From positions 3,100,001-3,164,000 of the forward strand of contig NZ_JAPEOQ010000001.1 of assembly GCF_026341035.1 (NCBI RefSeq): a stretch of DNA of 64,000 nucleotides. The letters run 5' to 3'. Positions within the stretch are counted from its first letter, which is position 1; each line of letters starts with the position of its first letter. A program made the translations under genes and the position numbers. This stretch comes from Streptomyces sp. NBC_01016. Its GTDB lineage: Bacteria; Actinomycetota; Actinomycetes; Streptomycetales; Streptomycetaceae. Below the pieces are notes generated by a model. The model was not told the origin of the DNA. It saw nothing but the letters and a program-made list of their open reading frames with translations, and ran no database searches. Positions 1 to 64,000 of the stretch are shown piece after piece.

Positions 1-578
1 CGCAGCAGAAGGCCGCCGCCAAGGCGAAGGCCGAGGCCGAGGCCAAGAAGAAGGCCGAGGAGGCCAAGCGCAAGGCCGAGGCGGAGGCCAAGAAGCGGGC
101 AGCCGAGAAGGCCCAGAAGGAGCGCGAGGCCAAGGAGCGCGCCGCCCGCGAGGCCGAGCGCAAGCGCCTGAACAGCTTCGTGTCGCCGATCTCCGGCTCG
201 TACGTCTCCACCGCCTACCAGGCCGGCAGCGGACTGTGGTCCTCCGGCAGCCACACCGGCATCGACTTCCACGCCTCCAGCGGCACTTCGGTGCACGCGG
301 TCGGCATGGGCACCGTCGTCGAGGCCGGCTGGGGCGGCTCGTACGGCAACAACGTCGTGATCAAGATGAAGGACGGTACGTACACCCAGTACGGCCACAT
401 GTCCTCGATCGGCGTCTCCGTCGGCCAGGACGTCACCCCCGGCCAGCAGATCGGCCTCTCCGGCGCCACCGGCAACGTGACGGGCCCGCACCTCCACTTC
501 GAGGCCCGCACCGGCCCCGACTACGGCTCGGACATCGACCCCGTCGCGTACCTGCGCCAGCACGGTGTGAACGTCTGA
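1..578 (+). CDS. M23 family metallo-endopeptidase, 5' truncated
   Basis: The gene is open from the window edge, with frame codons from base 3, so its start lies outside. The first roughly 57 visible residues are an Ala/Lys/Glu/Arg-rich heptad-like stretch, probably a coiled coil. A LytM/M23 lysostaphin-type domain of about 130 residues follows. The zinc-binding HTGID (H-x3-D) and HLHF (H-x-H) motifs are both present, so the domain should be catalytically competent. Known family members cut peptide cross-bridges in peptidoglycan and are exported; coiled-coil versions often act in cell division. The signal peptide, if any, is upstream of the window. The stop at 576-578 is followed by an intrinsic terminator, so this is the last gene of its unit. 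The GV at residue level before MSPISG is internal, so the GTG at 180 is not a real start. Confidence 0.9.
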   Translation, partial: QQKAAAKAKAEAEAKKKAEEAKRKAEAEAKKRAAEKAQKEREAKERAAREAERKRLNSFVSPISGSYVSTAYQAGSGLWSSGSHTGIDFHASSGTSVHAVGMGTVVEAGWGGSYGNNVVIKMKDGTYTQYGHMSSIGVSVGQDVTPGQQIGLSGATGNVTGPHLHFEARTGPDYGSDIDPVAYLRQHGVNV

Positions 579-598
579 CCCGTCAGGCACACTCCACG

Positions 599-627
599 AA
601 AGCCCCGGCTCACCGAGCCGGGGCTTT
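599..627 (+). terminator. Intrinsic terminator after the M23 gene
   Basis: A perfect 13-bp stem (599-611 with 615-627) closes a 3-nt loop. It begins AAAGCCCCGG and ends CCGGGGCTTT, so the right arm supplies a short U run. It lies 21 bp after the stop codon. Confidence 0.85.
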
Positions 628-745
628 CGCGTGCGCGGGTCTGCACTGTCCAAAAAATATCCCTGGATTCAGTTCCCTCGTCGGAAATTCAAGTCCGGTG
701 GAATAGAGTCACCGGGTAAACGTTCCGGCCACGTGTCATTCGCGC

Positions 746-775
746 TTGACCGGGCGTCAATCGACCGCGTATCGC
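746..775 (+). promoter_or_regulatory. Candidate sigma-HrdB-type promoter of the GntR gene
   Basis: TTGACC at 746-751 and TATCGC at 770-775 are separated by 18 bp and lie 25 bp before the ATG at 800. The TCAAT/ATTGA arms at 757-761 and 780-784 flank the -10 and could form an operator. This is inference from sequence only. Confidence 0.4.
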
Positions 776-799
776 GGGCATTGAGGCGGAGGTCGAGTC

Positions 800-1486
800 A
801 TGCGCATTCCCGCGCAGTCGGTATGCACAGCGATCCGCGACGACATCGTCGCCGGCGTCTACGAGCGCGGCGGCAGGCTCACCGAGGAACTGCTCGCGCG
901 TCGCTACGGGGTCTCGCGCGTGCCCGTCCGCGAGGCGCTGCGGACCCTGGAGGCGGAGGGGTTCGTCGTCACGCGCAGGCACGCGGGCGCGTGCGTGGCC
1001 GAACCCACCGAGCGGGAGGCGGCCGACCTCCTGGAGATCCGCATGCTGCTCGAACCCATGGGCGCCGCCCGCGCCGCGCAGCGCCGCACCGAGGCCCACC
1101 TCAAGGTGCTGCGTGGCCTGGTCAGGCTGGGGCAGGAGCGCTCCCGGCGAGGTCAGAGCGAGGATCTGCGCTCCCTCGGCAGCTGGTTCCACGAGACGCT
1201 CGCCCAGGCCTCCGGCAGCCCCGGCCTGATCACCCTGCTCACCCAGCTCCGCCACAAGATCGCCTGGATGTACGCCGTGGAGAGCCCGGCCAGGCCGGCC
1301 GAGTCCTGGGCCGAGCACGGCGCCATCGTCGACGCCGTGGCACGGGGCGACGCGGAGCGTGCCCGCGCCCTGGCCACCCTGCACGCGGAGCGCGCGACGG
1401 CCGCCCACAGGCTGCGCGTCCCCCGCGCGGGCGAGCATGTGAGGACTTCGCAACATGCAGTCAACACAGTGGGGCGCCAGGTTTAA
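800..1486 (+). CDS. GntR family transcriptional regulator (FadR/FCD subfamily)
   Basis: A 228-residue DNA-binding regulator. The N-terminal winged helix-turn-helix, about residues 5-70, contains RYGVSRVPVREALRTLEAEG, which is the classic GntR recognition segment. Residues about 75-205 are an all-helical effector domain of FCD type, which in this subfamily binds small carboxylates, often through a metal. The ATG at 800 has a GGAGG ribosome site 9-10 nt upstream. The gene is monocistronic, converges on ptsH, and is separated from it by about 190 bp. The effector and targets cannot be read from sequence. Its position beside ptsH does not make it DasR, which has a UTRA-type effector domain. Confidence 0.88.
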   Translation: MRIPAQSVCTAIRDDIVAGVYERGGRLTEELLARRYGVSRVPVREALRTLEAEGFVVTRRHAGACVAEPTEREAADLLEIRMLLEPMGAARAAQRRTEAHLKVLRGLVRLGQERSRRGQSEDLRSLGSWFHETLAQASGSPGLITLLTQLRHKIAWMYAVESPARPAESWAEHGAIVDAVARGDAERARALATLHAERATAAHRLRVPRAGEHVRTSQHAVNTVGRQV

Positions 1487-1612
1487 CAACAGCACCGTAT
1501 ACAAAGAAGTGCACTATTCGGTGAATGGGTTGAACGAGGCGCGGATGAATTCCCGCTGCCTATTTCCTGCCGCCCATTTCCAGCTGCCCAATTCGCGCCG
1601 CAATAGTGAACG

Positions 1613-1647
1613 AAAAAGCCGCGCGCCCCGAAGGGGAACGCGCGGCT
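1613..1647 (-). terminator. Terminator of ptsH (possibly bidirectional)
   Basis: A 9-bp perfect stem, AGCCGCGCG (1617-1625) with CGCGCGGCT (1639-1647), has extra CCCC/GGGG pairing inside. The A run at 1613-1617 becomes the U run on the minus strand, 27 bp past the ptsH stop. The T-rich stretch at 1659-1670 could serve the plus strand as well. Confidence 0.8.
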
Positions 1648-1673
1648 CAGCCGTACTGCTTTTTGTCTTTGTG

Positions 1674-1955
1674 TCAGACGGTCTCGGGAAGCTCCTCGAG
1701 CCCCTCCGCGACCAGCTTCGCCAGACGGTCGAGCGCGGCGTCCGCGCCCTCGGCGTCGGAAGCCAGCACGATCTCCTCGCCGCCCTGCGCGCCCAGGCCG
1801 AGCACTGCCAGCATGGAGGCGGCGTTGACGGGGTTGCCGTCGGCCTTGGCGATCGTCACGGGAACACCGGCCGCCGTGGCAGCGCGGACGAAGATGGAAG
1901 CGGGGCGGGCGTGGAGGCCCTCGGCCCAGCCGACGTTGACGCGGCGCTCAGCCAT
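1674..1955 (-). CDS. ptsH: HPr, phosphocarrier protein of the PTS
   Basis: A 93-residue HPr. It passes phosphate from enzyme I to the EIIA domains of sugar phosphotransferase systems in the cytoplasm. The active-site block GLHARPAS puts the phosphorylated histidine at residue 15. The regulatory-serine region NAASMLAVL places Ser47 where Firmicute HPr has Ser46, but actinobacteria generally lack HPr kinase. Length and order match the whole family. An AAGG ribosome site lies about 9 nt before the ATG. A DasR-type dre site at 1982-1997 overlaps the expected promoter, which links the gene to N-acetylglucosamine control. No ptsI or crr is nearby, as is normal in Streptomyces. Confidence 0.95.
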   Translation of the reverse strand: MAERRVNVGWAEGLHARPASIFVRAATAAGVPVTIAKADGNPVNAASMLAVLGLGAQGGEEIVLASDAEGADAALDRLAKLVAEGLEELPETV

Positions 1956-1981
1956 GTGATGCTGCCCTTCAGGTGTCTCAC

Positions 1982-1997
1982 GGTTGTCTAGACCAGT
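1982..1997. promoter_or_regulatory. DasR responsive element (dre) upstream of ptsH
   Basis: GGTTGTCTAGACCAGT matches the published dre consensus AGTGGTCTAGACCACT at 13 of 16 positions, including the central GTCTAGAC core. DasR is the GntR-family GlcNAc-6-phosphate-responsive repressor. dre sites in front of pts genes are established in S. coelicolor. Here the site lies 27 bp upstream of the ptsH ATG, on its minus-strand promoter. Confidence 0.85.
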
Positions 1998-2131
1998 GTT
2001 CCATATCGGGAGGCGTGCGTGACGCGGACCCAGGTCCTCACCGGCACGGCCCTTCGGTCCTCCATAGGGTGCCCTCCGTACGCACGGGCCGCGACCCGTA
2101 CGACCGACCGCCGTCTGTCGGTGCCCGGCCC

Positions 2132-2137
2132 TACTCT
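2132..2137 (+). promoter_or_regulatory. -10 hexamer TACTCT, leaderless promoter of the acetyltransferase gene
   Basis: TACTCT ends 6 nt before the ATG at 2144 and no Shine-Dalgarno sequence is present. This pattern predicts a leaderless mRNA beginning at or next to the A of the start codon. It supports 2144 over the in-frame upstream start at 1973. Confidence 0.55.
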
Positions 2138-2143
2138 TGCGGC

Positions 2144-5011
2144 ATGGAGACCCCGTCGGACCGGCATGCGTACCCCGCCCACTGGGAGGCCGACGTGGTG
2201 CTGCGCGACGGCGGCACCGCGCGGATCAGGCCCATCACGACGGCGGACGCCGAGCATCTGACCAGCTTCTACGAGCAGGTCTCGGACGAGTCGAAGTACT
2301 ACCGCTTCTTCGCGCCCTACCCCCGCCTGTCCGCCAAGGACGTGCACCGCTTCACCCATCACGACTATGTGGACAGGGTCGGTCTCGCGGTCACGGTGGG
2401 CGGCGAGTTCATCGCCACGGTGCGCTACGACCGGATCAACGAGCAGGGCATGTCGGCGACCGCGCCCGCCGACGAGGCGGAGGTCGCCTTCCTCGTGCAG
2501 GACGCCCACCAGGGCCGGGGCGTCGCCTCAGCCCTCCTGGAGCACATCGCGGCCGTCGCCCGCGAGCGCGGCATCCGCCGGTTCGCCGCCGAGGTGCTGC
2601 CCGCCAACAGCAAGATGATCAAGGTGTTCCGGGACGCCGGATACACGCAGAAGCGCAGCTTCGAGGACGGCGTCGTCCGTCTGGAGTTCGACATCGAGCC
2701 CACGGAGGCCTCGCTCGCGGTGCAGCACGCGCGCGAGCAGCGCGCCGAGGCCCGCTCGGTGCAGCGCCTGCTCGCCCCCGGCTCCGTCGCCGTGATCGGC
2801 GTGGGACGTGCGGCCGGAGGAGTGGGCCGCAGCGTTCTCGACAACCTGAAGGACGCGGGCTTCACCGGGCGCCTGTACGCGGTGAACCAGGCGTTCGGGG
2901 ACGACGTCACCGAGATCGACGGCCTGCCCGCCCACCGCTCCGTACGCGACATCGACCCGGCGGAGACGGTCGACCTGGCCGTCGTGGCCGTGCCCGCCCC
3001 GGACGTCCCTGAGGTCGTCGCCGAGTGCGGCGAGCGCGGCGTGCAGGGCCTCGTCGTCGTCTCCGCCGGCTACGCGGAGAGCGGGGACGAGGGCCGCGAG
3101 CGCCAGCGCGCCCTGGTCCGCCAGGCCCGCAGCTACGGAATGCGCATCATCGGGCCGAACGCCTTCGGAGTGGTCAACACATCACCGGAGGTACGGCTCA
3201 ACGCGTCGCTCGCCCCCGAGATGCCGCGCCCCGGACGTATCGGCCTGTTCGCCCAGTCCGGCGCCATCGGCATCGCGCTCCTGTCCCGCCTGCACCGCAG
3301 GGGCGGGGGAGTCACCGGGGCCAGCGGGGTCTCCACGTTCGTCTCCGCGGGCAACCGCGCGGACGTCTCCGGGAACGACGTCCTTCAGTACTGGTACGAC
3401 GACGCGGACACCGATGTCGCCCTCATGTACCTCGAATCGATCGGCAACCCCCGCAAGTTCACCCGCCTCGCCCGCCGCACCGCCGCCGCCAAGCCCCTGG
3501 TGGTCGTGCAGGGCGCCCGGCACAGCGGCATCGCGCCCACGGGGCACGCGGTGCGGGCCACCCGCCTCCCGTACGCCACCGTGTCCGCGCTGCTGCGCCA
3601 GGCGGGGGTCATCCGGGTCGAAACGATCACCGAACTCGTGGACACCGGCCTCCTGTTGGCCCGCCAGCCGCTGCCCGAGGGGCCGCGTGTCGCCATCCTC
3701 GGCAACTCGGAGTCGCTCGGCCTCCTGACGTACGACGTGTGCCTCTCCGAAGGGCTGCGGCCCAAGCCGCCGCTGGACCTGACGACCGCCGCGTCCGCCG
3801 CCGACTTCCGGGCCGCACTGGAGCAGGCACTGGCCGACGAGAAGACGGACGCCGTCGTGGTCACCGCGATCCCCGCCGTGGGGGAGGGCCCCTCGGAGGA
3901 CGCGGAACTCGCGGCCGCCCTGAGCGCGGCAGCCGCCACCGGCCCCACGAAGCCGGTGCTCGTCGTCCACGTCGAACTCGGTGGCCTCGCGGAAGCACTC
4001 TCCGCCGCGGCCAGCACGGGGCCCAACGCGCCCGACACCCTGCCCCAGCGCGCCGCCTCCGAGACCTCGGGGACCCCTGGGGCCCCCGAGGCGCCGGACG
4101 CCCCCGACGGCACCCCGCCTCCTGTGGACCGCACTCCCCGCCTCATCCCTGCCTACCCGGCCGCCGAGCGCGCCGTCCGCGCGCTCTCCCAGGTGGCCAA
4201 GTACGCCCAGTGGCGACGCGACGCCGCCACGCCCGGCAAGGTGCCCGAGTACGACGCCGTCGACGAGCAGGGGGCCGCCGAGCTCATCACGGGACTGCTC
4301 GCCAAGGAGGGCGACCCGCGAGGCGCAGACCTCGCCCCGGAGGACGCCCGCGCCCTGCTGTCCCGCTACGGCATCGACGTGCGCAGCACGCTGCCCGCTC
4401 CCGGCCCGGACGAGGCCGCGGCGGCCGCGCACACGCTCGGCTACCCGGTGGCCCTGAAGACGACCGCCCCGCATCTGCGGCACCGCCCCGACCTCGGCGG
4501 CGTACGCCTGGACCTGTCCAGCGAGGGAGAGCTGCGGCGCGCCTACGAAGACCTGACCCAGCGGCTCGGCAAGCCCGCCGAACTGCGGCCGGTCGTGCAG
4601 GCGATGGCGCCGCGCGGAGTCGACACCGTCGTACGCGCCGTCATAGACCCGGCCGCGGGCGCCGTGCTCTCCTTCGGGCTCGCCGGAGCCGCCTCCGAAC
4701 TGCTCGGTGACACCGCGCACCGGCTGATCCCGGTGACCGACAAGGACGCGCAGGCGATCGTGCGGTCCATCAAGACGTCCCCGATCCTGTTCGGCTGGCG
4801 CGGCGCGGCCCCCGTGGACACTCCCGCGCTCGAGGAGCTGCTGCAGCGCGTGTCGCGTCTGGTCGACGACCACCCCGAGGTCGTCGGCGTCGCCCTTGAA
4901 CCGGTCGTCGTGGCCGAGCGCGGGCTGACCGTCCTCGGCGCCTCCGTCCGGCTCGCGCCGCCGCCCGCCCGCGACGACCTCGGCCCGCGCACCCTGCCCG
5001 CCGCGTACTGA
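2144..5011 (+). CDS. Protein acetyltransferase: GNAT domain fused to an NDP-forming acyl-CoA synthetase-like module
   Basis: A 955-residue protein. Residues about 10-190 are a GNAT acetyltransferase with the acetyl-CoA pyrophosphate loop QGRGVAS near residue 125. The rest is the ADP-forming acyl-CoA synthetase architecture: CoA-binding Rossmann domain (from about 214), succinyl-CoA-ligase-like domains (from about 364), a Pro/Ala-rich linker (about 630-665) and an ATP-grasp domain (about 720-950). The N-terminal GNAT order is the one described for S. lividans Pat, which lysine-acetylates acyl-CoA synthetases. The region that normally holds the phospho-histidine motif (SHTG) reads VRATRLPYAT with no aligned His. 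The synthetase module is therefore probably a sensor rather than an enzyme. The start is chosen from the leaderless -10; an upstream extension to 1973 lacks conserved sequence. Confidence 0.88.
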   Translation: METPSDRHAYPAHWEADVVLRDGGTARIRPITTADAEHLTSFYEQVSDESKYYRFFAPYPRLSAKDVHRFTHHDYVDRVGLAVTVGGEFIATVRYDRINEQGMSATAPADEAEVAFLVQDAHQGRGVASALLEHIAAVARERGIRRFAAEVLPANSKMIKVFRDAGYTQKRSFEDGVVRLEFDIEPTEASLAVQHAREQRAEARSVQRLLAPGSVAVIGVGRAAGGVGRSVLDNLKDAGFTGRLYAVNQAFGDDVTEIDGLPAHRSVRDIDPAETVDLAVVAVPAPDVPEVVAECGERGVQGLVVVSAGYAESGDEGRERQRALVRQARSYGMRIIGPNAFGVVNTSPEVRLNASLAPEMPRPGRIGLFAQSGAIGIALLSRLHRRGGGVTGASGVSTFVSAGNRADVSGNDVLQYWYDDADTDVALMYLESIGNPRKFTRLARRTAAAKPLVVVQGARHSGIAPTGHAVRATRLPYATVSALLRQAGVIRVETITELVDTGLLLARQPLPEGPRVAILGNSESLGLLTYDVCLSEGLRPKPPLDLTTAASAADFRAALEQALADEKTDAVVVTAIPAVGEGPSEDAELAAALSAAAATGPTKPVLVVHVELGGLAEALSAAASTGPNAPDTLPQRAASETSGTPGAPEAPDAPDGTPPPVDRTPRLIPAYPAAERAVRALSQVAKYAQWRRDAATPGKVPEYDAVDEQGAAELITGLLAKEGDPRGADLAPEDARALLSRYGIDVRSTLPAPGPDEAAAAAHTLGYPVALKTTAPHLRHRPDLGGVRLDLSSEGELRRAYEDLTQRLGKPAELRPVVQAMAPRGVDTVVRAVIDPAAGAVLSFGLAGAASELLGDTAHRLIPVTDKDAQAIVRSIKTSPILFGWRGAAPVDTPALEELLQRVSRLVDDHPEVVGVALEPVVVAERGLTVLGASVRLAPPPARDDLGPRTLPAAY

Positions 5012-5077
5012 ACCACCTCGAAACTGACCCTCACGGAGAGTTATCCACAGGGGCATCGGCAGTCTCTTTACGGGCCT

Positions 5078-5083
5078 TAGGAT
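5078..5083 (+). promoter_or_regulatory. -10 hexamer TAGGAT, leaderless promoter of the DUF5998 gene
   Basis: TAGGAT ends 7 nt before the ATG at 5091. No ribosome site precedes either candidate ATG (5082 or 5091). The spacing favours a leaderless start at 5091. Confidence 0.55.
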
Positions 5084-5090
5084 GGACCAC

Positions 5091-5681
5091 ATGGCCAAGA
5101 CCAGTACGACGACCCAAGGGCTGCGAGCGGCGATCGAGCGCAGCGGTTACTACCCGGCTCTTGTGGCCGAGGCGGTGGAGGCCGCGGTCGGCGGCGAGCC
5201 GATCTCGTCGTACCTGGTGCACCAGGAGACCACGTTCGATGCGAACGAGGTCCGTCGTCATGTCACCGTCCTGGTCCTGACCGACAGCCGCTTCATCGTC
5301 AGCCACACCGACGAGCAGGCCGCCGACAGCACCTCCCCGACGTCATACGCGACGACGTCGACGGAGTCCGTGCAGATCGGCCGGATCTCTTCGGTCGTGC
5401 TCAGCCGCGTCGTCGCCAATCCGGAGAAGTACGTTCCGGGGTCGCTGCCCCGCGAGGTCGTCCTCACCATCGGCTGGGGCGCCGTGTCCCGCGTCGACCT
5501 GGAGCCCGCGACCTGCGGCGACCCCAACTGCGAGGCGGACCACGGTTACACGGGCAGCACGACCGCGGACGACCTGAGCCTGCGCGTCAGCGAGGCCGGG
5601 GACGGCCCGGAGACCGTGCGCCAGGCCCTCACCTTCGCCCAGTCCCTCTCCGAGGCCATCGCGGACGCGGGCCGCCGATGA
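5091..5681 (+). CDS. DUF5998 family protein
   Basis: A 196-residue soluble protein of unknown function, recognised by its opening (MAKTSTTTQGL) and overall sequence as the actinobacterial DUF5998 family. No signal peptide or membrane segment is visible. A Cys pair in the region TCGDPNCEADHG (about residues 144-155) could bind metal. An ATG three codons upstream (5082) is also possible, but 5091 fits the leaderless -10 at 5078-5083. The stop overlaps the next ATG (ATGA), so it is translationally coupled to the phosphodiesterase-like gene. The two probably work in one process, which I cannot name. Confidence 0.82.
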   Translation: MAKTSTTTQGLRAAIERSGYYPALVAEAVEAAVGGEPISSYLVHQETTFDANEVRRHVTVLVLTDSRFIVSHTDEQAADSTSPTSYATTSTESVQIGRISSVVLSRVVANPEKYVPGSLPREVVLTIGWGAVSRVDLEPATCGDPNCEADHGYTGSTTADDLSLRVSEAGDGPETVRQALTFAQSLSEAIADAGRR

Positions 5682-6865
5682 CGCAGGCCGCCTGGGACGA
5701 CGTAGAGCCGCTGCCCGTCCACTCCGCTCCCGTCCCGGCGTACGGCACCGGATCCCTCGCCGATCTGCTGCCCACCATCGGCGCCCACCTGGGCGTGCCC
5801 GGCTGCACCGCCGGCATCTCCGAGCTGCAGCCGGTCGACCGCGCCTGCGTGTTCCTGATCGACGGCCTGGGCTGGGAGCAGCTCAGGGCGCACCCGGACG
5901 AGGCACCGTTCCTCAGCTCGCTCATATCGTCCTCGCGCGGCGGTACAGGCCGCCCGATCACCGCGGGCTACCCGGCGACCACCGCGACCTCCCTCGCGTC
6001 CGTGGGCACAGGCCTGCCCCCTGGCGCGCACGGCCTGCCCGGCTACACCGTGCGCAACCCGGACACCGGCGAGCTGATGAACCAGCTCCGCTGGAACCCG
6101 TGGACGAAGCCGCGGGCCTGGCAGCCGTACCCCACGATCTTCCAGCGCGCCCACGAAGCGGGTATTCGCACGGCACAGGTGTCCGCGCCGCACTTCGAGA
6201 CGACCCCCCTCACCAAGATCGCCCTCAGCGGAGGTACGTTCTACGGCCGCCTCTCCGGCGAGGACCGCATGGACCTGGCCGCCGAGCAACTGGCCGCGGG
6301 GGACCGGTCGCTGGTGTACACGTACTACAGCGAGGTCGATGGCAAGGGGCACCGCTTCGGCGTCGACTCCGACCCCTGGCGCGGCCAGCTCATGTACGTC
6401 GACCGCCTCGCGCAGCGGCTCGCCGAGCAACTGCCGCCGCGCAGCGCCCTGTACGTCACCGCGGACCACGGCATGGTCGACATCGCCTTCGACGAGCAGT
6501 CCCGCATCGACTTCGACGAGGACTGGGAACTGGGCGCGGGCGTCGCCCTGTTGGGCGGCGAGGGCCGCGCCCGCCATGTGTACGCGGTGCCGGGCGCGGC
6601 GAGCGACGTGCTCACGGTGTGGCGAGAGGTGCTCGGCGAGCAGTTCTGGATCGCCTCGCGCGACGAGGCGATCGCGGCCGGCTGGTTCGGCCCACAGGTT
6701 GATCAACGTGTGTACGACCGGCTCGGCGACGTCATCGCCGCGGCCCGTGACGACGTGGTGCTCATCGCCTCGCGGAACGAGCCGAAGGAATCCCTGATGG
6801 TCGGTAACCACGGCTCGATGACCCCGGCGGAACAGCTCGTACCGCTGCTGGAAGTGCGGTCCTGA
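5678..6865 (+). CDS. Alkaline phosphatase-fold phosphodiesterase / nucleotide pyrophosphatase family protein
   Basis: A 395-residue member of the type I phosphodiesterase/nucleotide pyrophosphatase branch of the alkaline phosphatase superfamily. Metal and nucleophile motifs appear in order: IDGLG (metal Asp), ATTATS (nucleophile Thr region), SEVDGKGH (Asp and His ligands), TADHGM (Asp-His) and GNHG (final His). The set looks complete, so hydrolysis of a phosphodiester or phosphonate is likely, but the substrate is unknown. There is no signal peptide or transmembrane segment, which points to a cytoplasmic enzyme. The start overlaps the DUF5998 stop by four bases. The thymidine kinase gene follows after 74 bp. 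Confidence 0.85.
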   Translation: MTQAAWDDVEPLPVHSAPVPAYGTGSLADLLPTIGAHLGVPGCTAGISELQPVDRACVFLIDGLGWEQLRAHPDEAPFLSSLISSSRGGTGRPITAGYPATTATSLASVGTGLPPGAHGLPGYTVRNPDTGELMNQLRWNPWTKPRAWQPYPTIFQRAHEAGIRTAQVSAPHFETTPLTKIALSGGTFYGRLSGEDRMDLAAEQLAAGDRSLVYTYYSEVDGKGHRFGVDSDPWRGQLMYVDRLAQRLAEQLPPRSALYVTADHGMVDIAFDEQSRIDFDEDWELGAGVALLGGEGRARHVYAVPGAASDVLTVWREVLGEQFWIASRDEAIAAGWFGPQVDQRVYDRLGDVIAAARDDVVLIASRNEPKESLMVGNHGSMTPAEQLVPLLEVRS

Positions 6866-6939
6866 CCCCTCCGGCCACATCGGCCACGCCGACCACGTCT
6901 GCAACCCCCTCACGTCACGCGAAAGGTGCTCAACTCCCC

Positions 6940-7590
6940 ATGTCCGAGCTGGTGTTCTTCTCCGGAACGATGGACTGTGGGAAGTCGACCCTCGCTCTGC
7001 AGATCGAGCACAACCGATCGGCGCGCGGCCTCCAGGGCCTCATCTTCACCCGCGACGACCGGGCGGGGGAGGGCAAGCTCTCCTCCCGCCTCGGCCTGGT
7101 CACGGACGCCGTGGAGGTCGCGGACGACCTGGATGTCTACGCGTACGTGGTCGACCATCTCTCGCACGGCGGCCGGGTGGACTACCTGATCGCGGACGAG
7201 GCGCAGTTCCTCGCGCCCGAGCAGATCGACCAGCTCGCCCGGGTCGTCGACGAGCTGGAACTCGACGTCTTCGCCTTCGGCATCACGACCGACTTCCGCT
7301 CCAAGCTGTTCCCCGGCTCGCAGCGCCTGGTCGAACTCGCCGACCGCGTAGAGGTGTTGCAGGTGGAGGCGCTGTGCTGGTGCGGCGCCCGCGCCACGCA
7401 CAACGCCCGTACGGTCAACGGCGCGATGGTCGTCGAGGGCGCCCAGGTCGTCGTCGGCGACGTGAACCGGTCGCCGGACGAGATCGGCTACGAGGTGCTG
7501 TGCCGACGGCATCACAGCAGGCGGATGACGAGCGCCACGGCACACGCGGCGGCCCTGTCCCCGGACGTGCTGCCGGTCGGCTCGGCCTGA
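6940..7590 (+). CDS. tdk: Thymidine kinase (type II)
   Basis: A 216-residue enzyme of deoxynucleotide salvage that phosphorylates thymidine to dTMP with ATP. The P-loop GTMDCGKST is at residues 9-17. The Walker B-like DEAQF is near residue 87. The lid and zinc-ribbon region has CWCG (about residue 145) and CRRH near the C-terminus, as in type II (TK1-like) enzymes. A GAAAGG ribosome site lies 13 nt before the ATG, which is rather far. The gene follows the phosphodiesterase gene with a 74-bp gap and converges on the VOC gene, with no clear terminator between them. Confidence 0.93.
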   Translation: MSELVFFSGTMDCGKSTLALQIEHNRSARGLQGLIFTRDDRAGEGKLSSRLGLVTDAVEVADDLDVYAYVVDHLSHGGRVDYLIADEAQFLAPEQIDQLARVVDELELDVFAFGITTDFRSKLFPGSQRLVELADRVEVLQVEALCWCGARATHNARTVNGAMVVEGAQVVVGDVNRSPDEIGYEVLCRRHHSRRMTSATAHAAALSPDVLPVGSA

Positions 7591-7620
7591 GCGGGACGCA
7601 GGCCCCGGGAAACGCCCCGC

Positions 7621-8397
7621 CTACGCAGCCGGGGGCGCCACCACGGAGAACACCGCCCCCTCCGGATCCGCCACCGTGGCCACCCGCCCGTGCGGACCCT
7701 CGCGGGCGGCGGACACCACGTGGCCGCCCAGGTCGGCGACCCGTTCCACGGCCTCGTCCACGTCCTTGACCGTGAAGTACGTCATCCAGTGCGGGCCCTG
7801 GTCGCGGGGCAGGGCATGGCCGACGCCGTGCACGGAGGCCACGGGGTGGCCCGCCAGGTGCAGGGTCACGAAGTCGAAGTCGGCGGAGACGACGGCCTCT
7901 TCGGAGTAACCGAAGACCGCCTCGTAGAACTTCGCGACGCTCGCGGTCTCCCGCGTCACCAGCTCGTTCCACGCCATCGCGCCCGGCACCCCGGTCACCG
8001 CAGAGCCCACGTGCTCGGCGGCCTGCCAGATCCCGAACACCGCGCCCGCGGGATCGGAGCCGATCGCCATCCGGCCGGCCTCCCCGGCGTCCAGCGGGCC
8101 CACGCCCACCGTGCCGCCGCAGTGCCGCACCGTCTCGGCCGTCGCGTCCACGTCGTCCGATGCGAGGTAGGGGGTCCAGGCGATCGGCAGGTGGCGGTCG
8201 GGCGGCAGCTGGCCGATCCCGGCGACCTCCTTGCCGTCGAGGAGCGCCCGCGCGTACGGGCCGAGTTGCTGTGGGCCGGGCTTGAACTCCCAGCCGAACA
8301 GCGCCCCGTAGAACTCCTGGGTCGCGGCCATGCCGTGCACCATCAGGCTCACCCAGCAAGGGGTGCCGGGTGCGCGCCGGGCTGCTGCCTCGGTCAT
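7621..8397 (-). CDS. VOC family protein (two glyoxalase/bleomycin-resistance-type domains)
   Basis: A 258-residue protein with two VOC modules in tandem, about residues 10-120 and 135-255. The domains open WVSLMVHGM and WNELVTRE and both contain a FYGALFGW/FYEAVFGY-type helix. VOC proteins are metal-dependent isomerases, dioxygenases or sequestering resistance proteins. The metal ligands are not fully recognisable, so a specific reaction is not claimed. GAGGAG lies 9 nt before the ATG at 8397, which favours it over the GTG at 8403 (only 3 nt away). The gene is divergent from the sulfurtransferase gene. A GTTTCG-repeat element lies between them. Confidence 0.85.
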   Translation of the reverse strand: MTEAAARRAPGTPCWVSLMVHGMAATQEFYGALFGWEFKPGPQQLGPYARALLDGKEVAGIGQLPPDRHLPIAWTPYLASDDVDATAETVRHCGGTVGVGPLDAGEAGRMAIGSDPAGAVFGIWQAAEHVGSAVTGVPGAMAWNELVTRETASVAKFYEAVFGYSEEAVVSADFDFVTLHLAGHPVASVHGVGHALPRDQGPHWMTYFTVKDVDEAVERVADLGGHVVSAAREGPHGRVATVADPEGAVFSVVAPPAA

Positions 8398-8542
8398 CGT
8401 CACTCTCTCCTCGGAACGGATCCCGCGGGGCCCGCGGCTCGGGATCCCACATCTCAGATGGCGCCCGTGCCGATGGTGGCACTCGGTGCCGCGCGACGCT
8501 CCTCGGCCGCGCCGAAACCATCGGACTCCCCGCTGAGGATGC

Positions 8543-8570
8543 CCGAAACGGTGTTTCGCATACGTTTCGG
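8543..8570. promoter_or_regulatory. Candidate operator: three GTTTCG half-sites
   Basis: CGAAAC (8544-8549) forms a palindrome with GTTTCG (8553-8558). CCGAAACG (8543-8550) forms a second, 8-bp inverted repeat with CGTTTCGG (8563-8570). Three copies of one hexamer in 28 bp of a divergent intergenic region suggest a repressor site. The binding protein is unknown. Confidence 0.4.
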
Positions 8571-8672
8571 CGCCACGACCCTGCCATGTCCGGTCAATAG
8601 ACGCTCGGTAGTCGATCGAGCACGCTATACGACCACGAGCGCGCGGGCCAGGGCATGAGCAAGGATGGGCCC

Positions 8673-9530
8673 ATGAATGCCATCATCACCGCATCCGAAC
8701 TTGCGAGCGAGTTGACGGGTGAGCAGCCCCCCGTGCTGCTCGACGTCCGCTGGCAGCTCAGCCTCGCCAAGGCCGCGGGAGTGCCCGCGTTCGACGGCCG
8801 TGCCGAGTACGCGGCGGGCCATGTGCCCGGCGCGGTCTACGTCGATCTGGACACGGAACTCGCTGGTCACGCGGGTCCGGGCGACGGCAGGCACCCCTTG
8901 CCCGAGCTGTCCGGATTCGGCGCGGCGATGCGCGCCGCCGGCGTCTCGGCGGACCGCGACGTCGTCGTATACGACGGTGGTCAGGGCTGGGCCGCGGCGC
9001 GCGCCTGGTGGCTGTTGCGCTGGACGGGTCACTCGTCCGTGCGGGTTCTCGACGGCGGGCTTGCCGCCTGGAACGGCCCCCTGGAGACCACGGCCCCGAC
9101 GCCACAGCCGGGCACCTTCGAGCCTGCACCCGGTGCCACCGGTCTGCTCGACGCTGACGCCGCCGCGGCCCTGGCCCGCTCCGGTCTGCTCCTCGACGCC
9201 CGCGCCGCCGAGCGCTACCGCGGTGACGTGGAGCCCATCGACCGCGTCGGCGGCCACATCCCCGGCGCGGTGTCCGCTCCGACCACGGAGAACGTCGGCG
9301 ACGACGGCCGCTTCCGGCCGGCCGCCGAGCTCGCGGAGCGCTTCAAGTCCCTTGGCGCGAACGGCGATCCGGGCCAGGTCGGCGTCTACTGCGGCTCAGG
9401 CGTCTCGGCCGCGCACGAGATCCTGGCGCTCGCGGTGGCGGGCATCGATGCCCAGCTGTACGTCGGTTCCTGGTCCCAGTGGTCCGCCGACGAGGCGCGC
9501 CCGGTGGCCACGGGGCCGGACCCGCAGTAG
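8673..9530 (+). CDS. Thiosulfate sulfurtransferase (two-domain rhodanese)
   Basis: A 285-residue enzyme with two rhodanese domains, about residues 1-130 and 150-285. The C-terminal active-site loop is CGSGVSA with the catalytic Cys at residue 240. The N-terminal domain has Asp in the matching loop (YDGGQGW) and is structural, as in other tandem rhodaneses. It should move sulfane sulfur from thiosulfate or 3-mercaptopyruvate to acceptors such as cyanide or thiols. Start: AAGGAT lies 6 nt before the ATG at 8673, a leaderless-like arrangement, and the family N-terminus begins at this methionine; 8655 is the alternative. A strong bidirectional terminator follows. Confidence 0.92.
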   Translation: MNAIITASELASELTGEQPPVLLDVRWQLSLAKAAGVPAFDGRAEYAAGHVPGAVYVDLDTELAGHAGPGDGRHPLPELSGFGAAMRAAGVSADRDVVVYDGGQGWAAARAWWLLRWTGHSSVRVLDGGLAAWNGPLETTAPTPQPGTFEPAPGATGLLDADAAAALARSGLLLDARAAERYRGDVEPIDRVGGHIPGAVSAPTTENVGDDGRFRPAAELAERFKSLGANGDPGQVGVYCGSGVSAAHEILALAVAGIDAQLYVGSWSQWSADEARPVATGPDPQ

Positions 9531-9537
9531 CCGTCGC

Positions 9538-9587
9538 TACGCAGAGGGGGCCCGCGCCGACTGAACGGCGCGGGCCCCCTCTGCGTA
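9538..9587. terminator. Bidirectional terminator between sulfurtransferase and sepH
   Basis: A perfect 21-bp inverted repeat (9538-9558 with 9567-9587) encloses an 8-nt loop. It lies between two converging genes. The stem is GC-rich with no long U run, as is usual in Streptomyces. Confidence 0.85.
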
Positions 9588-9619
9588 CAAAAGGTTGCTA
9601 CTCGTGGTGCAAGAGCCGG

Positions 9620-10714
9620 CTACTCCTGCTTCTTGCGGCGCGTGCCGAAGACGATCTCGTCCCAACTCGGCACGGCGGCGCGGCGGCCGGGGCGTACGCC
9701 GTCCGCCTCCGCCTGGCGGTCGGTCGTGCCGGTGAGGCGGTCACGGTGGCCGGCGACGGCACGCGGCATCAGGATGTCCGCGTACGCCGATCCGGCTCCG
9801 GCCGACGCAGCGGGCGCCGCCGGCTCCTCCACCTCGGCGGCCGCGGGCGTCTCCGGCTCCTCCTGCGGCGGCTCGGGAGCCACGGCAGGACGCTCGGGCA
9901 CCGCGAGGTCGCCGCGGTAGCTGGGCACGGCCTCCAGGAGGCTGGTCAGCGAGTCGCGCTCCGGCGGGGCGGACGAGGCGATCGCCGGCAGCTCGGTCTC
10001 CTCGGGCTCCGGCTCCGCGGGCGGCGTCGGCCGCTCGAGCTGCCGGTCCAGGGCGCGATCGAGGGGGCGGTCGAGAGGCCGGTCCCTGGGCAGACGGGCG
10101 ATGCGCGGCACGAACGGGAACGTGGGTTCGGGCGTACCGATGTCGTCGGACTCGCCGATGAGCGAGCGCGCCTCGTCGTCCACGGCCTGGACGAGCCTGC
10201 GGGGCGGGTCGTACGTCCAGCTCGCCGAGTGCGGTTCGCCCGCGACCCGGTAGACGAGCAGGACTTCCCAGGTGCCGTCGTCCCGGCGCCAGGAGTCCCA
10301 CTGGACCGAGTCCTTGTCGGCGCCGCGCAGTACGAGACGCTCCTGCACCGCCTCGCCCAGCTGGGGGCCGGCGTTCTCGCCGGGGCGGCGCACGGGGGTC
10401 TTCCTGGCGCGCTCGGCCATGAACGCGCGCTCCGCGAGCACAGGGCCCTCGAAGCGGCGCACCCGGTCGACCGGGATGCCGGCGAACTGTGCGACCTCCT
10501 CGGCGGTCGCGCCTGCCCGTATACGCGCCTGAATGTCGCGCGGGCGGAGGTGGCTCTCCACCTCGATCTCGATCTGGCCGAGGCGCGGACGGTCGCCACG
10601 TACGGCGGCCCGGAGGCGCTCGTCGATCGGCAGCGTGTACTCCGTGCTGTCCGCAGCCTTCAGCACCAGCCGTGTGCCGTCGTTAGAGACGGCCACGACA
10701 CGCAGTTCGGGCAT
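9620..10714 (-). CDS. sepH: SepH, septation protein that promotes FtsZ assembly
   Basis: A 364-residue protein. The N-terminal roughly 170 residues (MPELRVVAVSNDGTRL...) form the conserved DUF3071 domain with a helix-turn-helix-like part (ARIRAGATAEEVAQFAGIPV). The rest is a Pro/Glu-rich, low-complexity tail with RPLDRPLDRALDRQ-type repeats and a basic C-terminus. In Streptomyces SepH binds FtsZ, stimulates filament formation, and is needed for efficient vegetative and sporulation septa. A GGGAGGT ribosome site sits 4 nt before the ATG at 10714. The open frame to 10801 adds 29 unconserved residues. The gene converges on the sulfurtransferase gene. Confidence 0.9.
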   Translation of the reverse strand: MPELRVVAVSNDGTRLVLKAADSTEYTLPIDERLRAAVRGDRPRLGQIEIEVESHLRPRDIQARIRAGATAEEVAQFAGIPVDRVRRFEGPVLAERAFMAERARKTPVRRPGENAGPQLGEAVQERLVLRGADKDSVQWDSWRRDDGTWEVLLVYRVAGEPHSASWTYDPPRRLVQAVDDEARSLIGESDDIGTPEPTFPFVPRIARLPRDRPLDRPLDRALDRQLERPTPPAEPEPEETELPAIASSAPPERDSLTSLLEAVPSYRGDLAVPERPAVAPEPPQEEPETPAAAEVEEPAAPAASAGAGSAYADILMPRAVAGHRDRLTGTTDRQAEADGVRPGRRAAVPSWDEIVFGTRRKKQE

Positions 10715-11233
10715 GGGGACCTCCCGGGTGGTGCCTGCCGACGTCACGTGCGTCGCTGCTTCCGCTAGTCGAGTGTGGCCTGCCCGGGTGCAGCCTGCCA
10801 CAACCTTGCCGAGTTGCCCGGCGTGTCGGGCATGGGCCCGGGGTCGCCGTTATGGCACGGTTACCTATTCGCAACGCTAAGTGACGGACTCCGTCACCCT
10901 GTGCAGCGAACCCCCTCCCCACGATCCTGGCAGGACCCGAGCACCCTGGCGGGAGACCGGACCCAGGGCTCGCAACAGTACTCCATTCGGGCCACTTGCG
11001 TGGATCGGCACGCTGTCGAAGTTCTGTCGGGGGGCGGGAGTTGGGGCCGCGGTCCCACGATTTTGGCGGGCCATGTGTGGAGTCCGCGTGTTCTGCTTCA
11101 CGAAATCTCCGGAACCGGAACTGATTCCTCCTCCGATACGTCCTTTCTCTTGTGTCCTAGGGAGTTCGCTTACTCTTGGGAGCTTCGCTGGGGCATGGGT
11201 GGTTTTGTCGAGAAAGGTAGGCAAGGTCCGAGA
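10715..11233. other. 519-bp intergenic region between divergent sepH and the membrane-protein gene
   Basis: It contains the divergent promoters. On the plus strand TTGTGT (11150-11155) and TACTCT (11171-11176), 15 bp apart, are a possible promoter 58 bp before the ATG at 11234. Open frames across it have no recognisable product or ribosome site and I do not call them. No RNA gene or repeat was seen. Confidence 0.5.
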
Positions 11234-12577
11234 ATGGGCAAGAAGCCGGAGATCTCCGAGGACATATCCGAGGACGTGGAGGAAGAGCCCAGGAGGAAGC
11301 GGCTGGATCTGAGCGTCCCGCAGGTGGCGGGCAGTGCGGTCGCCGCCGTCGTGGCCGCGAAGCTCGCCTCCGGCCTCGGTGTCTACGGGACGATCCTCGG
11401 TGCCGGTGTGGTCAGTGCCCTCGCCACCTGTGGTGGCACGCTCTTCCAGCACTTCTTCAGGCGCACCGGTGAGCAGATACGCGACGTCCGGGTGGTGAAG
11501 CCGAAGACCCGGCAGGTGCCGGTGACGGCGCAGGGCAGGCCCGTGCCCCGTACGTTCCGCTCGGACTCCTCGATGGACGCCACGAGGTCCATGGTCACGG
11601 GCTCGGAGCCGCCCGCGGCGCGGCCGGCCGTGACGGCGCTGCCGACCACCACGACCTGGGGGACGACGAAAACCCCGACCGCGGATGCCGATGAGGCGAC
11701 GGCGCTGCCGCAGGTCTCCGCCGTCGAGCAGGTCACCGCCATGGAACAGGTCACCTCCATGAAGCAGGTCTCCACCACCGCCACCGAGGGGACCCAACTG
11801 CTCGACACGGGCGCCGTGGCCGATCTGCTGCCGGACGAGGACACCGACAAGACGCAACTGCTGAGCGCTGCGGGTGCCACGGCCGCGACCGCCGCGACCG
11901 ACCCCGAGAAGACGCAGCTGATCAAGCCCGAGGCGATCGACGAGGCCACGCGGATGCTGCGTGCCCCGGACGTCGATCACGTCGATCACGCCGACGGCGG
12001 CGCGGACCTCGACGACGAGTTCACCGAGGGCACCGTGCACCGTTCGCGCATCAAGAGCTGGAAGCGGCCACTGATCGCCGCGGCGGTCGTGTTCGGCGTC
12101 ACCATGGGCGGCATCACCACGTACGAACTGGTGTCGGGCCACACCTTCGGTGGCAGCGGCGGCGGCACCACCATCGGCGACGCCTTCAAGGGGCGGAACT
12201 CCTCGTCCGGCGGCGACACCACTCCGGACACCACTCCGACGCCGTCCGACGGCAGCAGCACCGGCTCGGACACCGGTACGCAGAACAACGACGACTCCGG
12301 CACCACCACCCCGGACCCGAGCGCCACCCCGACGACGGGTGACACCGGTGGCTCCGACGGTGGCTCGGACTCCGGTTCGGACAGCGGGTCCTCCGACTCG
12401 GGCTCGGACTCGGGCTCCGATTCGGGCTCGGACAGCGGTTCGGACAGCGGGTCCTCCGACTCCGGTTCGGACTCGGGCTCCGACAGTGGCTCGGACTCCG
12501 GTTCGGACAGTGGCAGCACCACCGACCCGACCTCTGCCCCCACGCAGGGCTCGGACGTCCAGCAGCAGTCGGAGTGA
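11234..12577 (+). CDS. Membrane protein with TQLL motifs and a Ser/Asp/Gly-rich tail, function unknown
   Basis: A 447-residue protein. Residues 1-30 are acidic. Residues about 35-75 form a Gly/Ala-rich hydrophobic hairpin. Residues about 110-270 are disordered and contain four spaced acidic-T-Q/R-L/M-L/I motifs (EGTQLL, DKTQLL, EKTQLI, EATRML). One transmembrane helix (PLIAAAVVFGVTMGGITTY) lies near 277-297. The tail is about 145 residues of Ser, Asp, Gly and Thr and is probably extracytoplasmic. An AAGG ribosome site lies 7 nt before the ATG at 11234; an in-frame ATG at 11195 has none. The TQLL motifs look like Ser/Thr-kinase or FHA-docking sites, which is inference. The DNA of the tail is tandemly repetitive and its length should vary between strains. 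Confidence 0.75.
   Translation: MGKKPEISEDISEDVEEEPRRKRLDLSVPQVAGSAVAAVVAAKLASGLGVYGTILGAGVVSALATCGGTLFQHFFRRTGEQIRDVRVVKPKTRQVPVTAQGRPVPRTFRSDSSMDATRSMVTGSEPPAARPAVTALPTTTTWGTTKTPTADADEATALPQVSAVEQVTAMEQVTSMKQVSTTATEGTQLLDTGAVADLLPDEDTDKTQLLSAAGATAATAATDPEKTQLIKPEAIDEATRMLRAPDVDHVDHADGGADLDDEFTEGTVHRSRIKSWKRPLIAAAVVFGVTMGGITTYELVSGHTFGGSGGGTTIGDAFKGRNSSSGGDTTPDTTPTPSDGSSTGSDTGTQNNDDSGTTTPDPSATPTTGDTGGSDGGSDSGSDSGSSDSGSDSGSDSGSDSGSDSGSSDSGSDSGSDSGSDSGSDSGSTTDPTSAPTQGSDVQQQSE
12349..12516 (+). repeat. Tandem Ser-Asp-Ser-Gly coding repeats
   Basis: About 168 bp of imperfect 6- and 12-bp units (GGTTCGGACTCC, GGCTCGGACTCG and variants) encode (G)SDSGSDSG. There are also longer near-identical blocks of about 60 bp (around 12385-12440 and 12445-12500). 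All units keep frame, so slippage would change tail length without breaking the gene. Confidence 0.8.
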
Positions 12578-12611
12578 CCCGAGGTACGCCCCTGCGGGGG
12601 CTGCCGGGTCA
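12575..12611. terminator. Hairpin joining two converging stop codons
   Basis: TGACCCG (12575-12581) pairs perfectly with CGGGTCA (12605-12611), and an inner GCCCC/GGGGC stem sits at 12588-12601. The first three bases of each arm are the TGA stops of the two converging genes. It is a candidate bidirectional terminator without a U run. Confidence 0.6.
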
Positions 12612-13967
12612 GTCGCCGAGCACCCGCCGCAGATAGGCATTGCCGAACACGCGGTCCGGGTCCAGGCGGTCGCGCAGCGCCGTGAACTCGCCGAAGCGCG
12701 GGTACGCGCGCGTGAAGTACTCCGCGTCGCGCGTGTGCATCTTGCCCCAATGCGGGCGCCCCTCGTGGGCGGTGAGAATCTGCTCGGCCGCGGTGAAGTA
12801 CCGGTGGTACGGCGTCCCCTTGTACATGTGCACGGCTACGTAGGCGGTGTCGCGGTCGGACGCCGTGGACAGCGCGATGTCGTCGGCCGGGGCAGTGCGG
12901 ACCTCGACGGGGAAGCTGATCCGCAGGCGTGAGCGGTCGACCATGGACTTCAGCTCGCGCAAGGTGTCCACGAGGGCCGCGCGCGGAACCGCGTACTCCA
13001 TCTCCACGAAGCGCACGCGGCGCGGCGATGTGAAGACCTTGTAGGGAATGTCCGTGTACGTCCGGGAGGACAGCGCCCGGCTGGAGACCTTGGCGATCGA
13101 AGGGATCGTGGCGGGCACGGCGCGGCCGATCGAATTGGCCACCTGGAACAGGCCGTTGGAGAGCAGCTCGTCCTCGACGAAGCCGCTGAACTTGGAGACG
13201 GGGGCCTCCGGGCCCGCGCTGCGGTTGTTGCGCTTGGTGTTGCAGCTGCCCGTGTGCGGGAACCAGTAGAACTCGAAGTGCTCGTTCTCGGCGTGCAGCT
13301 CCTCGAAGTCCGTGAGCACTCGGTCGAGAGGCATCGGCTCCTCGCGCGCGGACAGCAGGAAGATCGGCTCCACGGCGAAGGTGATCGCCGTGACGATGCC
13401 GAGGGCACCGAGACCGATGCGGGCGGCCGCGAAGACCTCGGGATTCTCCTTCTCGGAGCAGGTGAGGAGTTCCCCGCTCGCGGTGACCAGCTCAAGTCCC
13501 TTGATCTGCGCGGCGATCGACGCGGAGTCGCGGCCCGTGCCGTGCGTGCCGGTGCTGGTGGCGCCGGAGACCGTCTGCTCCATGATGTCGCCCATGTTCG
13601 TGAGCGACAGGCCCTCGCGGGCCAGGGCCATGTTGAGTCGCTTGAGCGGAGTACCGGCCTCGACCGTGACGGTCCCGTTCGACCGGTCAATGCTGCGGAT
13701 TCCGGTCAACAGTTGAGGGCGTATCAATACTCCGTCGGTCGCGGCCGCCGCCGTGAAGGAGTGGCCCGAGCCGACGGCCTTCACCTTCAGGCCGTCCTCC
13801 GCGGCACTGCGCACCGCCGCTGTCAGCTCCTCGACGGACGCGGGCGTCACCTCGCGCACGGGGCGCGCGGTGACGTTGCCCGCCCAGTTACGCCAGGCTT
13901 CGCTGCTCTTCCGCCTGCCCGTCTGCGTGCCCGGCGCGCCCCGCGTACCCCTCGGTGGCCTGCTCAT
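12609..13967 (-). CDS. D-arabinono-1,4-lactone oxidase family FAD oxidoreductase
   Basis: A 452-residue flavoenzyme. The PCMH-type FAD domain, about residues 30-205, includes GSGHSF, whose His is the covalent FAD site in some relatives, and STGTHGTG. The C-terminal ALO domain ends with the family motif HWGKMH and RLDPDRVFGNAYLRR. Members oxidise sugar-1,4-lactones or alditols; the exact substrate is not visible. There is no signal peptide. GGAGG lies 8 nt before the ATG at 13967. The first 80 bp overlap, in another frame, the end of the upstream MFS transporter gene, so the two are co-transcribed and probably coupled. The stop lies inside a shared hairpin with the convergent membrane-protein gene. 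Confidence 0.9.
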   Translation of the reverse strand: MSRPPRGTRGAPGTQTGRRKSSEAWRNWAGNVTARPVREVTPASVEELTAAVRSAAEDGLKVKAVGSGHSFTAAAATDGVLIRPQLLTGIRSIDRSNGTVTVEAGTPLKRLNMALAREGLSLTNMGDIMEQTVSGATSTGTHGTGRDSASIAAQIKGLELVTASGELLTCSEKENPEVFAAARIGLGALGIVTAITFAVEPIFLLSAREEPMPLDRVLTDFEELHAENEHFEFYWFPHTGSCNTKRNNRSAGPEAPVSKFSGFVEDELLSNGLFQVANSIGRAVPATIPSIAKVSSRALSSRTYTDIPYKVFTSPRRVRFVEMEYAVPRAALVDTLRELKSMVDRSRLRISFPVEVRTAPADDIALSTASDRDTAYVAVHMYKGTPYHRYFTAAEQILTAHEGRPHWGKMHTRDAEYFTRAYPRFGEFTALRDRLDPDRVFGNAYLRRVLGD

Positions 13968-15171
13968 CGGTACTTCCTCCCCGCTGCGGAACCGGCCGCT
14001 TCAGCCGGCGATAGCCCAGGAGCCCGACAAGGACCGCGACGGCGCCGGATACCCCCGGCACCGCGTACCCGGCATCCGCCCCGGCCGCGTCGATCACCCA
14101 GCCGGCCACGGAGGAGCCGAGCGCGACGCCGACCGAGAGTCCGGTGCTCACCCAGGTCATGCCCTCGGTCAGCTTCGCGCGTGGTACGTGCTGCTCGACG
14201 AGGGCCATCGTCGTGATCATCGTCGGTGCGACGGACAGGCCCGCGACGAAGAGCGCCACGGCCAGGATTGGCAGGTTCCCGACCAGTTGGAGGGGGATCA
14301 TACTCACGGCCATCGTGACGACACCCAGCAGCCACCTGGGAGCGGGCGCTCCCTTGAAGTGCAGCAGGCCGAACAGCGCGCCCGCGAGGCAGGAGCCGGT
14401 CGCGTAGACGGCGAGCACCACGCTGGCCATCGACTTGTGGCCGAGGTCCTCGGCGTAGGCCACCGTGACGACGTCGATCGACCCGAAGATCGCTCCCGTC
14501 GCGACGAAGGTCGCCACCAGAACCTGCAAGCCACGCGCGCGGAGCGCCGATCCGGGGCTGTGCTGTTCGCGCGGGTGCGGTACCGGTTCCGTGGCGCGCT
14601 GCGACGTCAGCCAGAAGACGCCGGCCGCGAGGAAGCAGCCCGCCAGAAGGGGCCCCGCCTCCGGGAACCACACCGTGGACAGGCCGATCGAGATGATCGG
14701 CCCGAAGACGAAGCACACCTCGTCCAGCACCGACTCGAAGGAGTACGCGGTGTGCAGCTGCCGCGGGACGTCTCCGTAGAGGGCCGCCCACCGTGACCGG
14801 ATCATGGAGCCGACGCTCGGGACGCAGCCGACGAGTGCGGCGCACGCGAAGAGGGTCCAGTCCGGCGCCGTGTACTTGGCGCACAACAGGAGACCGGTGA
14901 CCGCGACGAGCGAGATCACGGTGGCCGGTCGAAGCACCCGGCGCTGCCCGTGCCGGTCGACGAGCCGGGAGATCTGCGGCCCGAGCAGCGCGGCCGACAG
15001 CGCCACCGTCGCGGACAGGGCCCCCGCGAGCCCGTAGCGCCCGGTCAGCTGGGAGACCATCGTGACGATGCCGATGCCCATCATGGACAGGGGCATTCGG
15101 CCGAGGAGCCCGGCAGCGGAGAAGCTCTTGGTTCCGGGCAGGGCGAATATGGCGCGGTAGGGGCTGGGCAA
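13888..15171 (-). CDS. MFS transporter
   Basis: A 427-residue integral membrane protein with about 12 hydrophobic segments and the MFS loop signature LVDRHGQRRVLRP after the second or third helix. Streptomyces homologues begin near PSPYRAIFALPG, so I use the TTG at 15171. It is preceded by GGAG with 5 nt spacing; the open frame extends to a GTG at 15234 without a ribosome site. The substrate is unknown. Its 3' end overlaps the sugar-lactone oxidase gene by 80 bp. This is unusual and suggests that the C-terminal hydrophilic tail (DGQAEEQRSLA) was gained by reading into the next gene. Confidence 0.85.
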   Translation of the reverse strand: MPSPYRAIFALPGTKSFSAAGLLGRMPLSMMGIGIVTMVSQLTGRYGLAGALSATVALSAALLGPQISRLVDRHGQRRVLRPATVISLVAVTGLLLCAKYTAPDWTLFACAALVGCVPSVGSMIRSRWAALYGDVPRQLHTAYSFESVLDEVCFVFGPIISIGLSTVWFPEAGPLLAGCFLAAGVFWLTSQRATEPVPHPREQHSPGSALRARGLQVLVATFVATGAIFGSIDVVTVAYAEDLGHKSMASVVLAVYATGSCLAGALFGLLHFKGAPAPRWLLGVVTMAVSMIPLQLVGNLPILAVALFVAGLSVAPTMITTMALVEQHVPRAKLTEGMTWVSTGLSVGVALGSSVAGWVIDAAGADAGYAVPGVSGAVAVLVGLLGYRRLKRPVPQRGGSTDEQATEGYAGRAGHADGQAEEQRSLA

Positions 15172-15276
15172 CTCGACTCCGGTAAGGCGTAAAAGCGGTG
15201 GATACAGCTTACGCGCGCCACGACCGGGACACACGCGGTTTTCCGCCTGTCAGTGCCGGGTGGCAGGATCGAAGTC

Positions 15277-16416
15277 ATGCCAGACGCGCACGCTGCCAGC
15301 CCCGATGCCCGCCCCTACGACGCCCTGCTGCTGCTCTCGTTCGGAGGCCCCGAGGGCCCCGACGACGTCGTCCCGTTCCTGGAGAACGTGACGCGCGGCC
15401 GGGGCATCCCCAAGGAGCGGCTCAAAGAGGTCGGGCAGCACTACTTCCTGTTCGGCGGGGTCAGCCCGATCAACGACCAGAACAGGGCCCTGCTCGACGC
15501 CCTGCGCAAGGACTTCGCCGAGCACGGCCTGGAACTGCCGGTCTACTGGGGCAACCGGAACTGGGCGCCGTACCTGACGGACACGCTGCGCGAGATGGTC
15601 ACCGACGGCCACCGCCGCATCCTCGTCCTCGCCACCAGCGCCTACGCCTCGTACTCGGGCTGCCGCCAGTACCGCGAGGACCTCGCGGAGGCGCTCGCCG
15701 CGCTGGAGGCCGAGGGCCTGGAGCTGCCGAGGATCGACAAGCTGCGGCACTACTTCAACCACCCCGGCTTCGTGCGCCCCATGATCGAGGGCGTCCTGAA
15801 GTCCCTCGCCGACCTCCCCGAGGACGTCCGCGCCGGCGCCCACATCGCCTTCACCACGCACTCCATCCCGAACGCGGCGGCCGACACCTCCGGGCGGACC
15901 GAGGAGCACGGCGACGGGGGCGCGTACGTGAAGCAGCACCTGGACGTCGCGCAGCTCATCGCCGACGCGGTGCGCGAGGAGACCGGCGTCGCCCACCCCT
16001 GGCAGCTCGTCTACCAGTCGCGTTCCGGCGCCCCGCACATCCCGTGGCTCGAGCCCGACATCTGCGACCACCTGGAGGAGCGCCACGCGGCGGGCGTCCC
16101 GGCCGTCGTCATGGCGCCCATCGGCTTCGTCTCCGACCACATGGAGGTCCTCTACGACCTCGACACCGAGGCCGAGGCGAAGGCCGCGGAGCTGGGCCTT
16201 CCGGTGCGCCGCTCCGCCACCGTGGGAGCCGACCCGCGCTTCGCCGCCGCCGTACGGGAGTTGGCCCTGGAGCGGGCCGCCACCGAGAGCGGCAGGAACG
16301 TCACGCCTTGCGCTCTGGGTGCGCTCGGCGCGAGCCACGACCTGTGTCCCGTGGGCTGCTGCCCCGCCCGCACCCCCAAGCCGGCCGCCGCCGGTGCCGA
16401 CAGCTCGTACGCGTAA
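15277..16416 (+). CDS. hemH: Ferrochelatase (probably coproporphyrin ferrochelatase)
   Basis: A 379-residue enzyme that inserts iron into a porphyrin. Actinobacteria use the coproporphyrin branch of haem synthesis, so Fe-coproporphyrin III is the likely product (cpfC in newer naming). The core motifs are LSFGGPEG near the N-terminus, the catalytic-His strand TTHSIPNAA, and [11 protein letters not shown]. Cysteines in SGCRQY and in the C-terminal TPCALG...HDLCPVGCC match the [2Fe-2S] cluster ligands of actinobacterial enzymes. Start: ATG 15277, with CAGGAT 7 nt upstream and no ribosome site, so it is probably leaderless. The inositol-phosphatase-like gene starts 10 bp after the stop, in the same operon. 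Confidence 0.93.
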
Positions 16417-16426
16417 GGACAGTGAC

Positions 16427-17269
16427 GTGACCGACCCCAAGGCCACTGAGGCCGCCCCCACTGCCGACGACCTCGCGTCGCTCAAGGCGGAACTGCTCGA
16501 GATCGCCCTGGAGGCGGCGGCACGGGCCGGTGTGTTCCTGCGCGACGGCAGGCCCGAGGACCTCGGCGTCGCCGCCACCAAGACGAGCGCCGTCGACGTC
16601 GTCACCGAGATGGACATCGCCTCCGAGAAGCTGATCACGGACTACCTGGCCGAGCGCCGCCCCGACGACGGGGTGCTCGGCGAGGAGGGCTCCTCCGTGG
16701 AGGGCACCAGCGGCATCCAGTGGGTGATCGACCCCATCGACGGAACCGTCAACTACCTTTACGGGCGCCCCGATTGGTCCGTCTCCATCGCGGCCCGCAA
16801 GGACGGCGAGACGCTCGTCGGCGTCGTCGCCGCCCCGATGCGCGCCGAGACCTACCGCGCCGTCCTCGGCGAGGGCGCCTTCGTGAACGACCGCCCCGCG
16901 CGCGTGCGCGTGGCGCCGCCCCTCGAGCAGGCCCTGGTCGGCACCGGCTTCGGCTACCTGGAGTCGCGCCGCGCCCGCCAGGCCGAGGTGCTGGGGCATT
17001 TGGTGCCGCGCGTGCGCGACATCCGGCGCGGCGGCTCGGCCGCCATCGACCTGTGCGACGTGGCGCTCGGCCGCATGGACGCGTACTACGAACGCGGCCT
17101 GAACCCCTGGGACTTCGCGGCAGGCGACCTCATCGCGCGCGAGGCGGGCGCCCTCACAGGTGGCCGCCCCGGGGAGCCGCTCTCGCCGGAGCTGACCGTC
17201 GCGGCGCCCCCCGGCGTCTTCGAGCCGCTTCAGAACTGGCTGGAAGAACTCGGCGCCTGGCACGACTGA
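16427..17269 (+). CDS. Inositol monophosphatase family protein
   Basis: A 280-residue Mg-dependent phosphatase of the IMPase/SuhB/FBPase superfamily. Motifs: GEEG (metal Glu, about residue 86), DPIDGTVNYLYG (metal Asp block, about 101) and NPWDFAAGDLIAREAG (about 225). It should hydrolyse inositol-1-phosphate or a related sugar phosphate such as histidinol phosphate or NADP. The GTG start at 16427 follows AAGGA by 7 nt. It is co-transcribed with ferrochelatase. The stop is followed by a repeat and a terminator. Confidence 0.9.
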   Translation: MTDPKATEAAPTADDLASLKAELLEIALEAAARAGVFLRDGRPEDLGVAATKTSAVDVVTEMDIASEKLITDYLAERRPDDGVLGEEGSSVEGTSGIQWVIDPIDGTVNYLYGRPDWSVSIAARKDGETLVGVVAAPMRAETYRAVLGEGAFVNDRPARVRVAPPLEQALVGTGFGYLESRRARQAEVLGHLVPRVRDIRRGGSAAIDLCDVALGRMDAYYERGLNPWDFAAGDLIAREAGALTGGRPGEPLSPELTVAAPPGVFEPLQNWLEELGAWHD

Positions 17270-17277
17270 GCGTCCCG

Positions 17278-17323
17278 GCTCACGGCACACGAGCTAGCGG
17301 CAGACAAGCTCACGGCACACGAG
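17278..17323. repeat. Direct repeat with 30-bp period
   Basis: GCTCACGGCACACGAG occurs exactly at 17278-17293 and 17308-17323. A degraded third copy, CCCACGGCATACGAA, follows directly. It lies between the IMPase stop and the terminator. Function unknown. Confidence 0.6.
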
Positions 17324-17336
17324 CCCACGGCATACG

Positions 17337-17380
17337 AAAAGGCCCCGGCGCCCGCCTGGATCAACCAGGCGCCGGGGCCC
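17337..17380. terminator. Bidirectional terminator
   Basis: GGCCCCGGC (17341-17349) pairs with GCCGGGGCC (17371-17379), with an inner GCCTGG/CCAGGC stem (17354-17359, 17365-17370). AAAA at 17337-17340 gives a U run for the minus-strand small gene. Confidence 0.8.
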
Positions 17381-17391
17381 TCGTACGTGCG

Positions 17392-17565
17392 TCAGACGCT
17401 CGAGGCGTGAACCTCCACGCCGTGCTCCGCGGCGAGGCGGCGGAGGTCGTCCAGCTCACCCTGCTCGACCTCGGCAAGGAAGTCGTCACCGGTCTCGCGC
17501 GCCAGCGTCAGGTCGGTCTCCGCCGCCCTAATGCGCTGCAGAAGTCCTGCGGTGAATGCGTCCAT
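17392..17565 (-). CDS. Small 57-residue protein, function unknown
   Basis: A short, mostly helical, acidic protein (MDAFTAGLLQRIRAAETDL... to ...EVHASSV). GAGGGGG lies about 6 nt before the ATG and codon use is typical. The heptad pattern suggests a small coiled coil. The longer open frame to 17772 adds unconserved sequence and is rejected. It is the only gene between the two terminators and is divergent from cutRS across 340 bp. I do not recognise a family function. Confidence 0.7.
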   Translation of the reverse strand: MDAFTAGLLQRIRAAETDLTLARETGDDFLAEVEQGELDDLRRLAAEHGVEVHASSV

Positions 17566-17905
17566 GGTTGCGCCCCCTCGTCCTGGGTCGTGGGTCGATG
17601 GCACGGGGGTGTGCCCTAGGAAGGGGCGATCACGTCCCCGAGCCGTCCCTGGTGGAGAGCGGTCTCGACAGCGGCTCGTGGCATGCCACATACAAAGCGT
17701 GATCGCGGATGTACAGCCGTCCTCCCCAAGGCTCCATCCGGAGAAACCTCGACCCATCCAGAAAATCCGCATTCCCCGGGTCGCCCGTCCGTCTTACAGC
17801 CGGTTTATGGCCGAAAGGGGCAGGATGGTGGCCACAGCTCAACACCCGGCCTGCCCGCGCGCCCGAGAAGCGCGCTGGTGGGCGACCAGAGGAAGGACAA
17901 GCGAC
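17566..17905. other. 340-bp intergenic region upstream of cutRS
   Basis: It carries the divergent promoters for the small gene and cutR. The stretch 17786-17815 is relatively AT-rich, but I cannot assign confident -10/-35 elements. There is no gene and no strong inverted repeat other than short GC-rich ones. Confidence 0.4.
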
Positions 17906-18559
17906 GTGCGCGTACTCGTCGTCGAGGACGAGCAACTGCTCGCCGATGCGGTGGCCACCGGACTCCGCCGGGAGGCCATGGCCGTCGACGTCGTGTACGA
18001 CGGTGCGGCCGCCCTGGAGCGCATCGGCGTCAACGACTATGACGTGGTCGTTCTCGACCGCGATCTCCCGCTCGTGCACGGCGACGACGTCGCCCGCAAG
18101 CTCGTCGAGCTGGGCATGCCCACCCGCATCCTCATGCTGACCGCCTCCGGCGACGTCAGCGACCGCGTGGAGGGCCTGGAGATCGGGGCGGACGACTACC
18201 TCCCCAAGCCCTTCGCGTTCAGCGAGCTGACGGCCCGTGTAAGGGCCCTCGGACGGCGTACGAGCATGCCGCTGCCGCCCGTGCTCGAGCGCGCGGGGAT
18301 CAAGCTCGACCCGAACCGCCGCGAGGTGTTCAGGGACGGCAAGGAGATCCAGCTCGCTCCCAAGGAGTTCGCCGTCCTCGAGGTGCTGCTGCGCAGCGAG
18401 GGTGCCGTCGTCTCGGCCGAGCAGCTCCTGGAGAAGGCCTGGGACGAGAACACGGACCCGTTCACGAACGTCGTGCGGGTCACCGTGATGACCCTGCGCC
18501 GCAAGCTGGGCGAGCCCGCCGTCATCGTCACCGTGCCCGGCTCGGGCTACCGGATCTGA
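17906..18559 (+). CDS. cutR: CutR, OmpR-family response regulator
   Basis: A 217-residue regulator, the same length as the S. lividans protein. The receiver domain has the acidic pair Glu7-Asp8, phosphoacceptor Asp51 (VLDRDLP) and the conserved Lys in LPKPFA near residue 101. A winged-helix OmpR/PhoB DNA-binding domain (about 120-217) ends VTVPGSGYRI. The GTG start at 17906 has AGGAAGGA 8 nt upstream. cutS follows 7 bp after the stop. CutRS was first linked to copper and antibiotic phenotypes and is now tied to secretion-stress control. The receiver, output domain and adjacent kinase make the call strong. Confidence 0.92.
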   Translation: MRVLVVEDEQLLADAVATGLRREAMAVDVVYDGAAALERIGVNDYDVVVLDRDLPLVHGDDVARKLVELGMPTRILMLTASGDVSDRVEGLEIGADDYLPKPFAFSELTARVRALGRRTSMPLPPVLERAGIKLDPNRREVFRDGKEIQLAPKEFAVLEVLLRSEGAVVSAEQLLEKAWDENTDPFTNVVRVTVMTLRRKLGEPAVIVTVPGSGYRI

Positions 18560-18566
18560 TCCCTAG

Positions 18567-19808
18567 ATGGCCGCCGCACCCGCGCCACCCTCTCCGGCGC
18601 CACCGAAACCGACATGGAAGCCCGGGACGAAGGCGGAGCCGCCCTTCCCCTGGCTCCGCCCGACCATCCGGATACGGCTCACGCTGCTGTACGGCGGCAT
18701 GTTCCTGATCGCGGGCATCCTGCTGCTCTCGATCATCTACCTCCTGGCCGCGCAGGCCCTCGACGTGGGCGGCGATCTGCCGTTCAAGGTCACCGACGGG
18801 CATGTCATCAGCACCAGCTGCAACTTCCCGTCGGGGAACATCTCGGCGAGCGAGCTGAACGACCTGATGAACGGCTGCGTCAACAAGCAGCGCCAGCACG
18901 CTCTGGACGTACTCCTCAGCCGCTCCCTGATGGCCCTGATGGGCCTCGCCGTCATCGCCTTCGCCTTCGGCTACGCCATGGCGGGCCGCGTCCTGTCCCC
19001 GCTCGGCCGGATCACGCGCACCGCGCGCCGGGTCGCCGGCACGGACCTGACGCGCCGCATCGAGCTGGACGGGCCGGACGACGAGCTGAAGGAGCTGTCG
19101 GACACCTTCGACGAGATGCTTGACCGCCTGGAGCGCGCCTTCACGGCGCAGCAGCGCTTCGTCGGGAACGCCTCCCATGAGCTGCGTACACCGCTCGCGA
19201 TCAACCGCACCCTCCTGGAGGTGCACCTCTCCGATCCGGGCGCCCCTGTGGAGCTCCAGCAGCTCGGCAAGACGCTGCTGGCCACGAACGAGCGCAGTGA
19301 GCAGCTCGTGGAGGGCCTGCTGCTGCTCGCCCGCAGCGACAACCAGATCGTCGAGCGCAAGCCCGTGGACCTGGCGGAGGTCGCCTCGCAGGCGATCGAC
19401 CAGGCCAGGGCCGAGGCCGACGAGAAGGGCGTGGAGATCCGCGGGGAGTGCAAGGAAGCGGTGATCCAGGGCAACGGTGTGCTCCTGGAGCGCATCGCCC
19501 TGAACCTCGTGCAGAACGCCGTCCGCTACAACATCCCCGAAGGGGGATGGGTGGAGGTGGACACGGAGGCCCAGCACGGCCAGGCGGTCCTGGTGGTCGC
19601 GAACACGGGCCCGGTGGTCCCCGCGTACGAGATCGACAATCTTTTCGAGCCGTTCAGGCGGCTGCGCACCGAGCGCACCGGCAGCGACAAGGGCGTGGGC
19701 CTCGGGCTCTCCATCGCCCGGTCGGTCGCGCGCGCCCACGGGGGTCGCATCACCGCCGAGCCACGCGAGGGGGGTGGGCTCGTGATGCGGGTCACCCTGC
19801 CGATCTAG
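18567..19808 (+). CDS. cutS: CutS, sensor histidine kinase
   Basis: A 413-residue membrane kinase. It has a cytoplasmic Pro-rich N-terminus, a first TM about 38-60, an extracytoplasmic sensor about 61-112, a second TM about 113-135, HAMP, then HisKA with phosphorylated His204 (SHELRTP), the N box NLVQNAVRYN and the ATP lid GVGLGLSIAR. The sensor holds exactly two cysteines, Cys85 (TSCNF) and Cys104 (NGCVN). They are well placed to form a disulfide and read the redox or folding state outside the membrane, as reported for Streptomyces CutS. It is co-transcribed with cutR (7-bp gap). A 426-bp gene-free region follows. Confidence 0.93.
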   Translation: MAAAPAPPSPAPPKPTWKPGTKAEPPFPWLRPTIRIRLTLLYGGMFLIAGILLLSIIYLLAAQALDVGGDLPFKVTDGHVISTSCNFPSGNISASELNDLMNGCVNKQRQHALDVLLSRSLMALMGLAVIAFAFGYAMAGRVLSPLGRITRTARRVAGTDLTRRIELDGPDDELKELSDTFDEMLDRLERAFTAQQRFVGNASHELRTPLAINRTLLEVHLSDPGAPVELQQLGKTLLATNERSEQLVEGLLLLARSDNQIVERKPVDLAEVASQAIDQARAEADEKGVEIRGECKEAVIQGNGVLLERIALNLVQNAVRYNIPEGGWVEVDTEAQHGQAVLVVANTGPVVPAYEIDNLFEPFRRLRTERTGSDKGVGLGLSIARSVARAHGGRITAEPREGGGLVMRVTLPI

Positions 19809-20234
19809 GCCGGTTCAACGTGCGTGCGGCCCATGGATCTGACATGCTTCCGCCGACGCGCTGGGGAGTTCGCTTTTGGCTGAATTTTCCGGACCTGCGC
19901 CGGAGATCTCCGTGTGTGATCGATCACATGGGCGTTTTTTCGGCCGTCCACTCTCCGTGATCGCAAAAGCCGTGTGAAAGCCGGGAAAGTCCGGGTTTTC
20001 GGGCGCCTTGATCACGGGAAGTACACGGGGTGGCGCCCGTGCAGTGCGGCAATCGGACCGTGTACGGTCCGGTTCGCCACCCAAGACGATCACTCGTGAG
20101 GGATCCAGTTGGGTGTCGATTGAGTAACAGACCTTGATGTGAGGCAAAATCTCCGCCTCAGGTCGGGCACAAGTCCGGCCTCTCATGCGTTACGGCGCTT
20201 GAGACACCGCAGACACCCAGAGGGGGAGAGCGAC
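19809..20234. other. 426-bp intergenic region between cutS and the DUF4193 gene
   Basis: It is unusually AT-rich for this chromosome around 19870-20000. It contains a 16-bp near-perfect palindrome (19914-19929), a CGGACCGTGTACGGTCCG hairpin (20054-20071), and the promoter region for the DUF4193 gene. Frames across it show no conserved protein. A small RNA is possible but not supported beyond composition. Confidence 0.5.
19914..19929. promoter_or_regulatory. CRP-like palindrome
   Basis: GTGTGATCGATCACAT is a 16-bp palindrome with one mismatch. It keeps GTG-N6-xNCAC spacing like the Streptomyces Crp motif GTG-N6-GNCAC, but with A for the G. It lies about 105 bp after cutS. Confidence 0.35.
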
Positions 20235-20531
20235 ATGGCAACGGATTACGACACCCCACGCAAGACCGATGACGACCTCAATGAAGACAGCATTGAGGAA
20301 CTGAAGTCCAGGCGTAACGACAAGTCGGCTTCGAACGTCGACGTGGACGAGTTCGAGGCGGCGGAGGGCCTGGAGCTTCCGGGCGCCGACCTCTCGAATG
20401 AGGAGCTGGCCGTCCGTGTCCTGCCCAAGCAGCAGGACGAGTTCACCTGCATGAGCTGCTTCCTGGTGCACCACCGCAGCCAGCTCGCGCGGGAGAAGAA
20501 CGGACAGCCCATCTGCCGCGACTGCGACTGA
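20235..20531 (+). CDS. DUF4193 family protein (zinc-ribbon-like)
   Basis: A 98-residue acidic protein found across actinobacteria. The N-terminal half is Asp/Glu-rich and probably unstructured. The C-terminal half carries CMSC and CRDC about 23 residues apart, a likely four-Cys zinc site, with a QLAREKNGQPIC linker. An AGGGGGAG ribosome site lies 4-5 nt before the ATG. The gene follows cutRS after a long leader and precedes, by 13 bp, a second uncharacterised gene, so they form one unit. A role in transcription or RNA polymerase contact would fit the fold but is inference. Confidence 0.85.
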   Translation: MATDYDTPRKTDDDLNEDSIEELKSRRNDKSASNVDVDEFEAAEGLELPGADLSNEELAVRVLPKQQDEFTCMSCFLVHHRSQLAREKNGQPICRDCD

Positions 20532-20544
20532 GGCAGGGTCGGGC

Positions 20545-21480
20545 ATGACCAGCTCGACCCCGCCCTGGAAGCGCCGCTCCCGCAACAAGAAGGTCAGCGG
20601 GACGGCTCAAGGCCCGTCAGAGGCCGTGCGTGACGACGAGCGAGGCTCTTTCCCAGGAGCACCTGGTGCAGCATCGGGTGCCCCCGGAGAAGAAGCCTCG
20701 CTCGAATCGGCGGACGACCATGAGTCGGCGGGCGACCTGCCGGTGGCCCCGGCGGCCGGCAGCGACGGTGCGCGCAGGGGTGGCGCCGTCGCGAGAGGCG
20801 CCAGAACAGCCAGAACGGGGCTGGCCAAGGGCGGCGCGGCCGCCAAGGCCTCGATCGGCTATCTCGCCGATCGCATCATCGAGAACGCGCCGCGGGTTCC
20901 CGTGCGGGACCTGGCGACCCTCCGCAAGCAGTTCCCGGGTCTCGACCCCGAACAGCTCGCGGACAAGCTGGTCACGGGCGCGGCCGCCGCGACATCCACC
21001 GTGGGCGCGGGAGTCGGCGTCGCCGCGATGCTGCCCGTTCCGCCCGCGATGCCGACCGAACTGGCCGCGGAGGTGACCGGTGTGGCCGCGATCGAGCTGA
21101 AGTTGATCGCCGAGCTGCACGAGGTCTACGGACTGCGGCCGCCAGGGACTCTGAAGGGCCGCAGCGGCGCCTATCTGACCGCCTGGACGGAAGAGCGCGG
21201 CATCGACGTGACGAAGCCGACTACGGTCAATGCGGCGCTCGGCGTACAGATGAAGCGCGAGCTTCGACAGCAGATCATGAAGCGGATGGTGCGGAACCTT
21301 CCGAGCCTGACGCCGTTCATGATCGGCGCGGCCGTGGGGGCGCTCATGAACCGGCGCGACACCAGGAAGCTGGCCGAGCGGGTACGTCAGGACCTGCGGC
21401 GGCACCAGGTGCCCTGGGAGGCGCTGACCGAACTGCCGCCCCTGGAGGAGCCGCCCGACGCCCTGGAGATCGGGGCCTGA
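20545..21480 (+). CDS. Conserved hypothetical protein with Ala/Gly-rich hydrophobic centre
   Basis: A 311-residue protein. Residues 1-85 are a low-complexity Pro/Ala/Gly/Glu stretch. From about 95 (AKASIGYLADRIIENAPRVPVRDL) it is well folded. A hydrophobic segment, about 142-172 (GAAAATSTVGAGVGVAAMLPVPPAMP), may dip into the membrane, and a second lies near 250 (PFMIGAAVGALMNRRD). The layout recalls EcsC-type proteins, but I would not assign it. It begins 13 bp after the DUF4193 gene and converges on the DUF3093 gene with a 24-bp gap and no clear terminator. Confidence 0.75.
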   Translation: MTSSTPPWKRRSRNKKVSGTAQGPSEAVRDDERGSFPGAPGAASGAPGEEASLESADDHESAGDLPVAPAAGSDGARRGGAVARGARTARTGLAKGGAAAKASIGYLADRIIENAPRVPVRDLATLRKQFPGLDPEQLADKLVTGAAAATSTVGAGVGVAAMLPVPPAMPTELAAEVTGVAAIELKLIAELHEVYGLRPPGTLKGRSGAYLTAWTEERGIDVTKPTTVNAALGVQMKRELRQQIMKRMVRNLPSLTPFMIGAAVGALMNRRDTRKLAERVRQDLRRHQVPWEALTELPPLEEPPDALEIGA

Positions 21481-21504
21481 TTCCGCCCCTGATCCCGCCC
21501 TCGT

Positions 21505-21954
21505 TCAGGCGCGGCTCAGAGCCTTTGCCAAAGCTTCAGGTTCGCGCGTCGACAGGTAGACGTACGGCGTCGGGTCCGAGGGATCGGTGATCTCCGCCCG
21601 CACCGCGGTCGTGACGTAGCTGCGCAGCAGCATGAAGGCGCGCGGATCGGCCTTGTACGTGCGCCACGCGCGGGCCTCCTCCGCGTCCAGGACGTGCACC
21701 TCGCCGAGGGCGGACAGCGGGATCTTCGCGTCGCCCGCGACCAGCGAGTCGGCGACGACGCGAACCCGGGCCGAGCCGTACGAACTGGTGATCACGGCCG
21801 CGATGAGCAGGCCGCCGACGAAGCCTCCGAGCAGCGGCAACGGGCCGAAGGGCAGCAGGATGATGGCGCCGACGACACCCACCATGAACGTGATGAGCCA
21901 CCACGAGCGGGGCGCGGTGAGTCGTTCGTCGTAGGGCGTCGTCGAGGTCTCCAT
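21505..21954 (-). CDS. DUF3093 family membrane protein
   Basis: A 149-residue protein with two adjacent transmembrane helices near residues 15-55 (SWWLITFMVGVVGAIILLPF; LLGGFVGGLLIAAVI) and a cytoplasmic beta-rich domain. The opening METSTTPYDERLTAPRSWW and the YVYLSTREPEALAKAL end identify the DUF3093 family of actinobacteria, function unknown. The open frame reaches 22056 but conservation begins at the ATG at 21954. It has no ribosome site and is probably leaderless (CAAGCT 7 nt upstream). It is divergent from the thioesterase gene, 58 bp away. Confidence 0.87.
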   Translation of the reverse strand: METSTTPYDERLTAPRSWWLITFMVGVVGAIILLPFGPLPLLGGFVGGLLIAAVITSSYGSARVRVVADSLVAGDAKIPLSALGEVHVLDAEEARAWRTYKADPRAFMLLRSYVTTAVRAEITDPSDPTPYVYLSTREPEALAKALSRA

Positions 21955-21998
21955 GGGCTCAAGCTTGGCACGATGCGTGGAGTGATAGGACGCGCGGG

Positions 21999-22004
21999 TA
22001 AGGT
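21999..22004 (+). promoter_or_regulatory. -10 hexamer TAAGGT, leaderless promoter of the thioesterase-dut unit
   Basis: TAAGGT ends 8 nt before the GTG at 22013 and there is no ribosome site. It serves the thioesterase, dUTPase and DUF3710 genes, which run without gaps. Confidence 0.55.
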
Positions 22005-22012
22005 CTGCGGCT

Positions 22013-22597
22013 GTGAGTGGTACTTCTGCAGCTCTGACGCCCCCTGCCGACGCCATAGCCCCGGTGCGGCACCCCGACGCGCCCGCCCCCGGCGAGCTCC
22101 TCGGCGCGCACTACGGACACTGTTTCGGCTGTGGCGGCGAGCAGCCGCACGGGCTGCACCTGGAGGCGCGGGCCGGTGAAGGTGTCACCGTCACCGCCGA
22201 GTTCACCGTGCGCCCCGCGCATCAGGGTGCGCCGGGTCTTGCGCACGGCGGGGTCCTCGCGACCGCGCTCGACGAGACGCTCGGCTCCCTGAACTGGCTG
22301 CTTCAGGCCATCGCCGTGACCGGCCGCCTGGAGACCGACTTCGTGCGGCCCGTTCCCGTGGACACGGTGCTGTTCCTGTCCGCCGAGGTGACGGCCGTCG
22401 CCGGCCGCAAGATCTACTCGACCGCGACCGGCCGGATCGGTGGCCCCGACGGGCCCGTTGCCGTGCGTGCCGACGCCCTCTTCATCGAGGTCAAGGTCGA
22501 CCACTTCATCGAGAACGGCCGCCCGGAAGAGATCGAGGCGGCCATGAGCGACCCCGACCAGGTCAGGCGCGCCCGCGCCTTCGAGGTGAACCCGTGA
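22013..22597 (+). CDS. PaaI family (hotdog-fold) thioesterase
   Basis: A 194-residue protein with a single hotdog domain, about residues 40-165. The family signature HGGVLATALDETLG supplies the catalytic Asp/Glu of PaaI-type acyl-CoA thioesterases. It should hydrolyse an acyl- or aryl-CoA ester; the substrate is unknown. A CFGCGGEQPHGLHL segment near residue 40 gives two close cysteines. The start GTG at 22013 is leaderless. The stop overlaps the dut GTG (GTGA), so the two are translationally coupled. A functional link to dUTPase is not obvious and probably reflects operon packing. Confidence 0.85.
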   Translation: MSGTSAALTPPADAIAPVRHPDAPAPGELLGAHYGHCFGCGGEQPHGLHLEARAGEGVTVTAEFTVRPAHQGAPGLAHGGVLATALDETLGSLNWLLQAIAVTGRLETDFVRPVPVDTVLFLSAEVTAVAGRKIYSTATGRIGGPDGPVAVRADALFIEVKVDHFIENGRPEEIEAAMSDPDQVRRARAFEVNP

Positions 22598-23157
22598 GCA
22601 ATTTCCCTGGCGGTCCCGGCCACGAACTCGGCGTGCTCGTGCGGCGCGTCGACCCCGATGTGCCACTGCCTTCGTACGAGCATCCCGGTGACGCCGGAGC
22701 CGATCTGCGGACCACCGAGGCGTGCGAACTCGCGCCCGGTGAGCGGGTCGTTCTGCCCACCGGTGTGTCGGTCGCCCTGCCCGAGGGGTACGCGGCCTTC
22801 GTGCACCCCAGATCCGGCCTCGCAGCGCGCTGCGGCGTGGCTCTGGTGAATGCCCCAGGGACGGTGGATGCCGGGTACCGTGGGGAGATCAAGGTGATCG
22901 TGGTGAATCTCGACCCGCGCGAGAGCGTGCGGTTCGAGCGCTTCGACCGGATTGCCCAACTGGTGGTCCAGCAGGTCGAGAGGGTCCGCTTCCAGGAGGT
23001 CGCGGAGCTTCCCGATTCGGTGCGGGCCGAAGGGGGCTTCGGGTCCACCGGCGGGCACGCTGCCGTAGGTGGCCCGACCGTTGCCGGCAACGGCGCGGAC
23101 GGTCAAAAGGGTGGGAATCGATACGCTTCGGTCGTATCCGACCGGGAAGGACAGTGA
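22594..23157 (+). CDS. dut: dUTP diphosphatase (dUTPase)
   Basis: A 187-residue trimeric dUTPase that hydrolyses dUTP to dUMP and pyrophosphate, keeping uracil out of DNA. The five family motifs occur in order: DAGADL, PRSG(L), the NAPGTVDAGYRGEI block with its catalytic Asp, RIAQLV and the C-terminal GGFGSTG arm. A roughly 35-residue Gly/Ala-rich extension follows motif V, longer than in E. coli. The GTG start overlaps the thioesterase stop by four bases. The DUF3710 gene begins 1 bp after the stop. Confidence 0.95.
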   Translation: MSNFPGGPGHELGVLVRRVDPDVPLPSYEHPGDAGADLRTTEACELAPGERVVLPTGVSVALPEGYAAFVHPRSGLAARCGVALVNAPGTVDAGYRGEIKVIVVNLDPRESVRFERFDRIAQLVVQQVERVRFQEVAELPDSVRAEGGFGSTGGHAAVGGPTVAGNGADGQKGGNRYASVVSDREGQ

Positions 23158-23158
23158 C

Positions 23159-23926
23159 GTGTTCGGACGTCGTAACAAGAACGGCGCCGCCGAGGATGCG
23201 GCCGACGAGGCCGAGCAGGTCGTCGACAGCGTCGGCAGCGTGGACACGGACGAGCAGGGGTCGGACCGCGTCCGACTCGAGCCCGAGCCCCGTCCCGACG
23301 GTCCCTGGGACGACTCCGAGGTCCGCGAGCCCGGCGAGGGCCGGGTGGACCTGGGCGGAGTCTTCGTCCCCGGCGTGGAGGGCATGGAGCTGCGTGTGGA
23401 GGTCGCGGGCGACGCGATCGTCGCGGCGACCGTCGTCCTCCAGGACAGCGCGATCCAGCTCCAGGCCTTCGCCGCCCCCAAGAAGGAGGGCATCTGGGGC
23501 GAGGTCCGCGAGGAGATCGCCTCCGGCATCACCCAGCAGGGTGGTGTGATCGACGAGGTCGAGGGTCCGCTCGGCTGGGAGCTGCGGGCCCAGGTGCCGG
23601 TGCAGCTGCCGGACGGCACGGGCGGTTTCCAGGTCGTGCGGTTCATCGGCGTGGACGGCCCGCGCTGGTTCCTGCGCGGCGTGATCTCGGGCCAGGGCGC
23701 CGTGCAGCCGCAGGCGGCCGGCCTCCTGGAGCAGATCTTCCGCGACACCGTCGTGGTGCGCGGCGAGGGCCCGATGGCCCCGCGTGACCCGATCGTCCTG
23801 AAGCTCCCCGACGACGCGCAGATGGTCGCCGAGAGCTCCCAGGGCGATGGCGGCCAGGAGGCCTCGCGCTTCTCCGGTGGCATGGGCCAGCTCCAGCGCG
23901 GCCCGGAGATCACCGAGGTCCGCTGA
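23159..23926 (+). CDS. DUF3710 family protein
   Basis: A 255-residue protein conserved next to dut in actinobacteria, function unknown. Residues 1-50 are basic then acidic and probably disordered (FGRRNKN, then EEQVVDS-like). About 60-230 is a folded beta-rich domain (GRVDLGGVFVPGVEGMELRV at its start, RWFLRGVISG near the end). There is no signal peptide. The GTG start at 23159 has GAAGGA 8 nt upstream, inside the end of dut. It is the last gene of the thioesterase-dut unit, with a strong terminator 24 bp on. Confidence 0.87.
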   Translation: MFGRRNKNGAAEDAADEAEQVVDSVGSVDTDEQGSDRVRLEPEPRPDGPWDDSEVREPGEGRVDLGGVFVPGVEGMELRVEVAGDAIVAATVVLQDSAIQLQAFAAPKKEGIWGEVREEIASGITQQGGVIDEVEGPLGWELRAQVPVQLPDGTGGFQVVRFIGVDGPRWFLRGVISGQGAVQPQAAGLLEQIFRDTVVVRGEGPMAPRDPIVLKLPDDAQMVAESSQGDGGQEASRFSGGMGQLQRGPEITEVR

Positions 23927-23949
23927 GGCGCTCACACCGTCGTACGAGG

Positions 23950-23989
23950 CCGGGGCCGCGCATCCTTCAAGGGTGCGCGGCCCCGGTTT
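23950..23989 (+). terminator. Intrinsic terminator of the dut unit
   Basis: A 16-bp stem (23950-23965 with 23971-23986, one G-U pair) closes a 5-nt loop and is followed by TTT. It separates the dut unit from kdpD. Confidence 0.85.
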
Positions 23990-24059
23990 CGTGCATCAGG
24001 GTTGCGTCAAGGCCACCCGCCCGGCCGTCATCCGCCCCATTTGCGCAGATCGCAGGCCG

Positions 24060-24065
24060 TAGGCT
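24060..24065 (+). promoter_or_regulatory. -10 hexamer TAGGCT upstream of kdpD
   Basis: TAGGCT ends 9 nt before the GTG at 24075, with TTGCGC at 24041-24046 upstream (spacer only 13 bp). A leaderless transcript from the GTG is plausible. An internal ATG at 24105 would then be inside the gene. Confidence 0.4.
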
Positions 24066-24074
24066 CGACGCTGC

Positions 24075-26708
24075 GTGGAGCAGTCACGGGAAGACAATGA
24101 GGCCATGGGACGCGGGACGCGCGGGAAACTACGGATCTACCTCGGCAGCGCACCGGGCGTCGGCAAGACGTACGCGATGCTGTCCGAGGCACACCGCCGG
24201 GTGGAGCGGGGCACGGACTGCGTGGTGGCGTTCGTCGAGCATCACGACCGGCCGCGCACCGAGGTGATGCTGCACGGCCTGGAGCAGATCCCGCGCAAAG
24301 AGCTCGCGTACCGGGGGACGGTCTTCCACGAGATGGACGTGGACGCCGTGCTGCTGCGCGCCCCGGCCGTCGCCCTCGTCGACGAACTGGCGCACACGAA
24401 CGTGCCGGGCTCGCGCAACGCCAAGCGCTGGCAGGACGTCGAGGAACTGCTTGGTGCGGGCATCGACGTCATATCGACCGTCAACATCCAGCATCTTGAG
24501 TCGTTGGGCGATGTGGTTGATTCGATCACTGGTGTACGTCAACGGGAGACGGTCCCCGACGAAGTCGTCCGCCGTGCCGACCAGATCGAACTCGTCGACA
24601 TGTCGCCCCAGTCGCTGCGCCGCCGCATGGCCCACGGCAACATCTACAAGTCCGACAAGGTCGACGCGGCGCTCTCCAACTACTTCCGCCCCGGAAACCT
24701 CACCGCGCTGCGGGAGTTGGCGCTCCTGTGGGTCGCCGACCGGGCCGACGAGTACCTCCAGGAGTACCGGGGCGAGCACAACATCCGCTCCACGTGGCAG
24801 GCCCGCGAGCGCATCGTCGTCGGCCTGACCGGAGGCCCCGAGGGCCGCACGTTGATCAGGCGCGCGGCGCGGCTCGCCGAGAAGGGCGCGGGCGGCGAGG
24901 TGCTCGCGGTCTACATCGCCCGCAGCGACGGCCTCACCGCCGCCTCGCCCAAGGAGCTGGCCGTCCAGCGCACCCTGGTCGAAGACCTGGGCGGCACGTT
25001 CCACCACGTCATCGGCGACGACATCCCCGCAGCCCTCCTGGAGTTCGCCCGCGGAGTCAACGCCACCCAGATCGTCCTCGGCTCCTCGCGGCGCAAGACC
25101 TGGCAGTACATGTTCGGCCCCGGCGTCGGCGCGACCGTCGCCCGCGAGTCCGGGCCCGACCTCGACGTGCACATCGTCACGCACGACGAGGTCGCCAAGG
25201 GGCGCGGACTGCCCGTCGCCCGCGGCGCCCGGCTCGGCCGGTCCCGGATCGTGTGGGGCTGGCTCACCGGCATCGGCGGCCCCGCGCTGCTCGCCCTTGT
25301 CCTCACGCACACCCACAGCGACCTCGGCCTCGCCAACGACATGCTGCTGTTCCTGTCGCTGACGGTCGCCGCCGCCCTGGTCGGCGGACTGCTTCCGGCG
25401 CTGGCCTCGGCGGCCTTCGGCTCACTGCTGCTCAACTACTTCTTCACGCCGCCCCTGCACCTGTGGACCGTCGCCGACCCCCGCAACATCGTCGCCATCG
25501 TGATCTTCGTGGGCGTCGCGGTGTCCGTGGCCTCGGTCGTGGATCTTGCGGCGCGGCGCACCCACCAGGCGGCCCGGCTGCGCGCCGAGTCCGAGATCCT
25601 CGCCTTCCTGGCGGGCAGCGTGCTGCGCGGCGACACCAGCCTGGAGGCGCTGCTCGAACGCGTACGGGAGACCTTCGCGATGGAGTCCGTGGCACTCCTG
25701 GAGCGGGAGGGCGACACCGCGCCGTGGACCTGCGCCGCGAGCGTCGGCACGCAGTCCCTCGGCCGGCCCGAGGACGCCGATGTCGACATGCCGGTCGGGG
25801 ACCACCTGGCGCTCGCCCTGACCGGGCGCGTGCTGCCCGCGGAGGACCGGCGCGTGCTCGCCGCGTTCGCCGCGCAGGCCGCCGTCGTGCTCGACCGCCA
25901 GCGCCTGCAGTCCGAGGCCGACACGGCGCGGGCGCTCGCCGAGGGCAACCGCATCCGTACGGCCCTGCTGGCCGCCGTCTCGCACGATCTGCGCACGCCG
26001 CTCGCGGGCATCAAGGCGTCGGTGTCGTCGCTGCGCTCCGAGGACGTCGACTGGTCGCCCGAGGACCAGGCGGAACTGCTCGCCGGGATCGAGGAGGGCG
26101 CCGACCGGCTCGATCACCTCGTCGGGAACCTGCTCGACATGTCGCGCCTCCAGACCGGCACCGTCACCCCGCTCATCCGCGAGATCGACCTCGACGAGGT
26201 CGTGCCGATGGCGCTGGTCGGCGTGCCCGACCCGGATCTCAACGTCGACCTGGACGTGCCCGAGACGCTGCCCATGGTCAGCGTCGACAAGGGGCTCCTG
26301 GAGCGCGCCGTCGCCAACGTCGTCGAGAACGCGGTCAAGTACAGCCCGCCCGACAAGCCCGTCCTCGTCTCCGCGAGCACGCTCGGCGACCGCGTCGAGC
26401 TGCGCGTCGTGGACCGCGGGCCCGGAGTCCCTGACGAGGCCAAGGACCGGATTTTCGAGCCCTTCCAGCGCTACGGTGACGCTCCGCGCGGCGCCGGTGT
26501 GGGCCTCGGGCTCGCCGTGGCGCGCGGCTTCACGGAGGCCATGGGAGGCACGCTCGGCGCGGAGGACACTCCAGGAGGCGGGCTCACGATGGTCCTGACC
26601 CTGCGGGCCGCGACCCGCACCACCCCGGACACGGCCCCGGAGGCCGTACGGACAGCCGGACAAGCAGCCGGACAGGCAGCTGGTCCCCAGAGAGGCAGGC
26701 ACGCATGA
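24075..26708 (+). CDS. kdpD: KdpD-type sensor histidine kinase
   Basis: An 877-residue kinase with full KdpD architecture. The N-terminal KdpD domain has a Walker-A-like GSAPGVGKT (about residues 24-32) and the DELAHTN block. A Usp-like domain spans about 245-365. Four close TM helices lie at about 395-500, then GAF, HisKA with His637 (SHDLRTPLAG) and HATPase (VVENAVKYSP; GVGLGLAVARG). KdpD reads potassium limitation or ionic stress and controls KdpE. The Usp domain reads LTGGPEGR where c-di-AMP-binding S. aureus KdpD has an SxS motif, so that ligand is doubtful. No kdpFABC follows. The ATG at 24105 is an alternative start. It overlaps kdpE by four bases. Confidence 0.9.
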   Translation: MEQSREDNEAMGRGTRGKLRIYLGSAPGVGKTYAMLSEAHRRVERGTDCVVAFVEHHDRPRTEVMLHGLEQIPRKELAYRGTVFHEMDVDAVLLRAPAVALVDELAHTNVPGSRNAKRWQDVEELLGAGIDVISTVNIQHLESLGDVVDSITGVRQRETVPDEVVRRADQIELVDMSPQSLRRRMAHGNIYKSDKVDAALSNYFRPGNLTALRELALLWVADRADEYLQEYRGEHNIRSTWQARERIVVGLTGGPEGRTLIRRAARLAEKGAGGEVLAVYIARSDGLTAASPKELAVQRTLVEDLGGTFHHVIGDDIPAALLEFARGVNATQIVLGSSRRKTWQYMFGPGVGATVARESGPDLDVHIVTHDEVAKGRGLPVARGARLGRSRIVWGWLTGIGGPALLALVLTHTHSDLGLANDMLLFLSLTVAAALVGGLLPALASAAFGSLLLNYFFTPPLHLWTVADPRNIVAIVIFVGVAVSVASVVDLAARRTHQAARLRAESEILAFLAGSVLRGDTSLEALLERVRETFAMESVALLEREGDTAPWTCAASVGTQSLGRPEDADVDMPVGDHLALALTGRVLPAEDRRVLAAFAAQAAVVLDRQRLQSEADTARALAEGNRIRTALLAAVSHDLRTPLAGIKASVSSLRSEDVDWSPEDQAELLAGIEEGADRLDHLVGNLLDMSRLQTGTVTPLIREIDLDEVVPMALVGVPDPDLNVDLDVPETLPMVSVDKGLLERAVANVVENAVKYSPPDKPVLVSASTLGDRVELRVVDRGPGVPDEAKDRIFEPFQRYGDAPRGAGVGLGLAVARGFTEAMGGTLGAEDTPGGGLTMVLTLRAATRTTPDTAPEAVRTAGQAAGQAAGPQRGRHA

Positions 26709-27388
26709 CCCGGGTGCTCGTGGTCGACGACGAGCCGCAGATCGTCCGCGCCCTCGTCATCAACCTGAAGGCGCGCAAGTACGAGGTGGACGCCGCCGCG
26801 GACGGGGCGCAGGCGCTGCAGCTCGCCGCCGCCCGCCACCCCGACGTGATCGTCCTCGACCTGGGCCTGCCCGACATGGACGGCGTCGAGGTGATCAAGG
26901 GGCTGCGCGGCTGGACCCGCGTACCGATCCTGGTGTTGTCCGCGCGGCATTCGTCCGACGAGAAGGTCGAGGCGCTCGACGCGGGCGCCGACGACTACGT
27001 GACCAAGCCCTTCGGCATGGACGAGCTCCTCGCCCGGCTGCGGGCGGCCGTGCGGCGGGCCGAGCCCACGGGCGGGACCGAGGACGAGGGGATCGTCGAG
27101 ACCTCGGACTTCACGGTCGACATGGCCGCGAAGAAGGTCAACCGGGGCGGGCACGACGTACGGCTGACCCCCACCGAATGGCATCTTCTGGAGGTCCTGG
27201 TGCGCAATACGGGCCGCCTGGTCAGCCAGAAGCAGCTGCTGCAGGAGGTGTGGGGGCCCTCGTACGGGACGGAGACCAACTACCTGCGGGTGTACATGGC
27301 GCAGTTGCGGCGCAAGTTGGAGACCGATCCCTCGCATCCGCGGCACTTCGTCACGGAACCGGGGATGGGGTACCGATTCGAGCGGTGA
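26705..27388 (+). CDS. kdpE: KdpE-type response regulator
   Basis: A 227-residue OmpR-family regulator. The receiver has Asp8-Asp9, phosphoacceptor Asp52 (VLDLGLPDMDG) and the conserved Lys in VTKPFGM near residue 102. The C-terminal winged helix (about 135-227) ends PSHPRHFVTEPGMGYRFER, as in KdpE. The ATG lies inside the kdpD stop (ATGA), so the pair is coupled. Targets are not visible here; the nearest potassium transporter is the KimA-like gene 3 kb downstream. Confidence 0.9.
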   Translation: MTRVLVVDDEPQIVRALVINLKARKYEVDAAADGAQALQLAAARHPDVIVLDLGLPDMDGVEVIKGLRGWTRVPILVLSARHSSDEKVEALDAGADDYVTKPFGMDELLARLRAAVRRAEPTGGTEDEGIVETSDFTVDMAAKKVNRGGHDVRLTPTEWHLLEVLVRNTGRLVSQKQLLQEVWGPSYGTETNYLRVYMAQLRRKLETDPSHPRHFVTEPGMGYRFER

Positions 27389-27421
27389 GGCCCGCGAAAG
27401 CGGGTACACCAGCGGGTACGA

Positions 27422-27446
27422 CCCTGTCACAGGGCCCAGGTACGCT
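27422..27446 (+). promoter_or_regulatory. Leaderless promoter with palindrome for the OB-fold gene
   Basis: TACGCT (27441-27446) ends 6 nt before the ATG at 27453. Just upstream CCCTGT-C-ACAGGG (27422-27434) is a perfect 13-bp palindrome across the -35 region and a candidate operator. Confidence 0.5.
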
Positions 27447-27452
27447 TCCAGT

Positions 27453-27863
27453 ATGAGTGCTGTTCCGCGTTCCGAAAGGGCGTCCGAGAAGCCGGCGGGC
27501 CGGTTCCGGCGCATGCTCGACCGGCTGTCCAGTTCCCAGGAGGACCTGGAGTCGGAGGAGCTGCGCGAGGACTCGGAGACCACCGGCTGCACGCGCATCG
27601 GCGACTGTGCGGACCGACAAATGGTCACTGTTACTGGTACGTTGCGCACGGTAACCCTGCGACCACGCGCCGGAGTTCCCGCGCTGGAGGCGGAGTTGTT
27701 CGACGGCTCGGCCGCGGTGGACGTGGTGTGGCTCGGCAGGCGCTCGATCGTCGGGATCGAGCCGGGGCGCAAACTCATAGCTTCGGGACGGATCTCGATG
27801 AGTCGGGGCCGTAGGGTGCTGTTCAATCCGAAGTACGAACTCAGACCGCTCGGACGGGAGTAG
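27453..27863 (+). CDS. OB-fold nucleic-acid-binding domain protein
   Basis: A 136-residue protein. After a basic/acidic N-terminus (residues 1-45) comes a single OB fold, about 55-135, of the tRNA-anticodon/RecG-wedge type (MVTVTGTLRTVTLRP, GSAAVDVVWLGRRSI, RKLIASGRISMSRGR, LFNPKYEL). It probably binds single-stranded nucleic acid or contacts a partner; there is no catalytic domain. The start is leaderless. It is followed after 3 bp by the DUF3159 gene and the two are co-transcribed, an arrangement common in actinobacteria near the trkA genes. Confidence 0.85.
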   Translation: MSAVPRSERASEKPAGRFRRMLDRLSSSQEDLESEELREDSETTGCTRIGDCADRQMVTVTGTLRTVTLRPRAGVPALEAELFDGSAAVDVVWLGRRSIVGIEPGRKLIASGRISMSRGRRVLFNPKYELRPLGRE

Positions 27864-27866
27864 CCG

Positions 27867-28640
27867 GTGACGTCCCTCGACAAGCCGACCGAACGTGAAC
27901 CCGGAGTCGATCAAGGCGCCGTGACGGACAAGTCCGTGACCGAGGCCGCGCTCTTCGAGGCCTTCGGCGGCGTGCGGGGCATGGTGGAGACCGTCCTGCC
28001 CGGCCTCCTCTTCGTGAGCATCTTCACGGTCAACAAGGACCTGCACATGTCGGCCATCGCGGCCCTCGCGGTGTCCCTGGTCCTCGTCGTCGTGCGCCTC
28101 GTCATGAAGGACACCGTCAAGCACGCCTTCAGTGGCGTCTTCGGTGTCGCCTTCGGTGTTGTCTTCGCGATGATGACGGGCAACGCCAAGGACTTCTATC
28201 TGCCGGGCATGCTCTACACGTTGGGGCTCGCGCTCGCGTACATCGTCACGACGCTGTGCGGGGTGCCGTTGATCGGGCTGATCCTCGGCCCCGTGTTCAA
28301 GGAGAACCTCTCCTGGCGCACCCGCAACCCCGGGCGCAAGAAGGCGTACGCCAAGGCGAGTTGGGCCTGGGGCCTGATCCTCCTGGCCAAGTGCGCGATT
28401 CTGTTCCCGCTGTACTGGTGGGGGGACACCACGCAATTCGGCTGGGTGCTCGTCGCGTTGAAGATCCCGCCGTTCCTGCTGGCGGTGTGGCTCACGTGGG
28501 TGTTCCTGGCGAAGGCGCCCGCGCCCATCGACGTGTTCGCGGAGATGGAGGAGAAGGAGCGGCAGGCCGAGGCCGAGCGCGAGCAGGCTCAGGCCGCCAG
28601 TGAAGAGAACGGGCGGGCGCGGCATCGCCGCGAGGTCTGA
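27867..28640 (+). CDS. DUF3159 family integral membrane protein
   Basis: A 257-residue membrane protein with about five to six transmembrane helices between residues 35 and 220. It has a short N-terminal cytoplasmic segment (VTEAALFEAFGGVRGMVETVLPG, typical of DUF3159) and a charged, helical, Glu/Arg/Ala-rich C-terminal tail that may coil. Function unknown. The GTG start at 27867 comes 3 bp after the OB-fold stop. Its constant linkage to the OB-fold gene and to potassium-related trkA genes hints at membrane or ion homeostasis, an inference from neighbours only. Confidence 0.85.
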   Translation: MTSLDKPTEREPGVDQGAVTDKSVTEAALFEAFGGVRGMVETVLPGLLFVSIFTVNKDLHMSAIAALAVSLVLVVVRLVMKDTVKHAFSGVFGVAFGVVFAMMTGNAKDFYLPGMLYTLGLALAYIVTTLCGVPLIGLILGPVFKENLSWRTRNPGRKKAYAKASWAWGLILLAKCAILFPLYWWGDTTQFGWVLVALKIPPFLLAVWLTWVFLAKAPAPIDVFAEMEEKERQAEAEREQAQAASEENGRARHRREV

Positions 28641-28677
28641 CCCTCGTACGACCCGAGAGCGGCCCTCGTACGACCCG
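28641..28677. repeat. Two copies of a 15-bp direct repeat
   Basis: CCCTCGTACGACCCG occurs at 28641-28655 and 28663-28677, right after the DUF3159 stop and before the terminator. Each contains the palindrome CGTACG. It may be slippage debris or a protein site. Confidence 0.5.
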
Positions 28678-28687
28678 TCGTGAACGA

Positions 28688-28730
28688 CATGGAGGCGGCC
28701 CCGAGCCGAGAGCTCGGGGCCGCCTCCATG
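28688..28730. terminator. Bidirectional terminator between DUF3159 and trkA genes
   Basis: A perfect 19-bp stem (28688-28706 with 28712-28730) closes a 5-nt loop. It lies 47 bp after one stop and 28 bp after the other. GC-rich, no U run. Confidence 0.85.
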
Positions 28731-28758
28731 TGCCTGCCTCATGCAGAAGCGTTACGCG

Positions 28759-29430
28759 TTACGCGTCCTCGCGTCGCACCGACAGCAGGTCCTCCAGCTG
28801 CTCCTCGCGCGCCTGCGCCGCGACGAACAGCAGCTCGTCGCCCGCCTCGAGGGAGTCCTCCGCGCTGGGGGCCAGCACGCGGGTGCCGCGGATGATCGTC
28901 ACGAGGGACGTGTCCTGCGGCCACTGGACGTCACCGACCCGGGTGCCGGCCAGGGCCGACTCCTCCGGGAGGGTCAGCTCGACCAGGTTCGCGTCGCCGT
29001 GGCTGAAGCGGAGCAGGCGGACGAGATCGCCCACGCTGACCGCCTCTTCGACGAGCGCCGACATGAGGCGCGGCGTCGAGACGGCCACGTCCACGCCCCA
29101 CGACTCGTTGAACAGCCACTCGTTCTTCGGGTTGTTGACGCGGGCGACGACCCGCGGGACCCCGTACTCGGTCTTCGCGAGCAGCGAGACGACCAAGTTG
29201 ACCTTGTCGTCGCCGGTGGCCGCGATGACCACGTTGCAGCGCTGCAGCGCCGCCTCGTCCAGGGACGTGATCTCGCAGGCGTCGGCGAGCAGCCACTCCG
29301 CCTGCGGGACGCGCTCGACCGAGATGGCGGTCGGGGCCTTGTCGACGAGGAGGACCTCGTGACCGTTCTCCAGGAGCTCGCCCGCGATCGAACGACCGAC
29401 CGCTCCGGCTCCGGCAATGGCGACCCTCAT
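28759..29430 (-). CDS. TrkA family potassium uptake regulatory protein (RCK), second copy
   Basis: A 223-residue cytoplasmic RCK protein. The RCK_N Rossmann fold begins MRVAIAGAGAVGRSIAGEL with GxGxxG and an acidic end to strand 2 (VDK), so it binds NAD(H) or ATP. The RCK_C domain, about 135-220, has the LPEESALAGTRVGDVQWP pattern. It gates a partner potassium transporter in response to nucleotide or c-di-AMP. Its ATG shares one base with the stop of the upstream trkA (TGATG), so the two are coupled and may assemble together. The open frame to 29685 is a read-through of the neighbour. Confidence 0.92.
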   Translation of the reverse strand: MRVAIAGAGAVGRSIAGELLENGHEVLLVDKAPTAISVERVPQAEWLLADACEITSLDEAALQRCNVVIAATGDDKVNLVVSLLAKTEYGVPRVVARVNNPKNEWLFNESWGVDVAVSTPRLMSALVEEAVSVGDLVRLLRFSHGDANLVELTLPEESALAGTRVGDVQWPQDTSLVTIIRGTRVLAPSAEDSLEAGDELLFVAAQAREEQLEDLLSVRREDA

Positions 29431-30098
29431 CACTGACCGCCTTCCTCGGGGCCCTCGGCGAACGCCGCCTCGACCTTCTCGACGTCGTCCGTGCGCATCA
29501 TCACGTGCACGAGGTCGCCCTCCTGAAGCACCGTCTGCGACGTCGGCAGGATCGCCTCGCCGAGCCGGGTCAGGAACGCGACGCGTACGCCGGTCTCCTC
29601 CTGGAGGCGGCTGATCTTCTGGCCGATCCAGGACTCCGAGGCGTGCACCTCGGCGAGCTGGACGCCGCCGGTGGGGTCGCGCCACAGCGGCTCCGCGCCG
29701 GACGGCAGCAGGCGCCGCAGCATCTGGTCGGCGGTCCAGCGGACCGTGGCGACCGTCGGGATGCCCAGGCGCTGGTAGACCTCCGCACGACGGGGGTCGT
29801 AGATGCGCGCCGCCACGTTCTCGATGCCGAACATCTCGCGGGCCACGCGGGCGGCGATGATGTTCGAGTTGTCACCACTGGAGACGGCGGCGAAGGCGCC
29901 GGCCTCCTCGATGCCCGCTTCGCGCAGGGTGTCCTGGTCGAAACCGACTCCGGTGACCCGACGGCCGCCGAAACCCGAACCCAGGCGACGGAACGCCGTC
30001 GGGTCCTGATCGACCACGGCGACCGTGTGGCCCTGCTGCTCCAGGGTCTGGGCGAGTTGGGACCCTACTCGGCCACAGCCCATGATCACGATATGCAC
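29430..30098 (-). CDS. TrkA family potassium uptake regulatory protein (RCK), first copy
   Basis: A 222-residue RCK protein, paralogous to the next gene. RCK_N starts HIVIMGCGRVGSQLAQTLE with GCGRVGS and VVDQDP. RCK_C (about 135-215) has VHASESWIGQKISRLQEE and EGDLVHVMMRTDD. The start is the GTG at 30098, where conservation begins. A GTG at 30113 lies against GAGGA and is too close for use. It is divergent from the KimA-like importer, 281 bp away, so the RCK pair and the importer probably work as one potassium system. No TrkH/KtrB-type membrane partner is in the window. Confidence 0.9.
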   Translation of the reverse strand: MHIVIMGCGRVGSQLAQTLEQQGHTVAVVDQDPTAFRRLGSGFGGRRVTGVGFDQDTLREAGIEEAGAFAAVSSGDNSNIIAARVAREMFGIENVAARIYDPRRAEVYQRLGIPTVATVRWTADQMLRRLLPSGAEPLWRDPTGGVQLAEVHASESWIGQKISRLQEETGVRVAFLTRLGEAILPTSQTVLQEGDLVHVMMRTDDVEKVEAAFAEGPEEGGQ

Positions 30099-30355
30099 GG
30101 CCCTACCCCGCACTCCTCATAGGCCTTCTGACCTGCGTAAACGTCCTGCTCATGGCTCTCTCTCGCGGGATGGTCCAGCCGGTGCGGCTCGATCTCGGGC
30201 ACGATGCGGGCTGCTGTGCGGCTCGCGCTCTGGACCACCGTATCGGCTCTGTAAGAGATCTCCCCCTTCGCGTCGGTGGACAGTCGGTGGTCACATCTGC
30301 GCAGGCGTGGCGCACAGCACGAAGCTGAATGGGGGTGGTGGGTGGGCGACCCCCC

Positions 30356-30372
30356 GTTCGAACGCTTACGAT
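30356..30372 (+). promoter_or_regulatory. Leaderless promoter and palindrome of the KimA-like gene
   Basis: TACGAT (30367-30372) ends 7 nt before the GTG at 30380. GTTCGAAC (30356-30363) is a perfect 8-bp palindrome immediately upstream. No leader remains for a ydaO-type c-di-AMP riboswitch. Confidence 0.5.
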
Positions 30373-30379
30373 CCTCTCC

Positions 30380-32425
30380 GTGTCCAAACTGACCGACGTG
30401 CCCAAACGGATCTTGATCGGGCGCGCACTGCGCAGCGACCGGCTGGGAGAAACGCTCCTGCCGAAGCGCATCGCTCTCCCCGTTTTCGCTTCCGACCCGC
30501 TGTCCTCCGTGGCGTATGCGCCCGGCGAGGTCCTGCTGGTCCTCTCCATTGCGGGCGTGTCGGCCTACCACTTCAGCCCCTGGATCGCGGTCGCGGTCGT
30601 CGTGCTGATGTTCACGGTCGTCGCCTCCTACCGCCAGAACGTCCACGCCTATCCGAGCGGTGGCGGCGACTACGAGGTGGCGAACACCAACCTCGGGCCG
30701 AAGGCCGGCCTCACCGTCGCGAGCGCGCTGCTCGTCGACTACGTCCTGACGGTGGCCGTGTCGATCTCGTCCGGCATCGAGAACCTCGGCTCCGCGGTCC
30801 CGTTCGTGATCGAGCACAAGGTGCTGTGCGCGGTCGCCGTGATCGTGCTGCTCACCTTGATGAATCTGCGCGGTGTGAAGGAGTCGGGGAAGCTTTTCGC
30901 CATTCCCACGTACGTCTTCGTGGCCGGCGTCTTCATCATGATCGCCTGGGGTGCGTTCCGCGGGCTCGTCCTCGGCGACGCCATGCACGCGCCCACCGCC
31001 GACTTCCACATCAAGGCGGAGCACCAGGGCCTCGCGGGCTTCGCGCTCGTCTTCCTGCTGCTGCGCGCCTTCTCGTCCGGATGTGCGGCGCTCACCGGCG
31101 TCGAGGCGATCTCCAACGGTGTCCCGGCCTTCCGCAAGCCGAAGTCGAAGAACGCGGCGAGCACGCTCGCGCTGATGGGCGGCCTCGCCGTCACCATGTT
31201 CTGCGGCATCATCGTGCTGGCCCTCGTGACCGACGTGCGGATGGCGGAGAACCCGGCGAAGGATCTGATCCACAACGGTGCCGCGGTCGGCTCCGGTTTT
31301 GTGCAGGACCCGGTGATCTCGCAGGTCGCCGAGGCCGTCTTCGGCGGCGGCAGCTTCATGTTCCTGGTCCTCGCGGCCGCCACCGCCCTCGTCCTCTTCC
31401 TCGCGGCCAACACCGCGTACAACGGCTTCCCGCTGCTCGGCTCGATCCTCGCCCAGGACCGCTACCTGCCGCGCCAGCTGCACACCCGCGGCGACCGCCT
31501 CGCGTTCTCCAACGGCATCGTGCTGCTGGCGGGCGCGGCGGCCCTCCTGGTCGTCATCTACGGGGCCGACTCGACGCGCCTGATCCAGCTGTACATCGTG
31601 GGCGTGTTCGTCTCCTTCACGCTCAGCCAGATCGGCATGGTGCGGCACTGGAACCGGCACCTGGCCACGGAGCGGGACCCCGCCAAGCGCCGCCACATGA
31701 TCCGCTCCCGCGCGATCAACACGTTCGGCGCGTTCCTGACCGGCATGGTCCTCGTGGTCGTCCTCCTTACGAAGTTCACGCACGGCGCCTGGGTCGCACT
31801 GCTCGGCATGTGCATCTTCTTCGTGACGATGACCGTGATCCGCAAGCACTACGACCGGGTCGCCGAGGAGATCGCCGCGCCGGAGACCCCGACGGACGAC
31901 AGCGTGCGCCCCTCGCGCGTGCACTCCCTGGTCCTCGTGTCGAAGATCCACCGGCCGACGCTGCGGGCGCTCGCGTACGCCAAGTTGATGCGCACGGACA
32001 CCCTTGAGGCATTGAGCGTCAATGTTGATCCAGCAGAGACGAAGACGTTGAGGGACGAGTGGGAGCGTCGAGGTATTGACGTGCCGCTCAAGGTTCTTGA
32101 CTCGCCGTACCGGGAAATCACCCGGCCGATCATCGAGTACGTGAAGAACCTGCGCCGCGAGTCCCCGCGCGACGCGGTCAGCGTGATCATCCCCGAGTAC
32201 GTGGTGGGCCACTGGTACGAGCACCTGCTGCACAACCAGAGCGCGCTGCGGCTGAAGGGGCGACTGCTCTTCACCCCCGGCATCATGGTCACGTCCGTCC
32301 CGTACCAGCTGGAGTCCTCCGAGGCCGCGAAGAAGCGGGCCCGCAGGCGGTCCGAGTGGAACGCGCCGGGTGCCGTGCGGCGCGGTCCGGTCGAGAAGCG
32401 CCCGAAGGAGCCCACCTCGAAGTAG
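30380..32425 (+). CDS. APC superfamily potassium importer, KimA-like
   Basis: A 681-residue membrane protein with 12 predicted helices in residues about 40-480 and a cytosolic domain of about 190 residues. Blocks match what I know of B. subtilis KimA: SDPLSSVAYAPGE, YRQNVHAYPSGGGDY, LLVDYVLTVAVSISSG, FSSGCAALTGVEAISNGVP, LAANTAYNGFPLL and RGDRLAFSNGI. KimA is a high-affinity proton-coupled potassium importer inhibited by c-di-AMP. Databases may label this only as an amino-acid permease. The start is the leaderless GTG at 30380; the open frame begins at 30329. It is divergent from the twin trkA genes and ends at a strong terminator. The C-terminal Arg/Lys/Pro tail is strain-type low complexity. 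Confidence 0.88.
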   Translation: MSKLTDVPKRILIGRALRSDRLGETLLPKRIALPVFASDPLSSVAYAPGEVLLVLSIAGVSAYHFSPWIAVAVVVLMFTVVASYRQNVHAYPSGGGDYEVANTNLGPKAGLTVASALLVDYVLTVAVSISSGIENLGSAVPFVIEHKVLCAVAVIVLLTLMNLRGVKESGKLFAIPTYVFVAGVFIMIAWGAFRGLVLGDAMHAPTADFHIKAEHQGLAGFALVFLLLRAFSSGCAALTGVEAISNGVPAFRKPKSKNAASTLALMGGLAVTMFCGIIVLALVTDVRMAENPAKDLIHNGAAVGSGFVQDPVISQVAEAVFGGGSFMFLVLAAATALVLFLAANTAYNGFPLLGSILAQDRYLPRQLHTRGDRLAFSNGIVLLAGAAALLVVIYGADSTRLIQLYIVGVFVSFTLSQIGMVRHWNRHLATERDPAKRRHMIRSRAINTFGAFLTGMVLVVVLLTKFTHGAWVALLGMCIFFVTMTVIRKHYDRVAEEIAAPETPTDDSVRPSRVHSLVLVSKIHRPTLRALAYAKLMRTDTLEALSVNVDPAETKTLRDEWERRGIDVPLKVLDSPYREITRPIIEYVKNLRRESPRDAVSVIIPEYVVGHWYEHLLHNQSALRLKGRLLFTPGIMVTSVPYQLESSEAAKKRARRRSEWNAPGAVRRGPVEKRPKEPTSK

Positions 32426-32445
32426 CCGGGTGGCCGCCTTGGTGA

Positions 32446-32496
32446 GCGGCCGGACGACAGCCACGTAAACTGGTGGGCTGGTGTCCGGCCGCTTTT
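32446..32496 (+). terminator. Intrinsic terminator after the KimA-like gene
   Basis: A 10-bp stem GCGGCCGGAC (32446-32455) with GTCCGGCCGC (32483-32492), plus an inner CAGCC/GGCTG stem, is followed directly by TTTT. A TAAACT hexamer (32466-32471) in the loop may be the -10 for the following methyltransferase gene. Confidence 0.85.
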
Positions 32497-32545
32497 CCGT
32501 GGCCGCGACGCCGAAGACTTTCCCCTTACGTACTGGAGCCCCGCC

Positions 32546-33877
32546 ATGCAGGCAGAACCGACGACGTCACTGGTGGGGGAGGAGTACGAGGTCGAGGTCG
32601 GCCCCGTCGCGCACGGCGGCCACTGCATCGCGCGCACGGCCGAGGGCCAGGTCCTCTTCGTCCGGCACACGCTGCCCGGCGAGCGGGTCGTGGCACGGGT
32701 GACCGAGGGCGAGGAGGGCGCGCGCTTCCTGCGCGCCGACGCCGTCCAGGTCATCGAGGCGTCCAAGGACCGCGTCGAGGCGCCCTGCCCCTACTCGGGA
32801 CCCGGCCGCTGCGGCGGCTGCGACTGGCAGCACGCCAAGCCCGGCGCGCAGCGCCGCCTCAAGGGCGAGGTCATCGCCGAGCAACTGCAGCGCCTCGCGG
32901 GCCTCACGCCCGAGGAGGTCGGCTGGGACGGCACGGTCATGCCGGCCGAGGGCGACAAGCTCCCGTCGGGCGAGGTCCCGCAGTGGCGCACACGCGTCCA
33001 GTACGCGATCGACGCCGACGGCAACGCGGGCCTGCGCCGCCACCGCTCGCACGAGGTCGAGCCGATCGAACACTGCATGATCGCCGCCGAGGGCGTGTCC
33101 GAGCTCGGCATCGAGAAGCGTGACTGGTCCGGCATGGAGTCGGTCGAGGCGATCGCGGCGAGCGGCTCGCAGGACCGCCAGGTGATCCTCGCCCCGAAGC
33201 CCGGCGCCCGCCTGCCGATCGTCGAGCTCGACAAGCCGGTCTCCGTGATGCGGGTCGAGGAGAAGGACGGCGGCGTGCACCGCGTCCACGGCCGCCCCTT
33301 CGTGCGTGAGCGTGCCGACGACCGTACGTACCGCGTCGGCAGCGGTGGCTTCTGGCAGGTGCACCCGAAGGCGGCGGACACGCTGATGCGCGCCGTCATG
33401 CAGGGCCTGCTGCCGCGCAAGGGCGACATGGCGCTCGACCTGTACTGCGGCGTCGGCCTGTTCGCGGGCGCGCTCGCGGACCGGATCGGCGACAAGGGCG
33501 CGGTCCTCGGCATCGAGTCCGGCAAGCGTGCCGTCGAGGACGCCCGGCACAACCTGGAGGCCTTCGACCGGGTCCGCATCGAGCAGGGCAAGGTCGAGGC
33601 GGTCCTGCCGCGCACCGGCATCTCCGAGGTCGACCTCATCGTCCTGGACCCGCCGCGCGCGGGCGCCGGCAAGAAGACGGTCACCCACCTCACGACGCTC
33701 GGCGCCCGCCGCATCGCCTACGTGGCCTGCGACCCGGCCGCCCTCGCGCGCGACCTCGGGTACTTCCAGGAGGGCGGGTACCGGGTGCGGACGCTGCGGG
33801 CGTTCGACCTGTTCCCGATGACGCATCACGTCGAGTGCCTGGCGATTCTTGAGCCCGCCGAGAAGGGCCGGTCGTAG
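32546..33877 (+). CDS. TRAM/TrmA-type class I SAM-dependent RNA (uracil-5-) methyltransferase
   Basis: A 443-residue enzyme. It has an N-terminal TRAM domain (about 10-70, GPVAHGGHCIAR), then cysteines CPYSGPGRCGGCDWQH plus HCMIA. These four Cys resemble the [4Fe-4S] site of RlmD/RlmCD. The SAM site DLYCGVGLFAG is near 295 and LDPPRAG near 370. The catalytic nucleophile Cys is in VACDPAALARDL (about 395) and a general-base Glu in HHVECLAIL. It should make 5-methyluridine in rRNA or tRNA; which position cannot be told. GGAG lies 8 nt before the ATG. It converges on the AraC gene with a 13-bp gap. Confidence 0.92.
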   Translation: MQAEPTTSLVGEEYEVEVGPVAHGGHCIARTAEGQVLFVRHTLPGERVVARVTEGEEGARFLRADAVQVIEASKDRVEAPCPYSGPGRCGGCDWQHAKPGAQRRLKGEVIAEQLQRLAGLTPEEVGWDGTVMPAEGDKLPSGEVPQWRTRVQYAIDADGNAGLRRHRSHEVEPIEHCMIAAEGVSELGIEKRDWSGMESVEAIAASGSQDRQVILAPKPGARLPIVELDKPVSVMRVEEKDGGVHRVHGRPFVRERADDRTYRVGSGGFWQVHPKAADTLMRAVMQGLLPRKGDMALDLYCGVGLFAGALADRIGDKGAVLGIESGKRAVEDARHNLEAFDRVRIEQGKVEAVLPRTGISEVDLIVLDPPRAGAGKKTVTHLTTLGARRIAYVACDPAALARDLGYFQEGGYRVRTLRAFDLFPMTHHVECLAILEPAEKGRS

Positions 33878-33890
33878 GCGGATCTGGGCG

Positions 33891-34922
33891 TCACGTCCTG
33901 TGCAGGGTGGCCGAAGGTGATTCGCCGTAGCGTTGGCGGTAGGCGGCGGCGAATCTGCTGCGGTGGGTGAAGCCCCAGCGGTAGGCGACATCGGTGACGG
34001 TCACCTGGCCCGGTTCCTTCGAGCGCAGCTCTTCATGGGCGCGGGCCAGCCGAATCCGGCGGAGGTAGTCCGTGGGCGGCATTCCGACGTACTGGCGGAA
34101 CCCCTGTTGCAGTTGTCGGATGCCCACCCCGGAGATCTCCGCGAGGCCCGTCACGGTGAACGGATGCTCCGGGTGCGCCTCCATGGCGTCGATGGCGCGC
34201 TTGACCGGGGTCGGACGGCAGGGGGTGACCGGCCGGGCCAGTTGTTCGCGGTAGGGGTGATCGGCGGCCAGCAGCAGTCCGATCACCAGCGCCTCGTGCA
34301 GTCGGTCGGCCAGCAGCTCGTGATGGGTGAGCCCCCGCGACGTCTGGGCGTCTTCCGCCGCCGTCCGGACCAGCTGGGCCCAGCTGCGCCCGAGGCCGTG
34401 CGAAATGTTCATGGCGGGTTTCAGCCGAAGCGGCAACTGGATCGGGGCGTCGAGCAGACGCTCCAACTGGAGCTCCAGTTCGGGGCGTTCGATCTTGACC
34501 GCGAGAAGTCGGCAGTCTCCGCTCCACCGGTCCAGCACCGTGTTGTGGCCGGGCTGAAAGACCGCGGCTTCCTGCACGGTGGCCAGGAGGGGATCGAGGC
34601 GTCCCTGGTGCCACGCCATGGACCCGGACAGCGGCACGTCGACGTGGTACGCCCCCAGTTCGCCGAAGCGCATGCACAGATCCGCACCGAACTGCAGGGT
34701 GCCGAGCGTCATACCGCGGAGCCTGCCTATCGCGAAGTGCCCGGTGAGGGTGGCTGATGGCTGGAGCAGGTCGATGACGTTCGGGTAGAAGTTGTGACGG
34801 ATGACCTGGCGGGCCTCGTCCAGGTCGGACGTGCGGAGCTGGACGGGTCGGGCGAAATCGGCTCGTAGGGCCGAAACCCGATGCACGTTCCCGCCGTACT
34901 CAGGCACAGAATCGTTCGGCAT
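33891..34922 (-). CDS. AraC family transcriptional regulator
   Basis: A 343-residue regulator. The N-terminal about 210 residues form an AraC-binding-like sensor (FGADLCMRFGELGAYHVDVPLSG; VFQPGHNTVLDRWSGDCRLLAVKI) of the type found in regulators of aromatic or alkane catabolism. The C-terminal about 105 residues hold two helix-turn-helix motifs (FTVTGLAEISGVGIRQLQQG; VTVTDVAYRWGFTHRSRFA). It is divergent from the ATP-grasp/thiol-enzyme unit across 392 bp and is the obvious local regulator for it. No ribosome site precedes the ATG. This gene marks the point where the conserved housekeeping order ends. Confidence 0.9.
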   Translation of the reverse strand: MPNDSVPEYGGNVHRVSALRADFARPVQLRTSDLDEARQVIRHNFYPNVIDLLQPSATLTGHFAIGRLRGMTLGTLQFGADLCMRFGELGAYHVDVPLSGSMAWHQGRLDPLLATVQEAAVFQPGHNTVLDRWSGDCRLLAVKIERPELELQLERLLDAPIQLPLRLKPAMNISHGLGRSWAQLVRTAAEDAQTSRGLTHHELLADRLHEALVIGLLLAADHPYREQLARPVTPCRPTPVKRAIDAMEAHPEHPFTVTGLAEISGVGIRQLQQGFRQYVGMPPTDYLRRIRLARAHEELRSKEPGQVTVTDVAYRWGFTHRSRFAAAYRQRYGESPSATLHRT

Positions 34923-35120
34923 TTGTGGAATTCTGCCGTCCCATTGATCAAGCCCCTCGCCGAGCTCGTACCGCAGCGGTCAATCAGCTGCGTTTAGAGG
35001 ACCGCTGCATGTGCCAACCGGATCATGTCCTCGGGTACCAGCACCTAGCTTTCCATATGGGCAGTTGCCTGTCCTTCCGCAGTGCCGGACGGCCCGTGTC
35101 GCCCGTGACGCTGCGGCCGG

Positions 35121-35153
35121 CGTCCCGGGTTCCCGGACCCCGTACCCGGGACG
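35121..35153. promoter_or_regulatory. Hairpin 1 in the ATP-grasp leader
   Basis: CGTCCCGGGT (35121-35130) and ACCCGGGACG (35144-35153) are perfect 10-bp arms around a 13-nt loop that can itself pair (CCCGG/CCGG-like). There is no U run, so a regulator site or RNA structure is likelier than a terminator. Confidence 0.6.
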
Positions 35154-35174
35154 TCGCGCTGAAGTGGCGTTGCT

Positions 35175-35209
35175 GCCTACGGTCCTGATGGGGACTCAGG
35201 ACCGTAGGC
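35175..35209. promoter_or_regulatory. Hairpin 2 in the ATP-grasp leader
   Basis: GCCTACGGTCCTGA (35175-35188) and TCAGGACCGTAGGC (35196-35209) are perfect 14-bp arms with a 7-nt loop, TGGGGAC. No U run follows on the plus strand. It lies 105 bp before the ATG at 35315. Confidence 0.65.
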
Positions 35210-35314
35210 GAGGACGGCCGGACAGGATCAAGGTCGGCGTTTGTGCGTCGGATCGTCGGGAAGGCGAGTCAGCCACACCCCCGATGGGCGCACGCGCCGA
35301 AGGAGAAACTGTCT

Positions 35315-36556
35315 ATGCCGCAGCGCGAACCGGTCACCAGGAACCCCGACAAGGGCTATGTAGCCCTCCTCGGCTGGAGTCTCAACGCGGTGGAAGCTCT
35401 CGACCGGTTCGATCGGAGATACGTCGTGGTGGCCCCGGAGTGGGCCGAGGAGTACTGCGTCGAGCACGACATCCCGTACGTGCCGTGGAATTTCGAGCGG
35501 CTCAACGACCGCTCCGTGGAGATCGCCGAGACGCTGCAGAACGAGGGCGTCGACGTCGCGATCCCGCTGTACGAGGAAACAGTCGAGTGGGCGGGGGCGA
35601 TCAACTCCGTTCTGTTGGGCAACCCTCGGCTGTACGGGCAGGCCATGCTGCTGCGGGACAAGGCGCTGATGAAGCGCCGCGCCCAACTCGGCGGCATCCG
35701 GGTCGGCATCTTCGAGGAGGCGCACGACCGGGACGACGTGACCCGCTTCCTCAAGCGCGTCAACCAGACCCTGCTCAAGCTGGACGGCGACCCGAACGAC
35801 CCGATCCACCTCAAGGCGTTCGACAAGGCGGGATGCCTCGGGCACCGCGTCATCCGCACCCCCGACGAGGTCGACACGATTCCGGACGAGGAGTTTCCCG
35901 TCCTCATGGAATCCCACCTCGACGGCTGGGAGTTCGCGGTCGAGGCGTGGGTACACAACGGGAAGATCAAGTTCCTCAACATCTCCGAATACGTCACGCT
36001 GGGATATTCGGTGTTCGTTCCGGCGACCCCGGAACTGGAGCGCTACCGCCCGCAGATCACGGCGCAGATCGAGAAGCTCATCAAGACGTTCGACATCGAG
36101 TTCGGCTTCGTGCACCCGGAGTATTTCGTCACCAGTGACGGCGAGATGTACTTCGGCGAGGTCGCCTACCGGCCGCCGGGCTTCAAGGTGTTCGAGCTGC
36201 TTGAGCGGGCATACGGCTTCAACGCGTACCAGGCGCTGGTGCTGGCCTTCGACCCGAAGACGACCGAGGAGGAGATCGACGCCTTCTTCCCGCGCGAGGT
36301 CGTCGACGCGTCCGGAGTCGCCGGCTGCTTCGGCGTCTACCCGCGGCGCCGCGTCGTCAGCGACCTGGAGATCCCGGAGGTGACCGAGGACGACGACTAC
36401 TACGAGTCGCACGACCTCTCGACGCCGCTCGAAGAGACCGTCACCAAGAGGACCGCGTTCGGAACCCATTGGGGCCTGGTGTACTTCTTCGGTGAAGACC
36501 CCTACCGAATGCGCGACCTGTTGAAGAAGCAGGAAGAGCTCGACTTCTACGTCTGA
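35315..36556 (+). CDS. ATP-grasp domain enzyme, substrate unknown
   Basis: A 413-residue soluble protein. An N-terminal pre-ATP-grasp Rossmann-like part (GYVALLGWSLNAVEALDRF) precedes the ATP-grasp fold, about residues 100-310. HLDGWEFAVEAWVHNGKI is the strand pair with the metal-side Glu. GEMYFGEVAYRPPG replaces the usual E-x-N-x-R metal motif with E-V-A-Y-R, so the Asn is missing. ATP-grasp enzymes join a carboxylate to an amine or thiol through an acyl-phosphate. The last about 100 residues (DASGVAGCFGVYPRRR...) are a family-specific tail. GAAGGAG lies 9 nt before the ATG. It is coupled to the next gene, 52 bp away. I do not recognise the pathway. Confidence 0.88.
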   Translation: MPQREPVTRNPDKGYVALLGWSLNAVEALDRFDRRYVVVAPEWAEEYCVEHDIPYVPWNFERLNDRSVEIAETLQNEGVDVAIPLYEETVEWAGAINSVLLGNPRLYGQAMLLRDKALMKRRAQLGGIRVGIFEEAHDRDDVTRFLKRVNQTLLKLDGDPNDPIHLKAFDKAGCLGHRVIRTPDEVDTIPDEEFPVLMESHLDGWEFAVEAWVHNGKIKFLNISEYVTLGYSVFVPATPELERYRPQITAQIEKLIKTFDIEFGFVHPEYFVTSDGEMYFGEVAYRPPGFKVFELLERAYGFNAYQALVLAFDPKTTEEEIDAFFPREVVDASGVAGCFGVYPRRRVVSDLEIPEVTEDDDYYESHDLSTPLEETVTKRTAFGTHWGLVYFFGEDPYRMRDLLKKQEELDFYV

Positions 36557-36608
36557 CGACCGTCCTGACGACCGTGTGGACGCAGGAGGCCAACCCGAGG
36601 GAAACCCT

Positions 36609-38675
36609 TTGAAACCGACCGTCGACGCCAACGGTGGGGCCACGACGCTGGAGAAGCGCGCGGCCTCACTCGACGACGCCATCCAGGCCATGGCCGAAAC
36701 CCGCGACTTCGGCAAGTACACGAAGCTGCGGCGGGTCCTGGAAGCACTGCGGCGGGTGCTCGTACAGCCGGGCGGCGCCGCGGCGGTCCAGGCCAGGGCG
36801 CAGGCACTTGAGGAAGCCGGCCTCTTCCAGGGGACGGACTGGGCGACACCGGAGATCCTGATTCCGGCGCTGGTGGGCCCGGGTCTGTACAGCGGAGACG
36901 CGGACACCGTCGTCATGGAGGCGACCAGTGAGCTGCGGATGCTCGCCGTCGCCCGCGGTGACTTCGAGCACCCGACGTTGCCCGCCGAGGACGCCCGCCA
37001 GTTCCTGTCCCAAGTGCTGGGGGCGAACCTGGAGTTGCTGTTCAACCCGCCCACTGAGGCGGAGCGGATCCAGCAGGGCAGGACCGCACAGCTCGTCCGG
37101 GACCTGTTCCGCCATCTCGCCGACGAGATCGGGTACGACACCGTCCTGGACAAGCTGGTGGACGAGATCTGGCGGATCCTGCGCCAGCGTCCGATCCAGG
37201 TCGAGGCGGCGCAGTCCCTGATCACCCGGATCTCGATCTACCGCAACGACCCGGACGTCGCTCTCGGCGTGTCGTCGGGGCAGGGCATCGACCGGCTCAT
37301 CTCCAGCCTGTTCGGGACCACAGAGGCGTGCCGGGAGGACCCGGGCCTCGACGTCTTCCGCTCCCGCCTCGAGGCGATGGACGCCGTCGGCCTGCAGTAC
37401 GAGGCGACGGGGTTCGCGCGGGCGATGCACGACACCGGCCTGGTGTCGCCCTACCACGCGGAACTGCTCCGGTTCCTCCTGAGCGAGAGCGAGCACCTCT
37501 ACCTCGTCGGGGAGGCGCTCGGCCTCTCCGACACCGGCCGGAACTGTCTGATGCGCTACAGCCAGTTGGTGCACCGGCTGATCGAGGTGGCCGTGCACCC
37601 ACAGACCGCGCAATGCGTCTACGGCCTCGCGCTGCTGCTCGACCGCGGCATCCTGTACGAGCCGCCGGTGGTGCCCGCACTGTGGCGCCAACTGGCGCTC
37701 GAACTCTCTCCGGTCGCGCACGAGCGGCTGACGACCGTCTTCGGCGACACGCCGGGGCCGCGGGCGCGCCTGGTCGCGGGGGTGCTCTCGGTGCTTGGCC
37801 TGCCGCTCGGCGTCGGCCAGGGCGACAACCCCACCTGCCAGTCGGCCCGCGCGCTGTCCATGTGGGCCTACAACGACCCGGACTACCTGCTGCAAGTGGT
37901 GGTCTGGGCCGCCCGCGACGACGAGATCCTCATGCACTTCGAGGGGCAGCCGATCTCGTCGAAGGACAGCGGGACCGGAGTCGCGAGCACGCTGCCGACG
38001 GACCTGGACCCCGTGTCGCTGCTCGTGGTGCCCCACCTGGACCGGATCTACGCCGAGATGGGGCGGCGCTGCGTCGAGCGGCCGGGGGACCCGCACCGGT
38101 GGGTCAACCCCGAGTTCCACGGCTGGTGGACGGCCCGCGGGTTCCACATCAACGTCGACGTCGCGACCGGCAACCTGGTCGAACTCGACGAGTTCCTGCG
38201 GCAGTTCCACGCCAGCTACCACCCGTTCTACAACGGTGAGCAGCCGCTGATCCATCCGCAGCCGGCCGGTGTCGCCGTCACCGACAGCGCGGCCCGCTAC
38301 GTCGGCTGGCACGCGATCACGATCCTGCGGGTCGCGCCGGACCCGCAGGACGTCATGCGGGTGTACTTCTACAACCCGAACAACGACAGCGGCCAGGACT
38401 GGGGCGACGGCGTCGTCGTCTCCACCGCGGGCAACGGCGAGCGGTTCGGCGAGGGCTCACTGCCGTTCGACCAGTTCGCCTCGCGGCTCTACATCTTCCA
38501 CGCCGACCCGCTCGAGCACGGCGAACCGGAGCGGGTGCCCGCCGAGGACGTCACGCGCATCATCGGCTACATCGAGCGCAGTTGGGGCAACGACCGGCTG
38601 CCCGCAGGGATGCTGCAGGCCGTCGAGGGACCCGTCACGACGCCCGTGGTGGCGCCGTGGACCCCCGAGGGGTGA
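36609..38675 (+). CDS. Unrecognised 688-residue protein with Cys-His-Asn thiol-enzyme-like triad
   Basis: I do not recognise a family. Residues about 15-330 are helical with an N-terminal coiled pattern (EKRAASLDDAIQAMAETRD). The C-terminal part (about 395-650) looks like a papain/transglutaminase-type fold: Cys410 starts a helix in NPTCQSARALSMWAYN, His568 sits in a strand in VGWHAITILRV, and Asn589 follows in YFYNPNNDSGQDWGD. This is the expected order of a cysteine hydrolase or acyltransferase. There is no signal peptide. The TTG at 36609 has GAGGG 7 nt upstream; the GTG at 36576 has no ribosome site. It is co-transcribed with the ATP-grasp gene. The last 41 bp overlap the convergent LacI gene. 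A thiol ligase, peptidase or amide transferase acting with the ATP-grasp product is inference. Confidence 0.75.
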   Translation: MKPTVDANGGATTLEKRAASLDDAIQAMAETRDFGKYTKLRRVLEALRRVLVQPGGAAAVQARAQALEEAGLFQGTDWATPEILIPALVGPGLYSGDADTVVMEATSELRMLAVARGDFEHPTLPAEDARQFLSQVLGANLELLFNPPTEAERIQQGRTAQLVRDLFRHLADEIGYDTVLDKLVDEIWRILRQRPIQVEAAQSLITRISIYRNDPDVALGVSSGQGIDRLISSLFGTTEACREDPGLDVFRSRLEAMDAVGLQYEATGFARAMHDTGLVSPYHAELLRFLLSESEHLYLVGEALGLSDTGRNCLMRYSQLVHRLIEVAVHPQTAQCVYGLALLLDRGILYEPPVVPALWRQLALELSPVAHERLTTVFGDTPGPRARLVAGVLSVLGLPLGVGQGDNPTCQSARALSMWAYNDPDYLLQVVVWAARDDEILMHFEGQPISSKDSGTGVASTLPTDLDPVSLLVVPHLDRIYAEMGRRCVERPGDPHRWVNPEFHGWWTARGFHINVDVATGNLVELDEFLRQFHASYHPFYNGEQPLIHPQPAGVAVTDSAARYVGWHAITILRVAPDPQDVMRVYFYNPNNDSGQDWGDGVVVSTAGNGERFGEGSLPFDQFASRLYIFHADPLEHGEPERVPAEDVTRIIGYIERSWGNDRLPAGMLQAVEGPVTTPVVAPWTPEG

Positions 38676-39666
38676 GCGAAGGCGTCGGTACGGGGCCGGG
38701 TTTCGCCGGGTTGCCCGCGATGATGTCGAAGAGGACGCGGGTGACCTGGGCCCCGAAGCTGTGCACGTCGTGGCTCATCGCGGAGAGCGTGGGGTGGGTC
38801 AGGCGGCAGAGCTGGGAGTCGTCCCAGGCAAGCAGCGAGAGGTCGTCGGGCACCGCCACCCCCATCTCCGCGGCGACCCCGAGCCCGGCCACCGCCATGA
38901 TGTCGTTGTCGTAGACGATCGCGGTCGGCCGGTCGGGGCGGAGCAGGAGCGAGCGCGTGGCCCGGGCCCCCTCCTCGTCCGCGAAGCCGGTGTTGAGGTG
39001 CAGGTCGGTGTCGAGACCGAGCCCGCGCAGCGTCGACTGGAACGCCTCCTCGCGGATCGCGCTGTGCCCGAGGTCGGCCGGGCCGCCGACGCGGGCGATC
39101 CTGCGGTGACCGAGCGCCGCGAAGTAGCGGACCGCCTCCGTCATCGCGGTGGCGTCGTCGGTCCACACGGAGGGCAGGCCGCCCGTGAGGTCCGGGTGGC
39201 CGACCGCGACGGCCGGGAGCCCGAGCCGCGAGAGCGGTTCGATGCGTGGGTCGTCCTGGTGGAAGTCGACCAGCACACTGCCGCCGATCTGGCGTTCGCG
39301 CCACCACGTCTGCTGGAGGGCGATCTCCTCGTCGAGGCTGCTGACCAGGCGTAGGAGCAGCGAGCAGGAGTGCTCGGCGAGGACGCTCTCGATGCCGGAG
39401 ATGAACTCCATGTAGAAGGGTTCGAGGCCGAGCAGCCGGGCCGGGCGGCACAGGGCGAGGCCGATCGTGTCCGTGGTGCGCCGGGAGAGGCTGCGCGCCG
39501 AGGAGTTCGGCGCCCAGCCCAACTCCCGTGCCGCGGCGAAGATCCGCTCGCGGGTGGCATCGGAGAGCCCGGGCTTCTGGTTGAACGCGATCGACACCGC
39601 GCCCTTGGACACCCCGGCGGCGGCCGCGACGTCCTTGATGGTGACGTTGCGGATCGGGGCGGTCAT
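38635..39666 (-). CDS. LacI family regulator of the mannoside locus (copy 1)
   Basis: A 343-residue repressor. The N-terminal helix-turn-helix is VTIKDVAAAAGVSKGAVSIAFN with the hinge LGWAPNSSARSLS. The periplasmic-binding-protein-like effector domain is about 65-330 (LEPFYMEFISGIESVL; AIVYDNDIMAVAGLGVA; LLAWDDSQLCRLTHP). It is closely similar, block by block, to the LacI at 45490, so the two are paralogues. Its ATG overlaps the beta-mannosidase stop (ATGA), so it is in the same operon. Its tail overlaps the convergent thiol-enzyme gene by 41 bp. The likely effector is mannose, mannobiose or a longer oligosaccharide. Confidence 0.92.
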   Translation of the reverse strand: MTAPIRNVTIKDVAAAAGVSKGAVSIAFNQKPGLSDATRERIFAAARELGWAPNSSARSLSRRTTDTIGLALCRPARLLGLEPFYMEFISGIESVLAEHSCSLLLRLVSSLDEEIALQQTWWRERQIGGSVLVDFHQDDPRIEPLSRLGLPAVAVGHPDLTGGLPSVWTDDATAMTEAVRYFAALGHRRIARVGGPADLGHSAIREEAFQSTLRGLGLDTDLHLNTGFADEEGARATRSLLLRPDRPTAIVYDNDIMAVAGLGVAAEMGVAVPDDLSLLAWDDSQLCRLTHPTLSAMSHDVHSFGAQVTRVLFDIIAGNPAKPGPVPTPSLTPRGSTAPPRAS

Positions 39667-42065
39667 GCCGGTTCCACGCAGAAGAGGGCGGAACGGATCG
39701 CGTTGGCTCCCGCGCCGCGGGCGCCGGTGAGCCGGATCCGGGCCCGCTCGCCGGGCAGCAGCGTGACCAGTCCGCGGTCGGCGGTCGCGTGCGGGGAGAC
39801 ACGGTCGGGCTGGAGCAGCAGGTCGCGTACGAGGGTCTGGGCGGTCACCACGACGTCGACTGTATCCGGGTCCCCGCCGACGGTCTCGGTCACGACCGTG
39901 AAGCGGGGCTCGGGGTAGCCGAACTCCTTGTCCCGTACGGGGAAGTGGAGCGCGCGCGAGCCTTCCGCGTCCGCGACCAGGAACTCCTTGGCCGAACCTG
40001 CGGCGGGCACGAGTTCGCCCGGCACCGGCACCCGCAGCGTCTCGCGAGCGCCCGCGGTCGCCCGCAGCCGGGTCTGCCCGGCCACGGTCCCGTCGGCGCG
40101 CATCAGGCGCAGGGTGACGGTGGTGTCCCACGGTGCGGCGCCCAGGTTGGAGAGCACCAACTCCGGTGTATCTGTGGCTGGTTGCAGTGTCAGGAGTCGG
40201 TCGGCGTAGACGCGGCGCAGTTCGTGGTGGAGGGGCTTGAGGCGGCCGTCGCCGTCGATGGCGGACCAGGAGCTGACCGGCCAGCAGTCGTTGAGCTGCC
40301 ACACGATGGTGCCGGCGCAGCGCGGCCAGTTGGCGCGCCAGTGCTCGATGCCGGTGGCGACGGCGCGGGCCTGGACGACCTGGGTGAGGTAGTGCCAGCG
40401 GTCGAAGTCGCCCTCGGGCGCGGCGAAGTGGCGTTCCAGGCCGCGCTGAAGCTTGCCGCTGCCGTCCTCGGCCTTCTGGTGGTGGAGCATGCCGGGGGAG
40501 TCGGGCGCGAGCTTCTCGCCGGGCAGGGCGCGGCGCAGCGTGGCCAGCGCGGGCGGTGCCTGCCAGCCGAACTCGGCGACGAAGCGCGGGACTTCGGACC
40601 GGTACTCGGTGTAGTCGAGCCGGTTCCACACCTCCCACGAGTGGAACGTGCCGTGGTCGGGGTCGTTGGGGTGGTGGTCCCAGGAGCCGGACCAGGGGCT
40701 GCCGGCGGTGTAGGGGCGGGTGGGATCCAACTCGGCGACCACGCGCGGGAGTATGCCGAGGTAGTAGCCCTCGCCCCACGAGTCCCCTGCGAGTTCGTCC
40801 TCCCAGCCCCAGTCGCGAAAGCCCCACAGGTTCTCGTTGTTGCCGTTCCACAGGACGAGGCTGGGGTGTGGCATGAGGCGCACGACGTTCTCGCGGGCCT
40901 CGGCCTCCACTTCGCTGCGCAGTGGCTGCTCTTCCGGGTAGGCGGAGCAGGCGAAGGGGAAGTCCTGCCAGACCATGAGGCCGAGCTCGTCGCAGGCGTC
41001 GTAGAAGGCGTCGTCCTCGTAGATGCCGCCGCCCCAGATGCGTACGAGGTCGACGTTGGCATCGGCGGCCTGGGTGAGGCGGGTGCGGTAGCGCTCGGGG
41101 GTGATGCGGGAGGGCAGGACGTCGTCGGGGATCCAGTTGATGCCGCGTGCGAAGATGCGGATGCCGTTGACGACGAAGGTGAAGCCGGTGCCGTGTTCGT
41201 CGGCGCCGCGGTCGATCTCGACGGTGCGGAAGCCGACTCGGTGCTGCCAGGTGTCCAGCTCCTCCGAACCGTCGAGCAGCGTCAACTCGATCTCGTACAG
41301 CGGCTGTTCGCCGTATCCGCGTGGCCACCAGAGGTGTGCGTCGGGGACGTCCAGGGAGAGTGTGGCTGCGTCGCCCTCGAAGGTCGCGTGCGTCTCGATG
41401 CCCGCCACCGAGGCCCGTGCCGCCAGCGGACGCCCGGCGCCCTGCGAGGTGCGCTCGACCTCAACCCGCAGCTCGACACGGCCCGTTGAGCCGTCGACCG
41501 TCACCAGCGGCCGTACTCGTGCGAAGCGTGCGGTCGACCAGCGCTCGATCCGGACCGGGCGCCACAGGCCCGCCGTCACCACGGTGGGCCCCCAGTCCCA
41601 GCCGAAGGAGCAGGCCATCTTGCGGATGTACTGGGACGGCGCCGGATAGACGTTGGGGCGCTCCCCGGTCAACTCCCGTACTGCGGCGGCCTCTTCGTAG
41701 GCCGGGGCGAATTCCACTCGCAGTTCGCCGGAGCGGCCGGTGACGTCGAAGCGGTACGAGCGGTGCATGTTGCGGGTGCGGGCGAGCGGCTTCCCTCCGA
41801 GGGTGATGCGGGCCGCCGTGTCGATGCCGTCGAAGACCAAGTCCGTTCGCTCGTGCGGGCCTTGGCCTGCTTCGAGCGTGCGGGTGTACGTCCAGGAGCG
41901 TCGGCCCACCCACTCGATCTCGTGCTCGTTCGTGCCGAGGAACGGGTCCGGGATCAGGCCCGCGGCCAGGAGGTCGGTGTGGACACATCCGGGGACACGG
42001 GCGGGGACCCCGGTCCCGTCGTGGTCGAGGCTCCAGCCCTCGCCGAGCTGGACGGCGTCCTTCAT
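39663..42065 (-). CDS. Beta-mannosidase, glycoside hydrolase family 2
   Basis: An 800-residue cytoplasmic exo-enzyme that releases mannose from the non-reducing end of beta-1,4-mannooligosaccharides. The GH2 order is seen: sugar-binding N-domain (about 10-170, GWDWGPTVV near its end), immunoglobulin-like domain, TIM barrel (about 290-600) and C-terminal beta domains. The catalytic acid/base is Glu411 in WNGNNENLWG and the nucleophile Glu498 in FVAEFGWQ, both with the beta-mannosidase-type context. There is no signal peptide, so the substrate must be imported by the ABC system across the divergent promoter. GGGAG lies 7 nt before the ATG. It is co-transcribed with the LacI gene. Confidence 0.93.
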   Translation of the reverse strand: MKDAVQLGEGWSLDHDGTGVPARVPGCVHTDLLAAGLIPDPFLGTNEHEIEWVGRRSWTYTRTLEAGQGPHERTDLVFDGIDTAARITLGGKPLARTRNMHRSYRFDVTGRSGELRVEFAPAYEEAAAVRELTGERPNVYPAPSQYIRKMACSFGWDWGPTVVTAGLWRPVRIERWSTARFARVRPLVTVDGSTGRVELRVEVERTSQGAGRPLAARASVAGIETHATFEGDAATLSLDVPDAHLWWPRGYGEQPLYEIELTLLDGSEELDTWQHRVGFRTVEIDRGADEHGTGFTFVVNGIRIFARGINWIPDDVLPSRITPERYRTRLTQAADANVDLVRIWGGGIYEDDAFYDACDELGLMVWQDFPFACSAYPEEQPLRSEVEAEARENVVRLMPHPSLVLWNGNNENLWGFRDWGWEDELAGDSWGEGYYLGILPRVVAELDPTRPYTAGSPWSGSWDHHPNDPDHGTFHSWEVWNRLDYTEYRSEVPRFVAEFGWQAPPALATLRRALPGEKLAPDSPGMLHHQKAEDGSGKLQRGLERHFAAPEGDFDRWHYLTQVVQARAVATGIEHWRANWPRCAGTIVWQLNDCWPVSSWSAIDGDGRLKPLHHELRRVYADRLLTLQPATDTPELVLSNLGAAPWDTTVTLRLMRADGTVAGQTRLRATAGARETLRVPVPGELVPAAGSAKEFLVADAEGSRALHFPVRDKEFGYPEPRFTVVTETVGGDPDTVDVVVTAQTLVRDLLLQPDRVSPHATADRGLVTLLPGERARIRLTGARGAGANAIRSALFCVEPA

Positions 42066-42147
42066 GGTGCGGCTCCCATCGTGCGGCTGTCATCGGACTT
42101 GCAGCAGGCCCGAGTTGGCGATCCGCGCCAACTTAACTCTGGTTGAG

Positions 42148-42217
42148 TGAACCGGTCTAGTCCCCTTCGCCAAGGGTGATTTGGCAGTCGACTGCTCCAA
42201 GGGCCTTTACCGGTTCA
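42148..42217. promoter_or_regulatory. Paired operators of the divergent mannoside promoters
   Basis: TGAACCGGT (42148-42156) and its exact inverted copy ACCGGTTCA (42209-42217) lie 52 bp apart, one in each divergent promoter. The second overlaps a possible -35 (TTTACC, 42206-42211) whose -10 is CATAGT (42229-42234). They are probable LacI-family sites. ACCGGTCTAGTCCCCT (42151-42166) also matches the DasR dre consensus at 12 of 16 bases. Confidence 0.6.
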
Positions 42218-42284
42218 CAGTTCGCTGCCATAGTGCCGTCAGCCGCTGGGCCGGAGCCGTCAAACCCTCGAAGGAGTGGGGCAC

Positions 42285-43613
42285 ATGAGGATGAAGCCGA
42301 GCAAGCCATTGGGCGTCGCGCTGCTCACCACCGCGATGCTGGCAGCCGCCGGGTGCAGTGGAGGAAGCACGGGGACGGGCGGGGAGGCGAAGGCGCCGAC
42401 CGACCCCAAGGACGTATCGGGCACCATCACCGTCCTGACCCACCGCACCGATCTCGTACAGAGCGGGGCGATGAAGAAGTACGCCGCCGAGTTCAACAAG
42501 ACGTACCCGAAGGTGAAGGTCAAGTTCGAGGGCATCACCGACTACGAGGGCGAAGTCAAGATCCGCATGAACACCGAGAACTACGGTGACGTGCTGATGA
42601 TCCCCGCGGTCATCGGCAAGAACGACTACCCAAAGTTCTTCGCCCCGCTCGGTGACACCGCGGACATGGAGAAGAAGTACCGCTTCACCGGCAAGACGGA
42701 TGTGGGCGGCAAGACGTACGGGGTGGCGAGCTTCGGCACGGCCAACGGCTTCCTCTACAACAAAGCCGTGTGGAAGAAGGCCGGCGTCACCGACTGGCCG
42801 ACCACGCCGCAGGAGTTCCTCGACGACCTGAAGGCGGTCAAGAGCCGGACCGACGCGGTGCCGTACTACACGAACTTCAAGGACGGCTGGCCGCTGAGCA
42901 GCCCCTGGTCCAACTCCATCGGCTCGGTGAGCTGCGACGTGAAGGCCAACGACAAGCTCGCGTCGGACAAGAAGCCGTGGGCCGCCGGCAGCGACCTCAA
43001 CGTCATCGACACGCTGCTGTACGACATCGTCCACGACAAGTACGCCGAGAAGGACCCGACCACCACCAACTGGGAGAACTCCAAGAACCTGCTGGCCAAG
43101 GGCAAGATATCGAGCATGCTGCTCGGCTCCTGGGCCGTCACGCAGATGCAGGACGCCGCAAAGAAGGCGGGCGAGAACCCCGACGACATCGGGTTCATGC
43201 CGTTCCCGGTCCAGAAGGACGGAAAGTTCTGCGCCACGCTGCTCTCCGACTACCAGCAGGCCGTGAACATCCACTCCGAGCACAAGGCCGCCGCCCGCGC
43301 CTGGCTCGACTGGTTCACCGAGAAGTCCGGCTACGCGGCCAAGGAGGGCGCCGTCTCCGCGCTGCGCTCCGCGCCGATGCCGGTGACGCTCAAGCCGTAC
43401 GAGGACAACGATGTCGAGTACATCGAGCGTTCGGAGGCGAAGACCGGGCAGGTCAACGCGATCGACAACGCGTCCGAGATCGGGCTCAGCAAGCAGGACT
43501 ATCGGCAGAAGCTGATCGACATTGCGCGGGGTGCGCAGAAGGGGTCGTTGAAGGGGTACTTCGACGAGCTCGATCAGCGGTGGGGCGAGGCGTCTGCGAC
43601 TGCGGGTGGGTGA
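42285..43613 (+). CDS. Sugar ABC transporter substrate-binding lipoprotein (CUT1)
   Basis: A 442-residue lipoprotein. The type II signal peptide has lipobox LAAAGC with Cys24 as the lipidated residue. The mature part is an extracellular solute-binding protein family 1 domain (ITVLTHRTDLVQSGAMKKYAAEF at the start; TYGVASFGTANGFLYNKAVWKKAG; LLGSWAVTQMQDAAKK). It should bind mannooligosaccharides outside the membrane and hand them to the two permeases that follow. AAGGAG lies 8 nt before the ATG at 42285; ATG 42291 is an alternative. It is the first gene of the operon, transcribed away from the beta-mannosidase. Confidence 0.93.
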   Translation: MRMKPSKPLGVALLTTAMLAAAGCSGGSTGTGGEAKAPTDPKDVSGTITVLTHRTDLVQSGAMKKYAAEFNKTYPKVKVKFEGITDYEGEVKIRMNTENYGDVLMIPAVIGKNDYPKFFAPLGDTADMEKKYRFTGKTDVGGKTYGVASFGTANGFLYNKAVWKKAGVTDWPTTPQEFLDDLKAVKSRTDAVPYYTNFKDGWPLSSPWSNSIGSVSCDVKANDKLASDKKPWAAGSDLNVIDTLLYDIVHDKYAEKDPTTTNWENSKNLLAKGKISSMLLGSWAVTQMQDAAKKAGENPDDIGFMPFPVQKDGKFCATLLSDYQQAVNIHSEHKAAARAWLDWFTEKSGYAAKEGAVSALRSAPMPVTLKPYEDNDVEYIERSEAKTGQVNAIDNASEIGLSKQDYRQKLIDIARGAQKGSLKGYFDELDQRWGEASATAGG

Positions 43614-43616
43614 GTG

Positions 43617-44636
43617 ATGGGTTCTGGTGGGAAGTTCAGTTCGGCGTCGGCCGGGCCTACGTCGCGGGGCTCTGCCCCGGGCCCCGCTGCTCAATCGCCG
43701 CAGGGGCTTGATAAGCCCGCTGCTCAATCGTCGCCGTGGGTTGAAAAGCCTGCTCAAACGTCGCAGAGGCTTGATGTGCTGCGCAAGGTCACCCCGTGGC
43801 TGTTTCTGCTGGTGCCGCTCGCGCTGCTGATCACGTTCACGTACGTGCCGGTCGGCAACATGATCTATTACAGCTTCACGGACTGGGACGGGGTCAGTCC
43901 GGAGCGGAACTTCACCGGGGTCGACAACTACACCCAACTCTTCACGCGGCCCGAGCTGTTCAGGGTCTTCTTCGTCAGCTTCTACTACCTGGCCGCGTCG
44001 GCCGTGCAGATCGTGATCGCGCTGTACTTCGCGACGGTGCTCAGCTTCGACCTGCGCTTCCGGAACCTCTTCAAGGGCATCCTGTTCTTCCCGTACCTGA
44101 TCAACGGCGTCGCCATCGGCTTCGTCTTCCTGTACTTCTTCCAGGACGGCGGCACCCTCGACTCGGTGCTCTCGTGGTTCGGGGCCGGCGGCGACCACGC
44201 GTGGCTCGGTGACGCGGAGTCGGCGAACACCTCGCTCGCCGGGGTGTCGGTGTGGCGGTTCACCGGACTCAACTTCGTGCTGTTCCTCGGTGCGATCCAG
44301 TCGATCCCGGGGGAGTTGTACGAGGCCGCGCAGCTCGACGGAGCCTCGCGGTGGCAGCAGTTCCGGCACATCATCGCGCCCGGCATCAAACCGGTGCTCA
44401 GCCTCAGCGTGATCCTCGCGGTCTCCGGCTCGCTCGCGGTCTTCGAGATCCCGTACATCATGACCAGCGGCGCGACCGGCACCTCGACCTTCGTCATCCA
44501 GACGGTGAAGCTCGCCTTCCAGTTCAACAAGACCGGGCTCGCCTCGGCCTGCGCCGTGGTGCTGCTCCTGATCATCCTGCTGATCACGTGGATCCAGCGA
44601 CGCCTTGTGCCCGACGAGAAAGTGGACCTCGTATGA
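43617..44636 (+). CDS. Sugar ABC transporter permease (MalF-like), with repeat-derived N-terminus
   Basis: A 339-residue inner-membrane protein. Six transmembrane helices span about 60-335. The EAA loop that docks the ATPase is EAAQLDGASRWQQFRHIIAPG (about 240). Residues 23-54 are encoded by three tandem copies of a repeat (AAQSPQGLDKP, AAQSSPWVEKP, AQTSQRLDV) and are absent from the usual family N-terminus, which starts near TPWLFLLVPLALL. It begins directly after the binding-protein stop (ATG 43617, or the adjacent GTG 43614). It overlaps the next permease by four bases. No ATPase gene is present; MsiK normally energises such CUT1 systems in Streptomyces. Confidence 0.92.
   Translation: MGSGGKFSSASAGPTSRGSAPGPAAQSPQGLDKPAAQSSPWVEKPAQTSQRLDVLRKVTPWLFLLVPLALLITFTYVPVGNMIYYSFTDWDGVSPERNFTGVDNYTQLFTRPELFRVFFVSFYYLAASAVQIVIALYFATVLSFDLRFRNLFKGILFFPYLINGVAIGFVFLYFFQDGGTLDSVLSWFGAGGDHAWLGDAESANTSLAGVSVWRFTGLNFVLFLGAIQSIPGELYEAAQLDGASRWQQFRHIIAPGIKPVLSLSVILAVSGSLAVFEIPYIMTSGATGTSTFVIQTVKLAFQFNKTGLASACAVVLLLIILLITWIQRRLVPDEKVDLV
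43683..43778 (+). repeat. Three tandem in-frame repeat copies inside the permease gene
   Basis: Units of 33, 33 and 30 bp at 43683-43715, 43716-43748 and 43749-43778 share GCTGCTCAATCG and GGCTTGA-like blocks. A CGGGGC-TCT-GCCCCG hairpin (43665-43679) precedes them. This looks like the dispersed GC-rich repeat often found between Streptomyces genes. All lengths are multiples of three. Confidence 0.8.
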
Positions 44637-45493
44637 CCGCTCTACCTGTAGTGGACCGGGCCCGCAGGCGGCCGCGCGTCGGCACGGTGCTCACCTATCT
44701 CTCCCTGGTCGTCGCCGCCCTCGTGGTCCTCGTACCGCTCGTCGTCGTGCTCCTCACATCGCTGAAGTCCTCGCACGAACTCGCCCAGGGCGGAGGGGCG
44801 TTCAGCCTTCCCGAGGACTGGCTGAACCTCTCCAACTACGTCACGGCCTTCCGCGACGGCAAGATGCTGAGGGCGTTCGGGAACACGGCGTTCATCCTGC
44901 TGTTCTCGATCACCGGCACCGTTCTCATCGGTTCGATGACGGCCTACGCGATCGACCGCTTCCAGTTCCGCCTGAAGAAGACGGTCATGGCGCTCTTCCT
45001 GTTCGCCACGCTCGTACCGGGGGTGACGACGCAGGTCGCGACCTTCCAAGTGGTCAACAGCTTCGGCCTGTTCGACTCGCGGTGGGCGCCGATCCTGCTC
45101 TACATGGGGACGGACATCGTCTCGATCTACATCTTCCTGCAGTTCATCCGGTCCATCCCGACCTCGCTCGACGAGGCCGCCCGGATCGACGGTGCCAACA
45201 CCTTCACCATCTACTGGAAGATCATCCTGCCGCTGCTCAAGCCGGCCATCGCCACCGTCGTCATCGTCAAGGGCATCACGACGTACAACGACTTCTACAT
45301 CCCGTTCCTCTACATGCCCTCTGAGGACAAGGGGACGATCTCCACCGCGCTGTTCCGGTTCAAGGGGCCGTTCGGCGCGCACTGGGAGGACATCTCCGCC
45401 GGCGCGATCCTCGTGATCCTGCCGACGCTGCTCGTCTTCCTGTTCCTGCAGCGCTACATCTACAACGGCTTCGCGGCCGGTGCCACGAAATGA
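44633..45493 (+). CDS. Sugar ABC transporter permease (MalG-like)
   Basis: A 286-residue membrane protein with six helices. The first is LSLVVAALVVLVPLVVVLL (about 20-42). The EAA loop is DEAARIDGANTFTIYWKIILPLLKP (about 185-210). It forms the channel with the preceding permease. It is coupled at both ends, with ATGA overlaps to the permease before and the LacI gene after. There is no extension like that of its partner. The longer open frame from 44252 is read-through of the preceding gene in another frame. Confidence 0.93.
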   Translation: MTALPVVDRARRRPRVGTVLTYLSLVVAALVVLVPLVVVLLTSLKSSHELAQGGGAFSLPEDWLNLSNYVTAFRDGKMLRAFGNTAFILLFSITGTVLIGSMTAYAIDRFQFRLKKTVMALFLFATLVPGVTTQVATFQVVNSFGLFDSRWAPILLYMGTDIVSIYIFLQFIRSIPTSLDEAARIDGANTFTIYWKIILPLLKPAIATVVIVKGITTYNDFYIPFLYMPSEDKGTISTALFRFKGPFGAHWEDISAGAILVILPTLLVFLFLQRYIYNGFAAGATK

Positions 45494-46560
45494 CCGGCCC
45501 GCCGCCCACACGGCGCGTCACGATCACCGACGTCGCGGCCCGCGCCGGGGTGTCGCGGGGCGCGGTCTCCCTCGCGTACAACAACCGCCCCGGCCTCTCC
45601 GACGCCACACGGACCCGCATCATGGCGGCGGTCGCCGAACTGGGCTGGTCGCCGCATCGGACGCCGAGCAAGCTGTCCGGTTCGGCGACCGGGGCCGCGG
45701 ACACCGTCGGGCTCGTCATCGCGCGATCGGCGCGGCAGCTCCAACTGGAGCCGTTCTACGTGGAGTTCATCTCCGGCGCCGAGTCCGTCCTGGAGGAGCA
45801 CGGCTGCTCGCTCCTCCTCCACTTGGTGCGCGACACCGCCCGGGAGATCGCCGTGCACCGGCAGTGGTGGCGCTCCCGCCGGATCGCCGGATCCATCCTG
45901 GTCGACATCCAGCACGACGACCCCCGGATCGCCGCCCTGCGCGCGATCGGCCTCCCGGCCGTCGCGGTCGGCCATCCGTCCCTGACCGGCGGCTACACCT
46001 CGGTGTGGACCGACGACGAGACCGCCGTACGGGAGGTGGTGCGCCATCTCGCCGCGCTCGGGCACCGGCGGATCGCCCGGGTCGGCGGCCATCCGGCGTT
46101 CGGCCACACCGGCATCCGTACCGCCGCGCTGAACCAGGCCGTCGCCGACCTCGGCCTCGAACCGGCCCACAACGTCACCACCGACTTCTCCGGCGAGCAG
46201 GGCGCCCGCGCGACCCGCCGGCTGCTCGCCTCCGCGCGGCGGCCCACGGCGATCGTCTACGACAACGACATCATGGCGGTCGCGGGCCTCGCGGTCGCCG
46301 CCGAACTGGGCCTGAACGTCCCGGAGGACGTCAGCCTGATCGCCTGGGACGACTCCCAGCTGTGCCGGCTCACGCACCCGAACCTGTCGGCCATGAGCCA
46401 CGACGTCTTCGCGTTCGGCGCCGATGTCACCCGCCGCCTCTTCGATGTGGTCCACCGCCGCAACCCTTCGTCGGAGCCCGTCGCGCTGCCCGTGCTGGTG
46501 CCCCGCGGCAGCAGCGCGCCGCCGCGGGGCGTGGGGGTGGGTTCGGAGGTCAGAGCGTGA
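45490..46560 (+). CDS. LacI family regulator of the mannoside locus (copy 2)
   Basis: A 356-residue repressor. Helix-turn-helix VTITDVAARAGVSRGAVSLAYN, hinge LGWSPHRTPSKLSG, and effector domain about 70-335 (LEPFYVEFISGAESVL; GHPSLTGGYTSVWTDDETAV; IVYDNDIMAVAGLAVA; LIAWDDSQLCRLTHPNLSAMSHD). Long identical blocks with the LacI at 38635 show a duplication. It is the last gene of the importer operon (ATGA overlap). The 3' end overlaps the convergent GH26 gene by 11 bp. With one LacI in each arm of the divergent unit, each may control the other arm or respond to a different sugar. Confidence 0.92.
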   Translation: MTGPPPTRRVTITDVAARAGVSRGAVSLAYNNRPGLSDATRTRIMAAVAELGWSPHRTPSKLSGSATGAADTVGLVIARSARQLQLEPFYVEFISGAESVLEEHGCSLLLHLVRDTAREIAVHRQWWRSRRIAGSILVDIQHDDPRIAALRAIGLPAVAVGHPSLTGGYTSVWTDDETAVREVVRHLAALGHRRIARVGGHPAFGHTGIRTAALNQAVADLGLEPAHNVTTDFSGEQGARATRRLLASARRPTAIVYDNDIMAVAGLAVAAELGLNVPEDVSLIAWDDSQLCRLTHPNLSAMSHDVFAFGADVTRRLFDVVHRRNPSSEPVALPVLVPRGSSAPPRGVGVGSEVRA

Positions 46561-47554
46561 GCTCGCCCTGGTTCAGGACGCGGGGGTGGAAGTACGTCGA
46601 CTGGATCTCGGCGTTGGTGTTGTTACCGCGCAGCTGCTCGGACCAGAGCATGAACCACGCCCACTGGGGCTGACTCGTCAGCAGTGAGGCGTTCGGCATC
46701 TTGCCCATTTCCGCGATGGCCATCGGCTTGGTGCCGGCGATGCTCCGCATCTGCTGATAGTCGGCGGAACTCGGGTAATTCTTGTACCAGGCGTCGAGGG
46801 ACACGACATCCACGTATTGGCTGCCCGGGTAGTAACTGCTCCAGCCGCCCGCCGGATTGTCCTGCACGTTCCAGACCCAGATCAGATTGTCGAGACCCTT
46901 GGTGTTGGCCAGGTAGTCGTGCGTGATCTGGTACAGGCGCGCGCTGCCATTCGCGCCCGGCCGGTTCCCCCACCAGTTCCACGACTCGTTCATTTCATGG
47001 AGCGGGCGGAAGAGGGCGGGCACTCCCGCGTCCTTCAACTGCTTGAGATAGGGCACGACTTCGTCGAGCCGCTTCTTCCACGCCGTGTTGAGGGCGCTGC
47101 CGTCGGTGACGAGCTGAGAGAACTGCGCGTCCGAGATGTTCGACTTCACGCCACCCTCGAACGCGCAGCTGCTGCCCCCGGTCGGCGGGCAGACGTGCCA
47201 GGTCAGGGCCACCAGTGAGCCGTTCTTCCACTCGGTCTTGGCCTGGTCGATCACGCGCTGGCGGTTCGCCACGTCGGTGGCGTTGAACATCAGGTCGCCG
47301 CCCCACAGGCCGGGGTACTGGCCGGTGACGTCCTTCACCTGTTGCGTGTACGCGCCGGGCGAGGTGGCGGGCTCCTTGTTGTGCTGGCCGGAAATGATGT
47401 GATTCCCGGAAACGGACCGTAAGTAATTCAGTACGGTCTGCTTGGAACTCGGCGGGAACGCCTGCGCCGATTCCGTGGCGGGCCAGGCGAAGAGGCCCGC
47501 GGCGATGGCTGCGGCCGCCGCGAGGAAGGCGACGTAGTGTTTGATTCTCTTCAT
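46550..47554 (-). CDS. Secreted beta-mannanase, glycoside hydrolase family 26
   Basis: A 334-residue secreted enzyme. The Sec signal peptide, about residues 1-32, has KRIK, a hydrophobic core and AQA before FPP. The GH26 catalytic domain has general acid Glu187 in FRPLHEMNESWNWWG and nucleophile Glu282 in AIAEMGKMP. It cleaves beta-1,4-mannan outside the cell to oligosaccharides that the linked ABC system and beta-mannosidase can use. It has no carbohydrate-binding module and is short for the family. Two cysteines (CPPTGGSSCAF) could form a disulfide. The promoter region holds a 14-bp inverted repeat pair. The ribosome site is weak. Confidence 0.93.
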   Translation of the reverse strand: MKRIKHYVAFLAAAAAIAAGLFAWPATESAQAFPPSSKQTVLNYLRSVSGNHIISGQHNKEPATSPGAYTQQVKDVTGQYPGLWGGDLMFNATDVANRQRVIDQAKTEWKNGSLVALTWHVCPPTGGSSCAFEGGVKSNISDAQFSQLVTDGSALNTAWKKRLDEVVPYLKQLKDAGVPALFRPLHEMNESWNWWGNRPGANGSARLYQITHDYLANTKGLDNLIWVWNVQDNPAGGWSSYYPGSQYVDVVSLDAWYKNYPSSADYQQMRSIAGTKPMAIAEMGKMPNASLLTSQPQWAWFMLWSEQLRGNNTNAEIQSTYFHPRVLNQGELTL

Positions 47555-47564
47555 TGTGGGGTCC

Positions 47565-47654
47565 CAGCTCTCGGGATGAGCGGAATGCTTGTCGCCAAGA
47601 CGGTGGCGGGAATTCCGGCGGGCGTCAATGGATTGCGCCGCATCCCGAGAGCTG
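47565..47654. promoter_or_regulatory. Inverted repeat pair upstream of the mannanase gene
   Basis: CAGCTCTCGGGATG (47565-47578) and CATCCCGAGAGCTG (47641-47654) are perfect 14-bp arms 62 bp apart. Similarity continues outward (GTGGGGTCC against GGGCCCCAC). A TTGACG (minus strand, 47628-47623) lies between them. They could be looping operators for GH26 expression. Confidence 0.5.
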
Positions 47655-47670
47655 TGGGCCCCACTATTTA

Positions 47671-47696
47671 CTGAACGTTTTGTAAACGCCGTTCAG
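47671..47696 (-). terminator. Hairpin at the end of the DUF3237 gene
   Basis: CTGAACG (47671-47677) and CGTTCAG (47690-47696) pair, and GTTT/AAAC arms lie inside. It covers the DUF3237 stop codon. It may terminate the peptide-transport operon. A regulator site for the mannanase is the alternative. Confidence 0.45.
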
Positions 47697-48118
47697 TCCA
47701 CGCTGTAGCAGCGGATCACGATGGCGACCCCGTCCTCCGGGCTGCCCTCGTCCCGCGCGTGTCCGACGAAGACCGTGCGGGCGAGCCAGAGATGGGCGGG
47801 CGCGTCGGTGCGGAACGTCGGCGCCGTGCGGAAGTAGCCGGAGTCCTCCACGTAGTAGCCGCGGTTGACGATGTCGATGACGGCGCCGTCGTCCGCCCGC
47901 AGGAGGTAGCGGGCCTCCAACTCGCAGACACCGCCTCGGGTGTTCGACCAGTCGCCGCCGCCGGGCAGCACCGTGCCGTTGAGGCGCGGGCCGGTCACGG
48001 TGCCGCCGGTGATCGGGGTGAACTCGGTGCTCTCGCCGGCTCCGTGGCCGATGTGCAGCGGCTTGGTGACCTCGGCGCGGATCTCGAAGGCGTAGGTGAG
48101 TGAGGGGGTGTGGGGCAC
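47693..48118 (-). CDS. DUF3237 family protein
   Basis: A 141-residue beta-barrel-like protein of the DUF3237 family (LTYAFEIRAEV; GPRLNGTVLPGGGDW; DIVNRGYYVED; FRTAPTFRT). Members occur in catabolic operons, and some isomerase or aldolase roles have been suggested, but function is not settled. The GTG at 48118 has CAGGAG 6 nt upstream. It lies 12 bp after the ABC ATPase gene and is the last gene of the operon that starts with the CocE-type hydrolase. It probably handles a product of that hydrolase. Confidence 0.85.
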   Translation of the reverse strand: MPHTPSLTYAFEIRAEVTKPLHIGHGAGESTEFTPITGGTVTGPRLNGTVLPGGGDWSNTRGGVCELEARYLLRADDGAVIDIVNRGYYVEDSGYFRTAPTFRTDAPAHLWLARTVFVGHARDEGSPEDGVAIVIRCYSVD

Positions 48119-48130
48119 GCGAACTCCTGG

Positions 48131-48955
48131 TCAGTGGGCGGGGGTTGAGGGAGTGCTGCGGCGCGGCTTCCAGCCCGGGCGCGGCACTGATTCGAGCAGG
48201 GTGCGGGTGTACGCGTCCGTCGGATCGGTCAGGACCGTGCGGGCCGCGCCGCGTTCGACGATGCGGCCCCGGTGCATGACGACGATGTCGTCGCACACGT
48301 GCTGGACGATGCCGAGGTCGTGGGTGATGAACAGGTAGGCCACTGGGGTCCGTTCGCGGATCTCGCGCAGCAGTGTGAGGATCTGCGCCTGCACGGACAC
48401 GTCGAGCGCGGCCACCGCTTCGTCGAGGACGAGGATCCGTGGGACGACGGCCAACGCGCGGGCGATCGCGACGCGTTGGCGCTGGCCGCCGGACAGGGCC
48501 CGGGGGAGTGCGGCGGCCTGCCGCTCGTCGAGGCCCACCTGGTCGAGGAGTTCGGCGACGCGTCGGTCGAGGTCCGCGCCGCGCAGTTCTGTGTGGAGCG
48601 CGATGACTTCGGCGACGCAGTCGCGCACCCGCTGGCGGCGGTCGAGGGAGGCGTACGGGTCCTGGAAGACCATCTGGATGTCGCGGGCGGCGCGGCGTCG
48701 TTCGGCCGTCCGGCGGGGCGGGCGGGGACGTTCGCGCCCCGCGAGGCGGATCGTCCCGGCCGTCGGGTGCTCCAGGCCGGCGATCATCCGGGCCGTCGTC
48801 GTCTTGCCGGAGCCGGACTCGCCGACGATGGCCAGCGAGCCGCCCGGCGCGAGCGTCAGGTCGACGTCGTCGACGGCTACGACATCGCCGAACTCCTTGC
48901 GCAGGTGCGTGACTTCGAGCGCGTACGGGTGGGCGGGTTCAGGCGTCGAGGTCAT
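48131..48955 (-). CDS. Oligopeptide ABC transporter ATP-binding protein (DppF/OppF type)
   Basis: A 274-residue ATPase. Walker A GESGSGKTT (about residue 48), Q loop MVFQDPYASLDRR, signature LSGGQRQR (about 155), Walker B ILVLDEAV with Ala in place of the usual Pro, and H loop LFITHDLG. It pairs with the upstream ATPase to drive uptake. The ATG at 48955 lies inside the end of that gene (17-bp overlap). Unlike full-length OppF it stops soon after the H loop region, without a long Cys-rich tail. Confidence 0.92.
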   Translation of the reverse strand: MTSTPEPAHPYALEVTHLRKEFGDVVAVDDVDLTLAPGGSLAIVGESGSGKTTTARMIAGLEHPTAGTIRLAGRERPRPPRRTAERRRAARDIQMVFQDPYASLDRRQRVRDCVAEVIALHTELRGADLDRRVAELLDQVGLDERQAAALPRALSGGQRQRVAIARALAVVPRILVLDEAVAALDVSVQAQILTLLREIRERTPVAYLFITHDLGIVQHVCDDIVVMHRGRIVERGAARTVLTDPTDAYTRTLLESVPRPGWKPRRSTPSTPAH

Positions 48956-49913
48956 CGGCGGGCTCCGCTGGGTAGTGGCAGGCGGCGAGGCCGTCGCCGA
49001 CGGGGCGCGGCTCGGGGCTCTCGGTGCGGCACAGGGCCCGGGCGGCAGGGCAGCGTGGCGCGAACGCGCAGCCCGCACCGGCCTCGTAGGCGGACAGCGG
49101 TCGTCCGGGGATCGCCCGCAGCTCGTGTGCGTCCGCGCCGGGCGCGGGCCGGGAGGCGAGGAGTGCCCGGGTGTAGGGGTGGCGGGCGGACTTGTGGAGC
49201 CGGTCGGCGGGAAGTTCCTCGACGATCGAGCCCGCGTACATCACCGCGATCCGGTCGCAGACGGCCGCAGCGAGGGCCAGGTCGTGCGTGATGAACAGCA
49301 GGGCGAGCCCGCGCGCGGCACGGGCCTCGTCGATGATCGCCATGACCTCGGCCTGTGTCGTGACGTCGAGCGCCGTCGTGGGCTCGTCCGCCAGGAGCAG
49401 CCGGGGGCCGCCCGCGAGCGCCGCCGCGATCATGACGCGCTGGAGCAGCCCCCCGGACAGCTCCGGCGGACGCTGCCGCAGCCTGCGTTCCGCGTCGGGG
49501 ATGCCGACGTCGCGCAGCAGCCCGGTGACCGTGGCCGTGGCCTCGCGCGCCCGGGTGCCCCGCGCGATCAGGCCCTCGGTGAGGAAGTCGCCGACCGTGC
49601 GGACCGGGTTGATGTGGGCGCGCGGGTCCTGGTGGATCATCGCGACGTCGGCCGACCGCAGGGCCCGCAGGTCGGCGGGGCCCATCGCGGGCACGGACGC
49701 GCCGTCGAGGAGGACGTCGCCGTCGACGCGGGCCCCCGGAGGCAGCAGCCGCAGCACCGAGCGTGCGGTGAGCGACTTGCCCGAGCCGGATTCGCCGACC
49801 AGACCGAGCGCCGCGCCGGCCGGCACGGAGAGGTCCACCCGGTGGATGACCGCGCGGTCGGTCCCGTCCAGGGGAAGGGTGACGCGGAGCCGTCGGATGT
49901 CGAGAAGTGTCAT
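48939..49913 (-). CDS. Oligopeptide ABC transporter ATP-binding protein (DppD/OppD type)
   Basis: A 324-residue ATPase. Walker A GESGSGKSL (about residue 41), Q loop MIHQDPRAHINP, signature ELSGGLLQRV (Leu-Leu where Gln-Arg/Gln-Gln is usual), Walker B LLLADEPTTALDV and H loop LFITHDLA. The C-terminal oligopeptide-transporter tail has cysteines CAFAPRCPAARALC...CHYP, which bind a [4Fe-4S] cluster in known OppD/DppD. It overlaps the permease before it by four bases and the ATPase after it by 17. Confidence 0.92.
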   Translation of the reverse strand: MTLLDIRRLRVTLPLDGTDRAVIHRVDLSVPAGAALGLVGESGSGKSLTARSVLRLLPPGARVDGDVLLDGASVPAMGPADLRALRSADVAMIHQDPRAHINPVRTVGDFLTEGLIARGTRAREATATVTGLLRDVGIPDAERRLRQRPPELSGGLLQRVMIAAALAGGPRLLLADEPTTALDVTTQAEVMAIIDEARAARGLALLFITHDLALAAAVCDRIAVMYAGSIVEELPADRLHKSARHPYTRALLASRPAPGADAHELRAIPGRPLSAYEAGAGCAFAPRCPAARALCRTESPEPRPVGDGLAACHYPAEPADDLDA

Positions 49914-50779
49914 CGGCTGTCCTCTCCCAGGAGCCGTCGGGACAGGCCGTTGCCGAGCAGGGTGCAGGCGATGACGAACACGACGATCACCAGGCCCGCG
50001 TACAGGGACTGTTCGGCCCGGCCCGCGAGCACGCCCGACGCGCCCTGCGCGACCATCAGGCCCCATTTGGCCGTCGGCGGCTGCGCGCCCAGGCCGATGA
50101 ACGAGAACGCGGCGACGTCGAGCAGGGTGTAGCCGAACGACACCGTCACCTGCACCAGGACCAGCGGCAGCAGCGCGGGCGTCAGATGGCGCAGGCAGAT
50201 CCGCCACCCCGGCAGGCCGAGCATCCGCAACGCGGACACGTACGGCAGGTGCACCTCGCGCAGCGCGGCGCCGCGCACGGTCCGCGCGACGTACGGGAGA
50301 TACGCGACGGACAGCGTCACGACCGCCACCTGGAGGCCCGCGCCGAAGACGGCCGCGCCGACCACGGCGAGGATCAGACCGGGGAAGCCGAACACGACGT
50401 TCAGGGCGGACGACACCACGCGGTCGTACCAACCGCCGAGCCAGGCACCGGAGATGGCGAGTGCCGAGCCGACGACGCTCGCGACGAGCGTCACCACGGC
50501 GGGCGCGAGCAGGCTGAGCCGCGACCCGTACAGGATGCGGGAGAGGATGTCGCGGCCGGTGTCGTCCGTGCCCAGCCAGTGGGCGCCGCTGCTGCCCTGG
50601 TACACCGCCAGCGGGTCGACGGCCTCGGGATCGTACGGCGCGATCAGTGGCGCGCACACGGCGGCGAGGACGACGAGGGCGACGACGGCGCCCGCGCCGA
50701 TCAGCACGCCGTTGCCGCGCGCCGCACGTCGGCCGCGCCCGAAAACACCGGCCTTGGCAGCGAGTTGATAGGTCGTCAT
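49910..50779 (-). CDS. Oligopeptide ABC transporter permease (DppC type)
   Basis: A 289-residue membrane protein. It has an N-terminal helix (LIGAGAVVALVVLAAVCAPLIAPY), the DppC-type segment HWLGTDDTGRDILSRILYGSRLSL, and five further helices with the EAA-like loop REVHLPYVSALRMLGLPGWRI. It forms the transmembrane pore with the preceding DppB-type subunit. There are ATGA overlaps at both ends, so expression is strictly coupled. Confidence 0.93.
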   Translation of the reverse strand: MTTYQLAAKAGVFGRGRRAARGNGVLIGAGAVVALVVLAAVCAPLIAPYDPEAVDPLAVYQGSSGAHWLGTDDTGRDILSRILYGSRLSLLAPAVVTLVASVVGSALAISGAWLGGWYDRVVSSALNVVFGFPGLILAVVGAAVFGAGLQVAVVTLSVAYLPYVARTVRGAALREVHLPYVSALRMLGLPGWRICLRHLTPALLPLVLVQVTVSFGYTLLDVAAFSFIGLGAQPPTAKWGLMVAQGASGVLAGRAEQSLYAGLVIVVFVIACTLLGNGLSRRLLGEDSR

Positions 50780-51726
50780 GACGAGGCCTCCAAGGGCGTA
50801 CGCCGGTCCAGCAGCGCCGAGACCACGTCGACCACGGTGTTCACGCCGACGAACAGGACGACGCTGATCAGCGCGAGCGCCTGCACCACCGCCAGATCCT
50901 GCTTCGCCGCGCTCTGTACGAGCAGCGCCCCGATGCCGTTGATCCCGAAGGCCTGCTCGACGATCGCGCAGCCCGCGATCAGGCCCGCGACGGCCACGCC
51001 GGACACCGAGAAGATGGGCGCGGAGGCGTTGCGCAGCACGTGTTTACGCACCACGAGACGCTCGGGGATGCCGCGGCCGCGCGCGGTCTGCACGTGCTCG
51101 GAGGCGAGTTCGGCGCGCACCGCCGAGCGCGTCACCTGCGCGACGTACGCGAGCCAGGTCGCGGCGAGCGCGAGCGCCGGCAGCGACAGATGCTCCAGAC
51201 GTCCGGCGAAGCCCGACCCGCTCCCGTACGCCGGGAACAGACCCCAGCGCACCGAGAAGCCCCAGATCAGCAGCACCGACATCACGAAGGTCGGCACCGC
51301 CATCAGCGTCGTCGTCACGACGGTCACCGCCGTCTCGCCCCAGCCGCCGCGCAGCGCGGCCAGCGTCCCGAGGGCAACGCCAGCCCCGATGATGAGGACC
51401 GCCGCGAAGGCGACGAGGAAGAGCGTGTTGCCGAGCCGGTCGCCGACCAGGTGCGCGACGGAGTCGCGGTAGCTGAGCGACTGGCCGAGGTCGCCGTGGA
51501 ACAGGGCGGTGAGCCAGCGCCAGTAGCCCCGCAGGAACGGATCGTCGAGGTGGTACTGGCGGTGGATCTCGGCGAGCAGCCGCTCACTGGGCGGCTTGCC
51601 TCCGCCGACGAGGAGCGTCGCCGGGTCGCCGGGCGAGACGAACAGCGCCCCGTACACGGCGACGCTCGCGACCAGCGCCGTCGCGGCGAGCATGGCGGCC
51701 CGCCGGACGACGAAGCGCCAGATCAT
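50776..51726 (-). CDS. Oligopeptide ABC transporter permease (DppB type)
   Basis: A 316-residue membrane protein starting MIWRFVVRRAAMLAATALVASVAVYG, with the DppB-type YHLDDPFLRGYWRWLTALFH block and a GDLGQSLSYRDSV loop. It has six helices in total and the EAA loop ASEHVQTARGRGIPERLVVRKHVLRN. The start at 51726 overlaps the binding-protein stop (ATGA). The longer frame to 51765 is read-through. Confidence 0.93.
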   Translation of the reverse strand: MIWRFVVRRAAMLAATALVASVAVYGALFVSPGDPATLLVGGGKPPSERLLAEIHRQYHLDDPFLRGYWRWLTALFHGDLGQSLSYRDSVAHLVGDRLGNTLFLVAFAAVLIIGAGVALGTLAALRGGWGETAVTVVTTTLMAVPTFVMSVLLIWGFSVRWGLFPAYGSGSGFAGRLEHLSLPALALAATWLAYVAQVTRSAVRAELASEHVQTARGRGIPERLVVRKHVLRNASAPIFSVSGVAVAGLIAGCAIVEQAFGINGIGALLVQSAAKQDLAVVQALALISVVLFVGVNTVVDVVSALLDRRTPLEASS

Positions 51727-53375
51727 GAGGACTCCCGCCCGGTGCCGCCGATACGCGCCGCCCACGGCATGTTGATGTAGGCGAAGGAGGCGGGGACACC
51801 GCTGAGCCGCTTGTTCAGGAACAGCCGCTCGTACGGGCAGGCGATGGGAACGATCGGGAAGTCCTTCGCGTACAGCGCCTGCGCCTCGGTGAACTCGCGC
51901 GCGGCCCGCTGCGGATCGGTCGTGGCCTTGGCCGCCCGAATGTGTGAAGTCACCTTGTTGTTCCGGTAGTTGGTCCAGTTCATCGGCGACTTCGGGTCGG
52001 TCATCATGTCCGCGTACGACAAGGGGTCGGGGATCTCCACGTAGCCGAGGGCGATGGTGGCGTCGAGGCCCTTGCGCAGCGCCGGGTTGAAGAACAGGCC
52101 GGACATCTGGGTCGGCTGGAGCTGCCGGATGACGACCTTGAGTCCGATCTTCTTCGTGGCGGCCTGGAGGAACGTCAGGGTCTGCAGCGACTGTTGGTCG
52201 CCGGCCGCCGTGGCGATCGTGAGCGTGCGCCGCTTCGGAGCGGCCTCGTCGACGAGCTTCTTCGCCTTGGCGACATCCGGCCCGGGGACGGCGGGCAGCG
52301 CCGCGTACCCCTTGGCGTAGACGTCCTTGGCCTCACTGTTCTTCCAGACCAGGGACGGGATGAAGGTCTTCTGGCGCTGGGCGGCGCCGTCGAAGACGTT
52401 CTTGACGAGGGCGTCGCGGTCGAGGACGAGGGAGAGCGCGTCGGCGATCCGGCGGTCGGCCATCGGCGAGGTGGGCGAGGTCGCCCCGAGGAACACGGTC
52501 TGCGCGGAAGGGCCGTAGTAGAGCCGCCCTTCCTTCGAGCCGCGCAGCGCCTTGGCGGACGTCGAGGGAATCTCGTAACTCCCGTCGATCTGACCGGACA
52601 TGAGGGCGCTGGTGAGCGTCCCGTTGTCGGTGATGAACCGGAACGTGAGCTCCTTGACCTTGGGGCGCAGCGAGCGGTCCCAGTACGCGGTGTTGCGCAC
52701 GGCGGTGATGGAGTCGCCGGAGCGCCACTTGGTCAGCTTGAACGGGCCCGTGCACATCAGGCCGCCGCGCGCGGTGCCGTACGAGGCGCCCGCCTTCTTC
52801 ATGTACGAGGCCTTGCCGACGGCCCCGAACCCGTTCACCAGGTACTTCAGGAAGAGCGAGTCCGGGGTGCGGAAGCGGACGGTGACCTGGTGGTCCTCCG
52901 TCGCCTTGATGGTGGTGACGTTCGCGAGGACCTGGACGTTGACGCTCTGTGTGGCGGGCACGCGCTGCCGCTCCAGGCTCGCGACGACGTCGGCGGCGGT
53001 CATCGGGCTGCCGTCCCAGAAGCGGACGCCGCGGCGCAGGTTCAGGACGAGGGTCTTCGGGTCCGGTCGTTGCCAGGAGGTGGCGAGGCCGGGGGCCGTC
53101 GAGTAGTCCGGCTTCAGGCGGATCAGCGGGTCGCAGAGGTTGGAGGCGACGGTGCTGGGGGAGTAGTCGCCGACCTTTGCGGGGTCGAGCGTGGTCGGCT
53201 CGCCCATCGGCAGGTTCCAGGTGACGTGGTCGACGGTGCCGTCCGCGGCGGGCGTCGTGGTCGTGAGGTCGATCGCGTTCTTCGCGGCGGTCGGGCCGGA
53301 GGAGGAACAGGAGGCCAGCGTCAGCGCGGTGGCCAGTGTGGTGACACAGATGACGGTGAGTCGGGGAGCGTGCAT
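51723..53375 (-). CDS. ABC transporter substrate-binding lipoprotein (family 5, peptide type)
   Basis: A 550-residue lipoprotein. Lipobox LTLASC with Cys23 lipidated. The family 5 binding-protein fold of DppA/OppA is seen (NLPMGEPTTLDPAKVGDY; LVLNLRRGVRFWDGSPMTAADVV; DALSLVLDRDALVKNV). It should bind a peptide or other amide-containing solute outside the cell. AGGAG lies 8 nt before the ATG. It starts 70 bp after the CocE-type hydrolase gene, with no terminator between, and overlaps the first permease gene. Confidence 0.93.
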   Translation of the reverse strand: MHAPRLTVICVTTLATALTLASCSSSGPTAAKNAIDLTTTTPAADGTVDHVTWNLPMGEPTTLDPAKVGDYSPSTVASNLCDPLIRLKPDYSTAPGLATSWQRPDPKTLVLNLRRGVRFWDGSPMTAADVVASLERQRVPATQSVNVQVLANVTTIKATEDHQVTVRFRTPDSLFLKYLVNGFGAVGKASYMKKAGASYGTARGGLMCTGPFKLTKWRSGDSITAVRNTAYWDRSLRPKVKELTFRFITDNGTLTSALMSGQIDGSYEIPSTSAKALRGSKEGRLYYGPSAQTVFLGATSPTSPMADRRIADALSLVLDRDALVKNVFDGAAQRQKTFIPSLVWKNSEAKDVYAKGYAALPAVPGPDVAKAKKLVDEAAPKRRTLTIATAAGDQQSLQTLTFLQAATKKIGLKVVIRQLQPTQMSGLFFNPALRKGLDATIALGYVEIPDPLSYADMMTDPKSPMNWTNYRNNKVTSHIRAAKATTDPQRAAREFTEAQALYAKDFPIVPIACPYERLFLNKRLSGVPASFAYINMPWAARIGGTGRESS

Positions 53376-53445
53376 GAAGGTGCTCCTGATGAGGATGGGG
53401 TGCTGTGGTGGTACGGGTCCTCCGCTGTGGGGCGCGGGTGCGTGG

Positions 53446-55146
53446 TCAGGCGTGGGCGGGCAGGGCCGAGACCGTGAGGCGTGAGGGGTGGGCGCTGCCG
53501 GTGCGCAGCGTCTGTCCCGAGGACTTGGCGGCGGTCGTGGTCCACGGGTTGTCGTCGCTGCCGGACGACGGCAGGAACAGCGGGTAGTCGCTGGAGGCGA
53601 GGAGGACGGCGAGCCGGTGCCCGGTGCGCACCCGGTAGCCGGTGTGCCCGAGATCGACGCGGACCTCCGGCGGCGCGAGGTCGGTCCGCAGGGAGACCTC
53701 GCCGCGCGCGATCAGGTGGGCGCGCCCGTCGGGCCCGACGTCCACGAGCTTCACGAAGACGTCGAACGTCGGGGCGGTGCTGGTGACATGGAGGTGCAGG
53801 CCGAGCGGCCCCGCCAGGTCGAGCGGTTTGGTGAGTGCCGCTCCGGAGAACACGAGCACGTCCTCGCGGTTCGCCGTGTCCGAGAGATCCGGGTAACTGT
53901 GCAGGTACTCGAAGGAGTTGGCGGTGTCCGACGGCACCAGGGCCTCCGGGTCGTATGTCCACTGCGTCGAACTCGCCTCGTCGGACGGCGAGTCGACGAG
54001 CGCTCCGCCCTCCGGAAGCGGCCCCTTCGCGTGCTCGGTACGGGCCAGCCAGAAGGTGCGCTCGACGGTCTCCAGCGGCGGCCAGGCCGTCGACGTACGC
54101 CAGTCGCCGTGCCCCAACTCCCAACGGACCTTCGGGAGGTCTGACACCGTCCGGATCCCCTTGAGGAACACGTCGAAGAACGCGAGAGCCGGGTCGACGT
54201 ACTGCGGCAGCATCCGGTCGAGGGCCGCCCCGCTCTGCCCGTGGTCGGTGTCGACGGTCGCGGGCGCGTCGGCGAGGCGGTAGTTCTCGTGGTCGACGGC
54301 GCCCGCCCACAGATACTGGACCGCGTCCCAGCCGGGGCGCCCCGCGAGCGCCAGATAGTCCCGCAGATGCGGGATCAGGATGTTGTCGAACCAGCCGACG
54401 CAGTGCAGCACGGGCACCGGCCGCGCGTCGTAGGGGTGCCGGCCGCGCGCCGGGAACAGGTCGGTGAAGTGCGGCACGAGCGTGTCGAACCACGCCGAGC
54501 GGGCGCCGATCGCCCGGAACGCCTCCTCGTACTGCTCGACGACCGGGCGGATCGAGCGGTCCGGCTCGTACTCGTACAGGCCCTGGTCCACCCAGTAGTG
54601 GGCGTAGTACTCGATGCCCTCCAGCCAGACGGGGCGGCCGACGCCCGGCGGGTCGTGCGGGCCGCCGCCCTGGGCCGTAGCGTTGAAGTCGACCGTGGTC
54701 ACCCGCGGCACGACGGCGCGCAGCGCCGGATGCTGGGACGCCACCGCCGCCCACTGCGTGAAGCCGTAGTACGAGTCGCCGAACATGCCCACCAGGCCGT
54801 CGGACCAGGCCTGTTGGACGATCCAGTCGATCGTGTCGTAGCCGTCGTCGGACTCGCGCAGGAACGGCAGCGTCTGGCCCTCGGAGCGGAACTTGCCGCG
54901 CACGTCCTGGACGACGACGGCGTAGCCGCGGGCCGTGAAGCGGGCGGCGATCTCGTCGAAGTACACGTAGCGGCTGTTCTTGTCGTACGGCAGCCGGACG
55001 AGGACGGTCGGGGTCTGCGCGTTGTCGGGTCCGTCGGGCAGATAGACGTCGGTGGCGAGCCGGATCCCGTCGCGCATCCGCACCCGGTACTGGCTGGCCC
55101 GCTCGGGCACGGGCGCCGGGCCGACGCGTGAGAAACGAAAGGTCAT
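53446..55146 (-). CDS. CocE/NonD family hydrolase (X-Pro dipeptidyl-peptidase-like)
   Basis: A 566-residue alpha/beta hydrolase plus jelly-roll protein. The nucleophile is Ser125 in GDSYYG. The likely acid is in WFDNIL and the His in AVDHENYR. The C-terminal beta domain (about 360-560) is the X-Pro peptidase type. The family hydrolyses acyl esters or amides such as cocaine, beta-lactam precursor esters or Pro-peptides. There is no signal peptide, so it acts on imported compound. The open frame to 55242 is longer, but family sequence begins at MTFRFSRVGP. It is the first gene of the eight-gene transport and catabolism unit and faces the TetR gene. Confidence 0.9.
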   Translation of the reverse strand: MTFRFSRVGPAPVPERASQYRVRMRDGIRLATDVYLPDGPDNAQTPTVLVRLPYDKNSRYVYFDEIAARFTARGYAVVVQDVRGKFRSEGQTLPFLRESDDGYDTIDWIVQQAWSDGLVGMFGDSYYGFTQWAAVASQHPALRAVVPRVTTVDFNATAQGGGPHDPPGVGRPVWLEGIEYYAHYWVDQGLYEYEPDRSIRPVVEQYEEAFRAIGARSAWFDTLVPHFTDLFPARGRHPYDARPVPVLHCVGWFDNILIPHLRDYLALAGRPGWDAVQYLWAGAVDHENYRLADAPATVDTDHGQSGAALDRMLPQYVDPALAFFDVFLKGIRTVSDLPKVRWELGHGDWRTSTAWPPLETVERTFWLARTEHAKGPLPEGGALVDSPSDEASSTQWTYDPEALVPSDTANSFEYLHSYPDLSDTANREDVLVFSGAALTKPLDLAGPLGLHLHVTSTAPTFDVFVKLVDVGPDGRAHLIARGEVSLRTDLAPPEVRVDLGHTGYRVRTGHRLAVLLASSDYPLFLPSSGSDDNPWTTTAAKSSGQTLRTGSAHPSRLTVSALPAHA

Positions 55147-55206
55147 GAAGGGGTCCCCCGGAAATCTCCTGGGCGGAAACGTCGAGCAAGCAAGGAGCAA
55201 CGACGA

Positions 55207-55267
55207 ACAACGCCGTGATGTAACAGCGTTGTATGACAACATTGCAGCTCCGTGTGAACGCGGTCAA
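55207..55267 (-). promoter_or_regulatory. Promoter of the hydrolase operon with overlapping operator
   Basis: On the minus strand TTGACC (55267-55262) and CAATGT (55244-55239) are 17 bp apart. Directly downstream lie ACAACGC/GCGTTGT arms (55207-55213, 55226-55232) and GTTGT-ATG-ACAAC (55228-55240). The operator would cover the transcription start. Confidence 0.6.
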
Positions 55268-55277
55268 CCCGTTGGGT

Positions 55278-55283
55278 TAAGGT
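55278..55283 (+). promoter_or_regulatory. -10 hexamer TAAGGT, leaderless promoter of the TetR gene
   Basis: TAAGGT ends 7 nt before the ATG at 55291. AACCC-GTT-GGGTT-type palindrome bases (55266-55278) lie just upstream and overlap the divergent promoter's -35. Confidence 0.55.
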
Positions 55284-55290
55284 CGGCGAC

Positions 55291-55866
55291 ATGCCGATCG
55301 AGGTAGACGAGGCGAAGCGGCTCGACGAGATCGCGACCGCCACCATCCAGGTCGCCCGGGACCGGGGCGTGCGCTCCGTGACCATCCGGGCCGTGGCCGA
55401 GCAGCTCGGCGGCTCCACCGCGATGGTGACCAATTACGTCGCCAATCGCGCCGCGCTGATGATCAACGCGCTGCGTCGCGCCGAGGCCGACTGGAGTCGC
55501 GAGTTGGAGCGGGCCATCGAGGGCGTCGAGGGCGAGGAGAGGCTGCGCGCGGCGGTCCGCTGGATGTGCACCACCGAGCAGGACGACGAGGTGCTGCGCC
55601 GGCTGATGATGGAGATCGCCAGCGCGGGACCGGGTGCCGAGGTCGGCGATGCGCGGCGGTCGGCAGCGCGCAGTGACTATCAGGGGCTCACGGAGATGGT
55701 CGCCGAAGCGGGGCTGCCCGACGCGGAGTTGAGCGGTGACGTCCTCCACCTCGTCCTGCGCGGCTACTGGCTGGCGACGCTGGAGGATCCCGAGAGCTGG
55801 TCCGCCGAGCGCGGCGAGCGCGCGATCCTGGCCGTGGTCGACAAGCTGCGCGGATCCGCCGGCTGA
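55291..55866 (+). CDS. TetR family transcriptional regulator
   Basis: A 191-residue repressor. The N-terminal helix-turn-helix (about 10-55) reads IATATIQVARDRGVRSVTIRAVAEQLGGSTAMVTNYVANRAAL. The C-terminal helical domain (about 75-190) binds an effector. It is divergent from the CocE-type operon and directly upstream of the amidase gene. A 16-bp element common to both flanking promoters is the probable operator. Its own promoter overlaps the same region, so autoregulation is likely. The start is leaderless. Confidence 0.9.
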   Translation: MPIEVDEAKRLDEIATATIQVARDRGVRSVTIRAVAEQLGGSTAMVTNYVANRAALMINALRRAEADWSRELERAIEGVEGEERLRAAVRWMCTTEQDDEVLRRLMMEIASAGPGAEVGDARRSAARSDYQGLTEMVAEAGLPDAELSGDVLHLVLRGYWLATLEDPESWSAERGERAILAVVDKLRGSAG

Positions 55867-55914
55867 CCGTCCGGACCGACCTTCGGGAATGAACTGCCTT
55901 TTCCAGGACTCCTG

Positions 55915-55976
55915 TTGACATCGGCATACGCGGCGGCGCAGTCTGTCCGCGAAATAAAACGCCGTTGTATCACCGG
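55915..55976 (+). promoter_or_regulatory. Amidase promoter with the shared TetR-type element
   Basis: TTGACA (55915-55920) and CAGTCT (55939-55944) are 18 bp apart. AACGCCGTTGTATCAC (55958-55973) begins 14 nt after the -10. It matches AACAGCGTTGTATGAC at 55222-55237 in 13 of 16 bases. Confidence 0.6.
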
Positions 55977-56009
55977 TTACCGGATTGTGCAGCTGGAAGA
56001 GGGTGCTCC

Positions 56010-57461
56010 ATGGGAAGTCCCGGCCAGAACACCGAGTGGTGGCAGCGTTCCGCCGCCGAGATCGCCGCAGCCGTACGCGGCGGGGAAGTGTCGTCCTACG
56101 AGGTCGTCACGTCCTGCCTCGACCGCATCGAGGAGACGAACCCGAAGGTCAACGCGCTGGTGGAGGTCCGCCGCGACGAGGCGATCGCCGCGGCCGAGCG
56201 GGCCGATGCCGCCGTCGCCGAGGGCGCCGAACTCGGCCCGCTGCACGGCGTGCCCGTCTCCATCAAGGTCAACACCGAGCAGCGCGGCCACGCCACCACG
56301 AACGGTGTGACCGCCCTCGCCGGGAACCTCGCCGACGAGGACGCGGCCTGCGTCACCGCGCTGCGCCGCGCCGGAGCGATCCCGCTCGGACGCAGCAACG
56401 TCCCCGCGTTCTCGCTGCGTTGGTTCTCCACGAACGACCTGCACGGGCGGACCCTGAACCCGTGGGACGCCGCGCGCACACCCGGCGGCTCCAGCGGGGG
56501 AGCCGCCGCCGGGATCGCGGCAGGGATGACGCCGCTGGCGCAGGGCAACGACATCGGCGGATCGATCCGCTTCCCCGCGGCCTGCTGCGGCGTCGTCGGG
56601 GTGCGGCCCACCGTGGGACGCATCTCCGGCTGGGCGCCGCCCGCGTACGCCGACACCCCCGAGGGGCGGGTGCCGCTCGACTTCCCGCCCACCGTGCAGG
56701 CCTGCGCCGTGCAGGGGCCGCTCGGCAGGACCGTGGCGGACGCCCGGCTCGCCCTGCACGCCATGAGCGGGCCCGACCCGCGCGACCCCTACGGCGTTCC
56801 GGCGCTGCCGCCCAGGGGCCCCGCCCCGACGCGGGTGACGGTCGTCCGCGGCAACGACGGCGCGAAGAACCACCCGGCCGTCGACACGGCCCTCGACGCC
56901 GCGGCCGCCCGTCTCGCCGACGCGGGGTACGAGGTCGACGAGGTGGCGGCCGAACCGCTGCTCGCCGAGGCCGCCCGGCTCTGGTTGCTCCTGCTCACCG
57001 AGGACACCCGGCCGCTGCTCCGGGTCGTGGAGCAGATCGGCGACGACGCCATCCGCACCGCGCTCGCGCGGCACTTCGCGGCGTCCGCCGCCGTGTGGGG
57101 CGAGCGCCCCGACCTGGAGACGTACATCAACGGCTGGGGTCGGCGCGGCGCACTCGTCACCCGCCTCCAGGAACTCCTCGGCGCCGACCGCCTGTTGCTC
57201 ACCCCGGTGTGCGCCGAGCCGCCCTTCGAGCAGGACGCCGACCTCGCGGACGAGGCCCGCGCCCTGGAACTCTTTCCGGCGATGTGGCCGATGACGTCGG
57301 TGCCGATCCTCGGCTTCCCGGCCGTCACCGTCCCGGTGGCCGTGCACGACGGGGTGCCGGTCGGGGTGCAGTTGGTGGGCGGCCGGTTCACGGAGGACGG
57401 GCTGCTGGACGCGGCGCAAGCCGTCGAGGAGCGGTCGCCGGTGCTGAGGGCGTGGGGGTAG
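56010..57461 (+). CDS. Amidase (amidase signature family)
   Basis: A 483-residue hydrolase. The Ser-cisSer-Lys triad is visible with exact family spacing: Lys86 (VSIKVNT), cis-Ser161 (GGSSGG) and nucleophile Ser185 (DIGGSIR). It hydrolyses a carboxamide to the acid and ammonia or amine. It is not GatA-like in context, since no gatB or gatC is near. GAAGAGGG precedes the ATG at 56010; the frame to 55965 crosses the operator and is rejected. There is no signal peptide. The shared operator with the CocE/ABC operon suggests it acts on the same imported compound. Confidence 0.93.
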   Translation: MGSPGQNTEWWQRSAAEIAAAVRGGEVSSYEVVTSCLDRIEETNPKVNALVEVRRDEAIAAAERADAAVAEGAELGPLHGVPVSIKVNTEQRGHATTNGVTALAGNLADEDAACVTALRRAGAIPLGRSNVPAFSLRWFSTNDLHGRTLNPWDAARTPGGSSGGAAAGIAAGMTPLAQGNDIGGSIRFPAACCGVVGVRPTVGRISGWAPPAYADTPEGRVPLDFPPTVQACAVQGPLGRTVADARLALHAMSGPDPRDPYGVPALPPRGPAPTRVTVVRGNDGAKNHPAVDTALDAAAARLADAGYEVDEVAAEPLLAEAARLWLLLLTEDTRPLLRVVEQIGDDAIRTALARHFAASAAVWGERPDLETYINGWGRRGALVTRLQELLGADRLLLTPVCAEPPFEQDADLADEARALELFPAMWPMTSVPILGFPAVTVPVAVHDGVPVGVQLVGGRFTEDGLLDAAQAVEERSPVLRAWG

Positions 57462-57488
57462 GTCGCGGAAGGCCCGGCCCGTCACCCA

Positions 57489-59045
57489 TCAGCGCACCGG
57501 CGCCCCCGGCCCCAGCGGAATCCCGATCGCCCACCACGCGAGGAACAGCAGAGTCCACGCCGCCGTCATCGCGATCGCCAGCGGCAGCGTGTACGCGGCG
57601 AGGGTGCCGATGCCCGCGTCCTTGCGGTAGCGCTGGAGGAAGCCGAGGGCCATCACGAAGTACGGGCTCATCGGTGTGATCGCGGTCGACCCGGAGTCGG
57701 CGATGCGGAACAGGGCCTGCGTCGTCTCGGCCGGCACGTGCGCCAGCATCAGCATCGGCACGAGGACGGGTGCGGCCAGCGCCCACATCGCGGAGCCGCT
57801 GGTCACCATGACGTTCACGACGGTCAGCAGGAGCAGGATCAGCAGGAACACCACGACGATCGGCATCCCGCTGTGCTCCAGGAGTTCGGCCGCCCGCACC
57901 GCCAGTACGTCGCCGATGTGCGTCCAGTCGAAGTAGGCGAGGAACTGGGCGATGGCGAAGAAGAGGACCAGTACCGGCGCCATCTGCTTCACGCCCGCCG
58001 CCATCAGCTTCGGTACGTCGCCGGGCTTCGCGATCGACCCCGAGCGCGCCCCGTACACGATGCCGGTGAGCGCGAACAGGACGGCCACGACCGCCGCGAT
58101 GCCGTCGATGAACGGCGACTCGACGATGCTGCCGCCGTCCCCGCGCAGGGGAGAGGACGTGGGGACGAGTGCAGCCACGACCAGCACCAGGCCGCCGCCG
58201 AGCGCGAGCAACGCCCGGCGCAGCGCGGAGCGTTCACGCTCGCTCAGGTCCAGCGTGCCCAGGTCCTCGACGTCCGCGTCGGGGTCCGGGTCGAGGTCCG
58301 GTCGCTTGGCCAGGACCCAGCGCGTGACCAGCGTGATGACGGTGGCGAGCAGGAGAGAAGAGGCGATGTTGAAGAACCAGTTGGACAGCGGTGACACGTA
58401 CGCGTCGTCGCCGCCCGCGATCTTCGCGGCGGCCGTCGTGATGCCCGCGAAGATCGCGTCGTTCGGCGTGGGCACCGGGCTCGCGTCGTAGCCGGAGGCG
58501 ATCGACGTGTACGCCACGACGATGCCGAGGATCGGGGAGCGGCCCACGGCGCGGAAGGCGAGCCCGCCGAGTGGCACCAGGATGATGTACGCGGCGGCCG
58601 ACGCGACGTGCGCGACCGTCCCGGCGAACGCGACGGCGAACACCACCCACGACGCGGGCACCCGCGCGACCCCGACCTTCATCGCGGCGGACAGGAATCC
58701 GCTGCGCTCGGCGACGGCGACGCCCATGATGACGACCACGATCGTCGCCATCGGCGGGAACTCGGCGAAGTTCGACACCATCGTCGACACCGCCATGGCG
58801 AGCCCGTCGCCGCTGAGCAGGTTCTGCACGGCGACCGTCTTGTGGTCGGCGGGCGACACCACGGACACGTCGAACCCGGCGAGCACGGCGCTGACGACGG
58901 CGAGCACCGCCGACAGGATCCAGAACAGCCAGAACGGGTGCGGCAGTCGGTTCCCCGCACGTTCGACGACGCCGAGGGCGCGGATGACGAAGGGCAGTCG
59001 TGCGGCCGCTTCGGCGTGCGGTGGTGCCTCTCTCTGTACGGTCAT
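57489..59045 (-). CDS. AbgT family transporter
   Basis: A 518-residue membrane protein with about 11-13 helices. AbgT-family blocks are present (NRLPHPFWLFWILSAVLA; FPPMATIVVVIMGVAVAERSG; ASGYDASPVPTPNDA; SGSAMWALAAPVLVPM; TAITPMSPYFVMALGF). Members import p-aminobenzoyl-glutamate or, in MtrF and YdaH, export sulfonamides with the proton gradient. TTGGAG lies 8 nt before the ATG at 59045, 14 bp after the esterase stop. It is the last gene of the four-gene operon and converges on the amidase gene. Confidence 0.9.
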   Translation of the reverse strand: MTVQREAPPHAEAAARLPFVIRALGVVERAGNRLPHPFWLFWILSAVLAVVSAVLAGFDVSVVSPADHKTVAVQNLLSGDGLAMAVSTMVSNFAEFPPMATIVVVIMGVAVAERSGFLSAAMKVGVARVPASWVVFAVAFAGTVAHVASAAAYIILVPLGGLAFRAVGRSPILGIVVAYTSIASGYDASPVPTPNDAIFAGITTAAAKIAGGDDAYVSPLSNWFFNIASSLLLATVITLVTRWVLAKRPDLDPDPDADVEDLGTLDLSERERSALRRALLALGGGLVLVVAALVPTSSPLRGDGGSIVESPFIDGIAAVVAVLFALTGIVYGARSGSIAKPGDVPKLMAAGVKQMAPVLVLFFAIAQFLAYFDWTHIGDVLAVRAAELLEHSGMPIVVVFLLILLLLTVVNVMVTSGSAMWALAAPVLVPMLMLAHVPAETTQALFRIADSGSTAITPMSPYFVMALGFLQRYRKDAGIGTLAAYTLPLAIAMTAAWTLLFLAWWAIGIPLGPGAPVR

Positions 59046-59059
59046 GGCTGCGGCTCCAA

Positions 59060-60007
59060 CTAGCGTTGACGGGTTGGGAGTTCGTGGTTCCTGAAGAACG
59101 CCCACATCACCTCGTGGGCCTGGATCGTCTGCGTGGTGTAGCCGCCGCCGCTGTAGCCGTCGGCGCCCGGCCAGGTGTGTCCGCCGTCGGTGACCGCGAC
59201 GTGCGCCACCTCCGCGCCGCCCGCGCAGCCGGTCCACCGGGACGTCGTGATGTCGGGCTCGGTCACCTGGTCGGGCGTGCGGGTGCGGCAGCCGTCCCGG
59301 TCGGCCCACTCGCGCACCCAGTCCTGGATGGCGGGCAGCCCGCGGTCGGTGTCACCCGCGTACGGGATGGTGGTGTCGCCGGTGCCGTGGAAGTCGAGGA
59401 CGGGCATCGGGCGCTCCGGATCGCAGCCGCCCTCGCGGGTGCCGGGGTAGAAGGCCCCGGCGACCGGTGCGACGGCGGCGAACCGGTCGGACATCCGGCA
59501 GGCGAGCAGGCCGGTGAATCCGGCGCCGTTGGACTTTCCGGTGGCGTACACCCGCCGCTCGTTCACGCACAGCGAGCCTTCGAGGGAGTCGAGGAGATCC
59601 CCGGTGAACGCGACGTCGTCCACGCCGGCCGCCGCGTACGGAGCGCCCTGCCAGGCCTGCCGCTCACCGTCGCCGGTGCCGACGACCCCGTTCGGGTAGG
59701 CGACGATCGCGGGCAGCGTGGAGAGGCGGGAGAACGCCTCGGTGCCGGCTCCGGTGTTGCCGCGCCCGTGGTAGGCGACGATCAGCGGCCAACTGCGGTC
59801 CGGTGTGTAGCCGTTGGGGAGGTGCAGCTGGTACGTGCGCTCGCGGCCGCCGCTGGTCATGGTGTGCGGGACGCTGGTGCCGGGTTGTTGCGGGGCGGGG
59901 GTGCCGCAGCCGGTGGGGTGAACGGCCGGGGAGGCCTGTGCCGGGGCGAACGGTACGGCGACGAGTGCGGCGGCCAGTACGCAGGCACGCCGAAGTAGAC
60001 CCTTCAT
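59060..60007 (-). CDS. Secreted PHB-depolymerase/feruloyl-esterase-like hydrolase (LpqC type)
   Basis: A 315-residue alpha/beta hydrolase with a Sec signal peptide (MKGLLRRACVLAAALVAVPFAPAQA, cleavage about 25-26). The nucleophile is Ser159 in ATGKSNGAG. VLDFHGTGDTTIPY carries the acid and TDGGHTWPG the His. Cysteines in VHPTGCG, LCVN, ACRM, GCDP, GCRT and GCAGG suggest disulfides. The family includes PHB depolymerases and feruloyl or acetylxylan esterases, so substrate is open. TTGGAG lies 7 nt before the ATG. It sits between the creatininase and transporter genes of one operon. Confidence 0.88.
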   Translation of the reverse strand: MKGLLRRACVLAAALVAVPFAPAQASPAVHPTGCGTPAPQQPGTSVPHTMTSGGRERTYQLHLPNGYTPDRSWPLIVAYHGRGNTGAGTEAFSRLSTLPAIVAYPNGVVGTGDGERQAWQGAPYAAAGVDDVAFTGDLLDSLEGSLCVNERRVYATGKSNGAGFTGLLACRMSDRFAAVAPVAGAFYPGTREGGCDPERPMPVLDFHGTGDTTIPYAGDTDRGLPAIQDWVREWADRDGCRTRTPDQVTEPDITTSRWTGCAGGAEVAHVAVTDGGHTWPGADGYSGGGYTTQTIQAHEVMWAFFRNHELPTRQR

Positions 60008-60053
60008 GTGCGGCTCCAAATGAGGGTTGCTGAGAGGGGGTAGGGCAGGGGTG

Positions 60054-60830
60054 TTACAGGTCGAGCCACTCTTCGACGAAGGCGGACACGCGGTCGACGG
60101 CGGCGTCCACGATGGCCCGCCCGTCCTCGGCCGTGACCGAAGTCGGGTCACCGAGCACGCCGTTGGCACTCAGTTCGTCGTACGGCAGGGTCAGCGTCGG
60201 CTGCGAGAAGGTGCGGGCGAGGCGGGACTCGGGGCCCAGTTCGTCGAGGGACACGGTTCCGGGCTTCAGTCGGTCCTGGTGAACCAACTCTGGTGCCAGG
60301 GCCAGCATTTGGGCGGTCTCTGCCTCGCCGCTGTGCCCGTGCACCTCGCTCACCCCCATCGTCGCCACAACGCCGGATACCAGCGAAGTGACCGGCGTCC
60401 AGGCGAATCGCACGTCGGGGTGGGACGCGAGCAGGTCCTGCGCCACCGTGGTGAGCGTCGCGTTGTTGCCGCCGTGCCCGGTCAGTACCAGGAACCGTCG
60501 CCAGCCGTGCCGCCGCAGGCTCTCCACGTACTCGCGCACGACCGCGGCGAACGTGGTCGTCGTCAGCGTCACCGTCCCGGCGAACGCCATGTGGTGCGGA
60601 GAGACGCCGACCGGGAGCGGCGGGCCGATCACCACGCGCCCGGCGAGCCGGGCCCCGACGAGGTCGGCGATCCGCTCGGCGCGGATGGTGTCCGTGGCGA
60701 TGGGCATGCCGGGGCCGTGCTGCTCGTAGGCGCCGGCCGGGATGATGACGACGGGGGCGCGGGTGACGGCCTCGGCGGCCTCCTCCGTCGTCAACTCGGC
60801 GAGCCGGTAAGGCTGTTGGATGTGAGTCAC
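60054..60830 (-). CDS. Creatininase family protein
   Basis: A 258-residue metal-dependent amidohydrolase. Ligands are visible in order: PAGAYEQHGPGMPIATDT (Glu, His and Asp), LTGHGGNNATL (His) and HGHSGEAETAQM (Glu). Family members open cyclic amides such as creatinine or work on formamide groups in riboflavin, F420 and mycofactocin pathways (MftE). No mycofactocin genes are nearby. The GTG start overlaps the GntR stop by four bases. The esterase gene follows after 46 bp. Confidence 0.9.
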   Translation of the reverse strand: MTHIQQPYRLAELTTEEAAEAVTRAPVVIIPAGAYEQHGPGMPIATDTIRAERIADLVGARLAGRVVIGPPLPVGVSPHHMAFAGTVTLTTTTFAAVVREYVESLRRHGWRRFLVLTGHGGNNATLTTVAQDLLASHPDVRFAWTPVTSLVSGVVATMGVSEVHGHSGEAETAQMLALAPELVHQDRLKPGTVSLDELGPESRLARTFSQPTLTLPYDELSANGVLGDPTSVTAEDGRAIVDAAVDRVSAFVEEWLDL

Positions 60831-61525
60831 GCGAGCTCACCCCCGTCGGGGAAGTCGGCGGTGAGGACGGTGTCCCGGATCGCGGTCAGGTGCTCCCGGG
60901 TGATCCGCTCGGCCTCCGCCGCGTCACCGTCCCGTACCGCCTCGACGATCTCCAGATGCTCGGCGTGGTCGCGCTCCCGGTCGTTGTAGCGGTGCCGGAT
61001 CTCGACCTGGTCGCGGGCGCGGACCTGGAGAAGTGCCTCGACGGTCTCCTTCAGCAGCGCGTTCCCGCTGGCCGTCGCGAGCGCCACATGGAAGTGCACG
61101 GAGCGGCGCAGCGACTCCTCGGGCGGGAACAGGGCGTTGGCCGCCGCGTGCTCCAACTGCTCGATGCCCTGCGGGAGTCGAATGCGGGCCGCCTCGGCCG
61201 CGACCGCGGGCTCGACGACGAGGCGTGCCTCGACGAGTTCGAGGACGGACCGCTGCGAGGTGCGTGGGCGGTGCGGATTGGCGAGCAGCCGCCGCTCGAC
61301 GCCGGGCCCGACGTACGTGCCCGAACCGTGCCGGAACTCCACGACCTGCATGGCCTCAAGGCGCCGCAGCGCCTCCCGCACGGTCGGCGTCGTCACCTCG
61401 AACCGCTTGGCCAGCTCGCGCGAGGAGGCCAGGGCGTCGCCGGGGGAGAGTCGTTCGGTGCGGATGATCTCGACTATGTCGTCCGCGAGGCGCTCGGACA
61501 GCGAGGGTTGATCGGCGTAACTCAT
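60827..61525 (-). CDS. FadR/GntR family regulator
   Basis: A 232-residue repressor, first gene of the creatininase operon. The winged helix (about 8-75) contains SRELAKRFEVTTPTVREALRRLEAM. The FCD effector domain (about 90-220) has VHFHVALATASGN and HAEHLEIVEAV, with the metal-binding His pattern of FCD proteins. It is transcribed from a leaderless TTGACA promoter whose -10 lies in a perfect palindrome, so autorepression is very likely. The effector is probably a carboxylate from the operon's pathway. Confidence 0.92.
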   Translation of the reverse strand: MSYADQPSLSERLADDIVEIIRTERLSPGDALASSRELAKRFEVTTPTVREALRRLEAMQVVEFRHGSGTYVGPGVERRLLANPHRPRTSQRSVLELVEARLVVEPAVAAEAARIRLPQGIEQLEHAAANALFPPEESLRRSVHFHVALATASGNALLKETVEALLQVRARDQVEIRHRYNDRERDHAEHLEIVEAVRDGDAAEAERITREHLTAIRDTVLTADFPDGGELA

Positions 61526-61561
61526 AAAGTGAATAGATCACTTGGTCAGTGGGGGTGTCAA
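61526..61561 (-). promoter_or_regulatory. Leaderless promoter and operator of the GntR-creatininase operon
   Basis: On the minus strand TTGACA (61561-61556), 18 bp spacer, TCTATT (61537-61532), then 6 nt to the ATG at 61525. AAGTGA-N5-TCACTT (61527-61543) is a perfect palindrome over the -10 and start. Confidence 0.7.
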
Positions 61562-61617
61562 CGGTCGTGCACGGCTTTGGTTTCCGCACGGCTTTGGTTT
61601 CCCGGGCCGCGACCGGC

Positions 61618-62250
61618 CTACAGCACCCCGCGCTCCATCGCCACGACCACCGCCCGCGTCCGGTCGCTCACGTCCAACTTCGCGAAGATGCGCAGCAGGT
61701 GGGTCTTCACGGTCGCCTCGCCGATCACGAGGCGCTTCGCGATGTCGGGGTTGGACAGGCCGTCCGCGACCGCCGTCAGGACGTCCACCTCGCGCGCGGT
61801 CAGCGCCGTCTGGGTGGGTCGGCGCAGCTTCGCCACGAGTTTCTGTGCCACCCGCGGGGCCAGCACCGTCTCGCCGCGTGCCGCGGAGCGGATCGCGTCG
61901 ACGAGTTGCTCGCGCGTGGTGTCCTTGAGCAGGTAGCCGATCGCGCCCGCCTCCACCGCCCGTTCGATCTCGGTGTCCGTGTCGTACGTCGTCAGGATCA
62001 GGACGCGGGTACGGCTCGGGCCCGCGACGATCCGCTCGGTCGCCGCCACCCCGTCGAGCCCCGGCATCCGCAGGTCGAGCAGCGCCACATCGGGGCGCAG
62101 ATCCTCGACGAGCGCCACGCCGGGCCGGCCGTCGTCCGCCTCGCCGACGATCTCGATTCCGGGCTCCGGCGCGAGCAGGGCGACGACGCCGGCCCGCATC
62201 ACGGTGTGATCGTCGACCACGACGACCCTCAGCTTCGCCTCGCCACTCAT
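61618..62250 (-). CDS. NarL/LuxR-family response regulator
   Basis: A 210-residue regulator. The receiver has Asp13-Asp14, phosphoacceptor Asp59 (LLDLRMPGLDG) and Lys in LLKDTTREQL near 108. A LuxR-type helix-turn-helix (about 145-210) reads LTAREVDVLTAVADGLSNPDIAKRLVIGEATVKTHLLRIF. It is coupled by ATGA overlap to the kinase upstream. It probably controls the MMPL transporter gene that precedes the pair, as is common for such trios. Confidence 0.93.
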   Translation of the reverse strand: MSGEAKLRVVVVDDHTVMRAGVVALLAPEPGIEIVGEADDGRPGVALVEDLRPDVALLDLRMPGLDGVAATERIVAGPSRTRVLILTTYDTDTEIERAVEAGAIGYLLKDTTREQLVDAIRSAARGETVLAPRVAQKLVAKLRRPTQTALTAREVDVLTAVADGLSNPDIAKRLVIGEATVKTHLLRIFAKLDVSDRTRAVVVAMERGVL

Positions 62251-63494
62251 ACTCGCTCCTCTGTGGTCCGGTCTACGTTCCGGTCTACGTTCCGGTCCGC
62301 GGCCCCGGTGCCGGGCAGTTGGGCCAGTACGCGGGTGCCGTCGCCCGGTGAGCTGGTGACGGTCAGTTCGCCGCCGAGCTCGGCGAGCCGCTTGCGCATG
62401 CCGTCGAGGCCGAAGCCGCGCGCCGCGGCGACGTCGAAACCGCGCCCGTCGTCGGTGACTTCCAGATCGATGCCGTACGCGCCCTGCTCCAACACCACGG
62501 CGACGGTCGAAGCGGCAGCGTGCTTACGGACGTTGGAGAGCGACTCCTGCGTGCAGCGCAGCAGCGCGATACGGGTCTGCTGGTCGCAGTCGACCTCGGC
62601 CAGCTCGGCGTCCACCGTGATCCCGGTGTCCTGCGCGAACCGGTCGAGGATGCGGCGCAGCGTGCCCGCCACCGGGCCCTGTGCGGCGCCGCCCGGTGGC
62701 GGGGTGGCGCCGACCAGGTCCCGCGCCTCCGCCAGGTTCTCCCGCGCCGTGTGCTCGATCGACGTCAACTGCTGGGCGGAGCGCGCCGATTCGGTCGGGA
62801 GTCCGGCGCGGGCCGCTTCCGCGAGGACGATGATCGAGGCGAAACCCTGGGCGAGCGTGTCGTGGATCTCGCGGGCCATCCGCTCCCGCTCGTCCGCCGC
62901 GCCCTGCTGACGATGCGCTGCCGCCAACGCCTGCTGTGTGTCGGCGAGTTCGTCGCTCAGCCGTTGAGTGCGGGCCTGGCCCTGCTCGGTGATCCGGTGC
63001 ACGAGGAGCCCCACCGTGGACCCGGCGGCGTACCCGGCGAGAGTGAACAGGACGTTGCCGTTGATGAGTTGAGTGCCGGGATCGCGGCCGACGATGGTGC
63101 CGCCGACGGTGAGCGCGGCCGTCGCCCCGCTGAGGGCGAGGGCGGCGCCGGGCCCGGACGCGTAGATCCAGAAGTGCGGCAGCGACACGATGAACAGGGC
63201 CGCGCCGCTGCCCATCGTGTACGCCACCGCGCCGACCCCGGCGGCGAGCAGTGAGAGGTAGGTGGTCGGCCGCAGCAGCTCCCGACCGGGGAACATGGCC
63301 ACCGCCGCGTACGCGCAGGTCATGGCGGACAGCAGCACGAACGTCGGGTACTTCGTCCCGGGCGGGGTGTCCGCCACCGCGAGGGCGGGCGGGACCAGGC
63401 CGCACAGCACCCACAGCACGGCGTTCCAGCGGTGCGGTACGGGCACGGCGGCCGTCTGCCGCGGGGCGAGGAGAGGCGCTCGGCTGCTGTCCAC
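62247..63494 (-). CDS. Sensor histidine kinase (HisKA_3, NarX/DesK-like)
   Basis: A 415-residue membrane kinase with five to six TM helices (about 25-170), a short coiled linker, dimerisation/phosphoacceptor helix ERERMAREIHDTLAQGF and an HATPase (ESLSNVRKHAAAS; DDGRGFD). The GTG at 63494 has TAGGCT 7 nt upstream (63507-63502), so it is leaderless; the longer frame to 63938 is read-through of the MMPL gene. The C-terminus carries a duplicated 12-bp unit encoding DRNV-DRNV. It is co-transcribed with the regulator. Confidence 0.9.
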   Translation of the reverse strand: MDSSRAPLLAPRQTAAVPVPHRWNAVLWVLCGLVPPALAVADTPPGTKYPTFVLLSAMTCAYAAVAMFPGRELLRPTTYLSLLAAGVGAVAYTMGSGAALFIVSLPHFWIYASGPGAALALSGATAALTVGGTIVGRDPGTQLINGNVLFTLAGYAAGSTVGLLVHRITEQGQARTQRLSDELADTQQALAAAHRQQGAADERERMAREIHDTLAQGFASIIVLAEAARAGLPTESARSAQQLTSIEHTARENLAEARDLVGATPPPGGAAQGPVAGTLRRILDRFAQDTGITVDAELAEVDCDQQTRIALLRCTQESLSNVRKHAAASTVAVVLEQGAYGIDLEVTDDGRGFDVAAARGFGLDGMRKRLAELGGELTVTSSPGDGTRVLAQLPGTGAADRNVDRNVDRTTEERV

Positions 63495-63499
63495 GACGA

Positions 63500-64000
63500 T
63501 CAGCCTACGTTCGCCAGCGGGCGCTCGGACGTGGACTTCCCGGCCCGCAGCGGCCCGCGCGAGGGCCACCAACTCCGCTCGCCCAGCAGCAGCATGAGTG
63601 CGGGCAGGATCAGCACCCGGATGACGAACGCGTCCAGGAGCACCGCCACGGCCAGGCTGAACCCGATCTGCTTCATCTCGATGAAGTGCAGCGACACAAA
63701 GCTGGCGAACACGGTCACCATCACGAACGCCGCGCTGGTCACCACCCCGGCGGAGCTGCCGACCCCGTCGAGCACCGCCTGCCGCGTCGGCACCCCGCGC
63801 TCCGCGGCCTCCTTGATCCGGCTGATCACGAACACCTGGTAGTCCATGGAGAGCCCGAAGAGGATCACGAAGAGGAACAGCGGCACCCGCGAACCGATCG
63901 ATCCCGTCGACTGGAAGTCCAGCAACCCCTCGGCCCAACTCCCCTGGAACGTAAAGATGAGCACGCCGAGCGAGGCGGCCGCCGACAGCAGATTCAGCGC
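63500..64000 (-). CDS. MMPL/RND family transporter, 5' truncated (C-terminal end)
   Basis: The open frame runs from the window edge to the stop at 63500. The visible 166 residues hold the last four to five TM helices of an MMPL protein. The conserved GLSMDYQVF motif has the proton-relay Asp-Tyr pair, and ISRIKEAAERG follows. A short basic tail ends the protein. MMPL proteins export lipids, siderophores or drugs. The N-terminal half lies beyond the window. Confidence 0.9.
   Translation of the reverse strand, partial: ALNLLSAAASLGVLIFTFQGSWAEGLLDFQSTGSIGSRVPLFLFVILFGLSMDYQVFVISRIKEAAERGVPTRQAVLDGVGSSAGVVTSAAFVMVTVFASFVSLHFIEMKQIGFSLAVAVLLDAFVIRVLILPALMLLLGERSWWPSRGPLRAGKSTSERPLANVG
63502..63507 (-). 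promoter_or_regulatory. -10 hexamer TAGGCT, internal promoter of the kinase gene
   Basis: The hexamer lies at the very end of the MMPL coding region, 7 nt before the kinase GTG. The two-component pair could be expressed separately from the transporter. Confidence 0.5.

What the first reader, a model, noticed from the sequence alone, without database searches (positions are those of the whole stretch)
24075..32425. Potassium module: KdpDE, twin RCK proteins and a KimA-like importer without kdpFABC or TrkH/KtrB
KdpDE, two coupled TrkA-type RCK genes and a divergent KimA-like gene lie within 8 kb, yet no partner pump or channel for KdpE or TrkA is present. Known KimA and RCK proteins respond to c-di-AMP. 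The layout suggests that the RCK pair gates the KimA-like importer, which has not been the standard pairing.
Basis: partly seen in the sequence, partly recalled or inferred. Interest (0 to 1): 0.58.

Follow-up and report, generated by a model that had tools for sequence, protein, structure and literature searches.

The report
Potassium importer linked to twin regulators
In many actinobacteria a KimA-type potassium importer travels with a pair of potassium-regulating (RCK) proteins and a small OB-fold protein, which suggests that this importer is the missing membrane partner of the so-called Trk system in these bacteria.

Summary
The genes are as described. The importer is a true KimA homologue (end-to-end match to solved KimA, E 1e-118, K+ site intact). 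The twin RCKs are a split TrkA, and the 10.0 Mb genome has no TrkH/KtrB match. kdpABC does exist, on the other contig, so KdpDE has an ordinary target; KdpDE is a genus-level neighbour, not part of the module.

KimA-RCK recurs in 18 families outside the window's class and in 74 of 76 testable named loci. KimA-OB fusions occur in 20 genomes. One well-supported branch in each of the RCK-A and RCK-B trees separates KimA-partnered RCKs from those beside a P2-type P-type ATPase or TrkH.

Against exclusive pairing: RCKs persist in 3 genomes (93-99% complete) without KimA, many KimAs stand alone, OB is missing from some loci, and direct gating is inferred only. The RCKs lack the published c-di-AMP signature, so c-di-AMP probably acts on KimA and adenine nucleotides on the RCKs.

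Most likely an RCK-regulated K+/H+ symporter, the unrecognised membrane partner of actinobacterial "Trk" (CeoBC in mycobacteria).

The parts
24105..26708 (+). KdpD sensor kinase (genus-level neighbour, probably not part of the module)
   Evidence: Pfam PF02702 E 2e-96 plus Usp, DUF4118, HisKA, HATPase; the only complete KdpD match in the genome
26705..27388 (+). KdpE-type response regulator
   Evidence: best NCBIfam match KdpE 261 bits, under that model's cut-off of 325
27453..27863 (+). OB-fold protein, proposed KimA subunit
   Evidence: AF2 model pLDDT 88, OB fold; somewhere in the fetched locus in 72 of 75 KimA-RCK loci, 0 of 40 P-ATPase-RCK and 0 of 6 TrkH-RCK loci; fused to KimA in other genomes
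27867..28640 (+). DUF3159 protein, class-level neighbour
   Evidence: PF11361 E 2e-59; in most class loci
28759..29430 (-). RCK-B (TrkA_N + TrkA_C), second gene of the pair (CeoC-type by position)
   Evidence: tree
29430..30098 (-). RCK-A (TrkA_N + TrkA_C), first gene of the pair (CeoB-type by position)
   Evidence: tree
30099..30379 (.). divergent intergenic region; TACGAT just before the GTG start of kimA is shared by the aligned loci that reach this point (possible promoter, inferred)
   Evidence: no Rfam match; no KdpE site demonstrated
30380..32425 (+). KimA-type K+/H+ symporter
   Evidence: 6s3k match E 1.4e-118; K+ site D38, Y45, T238, Y404 and c-di-AMP-site R364, H617, N618, Q619, S620 present (numbering of P0001, which lacks the start residue)
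32546..33877 (+). RlmD-type RNA methyltransferase, conserved flank in the class
   Evidence: TIGR00479 201 bits, over its cut-off

Best explanation
The locus is this genome's copy of an old actinobacterial potassium-import module: a KimA K+/H+ symporter, two small RCK proteins that together equal a split TrkA, and an OB-fold protein. Inferred mechanism: the RCK pair forms a ring on the cytosolic side of KimA and switches it with the ATP/ADP or NAD state, while c-di-AMP inhibits KimA through KimA's own cytosolic domain; the OB protein is a KimA-bound accessory subunit. Shown here: gene content, absence of a TrkH match, conservation, KimA-OB fusions, partner-specific RCK clades. Inferred: physical contact, direction of gating, ligand, role of OB. 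KdpDE next door is a lineage-restricted neighbour whose expected target is the distant kdpABC.
For: KimA homology end to end; each K+-site residue kept in 90-93 of 94 RCK-linked KimAs. No TrkH in the own genome and none in 56 of 77 class genomes with adjacent RCK-A and KimA. Nearest partner within 1.5 kb in 139 loci: KimA 75, P-type ATPase 40, TrkH 6; KimA-RCK in 18 families outside the class, the 9 loci at 2-3.5 kb included; 74 of 76 testable named loci. In both RCK trees one branch (SH-aLRT 97 and 99) separates KimA-partnered RCKs from the rest with one misplaced genome, G102, which has a KimA plus OB gene on another contig. OB: 72 of 75 KimA loci against 0 of 46 others; KimA-OB fusions in 5 genomes and 15 more by shared open frame. 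Published: M. tuberculosis lacking ceoBC has a lower K+ signal after K+-free growth (PMC12136442, passages).
Against: RCK pair kept with no KimA match in G311, G314, G355 (98, 93, 99% complete) and in the less complete G351; no adjacent KimA in 18 of 95 class genomes. KimA of 52% identity without RCK match in G268, where 10 of 19 RCK candidates were scored; no RCK near KimA in L288 and at 3.5 kb in L303. OB not found in 7 of 76 named loci, 5 of them with RCK and KimA adjacent and ample flank. 20 of 20 selected lone-KimA loci have no RCK in the flanks, and RCK-linked KimAs are not one clade. No KimA-RCK fusion found. The ceoBC deletion gave no growth defect in low K+ (PMC6375644, passages). B. 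subtilis KimA transports K+ as a homodimer (PMC10284832, passages; that it needs no RCK is recalled). No test of binding or transport here.
Confidence: 0.58

Rival explanations
1. The RCK pair is a general regulator that serves several K+ transporters in the cell (KimA, TrkH where present, perhaps others); KimA is one client and adjacency reflects frequent but not exclusive use.
For: RCK pair retained in place after KimA and OB were lost (G311 and G355 have TrkH; G314 has neither KimA nor TrkH match); in the five f80 genomes KimA lies elsewhere while the RCK pair stayed.
Against: KimA-partnered RCKs form their own clade apart from TrkH- and P-ATPase-partnered ones; G314 leaves the pair with neither client.
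Confidence: 0.25
2. The genes share a locus only by conserved gene order and common control of a divergent promoter; the RCKs regulate another K+ carrier, for example a channel.
For: Within the class the block is conserved together with housekeeping genes. Actinobacteria have other K+ channels: one with Ion_trans_2 and TrkA_N in this genome, MchK in M. smegmatis (PMC9025972, passages).
Against: Those channels carry an RCK domain of their own. Outside the class the flanks differ but KimA, RCK pair and OB stay together, divergent in 63 and co-directional in 12 of 75; RCK clades follow the partner.
Confidence: 0.12
3. One reading: KdpDE, RCK and KimA form one module in which c-di-AMP acts through the RCKs.
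For: KdpD has a Usp domain and KimA keeps most of the c-di-AMP pocket.
Against: KdpDE restricted to same-genus loci and to 3 of 80 named loci; RCK_C c-di-AMP signature 0 of 301, without a positive control; Vnz_27460 reported not to bind c-di-AMP (PMC10117811, passages).
Confidence: 0.05

Closest known systems
KimA of Bacillus subtilis (KUP family K+/H+ symporter; 6s3k, 8b70, 8b71)
   Same: Full-length homology, K+ site, most c-di-AMP pocket residues
   Different: Here linked to two RCK proteins and an OB protein; no ydaO riboswitch found
TrkAH / KtrAB systems
   Same: RCK_N + RCK_C regulators with GxGxxG; two single-RCK proteins as in Thermotoga TM1088A/B (3l4b)
   Different: No TrkH/KtrB membrane subunit in the genome
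CeoBC 'Trk' system of Mycobacterium
   Same: KimA with divergent twin RCK in 74 of 76 testable named loci, Mycobacterium and Mycolicibacterium among them; papers treat CeoB and CeoC as the Trk uptake system (PMC8358298, PMC12136442, PMC13163235, passages)
   Different: The neighbouring KimA and OB genes are not named in the passages found; that Rv2690c and Rv2694c are the KimA and OB genes is recalled, not tested on that genome
KhtTU / CpeAB (RCK_C protein plus cation/H+ antiporter)
   Same: RCK-type regulator next to a secondary transporter
   Different: Antiporter family with c-di-AMP-binding RCK_C, thought to export K+ (PMC10117811, passages)

Membership tests
KimA (KUP-family K+/H+ symporter) | End-to-end sequence similarity to solved KimA including the cytosolic domain | tested here: met
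   E 1.4e-118, query 8-643 against chain 6-605
KimA (KUP-family K+/H+ symporter) | K+-coordinating residues Asp36, Tyr43, Thr230, Tyr377 | tested here: met
   D38, Y45, T238, Y404 in P0001; residue list from PMC10284832 passages
KimA (KUP-family K+/H+ symporter) | c-di-AMP pocket Arg337, His579, Asn580, Gln581, Ser582 | tested here: met
   R364, H617, N618, Q619, S620 in P0001; Pro479 is replaced by Leu (counted by eye). Less constant in other RCK-linked KimAs, e.g. Arg in 79 of 94, Gln in 68 of 94
KimA (KUP-family K+/H+ symporter) | K+ uptake activity | not testable with these tools
   none
Trk/Ktr K+ uptake system | RCK regulator with TrkA_N and TrkA_C | tested here: met
   both proteins
Trk/Ktr K+ uptake system | TrkH/KtrB membrane subunit | tested here: not met
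   0 matches in the own genome; 28 of 98 class genomes have one
c-di-AMP-binding RCK_C (KtrA/CpeA type) | (I/L)(I/L)X2DX1RX5N(I/L)(I/L) signature | tested here: not met
   0 of 301 RCKs, in a form relaxed to I/L/V/M and in the core D.R.....N alone; no positive control was run
KdpDE with kdpFABC | KdpDE and kdpABC in one genome | tested here: met
   KdpDE in window; kdpA, kdpC and, by position and P-type ATPase domains, kdpB on C1 near 2.55 Mb; kdpF not sought
RCK-gated KimA complex (proposed) | Physical complex of RCK pair and KimA | not testable with these tools
   no complex modelling; gene neighbourhood and phylogeny only

The most novel reading that the evidence does not exclude
A twin-RCK cassette has changed its transporter client during actinobacterial evolution, between TrkH channels, Na,K-ATPase-like P2-type pumps and KimA, which became an RCK-gated secondary symporter with an OB-fold subunit; this complex, and not a TrkH channel, is the constitutive 'Trk' K+ importer of Streptomyces and mycobacteria.
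Probability: 0.45. Interest if true: 0.8.

Novelty: new variant of a known kind. Interest (0 to 1): 0.62.

Why it matters
RCK proteins are known regulators of channels and antiporters. A KUP-family symporter under RCK control would be a new client class. It would also fill a gap: CeoBC is called a potassium uptake system although it consists of two TrkA-type proteins, and ceoBC deletion alters K+ level and host colonisation in M. tuberculosis (PMC12136442, PMC6375644, passages). The locus names a candidate membrane subunit and an OB subunit, each testable by deletion in laboratory strains. The P-type-ATPase/RCK gene pairs suggest a wider rule: one cassette, several kinds of transporter.

Tried and rejected
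KdpDE as part of the module: rejected by its restriction to same-genus loci and to 3 of 80 named loci. c-di-AMP riboswitch: no Rfam match in the window, L166, L306 or L239. KdpE site before 30380: the divergent region of nine loci (the window, seven same-genus genomes and Streptomyces sp. CB02414) shows no convincing shared operator, only a conserved element at the kimA start; no KdpE consensus was available, so this is not a test. KimA-RCK fusion: none among the ORFs held. KimA-side monophyly: not found. A first RCK tree used a bloated profile and the script failed; repeated with a clean profile; one search built a tree but printed no counts, one search did. OB fold match: best is RecG (1gm5) and generic OB domains, so no ligand is indicated. 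A second structure job was not used. KimA against OB over 98 class genomes: both 89, KimA only 2 (G326, and G365 at a contig end), OB only 2 (G297, G351), neither 5; Fisher p 6e-6, which ignores relatedness. OB was counted at E < 1e-20; weaker matches lie in frames of about 730-1250 aa and are presumed RecG (not tested).

Full report
Observation. The window is about 70% G+C and lies at 3.10-3.16 Mb of contig C2 of a 10.0 Mb, two-contig genome. It is probably a Streptomyces (inferred: among 80 named loci only L295, L303 and L306 have Kdp genes in the locus; two of them are titled Streptomyces and one Saccharothrix). The named genes are all present at the stated places. RCK-A (29430-30098) and RCK-B (28759-29430) each carry TrkA_N and TrkA_C and share one base. 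The KimA-like protein aligns end to end with solved KimA, E 1.4e-118.

What is missing and what is not. No TrkH/KtrB match exists in the whole genome. kdpA and kdpC, with a P-type ATPase gene between them, lie on the other contig, C1 near 2.55 Mb, next to a second KimA of 37% identity. Two short KdpD-like matches (open frames of 145 and 143 aa) lie about 0.8 kb past that kdpC, near a transposase gene, so the window's KdpD is the only complete one found. KdpDE therefore has a normal target. Another TrkA_N protein of the genome is a channel with an Ion_trans_2 domain.

The class locus. In 19 of 20 fetched loci from the same genus and class the order is (dut)-(DUF3710)-OB-(DUF3159)-RCK-B/RCK-A (reverse)-KimA-RlmD; bracketed genes are missing, cut off or undetected in some loci. 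The exception, G268, has a KimA of 52% identity and no RCK match, with 10 of 19 RCK candidates scored. KdpD and KdpE lie in the locus in 7 of 8 same-genus loci (the eighth, G193, shows a KdpE-like match of 67% alone) and in none of the 11 module loci of other families. Among 80 named loci (Mycobacterium, Mycolicibacterium, Rhodococcus, Nocardia, Gordonia, Amycolatopsis, Micromonospora, Streptomyces and others), 76 have at least 2.5 kb upstream of KimA; 74 of these have the twin RCK pair divergent within 2.5 kb (exceptions L288 without RCK, L303 at 3.5 kb) and 69 have OB. Of the 7 without OB, L229 is cut by its contig end, L288 lacks the RCKs too, and five (two Lentzea, Nocardia sp. NRRL S-836, a Dietzia, a Pseudonocardia) have RCK and KimA but a changed flank.

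The phylum. In a sample of 296 genomes, KimA matched in 133 (E up to 0.001, some of them weak), an RCK in 277 and TrkH in 168. I fetched 119 RCK-centred loci from 118 of the 277 genomes, chosen from the stronger listed matches outside the class; genomes with weaker RCK matches were not fetched, so TrkH-linked RCKs are under-represented. With 20 class loci this makes 139. The nearest partner within 1.5 kb was KimA in 75, a P-type ATPase in 40, TrkH in 6, KimA 2-3.5 kb away in 9, none in 8 (several at contig ends), no RCK in 1. KimA is divergent from the RCK pair in 63 of 75 and upstream on the same strand in 12; the P-ATPase is upstream on the same strand in 39 of 40; TrkH is downstream on the same strand in 6 of 6. 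KimA-RCK, the 9 wider-spaced loci included, occurs in 18 families outside the class. The P-ATPases were labelled by sequence similarity; three were checked in Pfam and one against solved structures, where Na,K-ATPase alpha (E 4e-173) and the Listeria Ca2+-ATPase (E 1e-159) match.

The OB-fold protein. It is somewhere in the fetched locus in 72 of 75 KimA-RCK loci (two of the three misses are at contig ends) and in 0 of 40 P-ATPase and 0 of 6 TrkH loci. KimA and OB are one reading frame in G080, G166, G210, G230 and G241, and in 15 class genomes an OB match and a KimA match lie in one open frame of the same length (G317 also read directly). The model of the window protein is an OB fold (pLDDT 88); nearest solved folds are RecG and generic OB domains. 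In ten class loci KimA has gone from between RCK-A and RlmD; in all ten OB has gone from its usual place too (in the five f92 loci DUF3710 was not detected either), while in the five f80 genomes, where KimA lies elsewhere, OB stayed. Of the ten, the five f92 genomes and G315 carry a KimA-OB fusion elsewhere, G326 a more distant KimA without OB, and G311, G314 and G355 no KimA match and no OB match under 1e-20.

RCK phylogeny. RCK-A and RCK-B fall on two sides of an old duplication. Rows were labelled by the partner of their locus, wider-spaced KimA included. In the RCK-A tree (82 KimA, 63 P-ATPase, 6 TrkH rows; 10 rows without partner not counted) one branch with SH-aLRT 97 separates KimA-partnered rows from the others with one misplaced row; in the RCK-B tree (81, 46, 6; 7 not counted) the branch has 99 and one misplaced row. 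Both misplaced rows are G102, whose KimA and OB lie on another contig. KimA itself shows several subfamilies beside this one RCK clade, so an RCK of this clade keeps company with some KimA even when the KimA subfamily differs.

Class-wide co-occurrence. In 98 class genomes RCK-A matched in 95, KimA in 91, TrkH in 28, OB (E < 1e-20) in 91. RCK-A and KimA are adjacent in 77 of 95; 56 of these 77 genomes have no TrkH. The 18 others: five f80 (KimA elsewhere), five f92 and G315 (KimA-OB fusion elsewhere), G326 (distant KimA elsewhere), G311, G314, G355 (no KimA), G302, G351 and G370 (RCK at a contig end). RCK retention without KimA argues against a strictly dedicated role.

Ligands. All 163 KimA-partnered RCKs in the trees have GxGxxG; none of 301 RCKs has the published RCK_C c-di-AMP signature, in a scan without a positive control. 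[quoted passage not shown] Vnz_27460, numbered next to KimA-like Vnz_27465, is among the others (PMC10117811, passages). That Vnz_27460 is the orthologue of RCK-A or RCK-B is inferred from that numbering. KimA keeps the Arg337, His579, Asn580, Gln581 and Ser582 equivalents in the window protein (residues from PMC10284832, passages).

Link to literature. Papers on M. tuberculosis describe CeoB and CeoC as the Trk uptake system; TrkH, KimA and Rv2690 were not found in three papers searched for all three (PMC12136442, PMC6375644, PMC13163235), and TrkH and Rv2690 not in a fourth (PMC8358298). The ceoBC mutant has a lower K+ signal in K+-free medium but showed no growth defect in low K+. Searches for Rv2690c (12 papers) and Rv2694c (8 papers) list no title on potassium transport (listings only). 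Searches for KimA with RCK (30 papers), KimA with TrkA and actinobacteria (8), RCK domain with P-type ATPase and operon (2) and one narrower form (0) listed no title describing these pairings (listings only, open-licence papers only). That Rv2690c is the KimA orthologue and Rv2694c the OB orthologue is recalled; Mycobacteriaceae loci here show the arrangement.

Verdict. The pairing is real and old; the OB protein belongs to it; KdpDE does not. Direct RCK regulation of KimA is the best reading but is inferred.

Noticed in passing
L086:4099-8350 and 39 further loci: Twin RCK genes beside a P2-type P-type ATPase on the same strand, directly downstream in 39 of 40; looks like an RCK-linked cation pump.
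   Followed up: partly
L166:4286-4838: Two short KdpD-like matches past kdpC in the own genome, near a transposase gene: probably a degraded kdpD.
   Followed up: partly
L166:10490-12334: Second KimA-like gene directly upstream of kdpA; several c-di-AMP-pocket positions differ (His for Arg337, Gln for His579, Arg for Ser582).
   Followed up: partly
L055:8020-10362: KimA with an extra stretch that looks like a duplicated cytosolic domain, beside OB and the RCK pair.
   Followed up: no
L054:4275-6659: Membrane pyrophosphatase directly upstream of a KimA-clade RCK pair whose KimA lies about 82 kb away on the same contig (G146).
   Followed up: no
L099 and L095: A P-type ATPase followed by five RCK units on one strand.
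   Followed up: no
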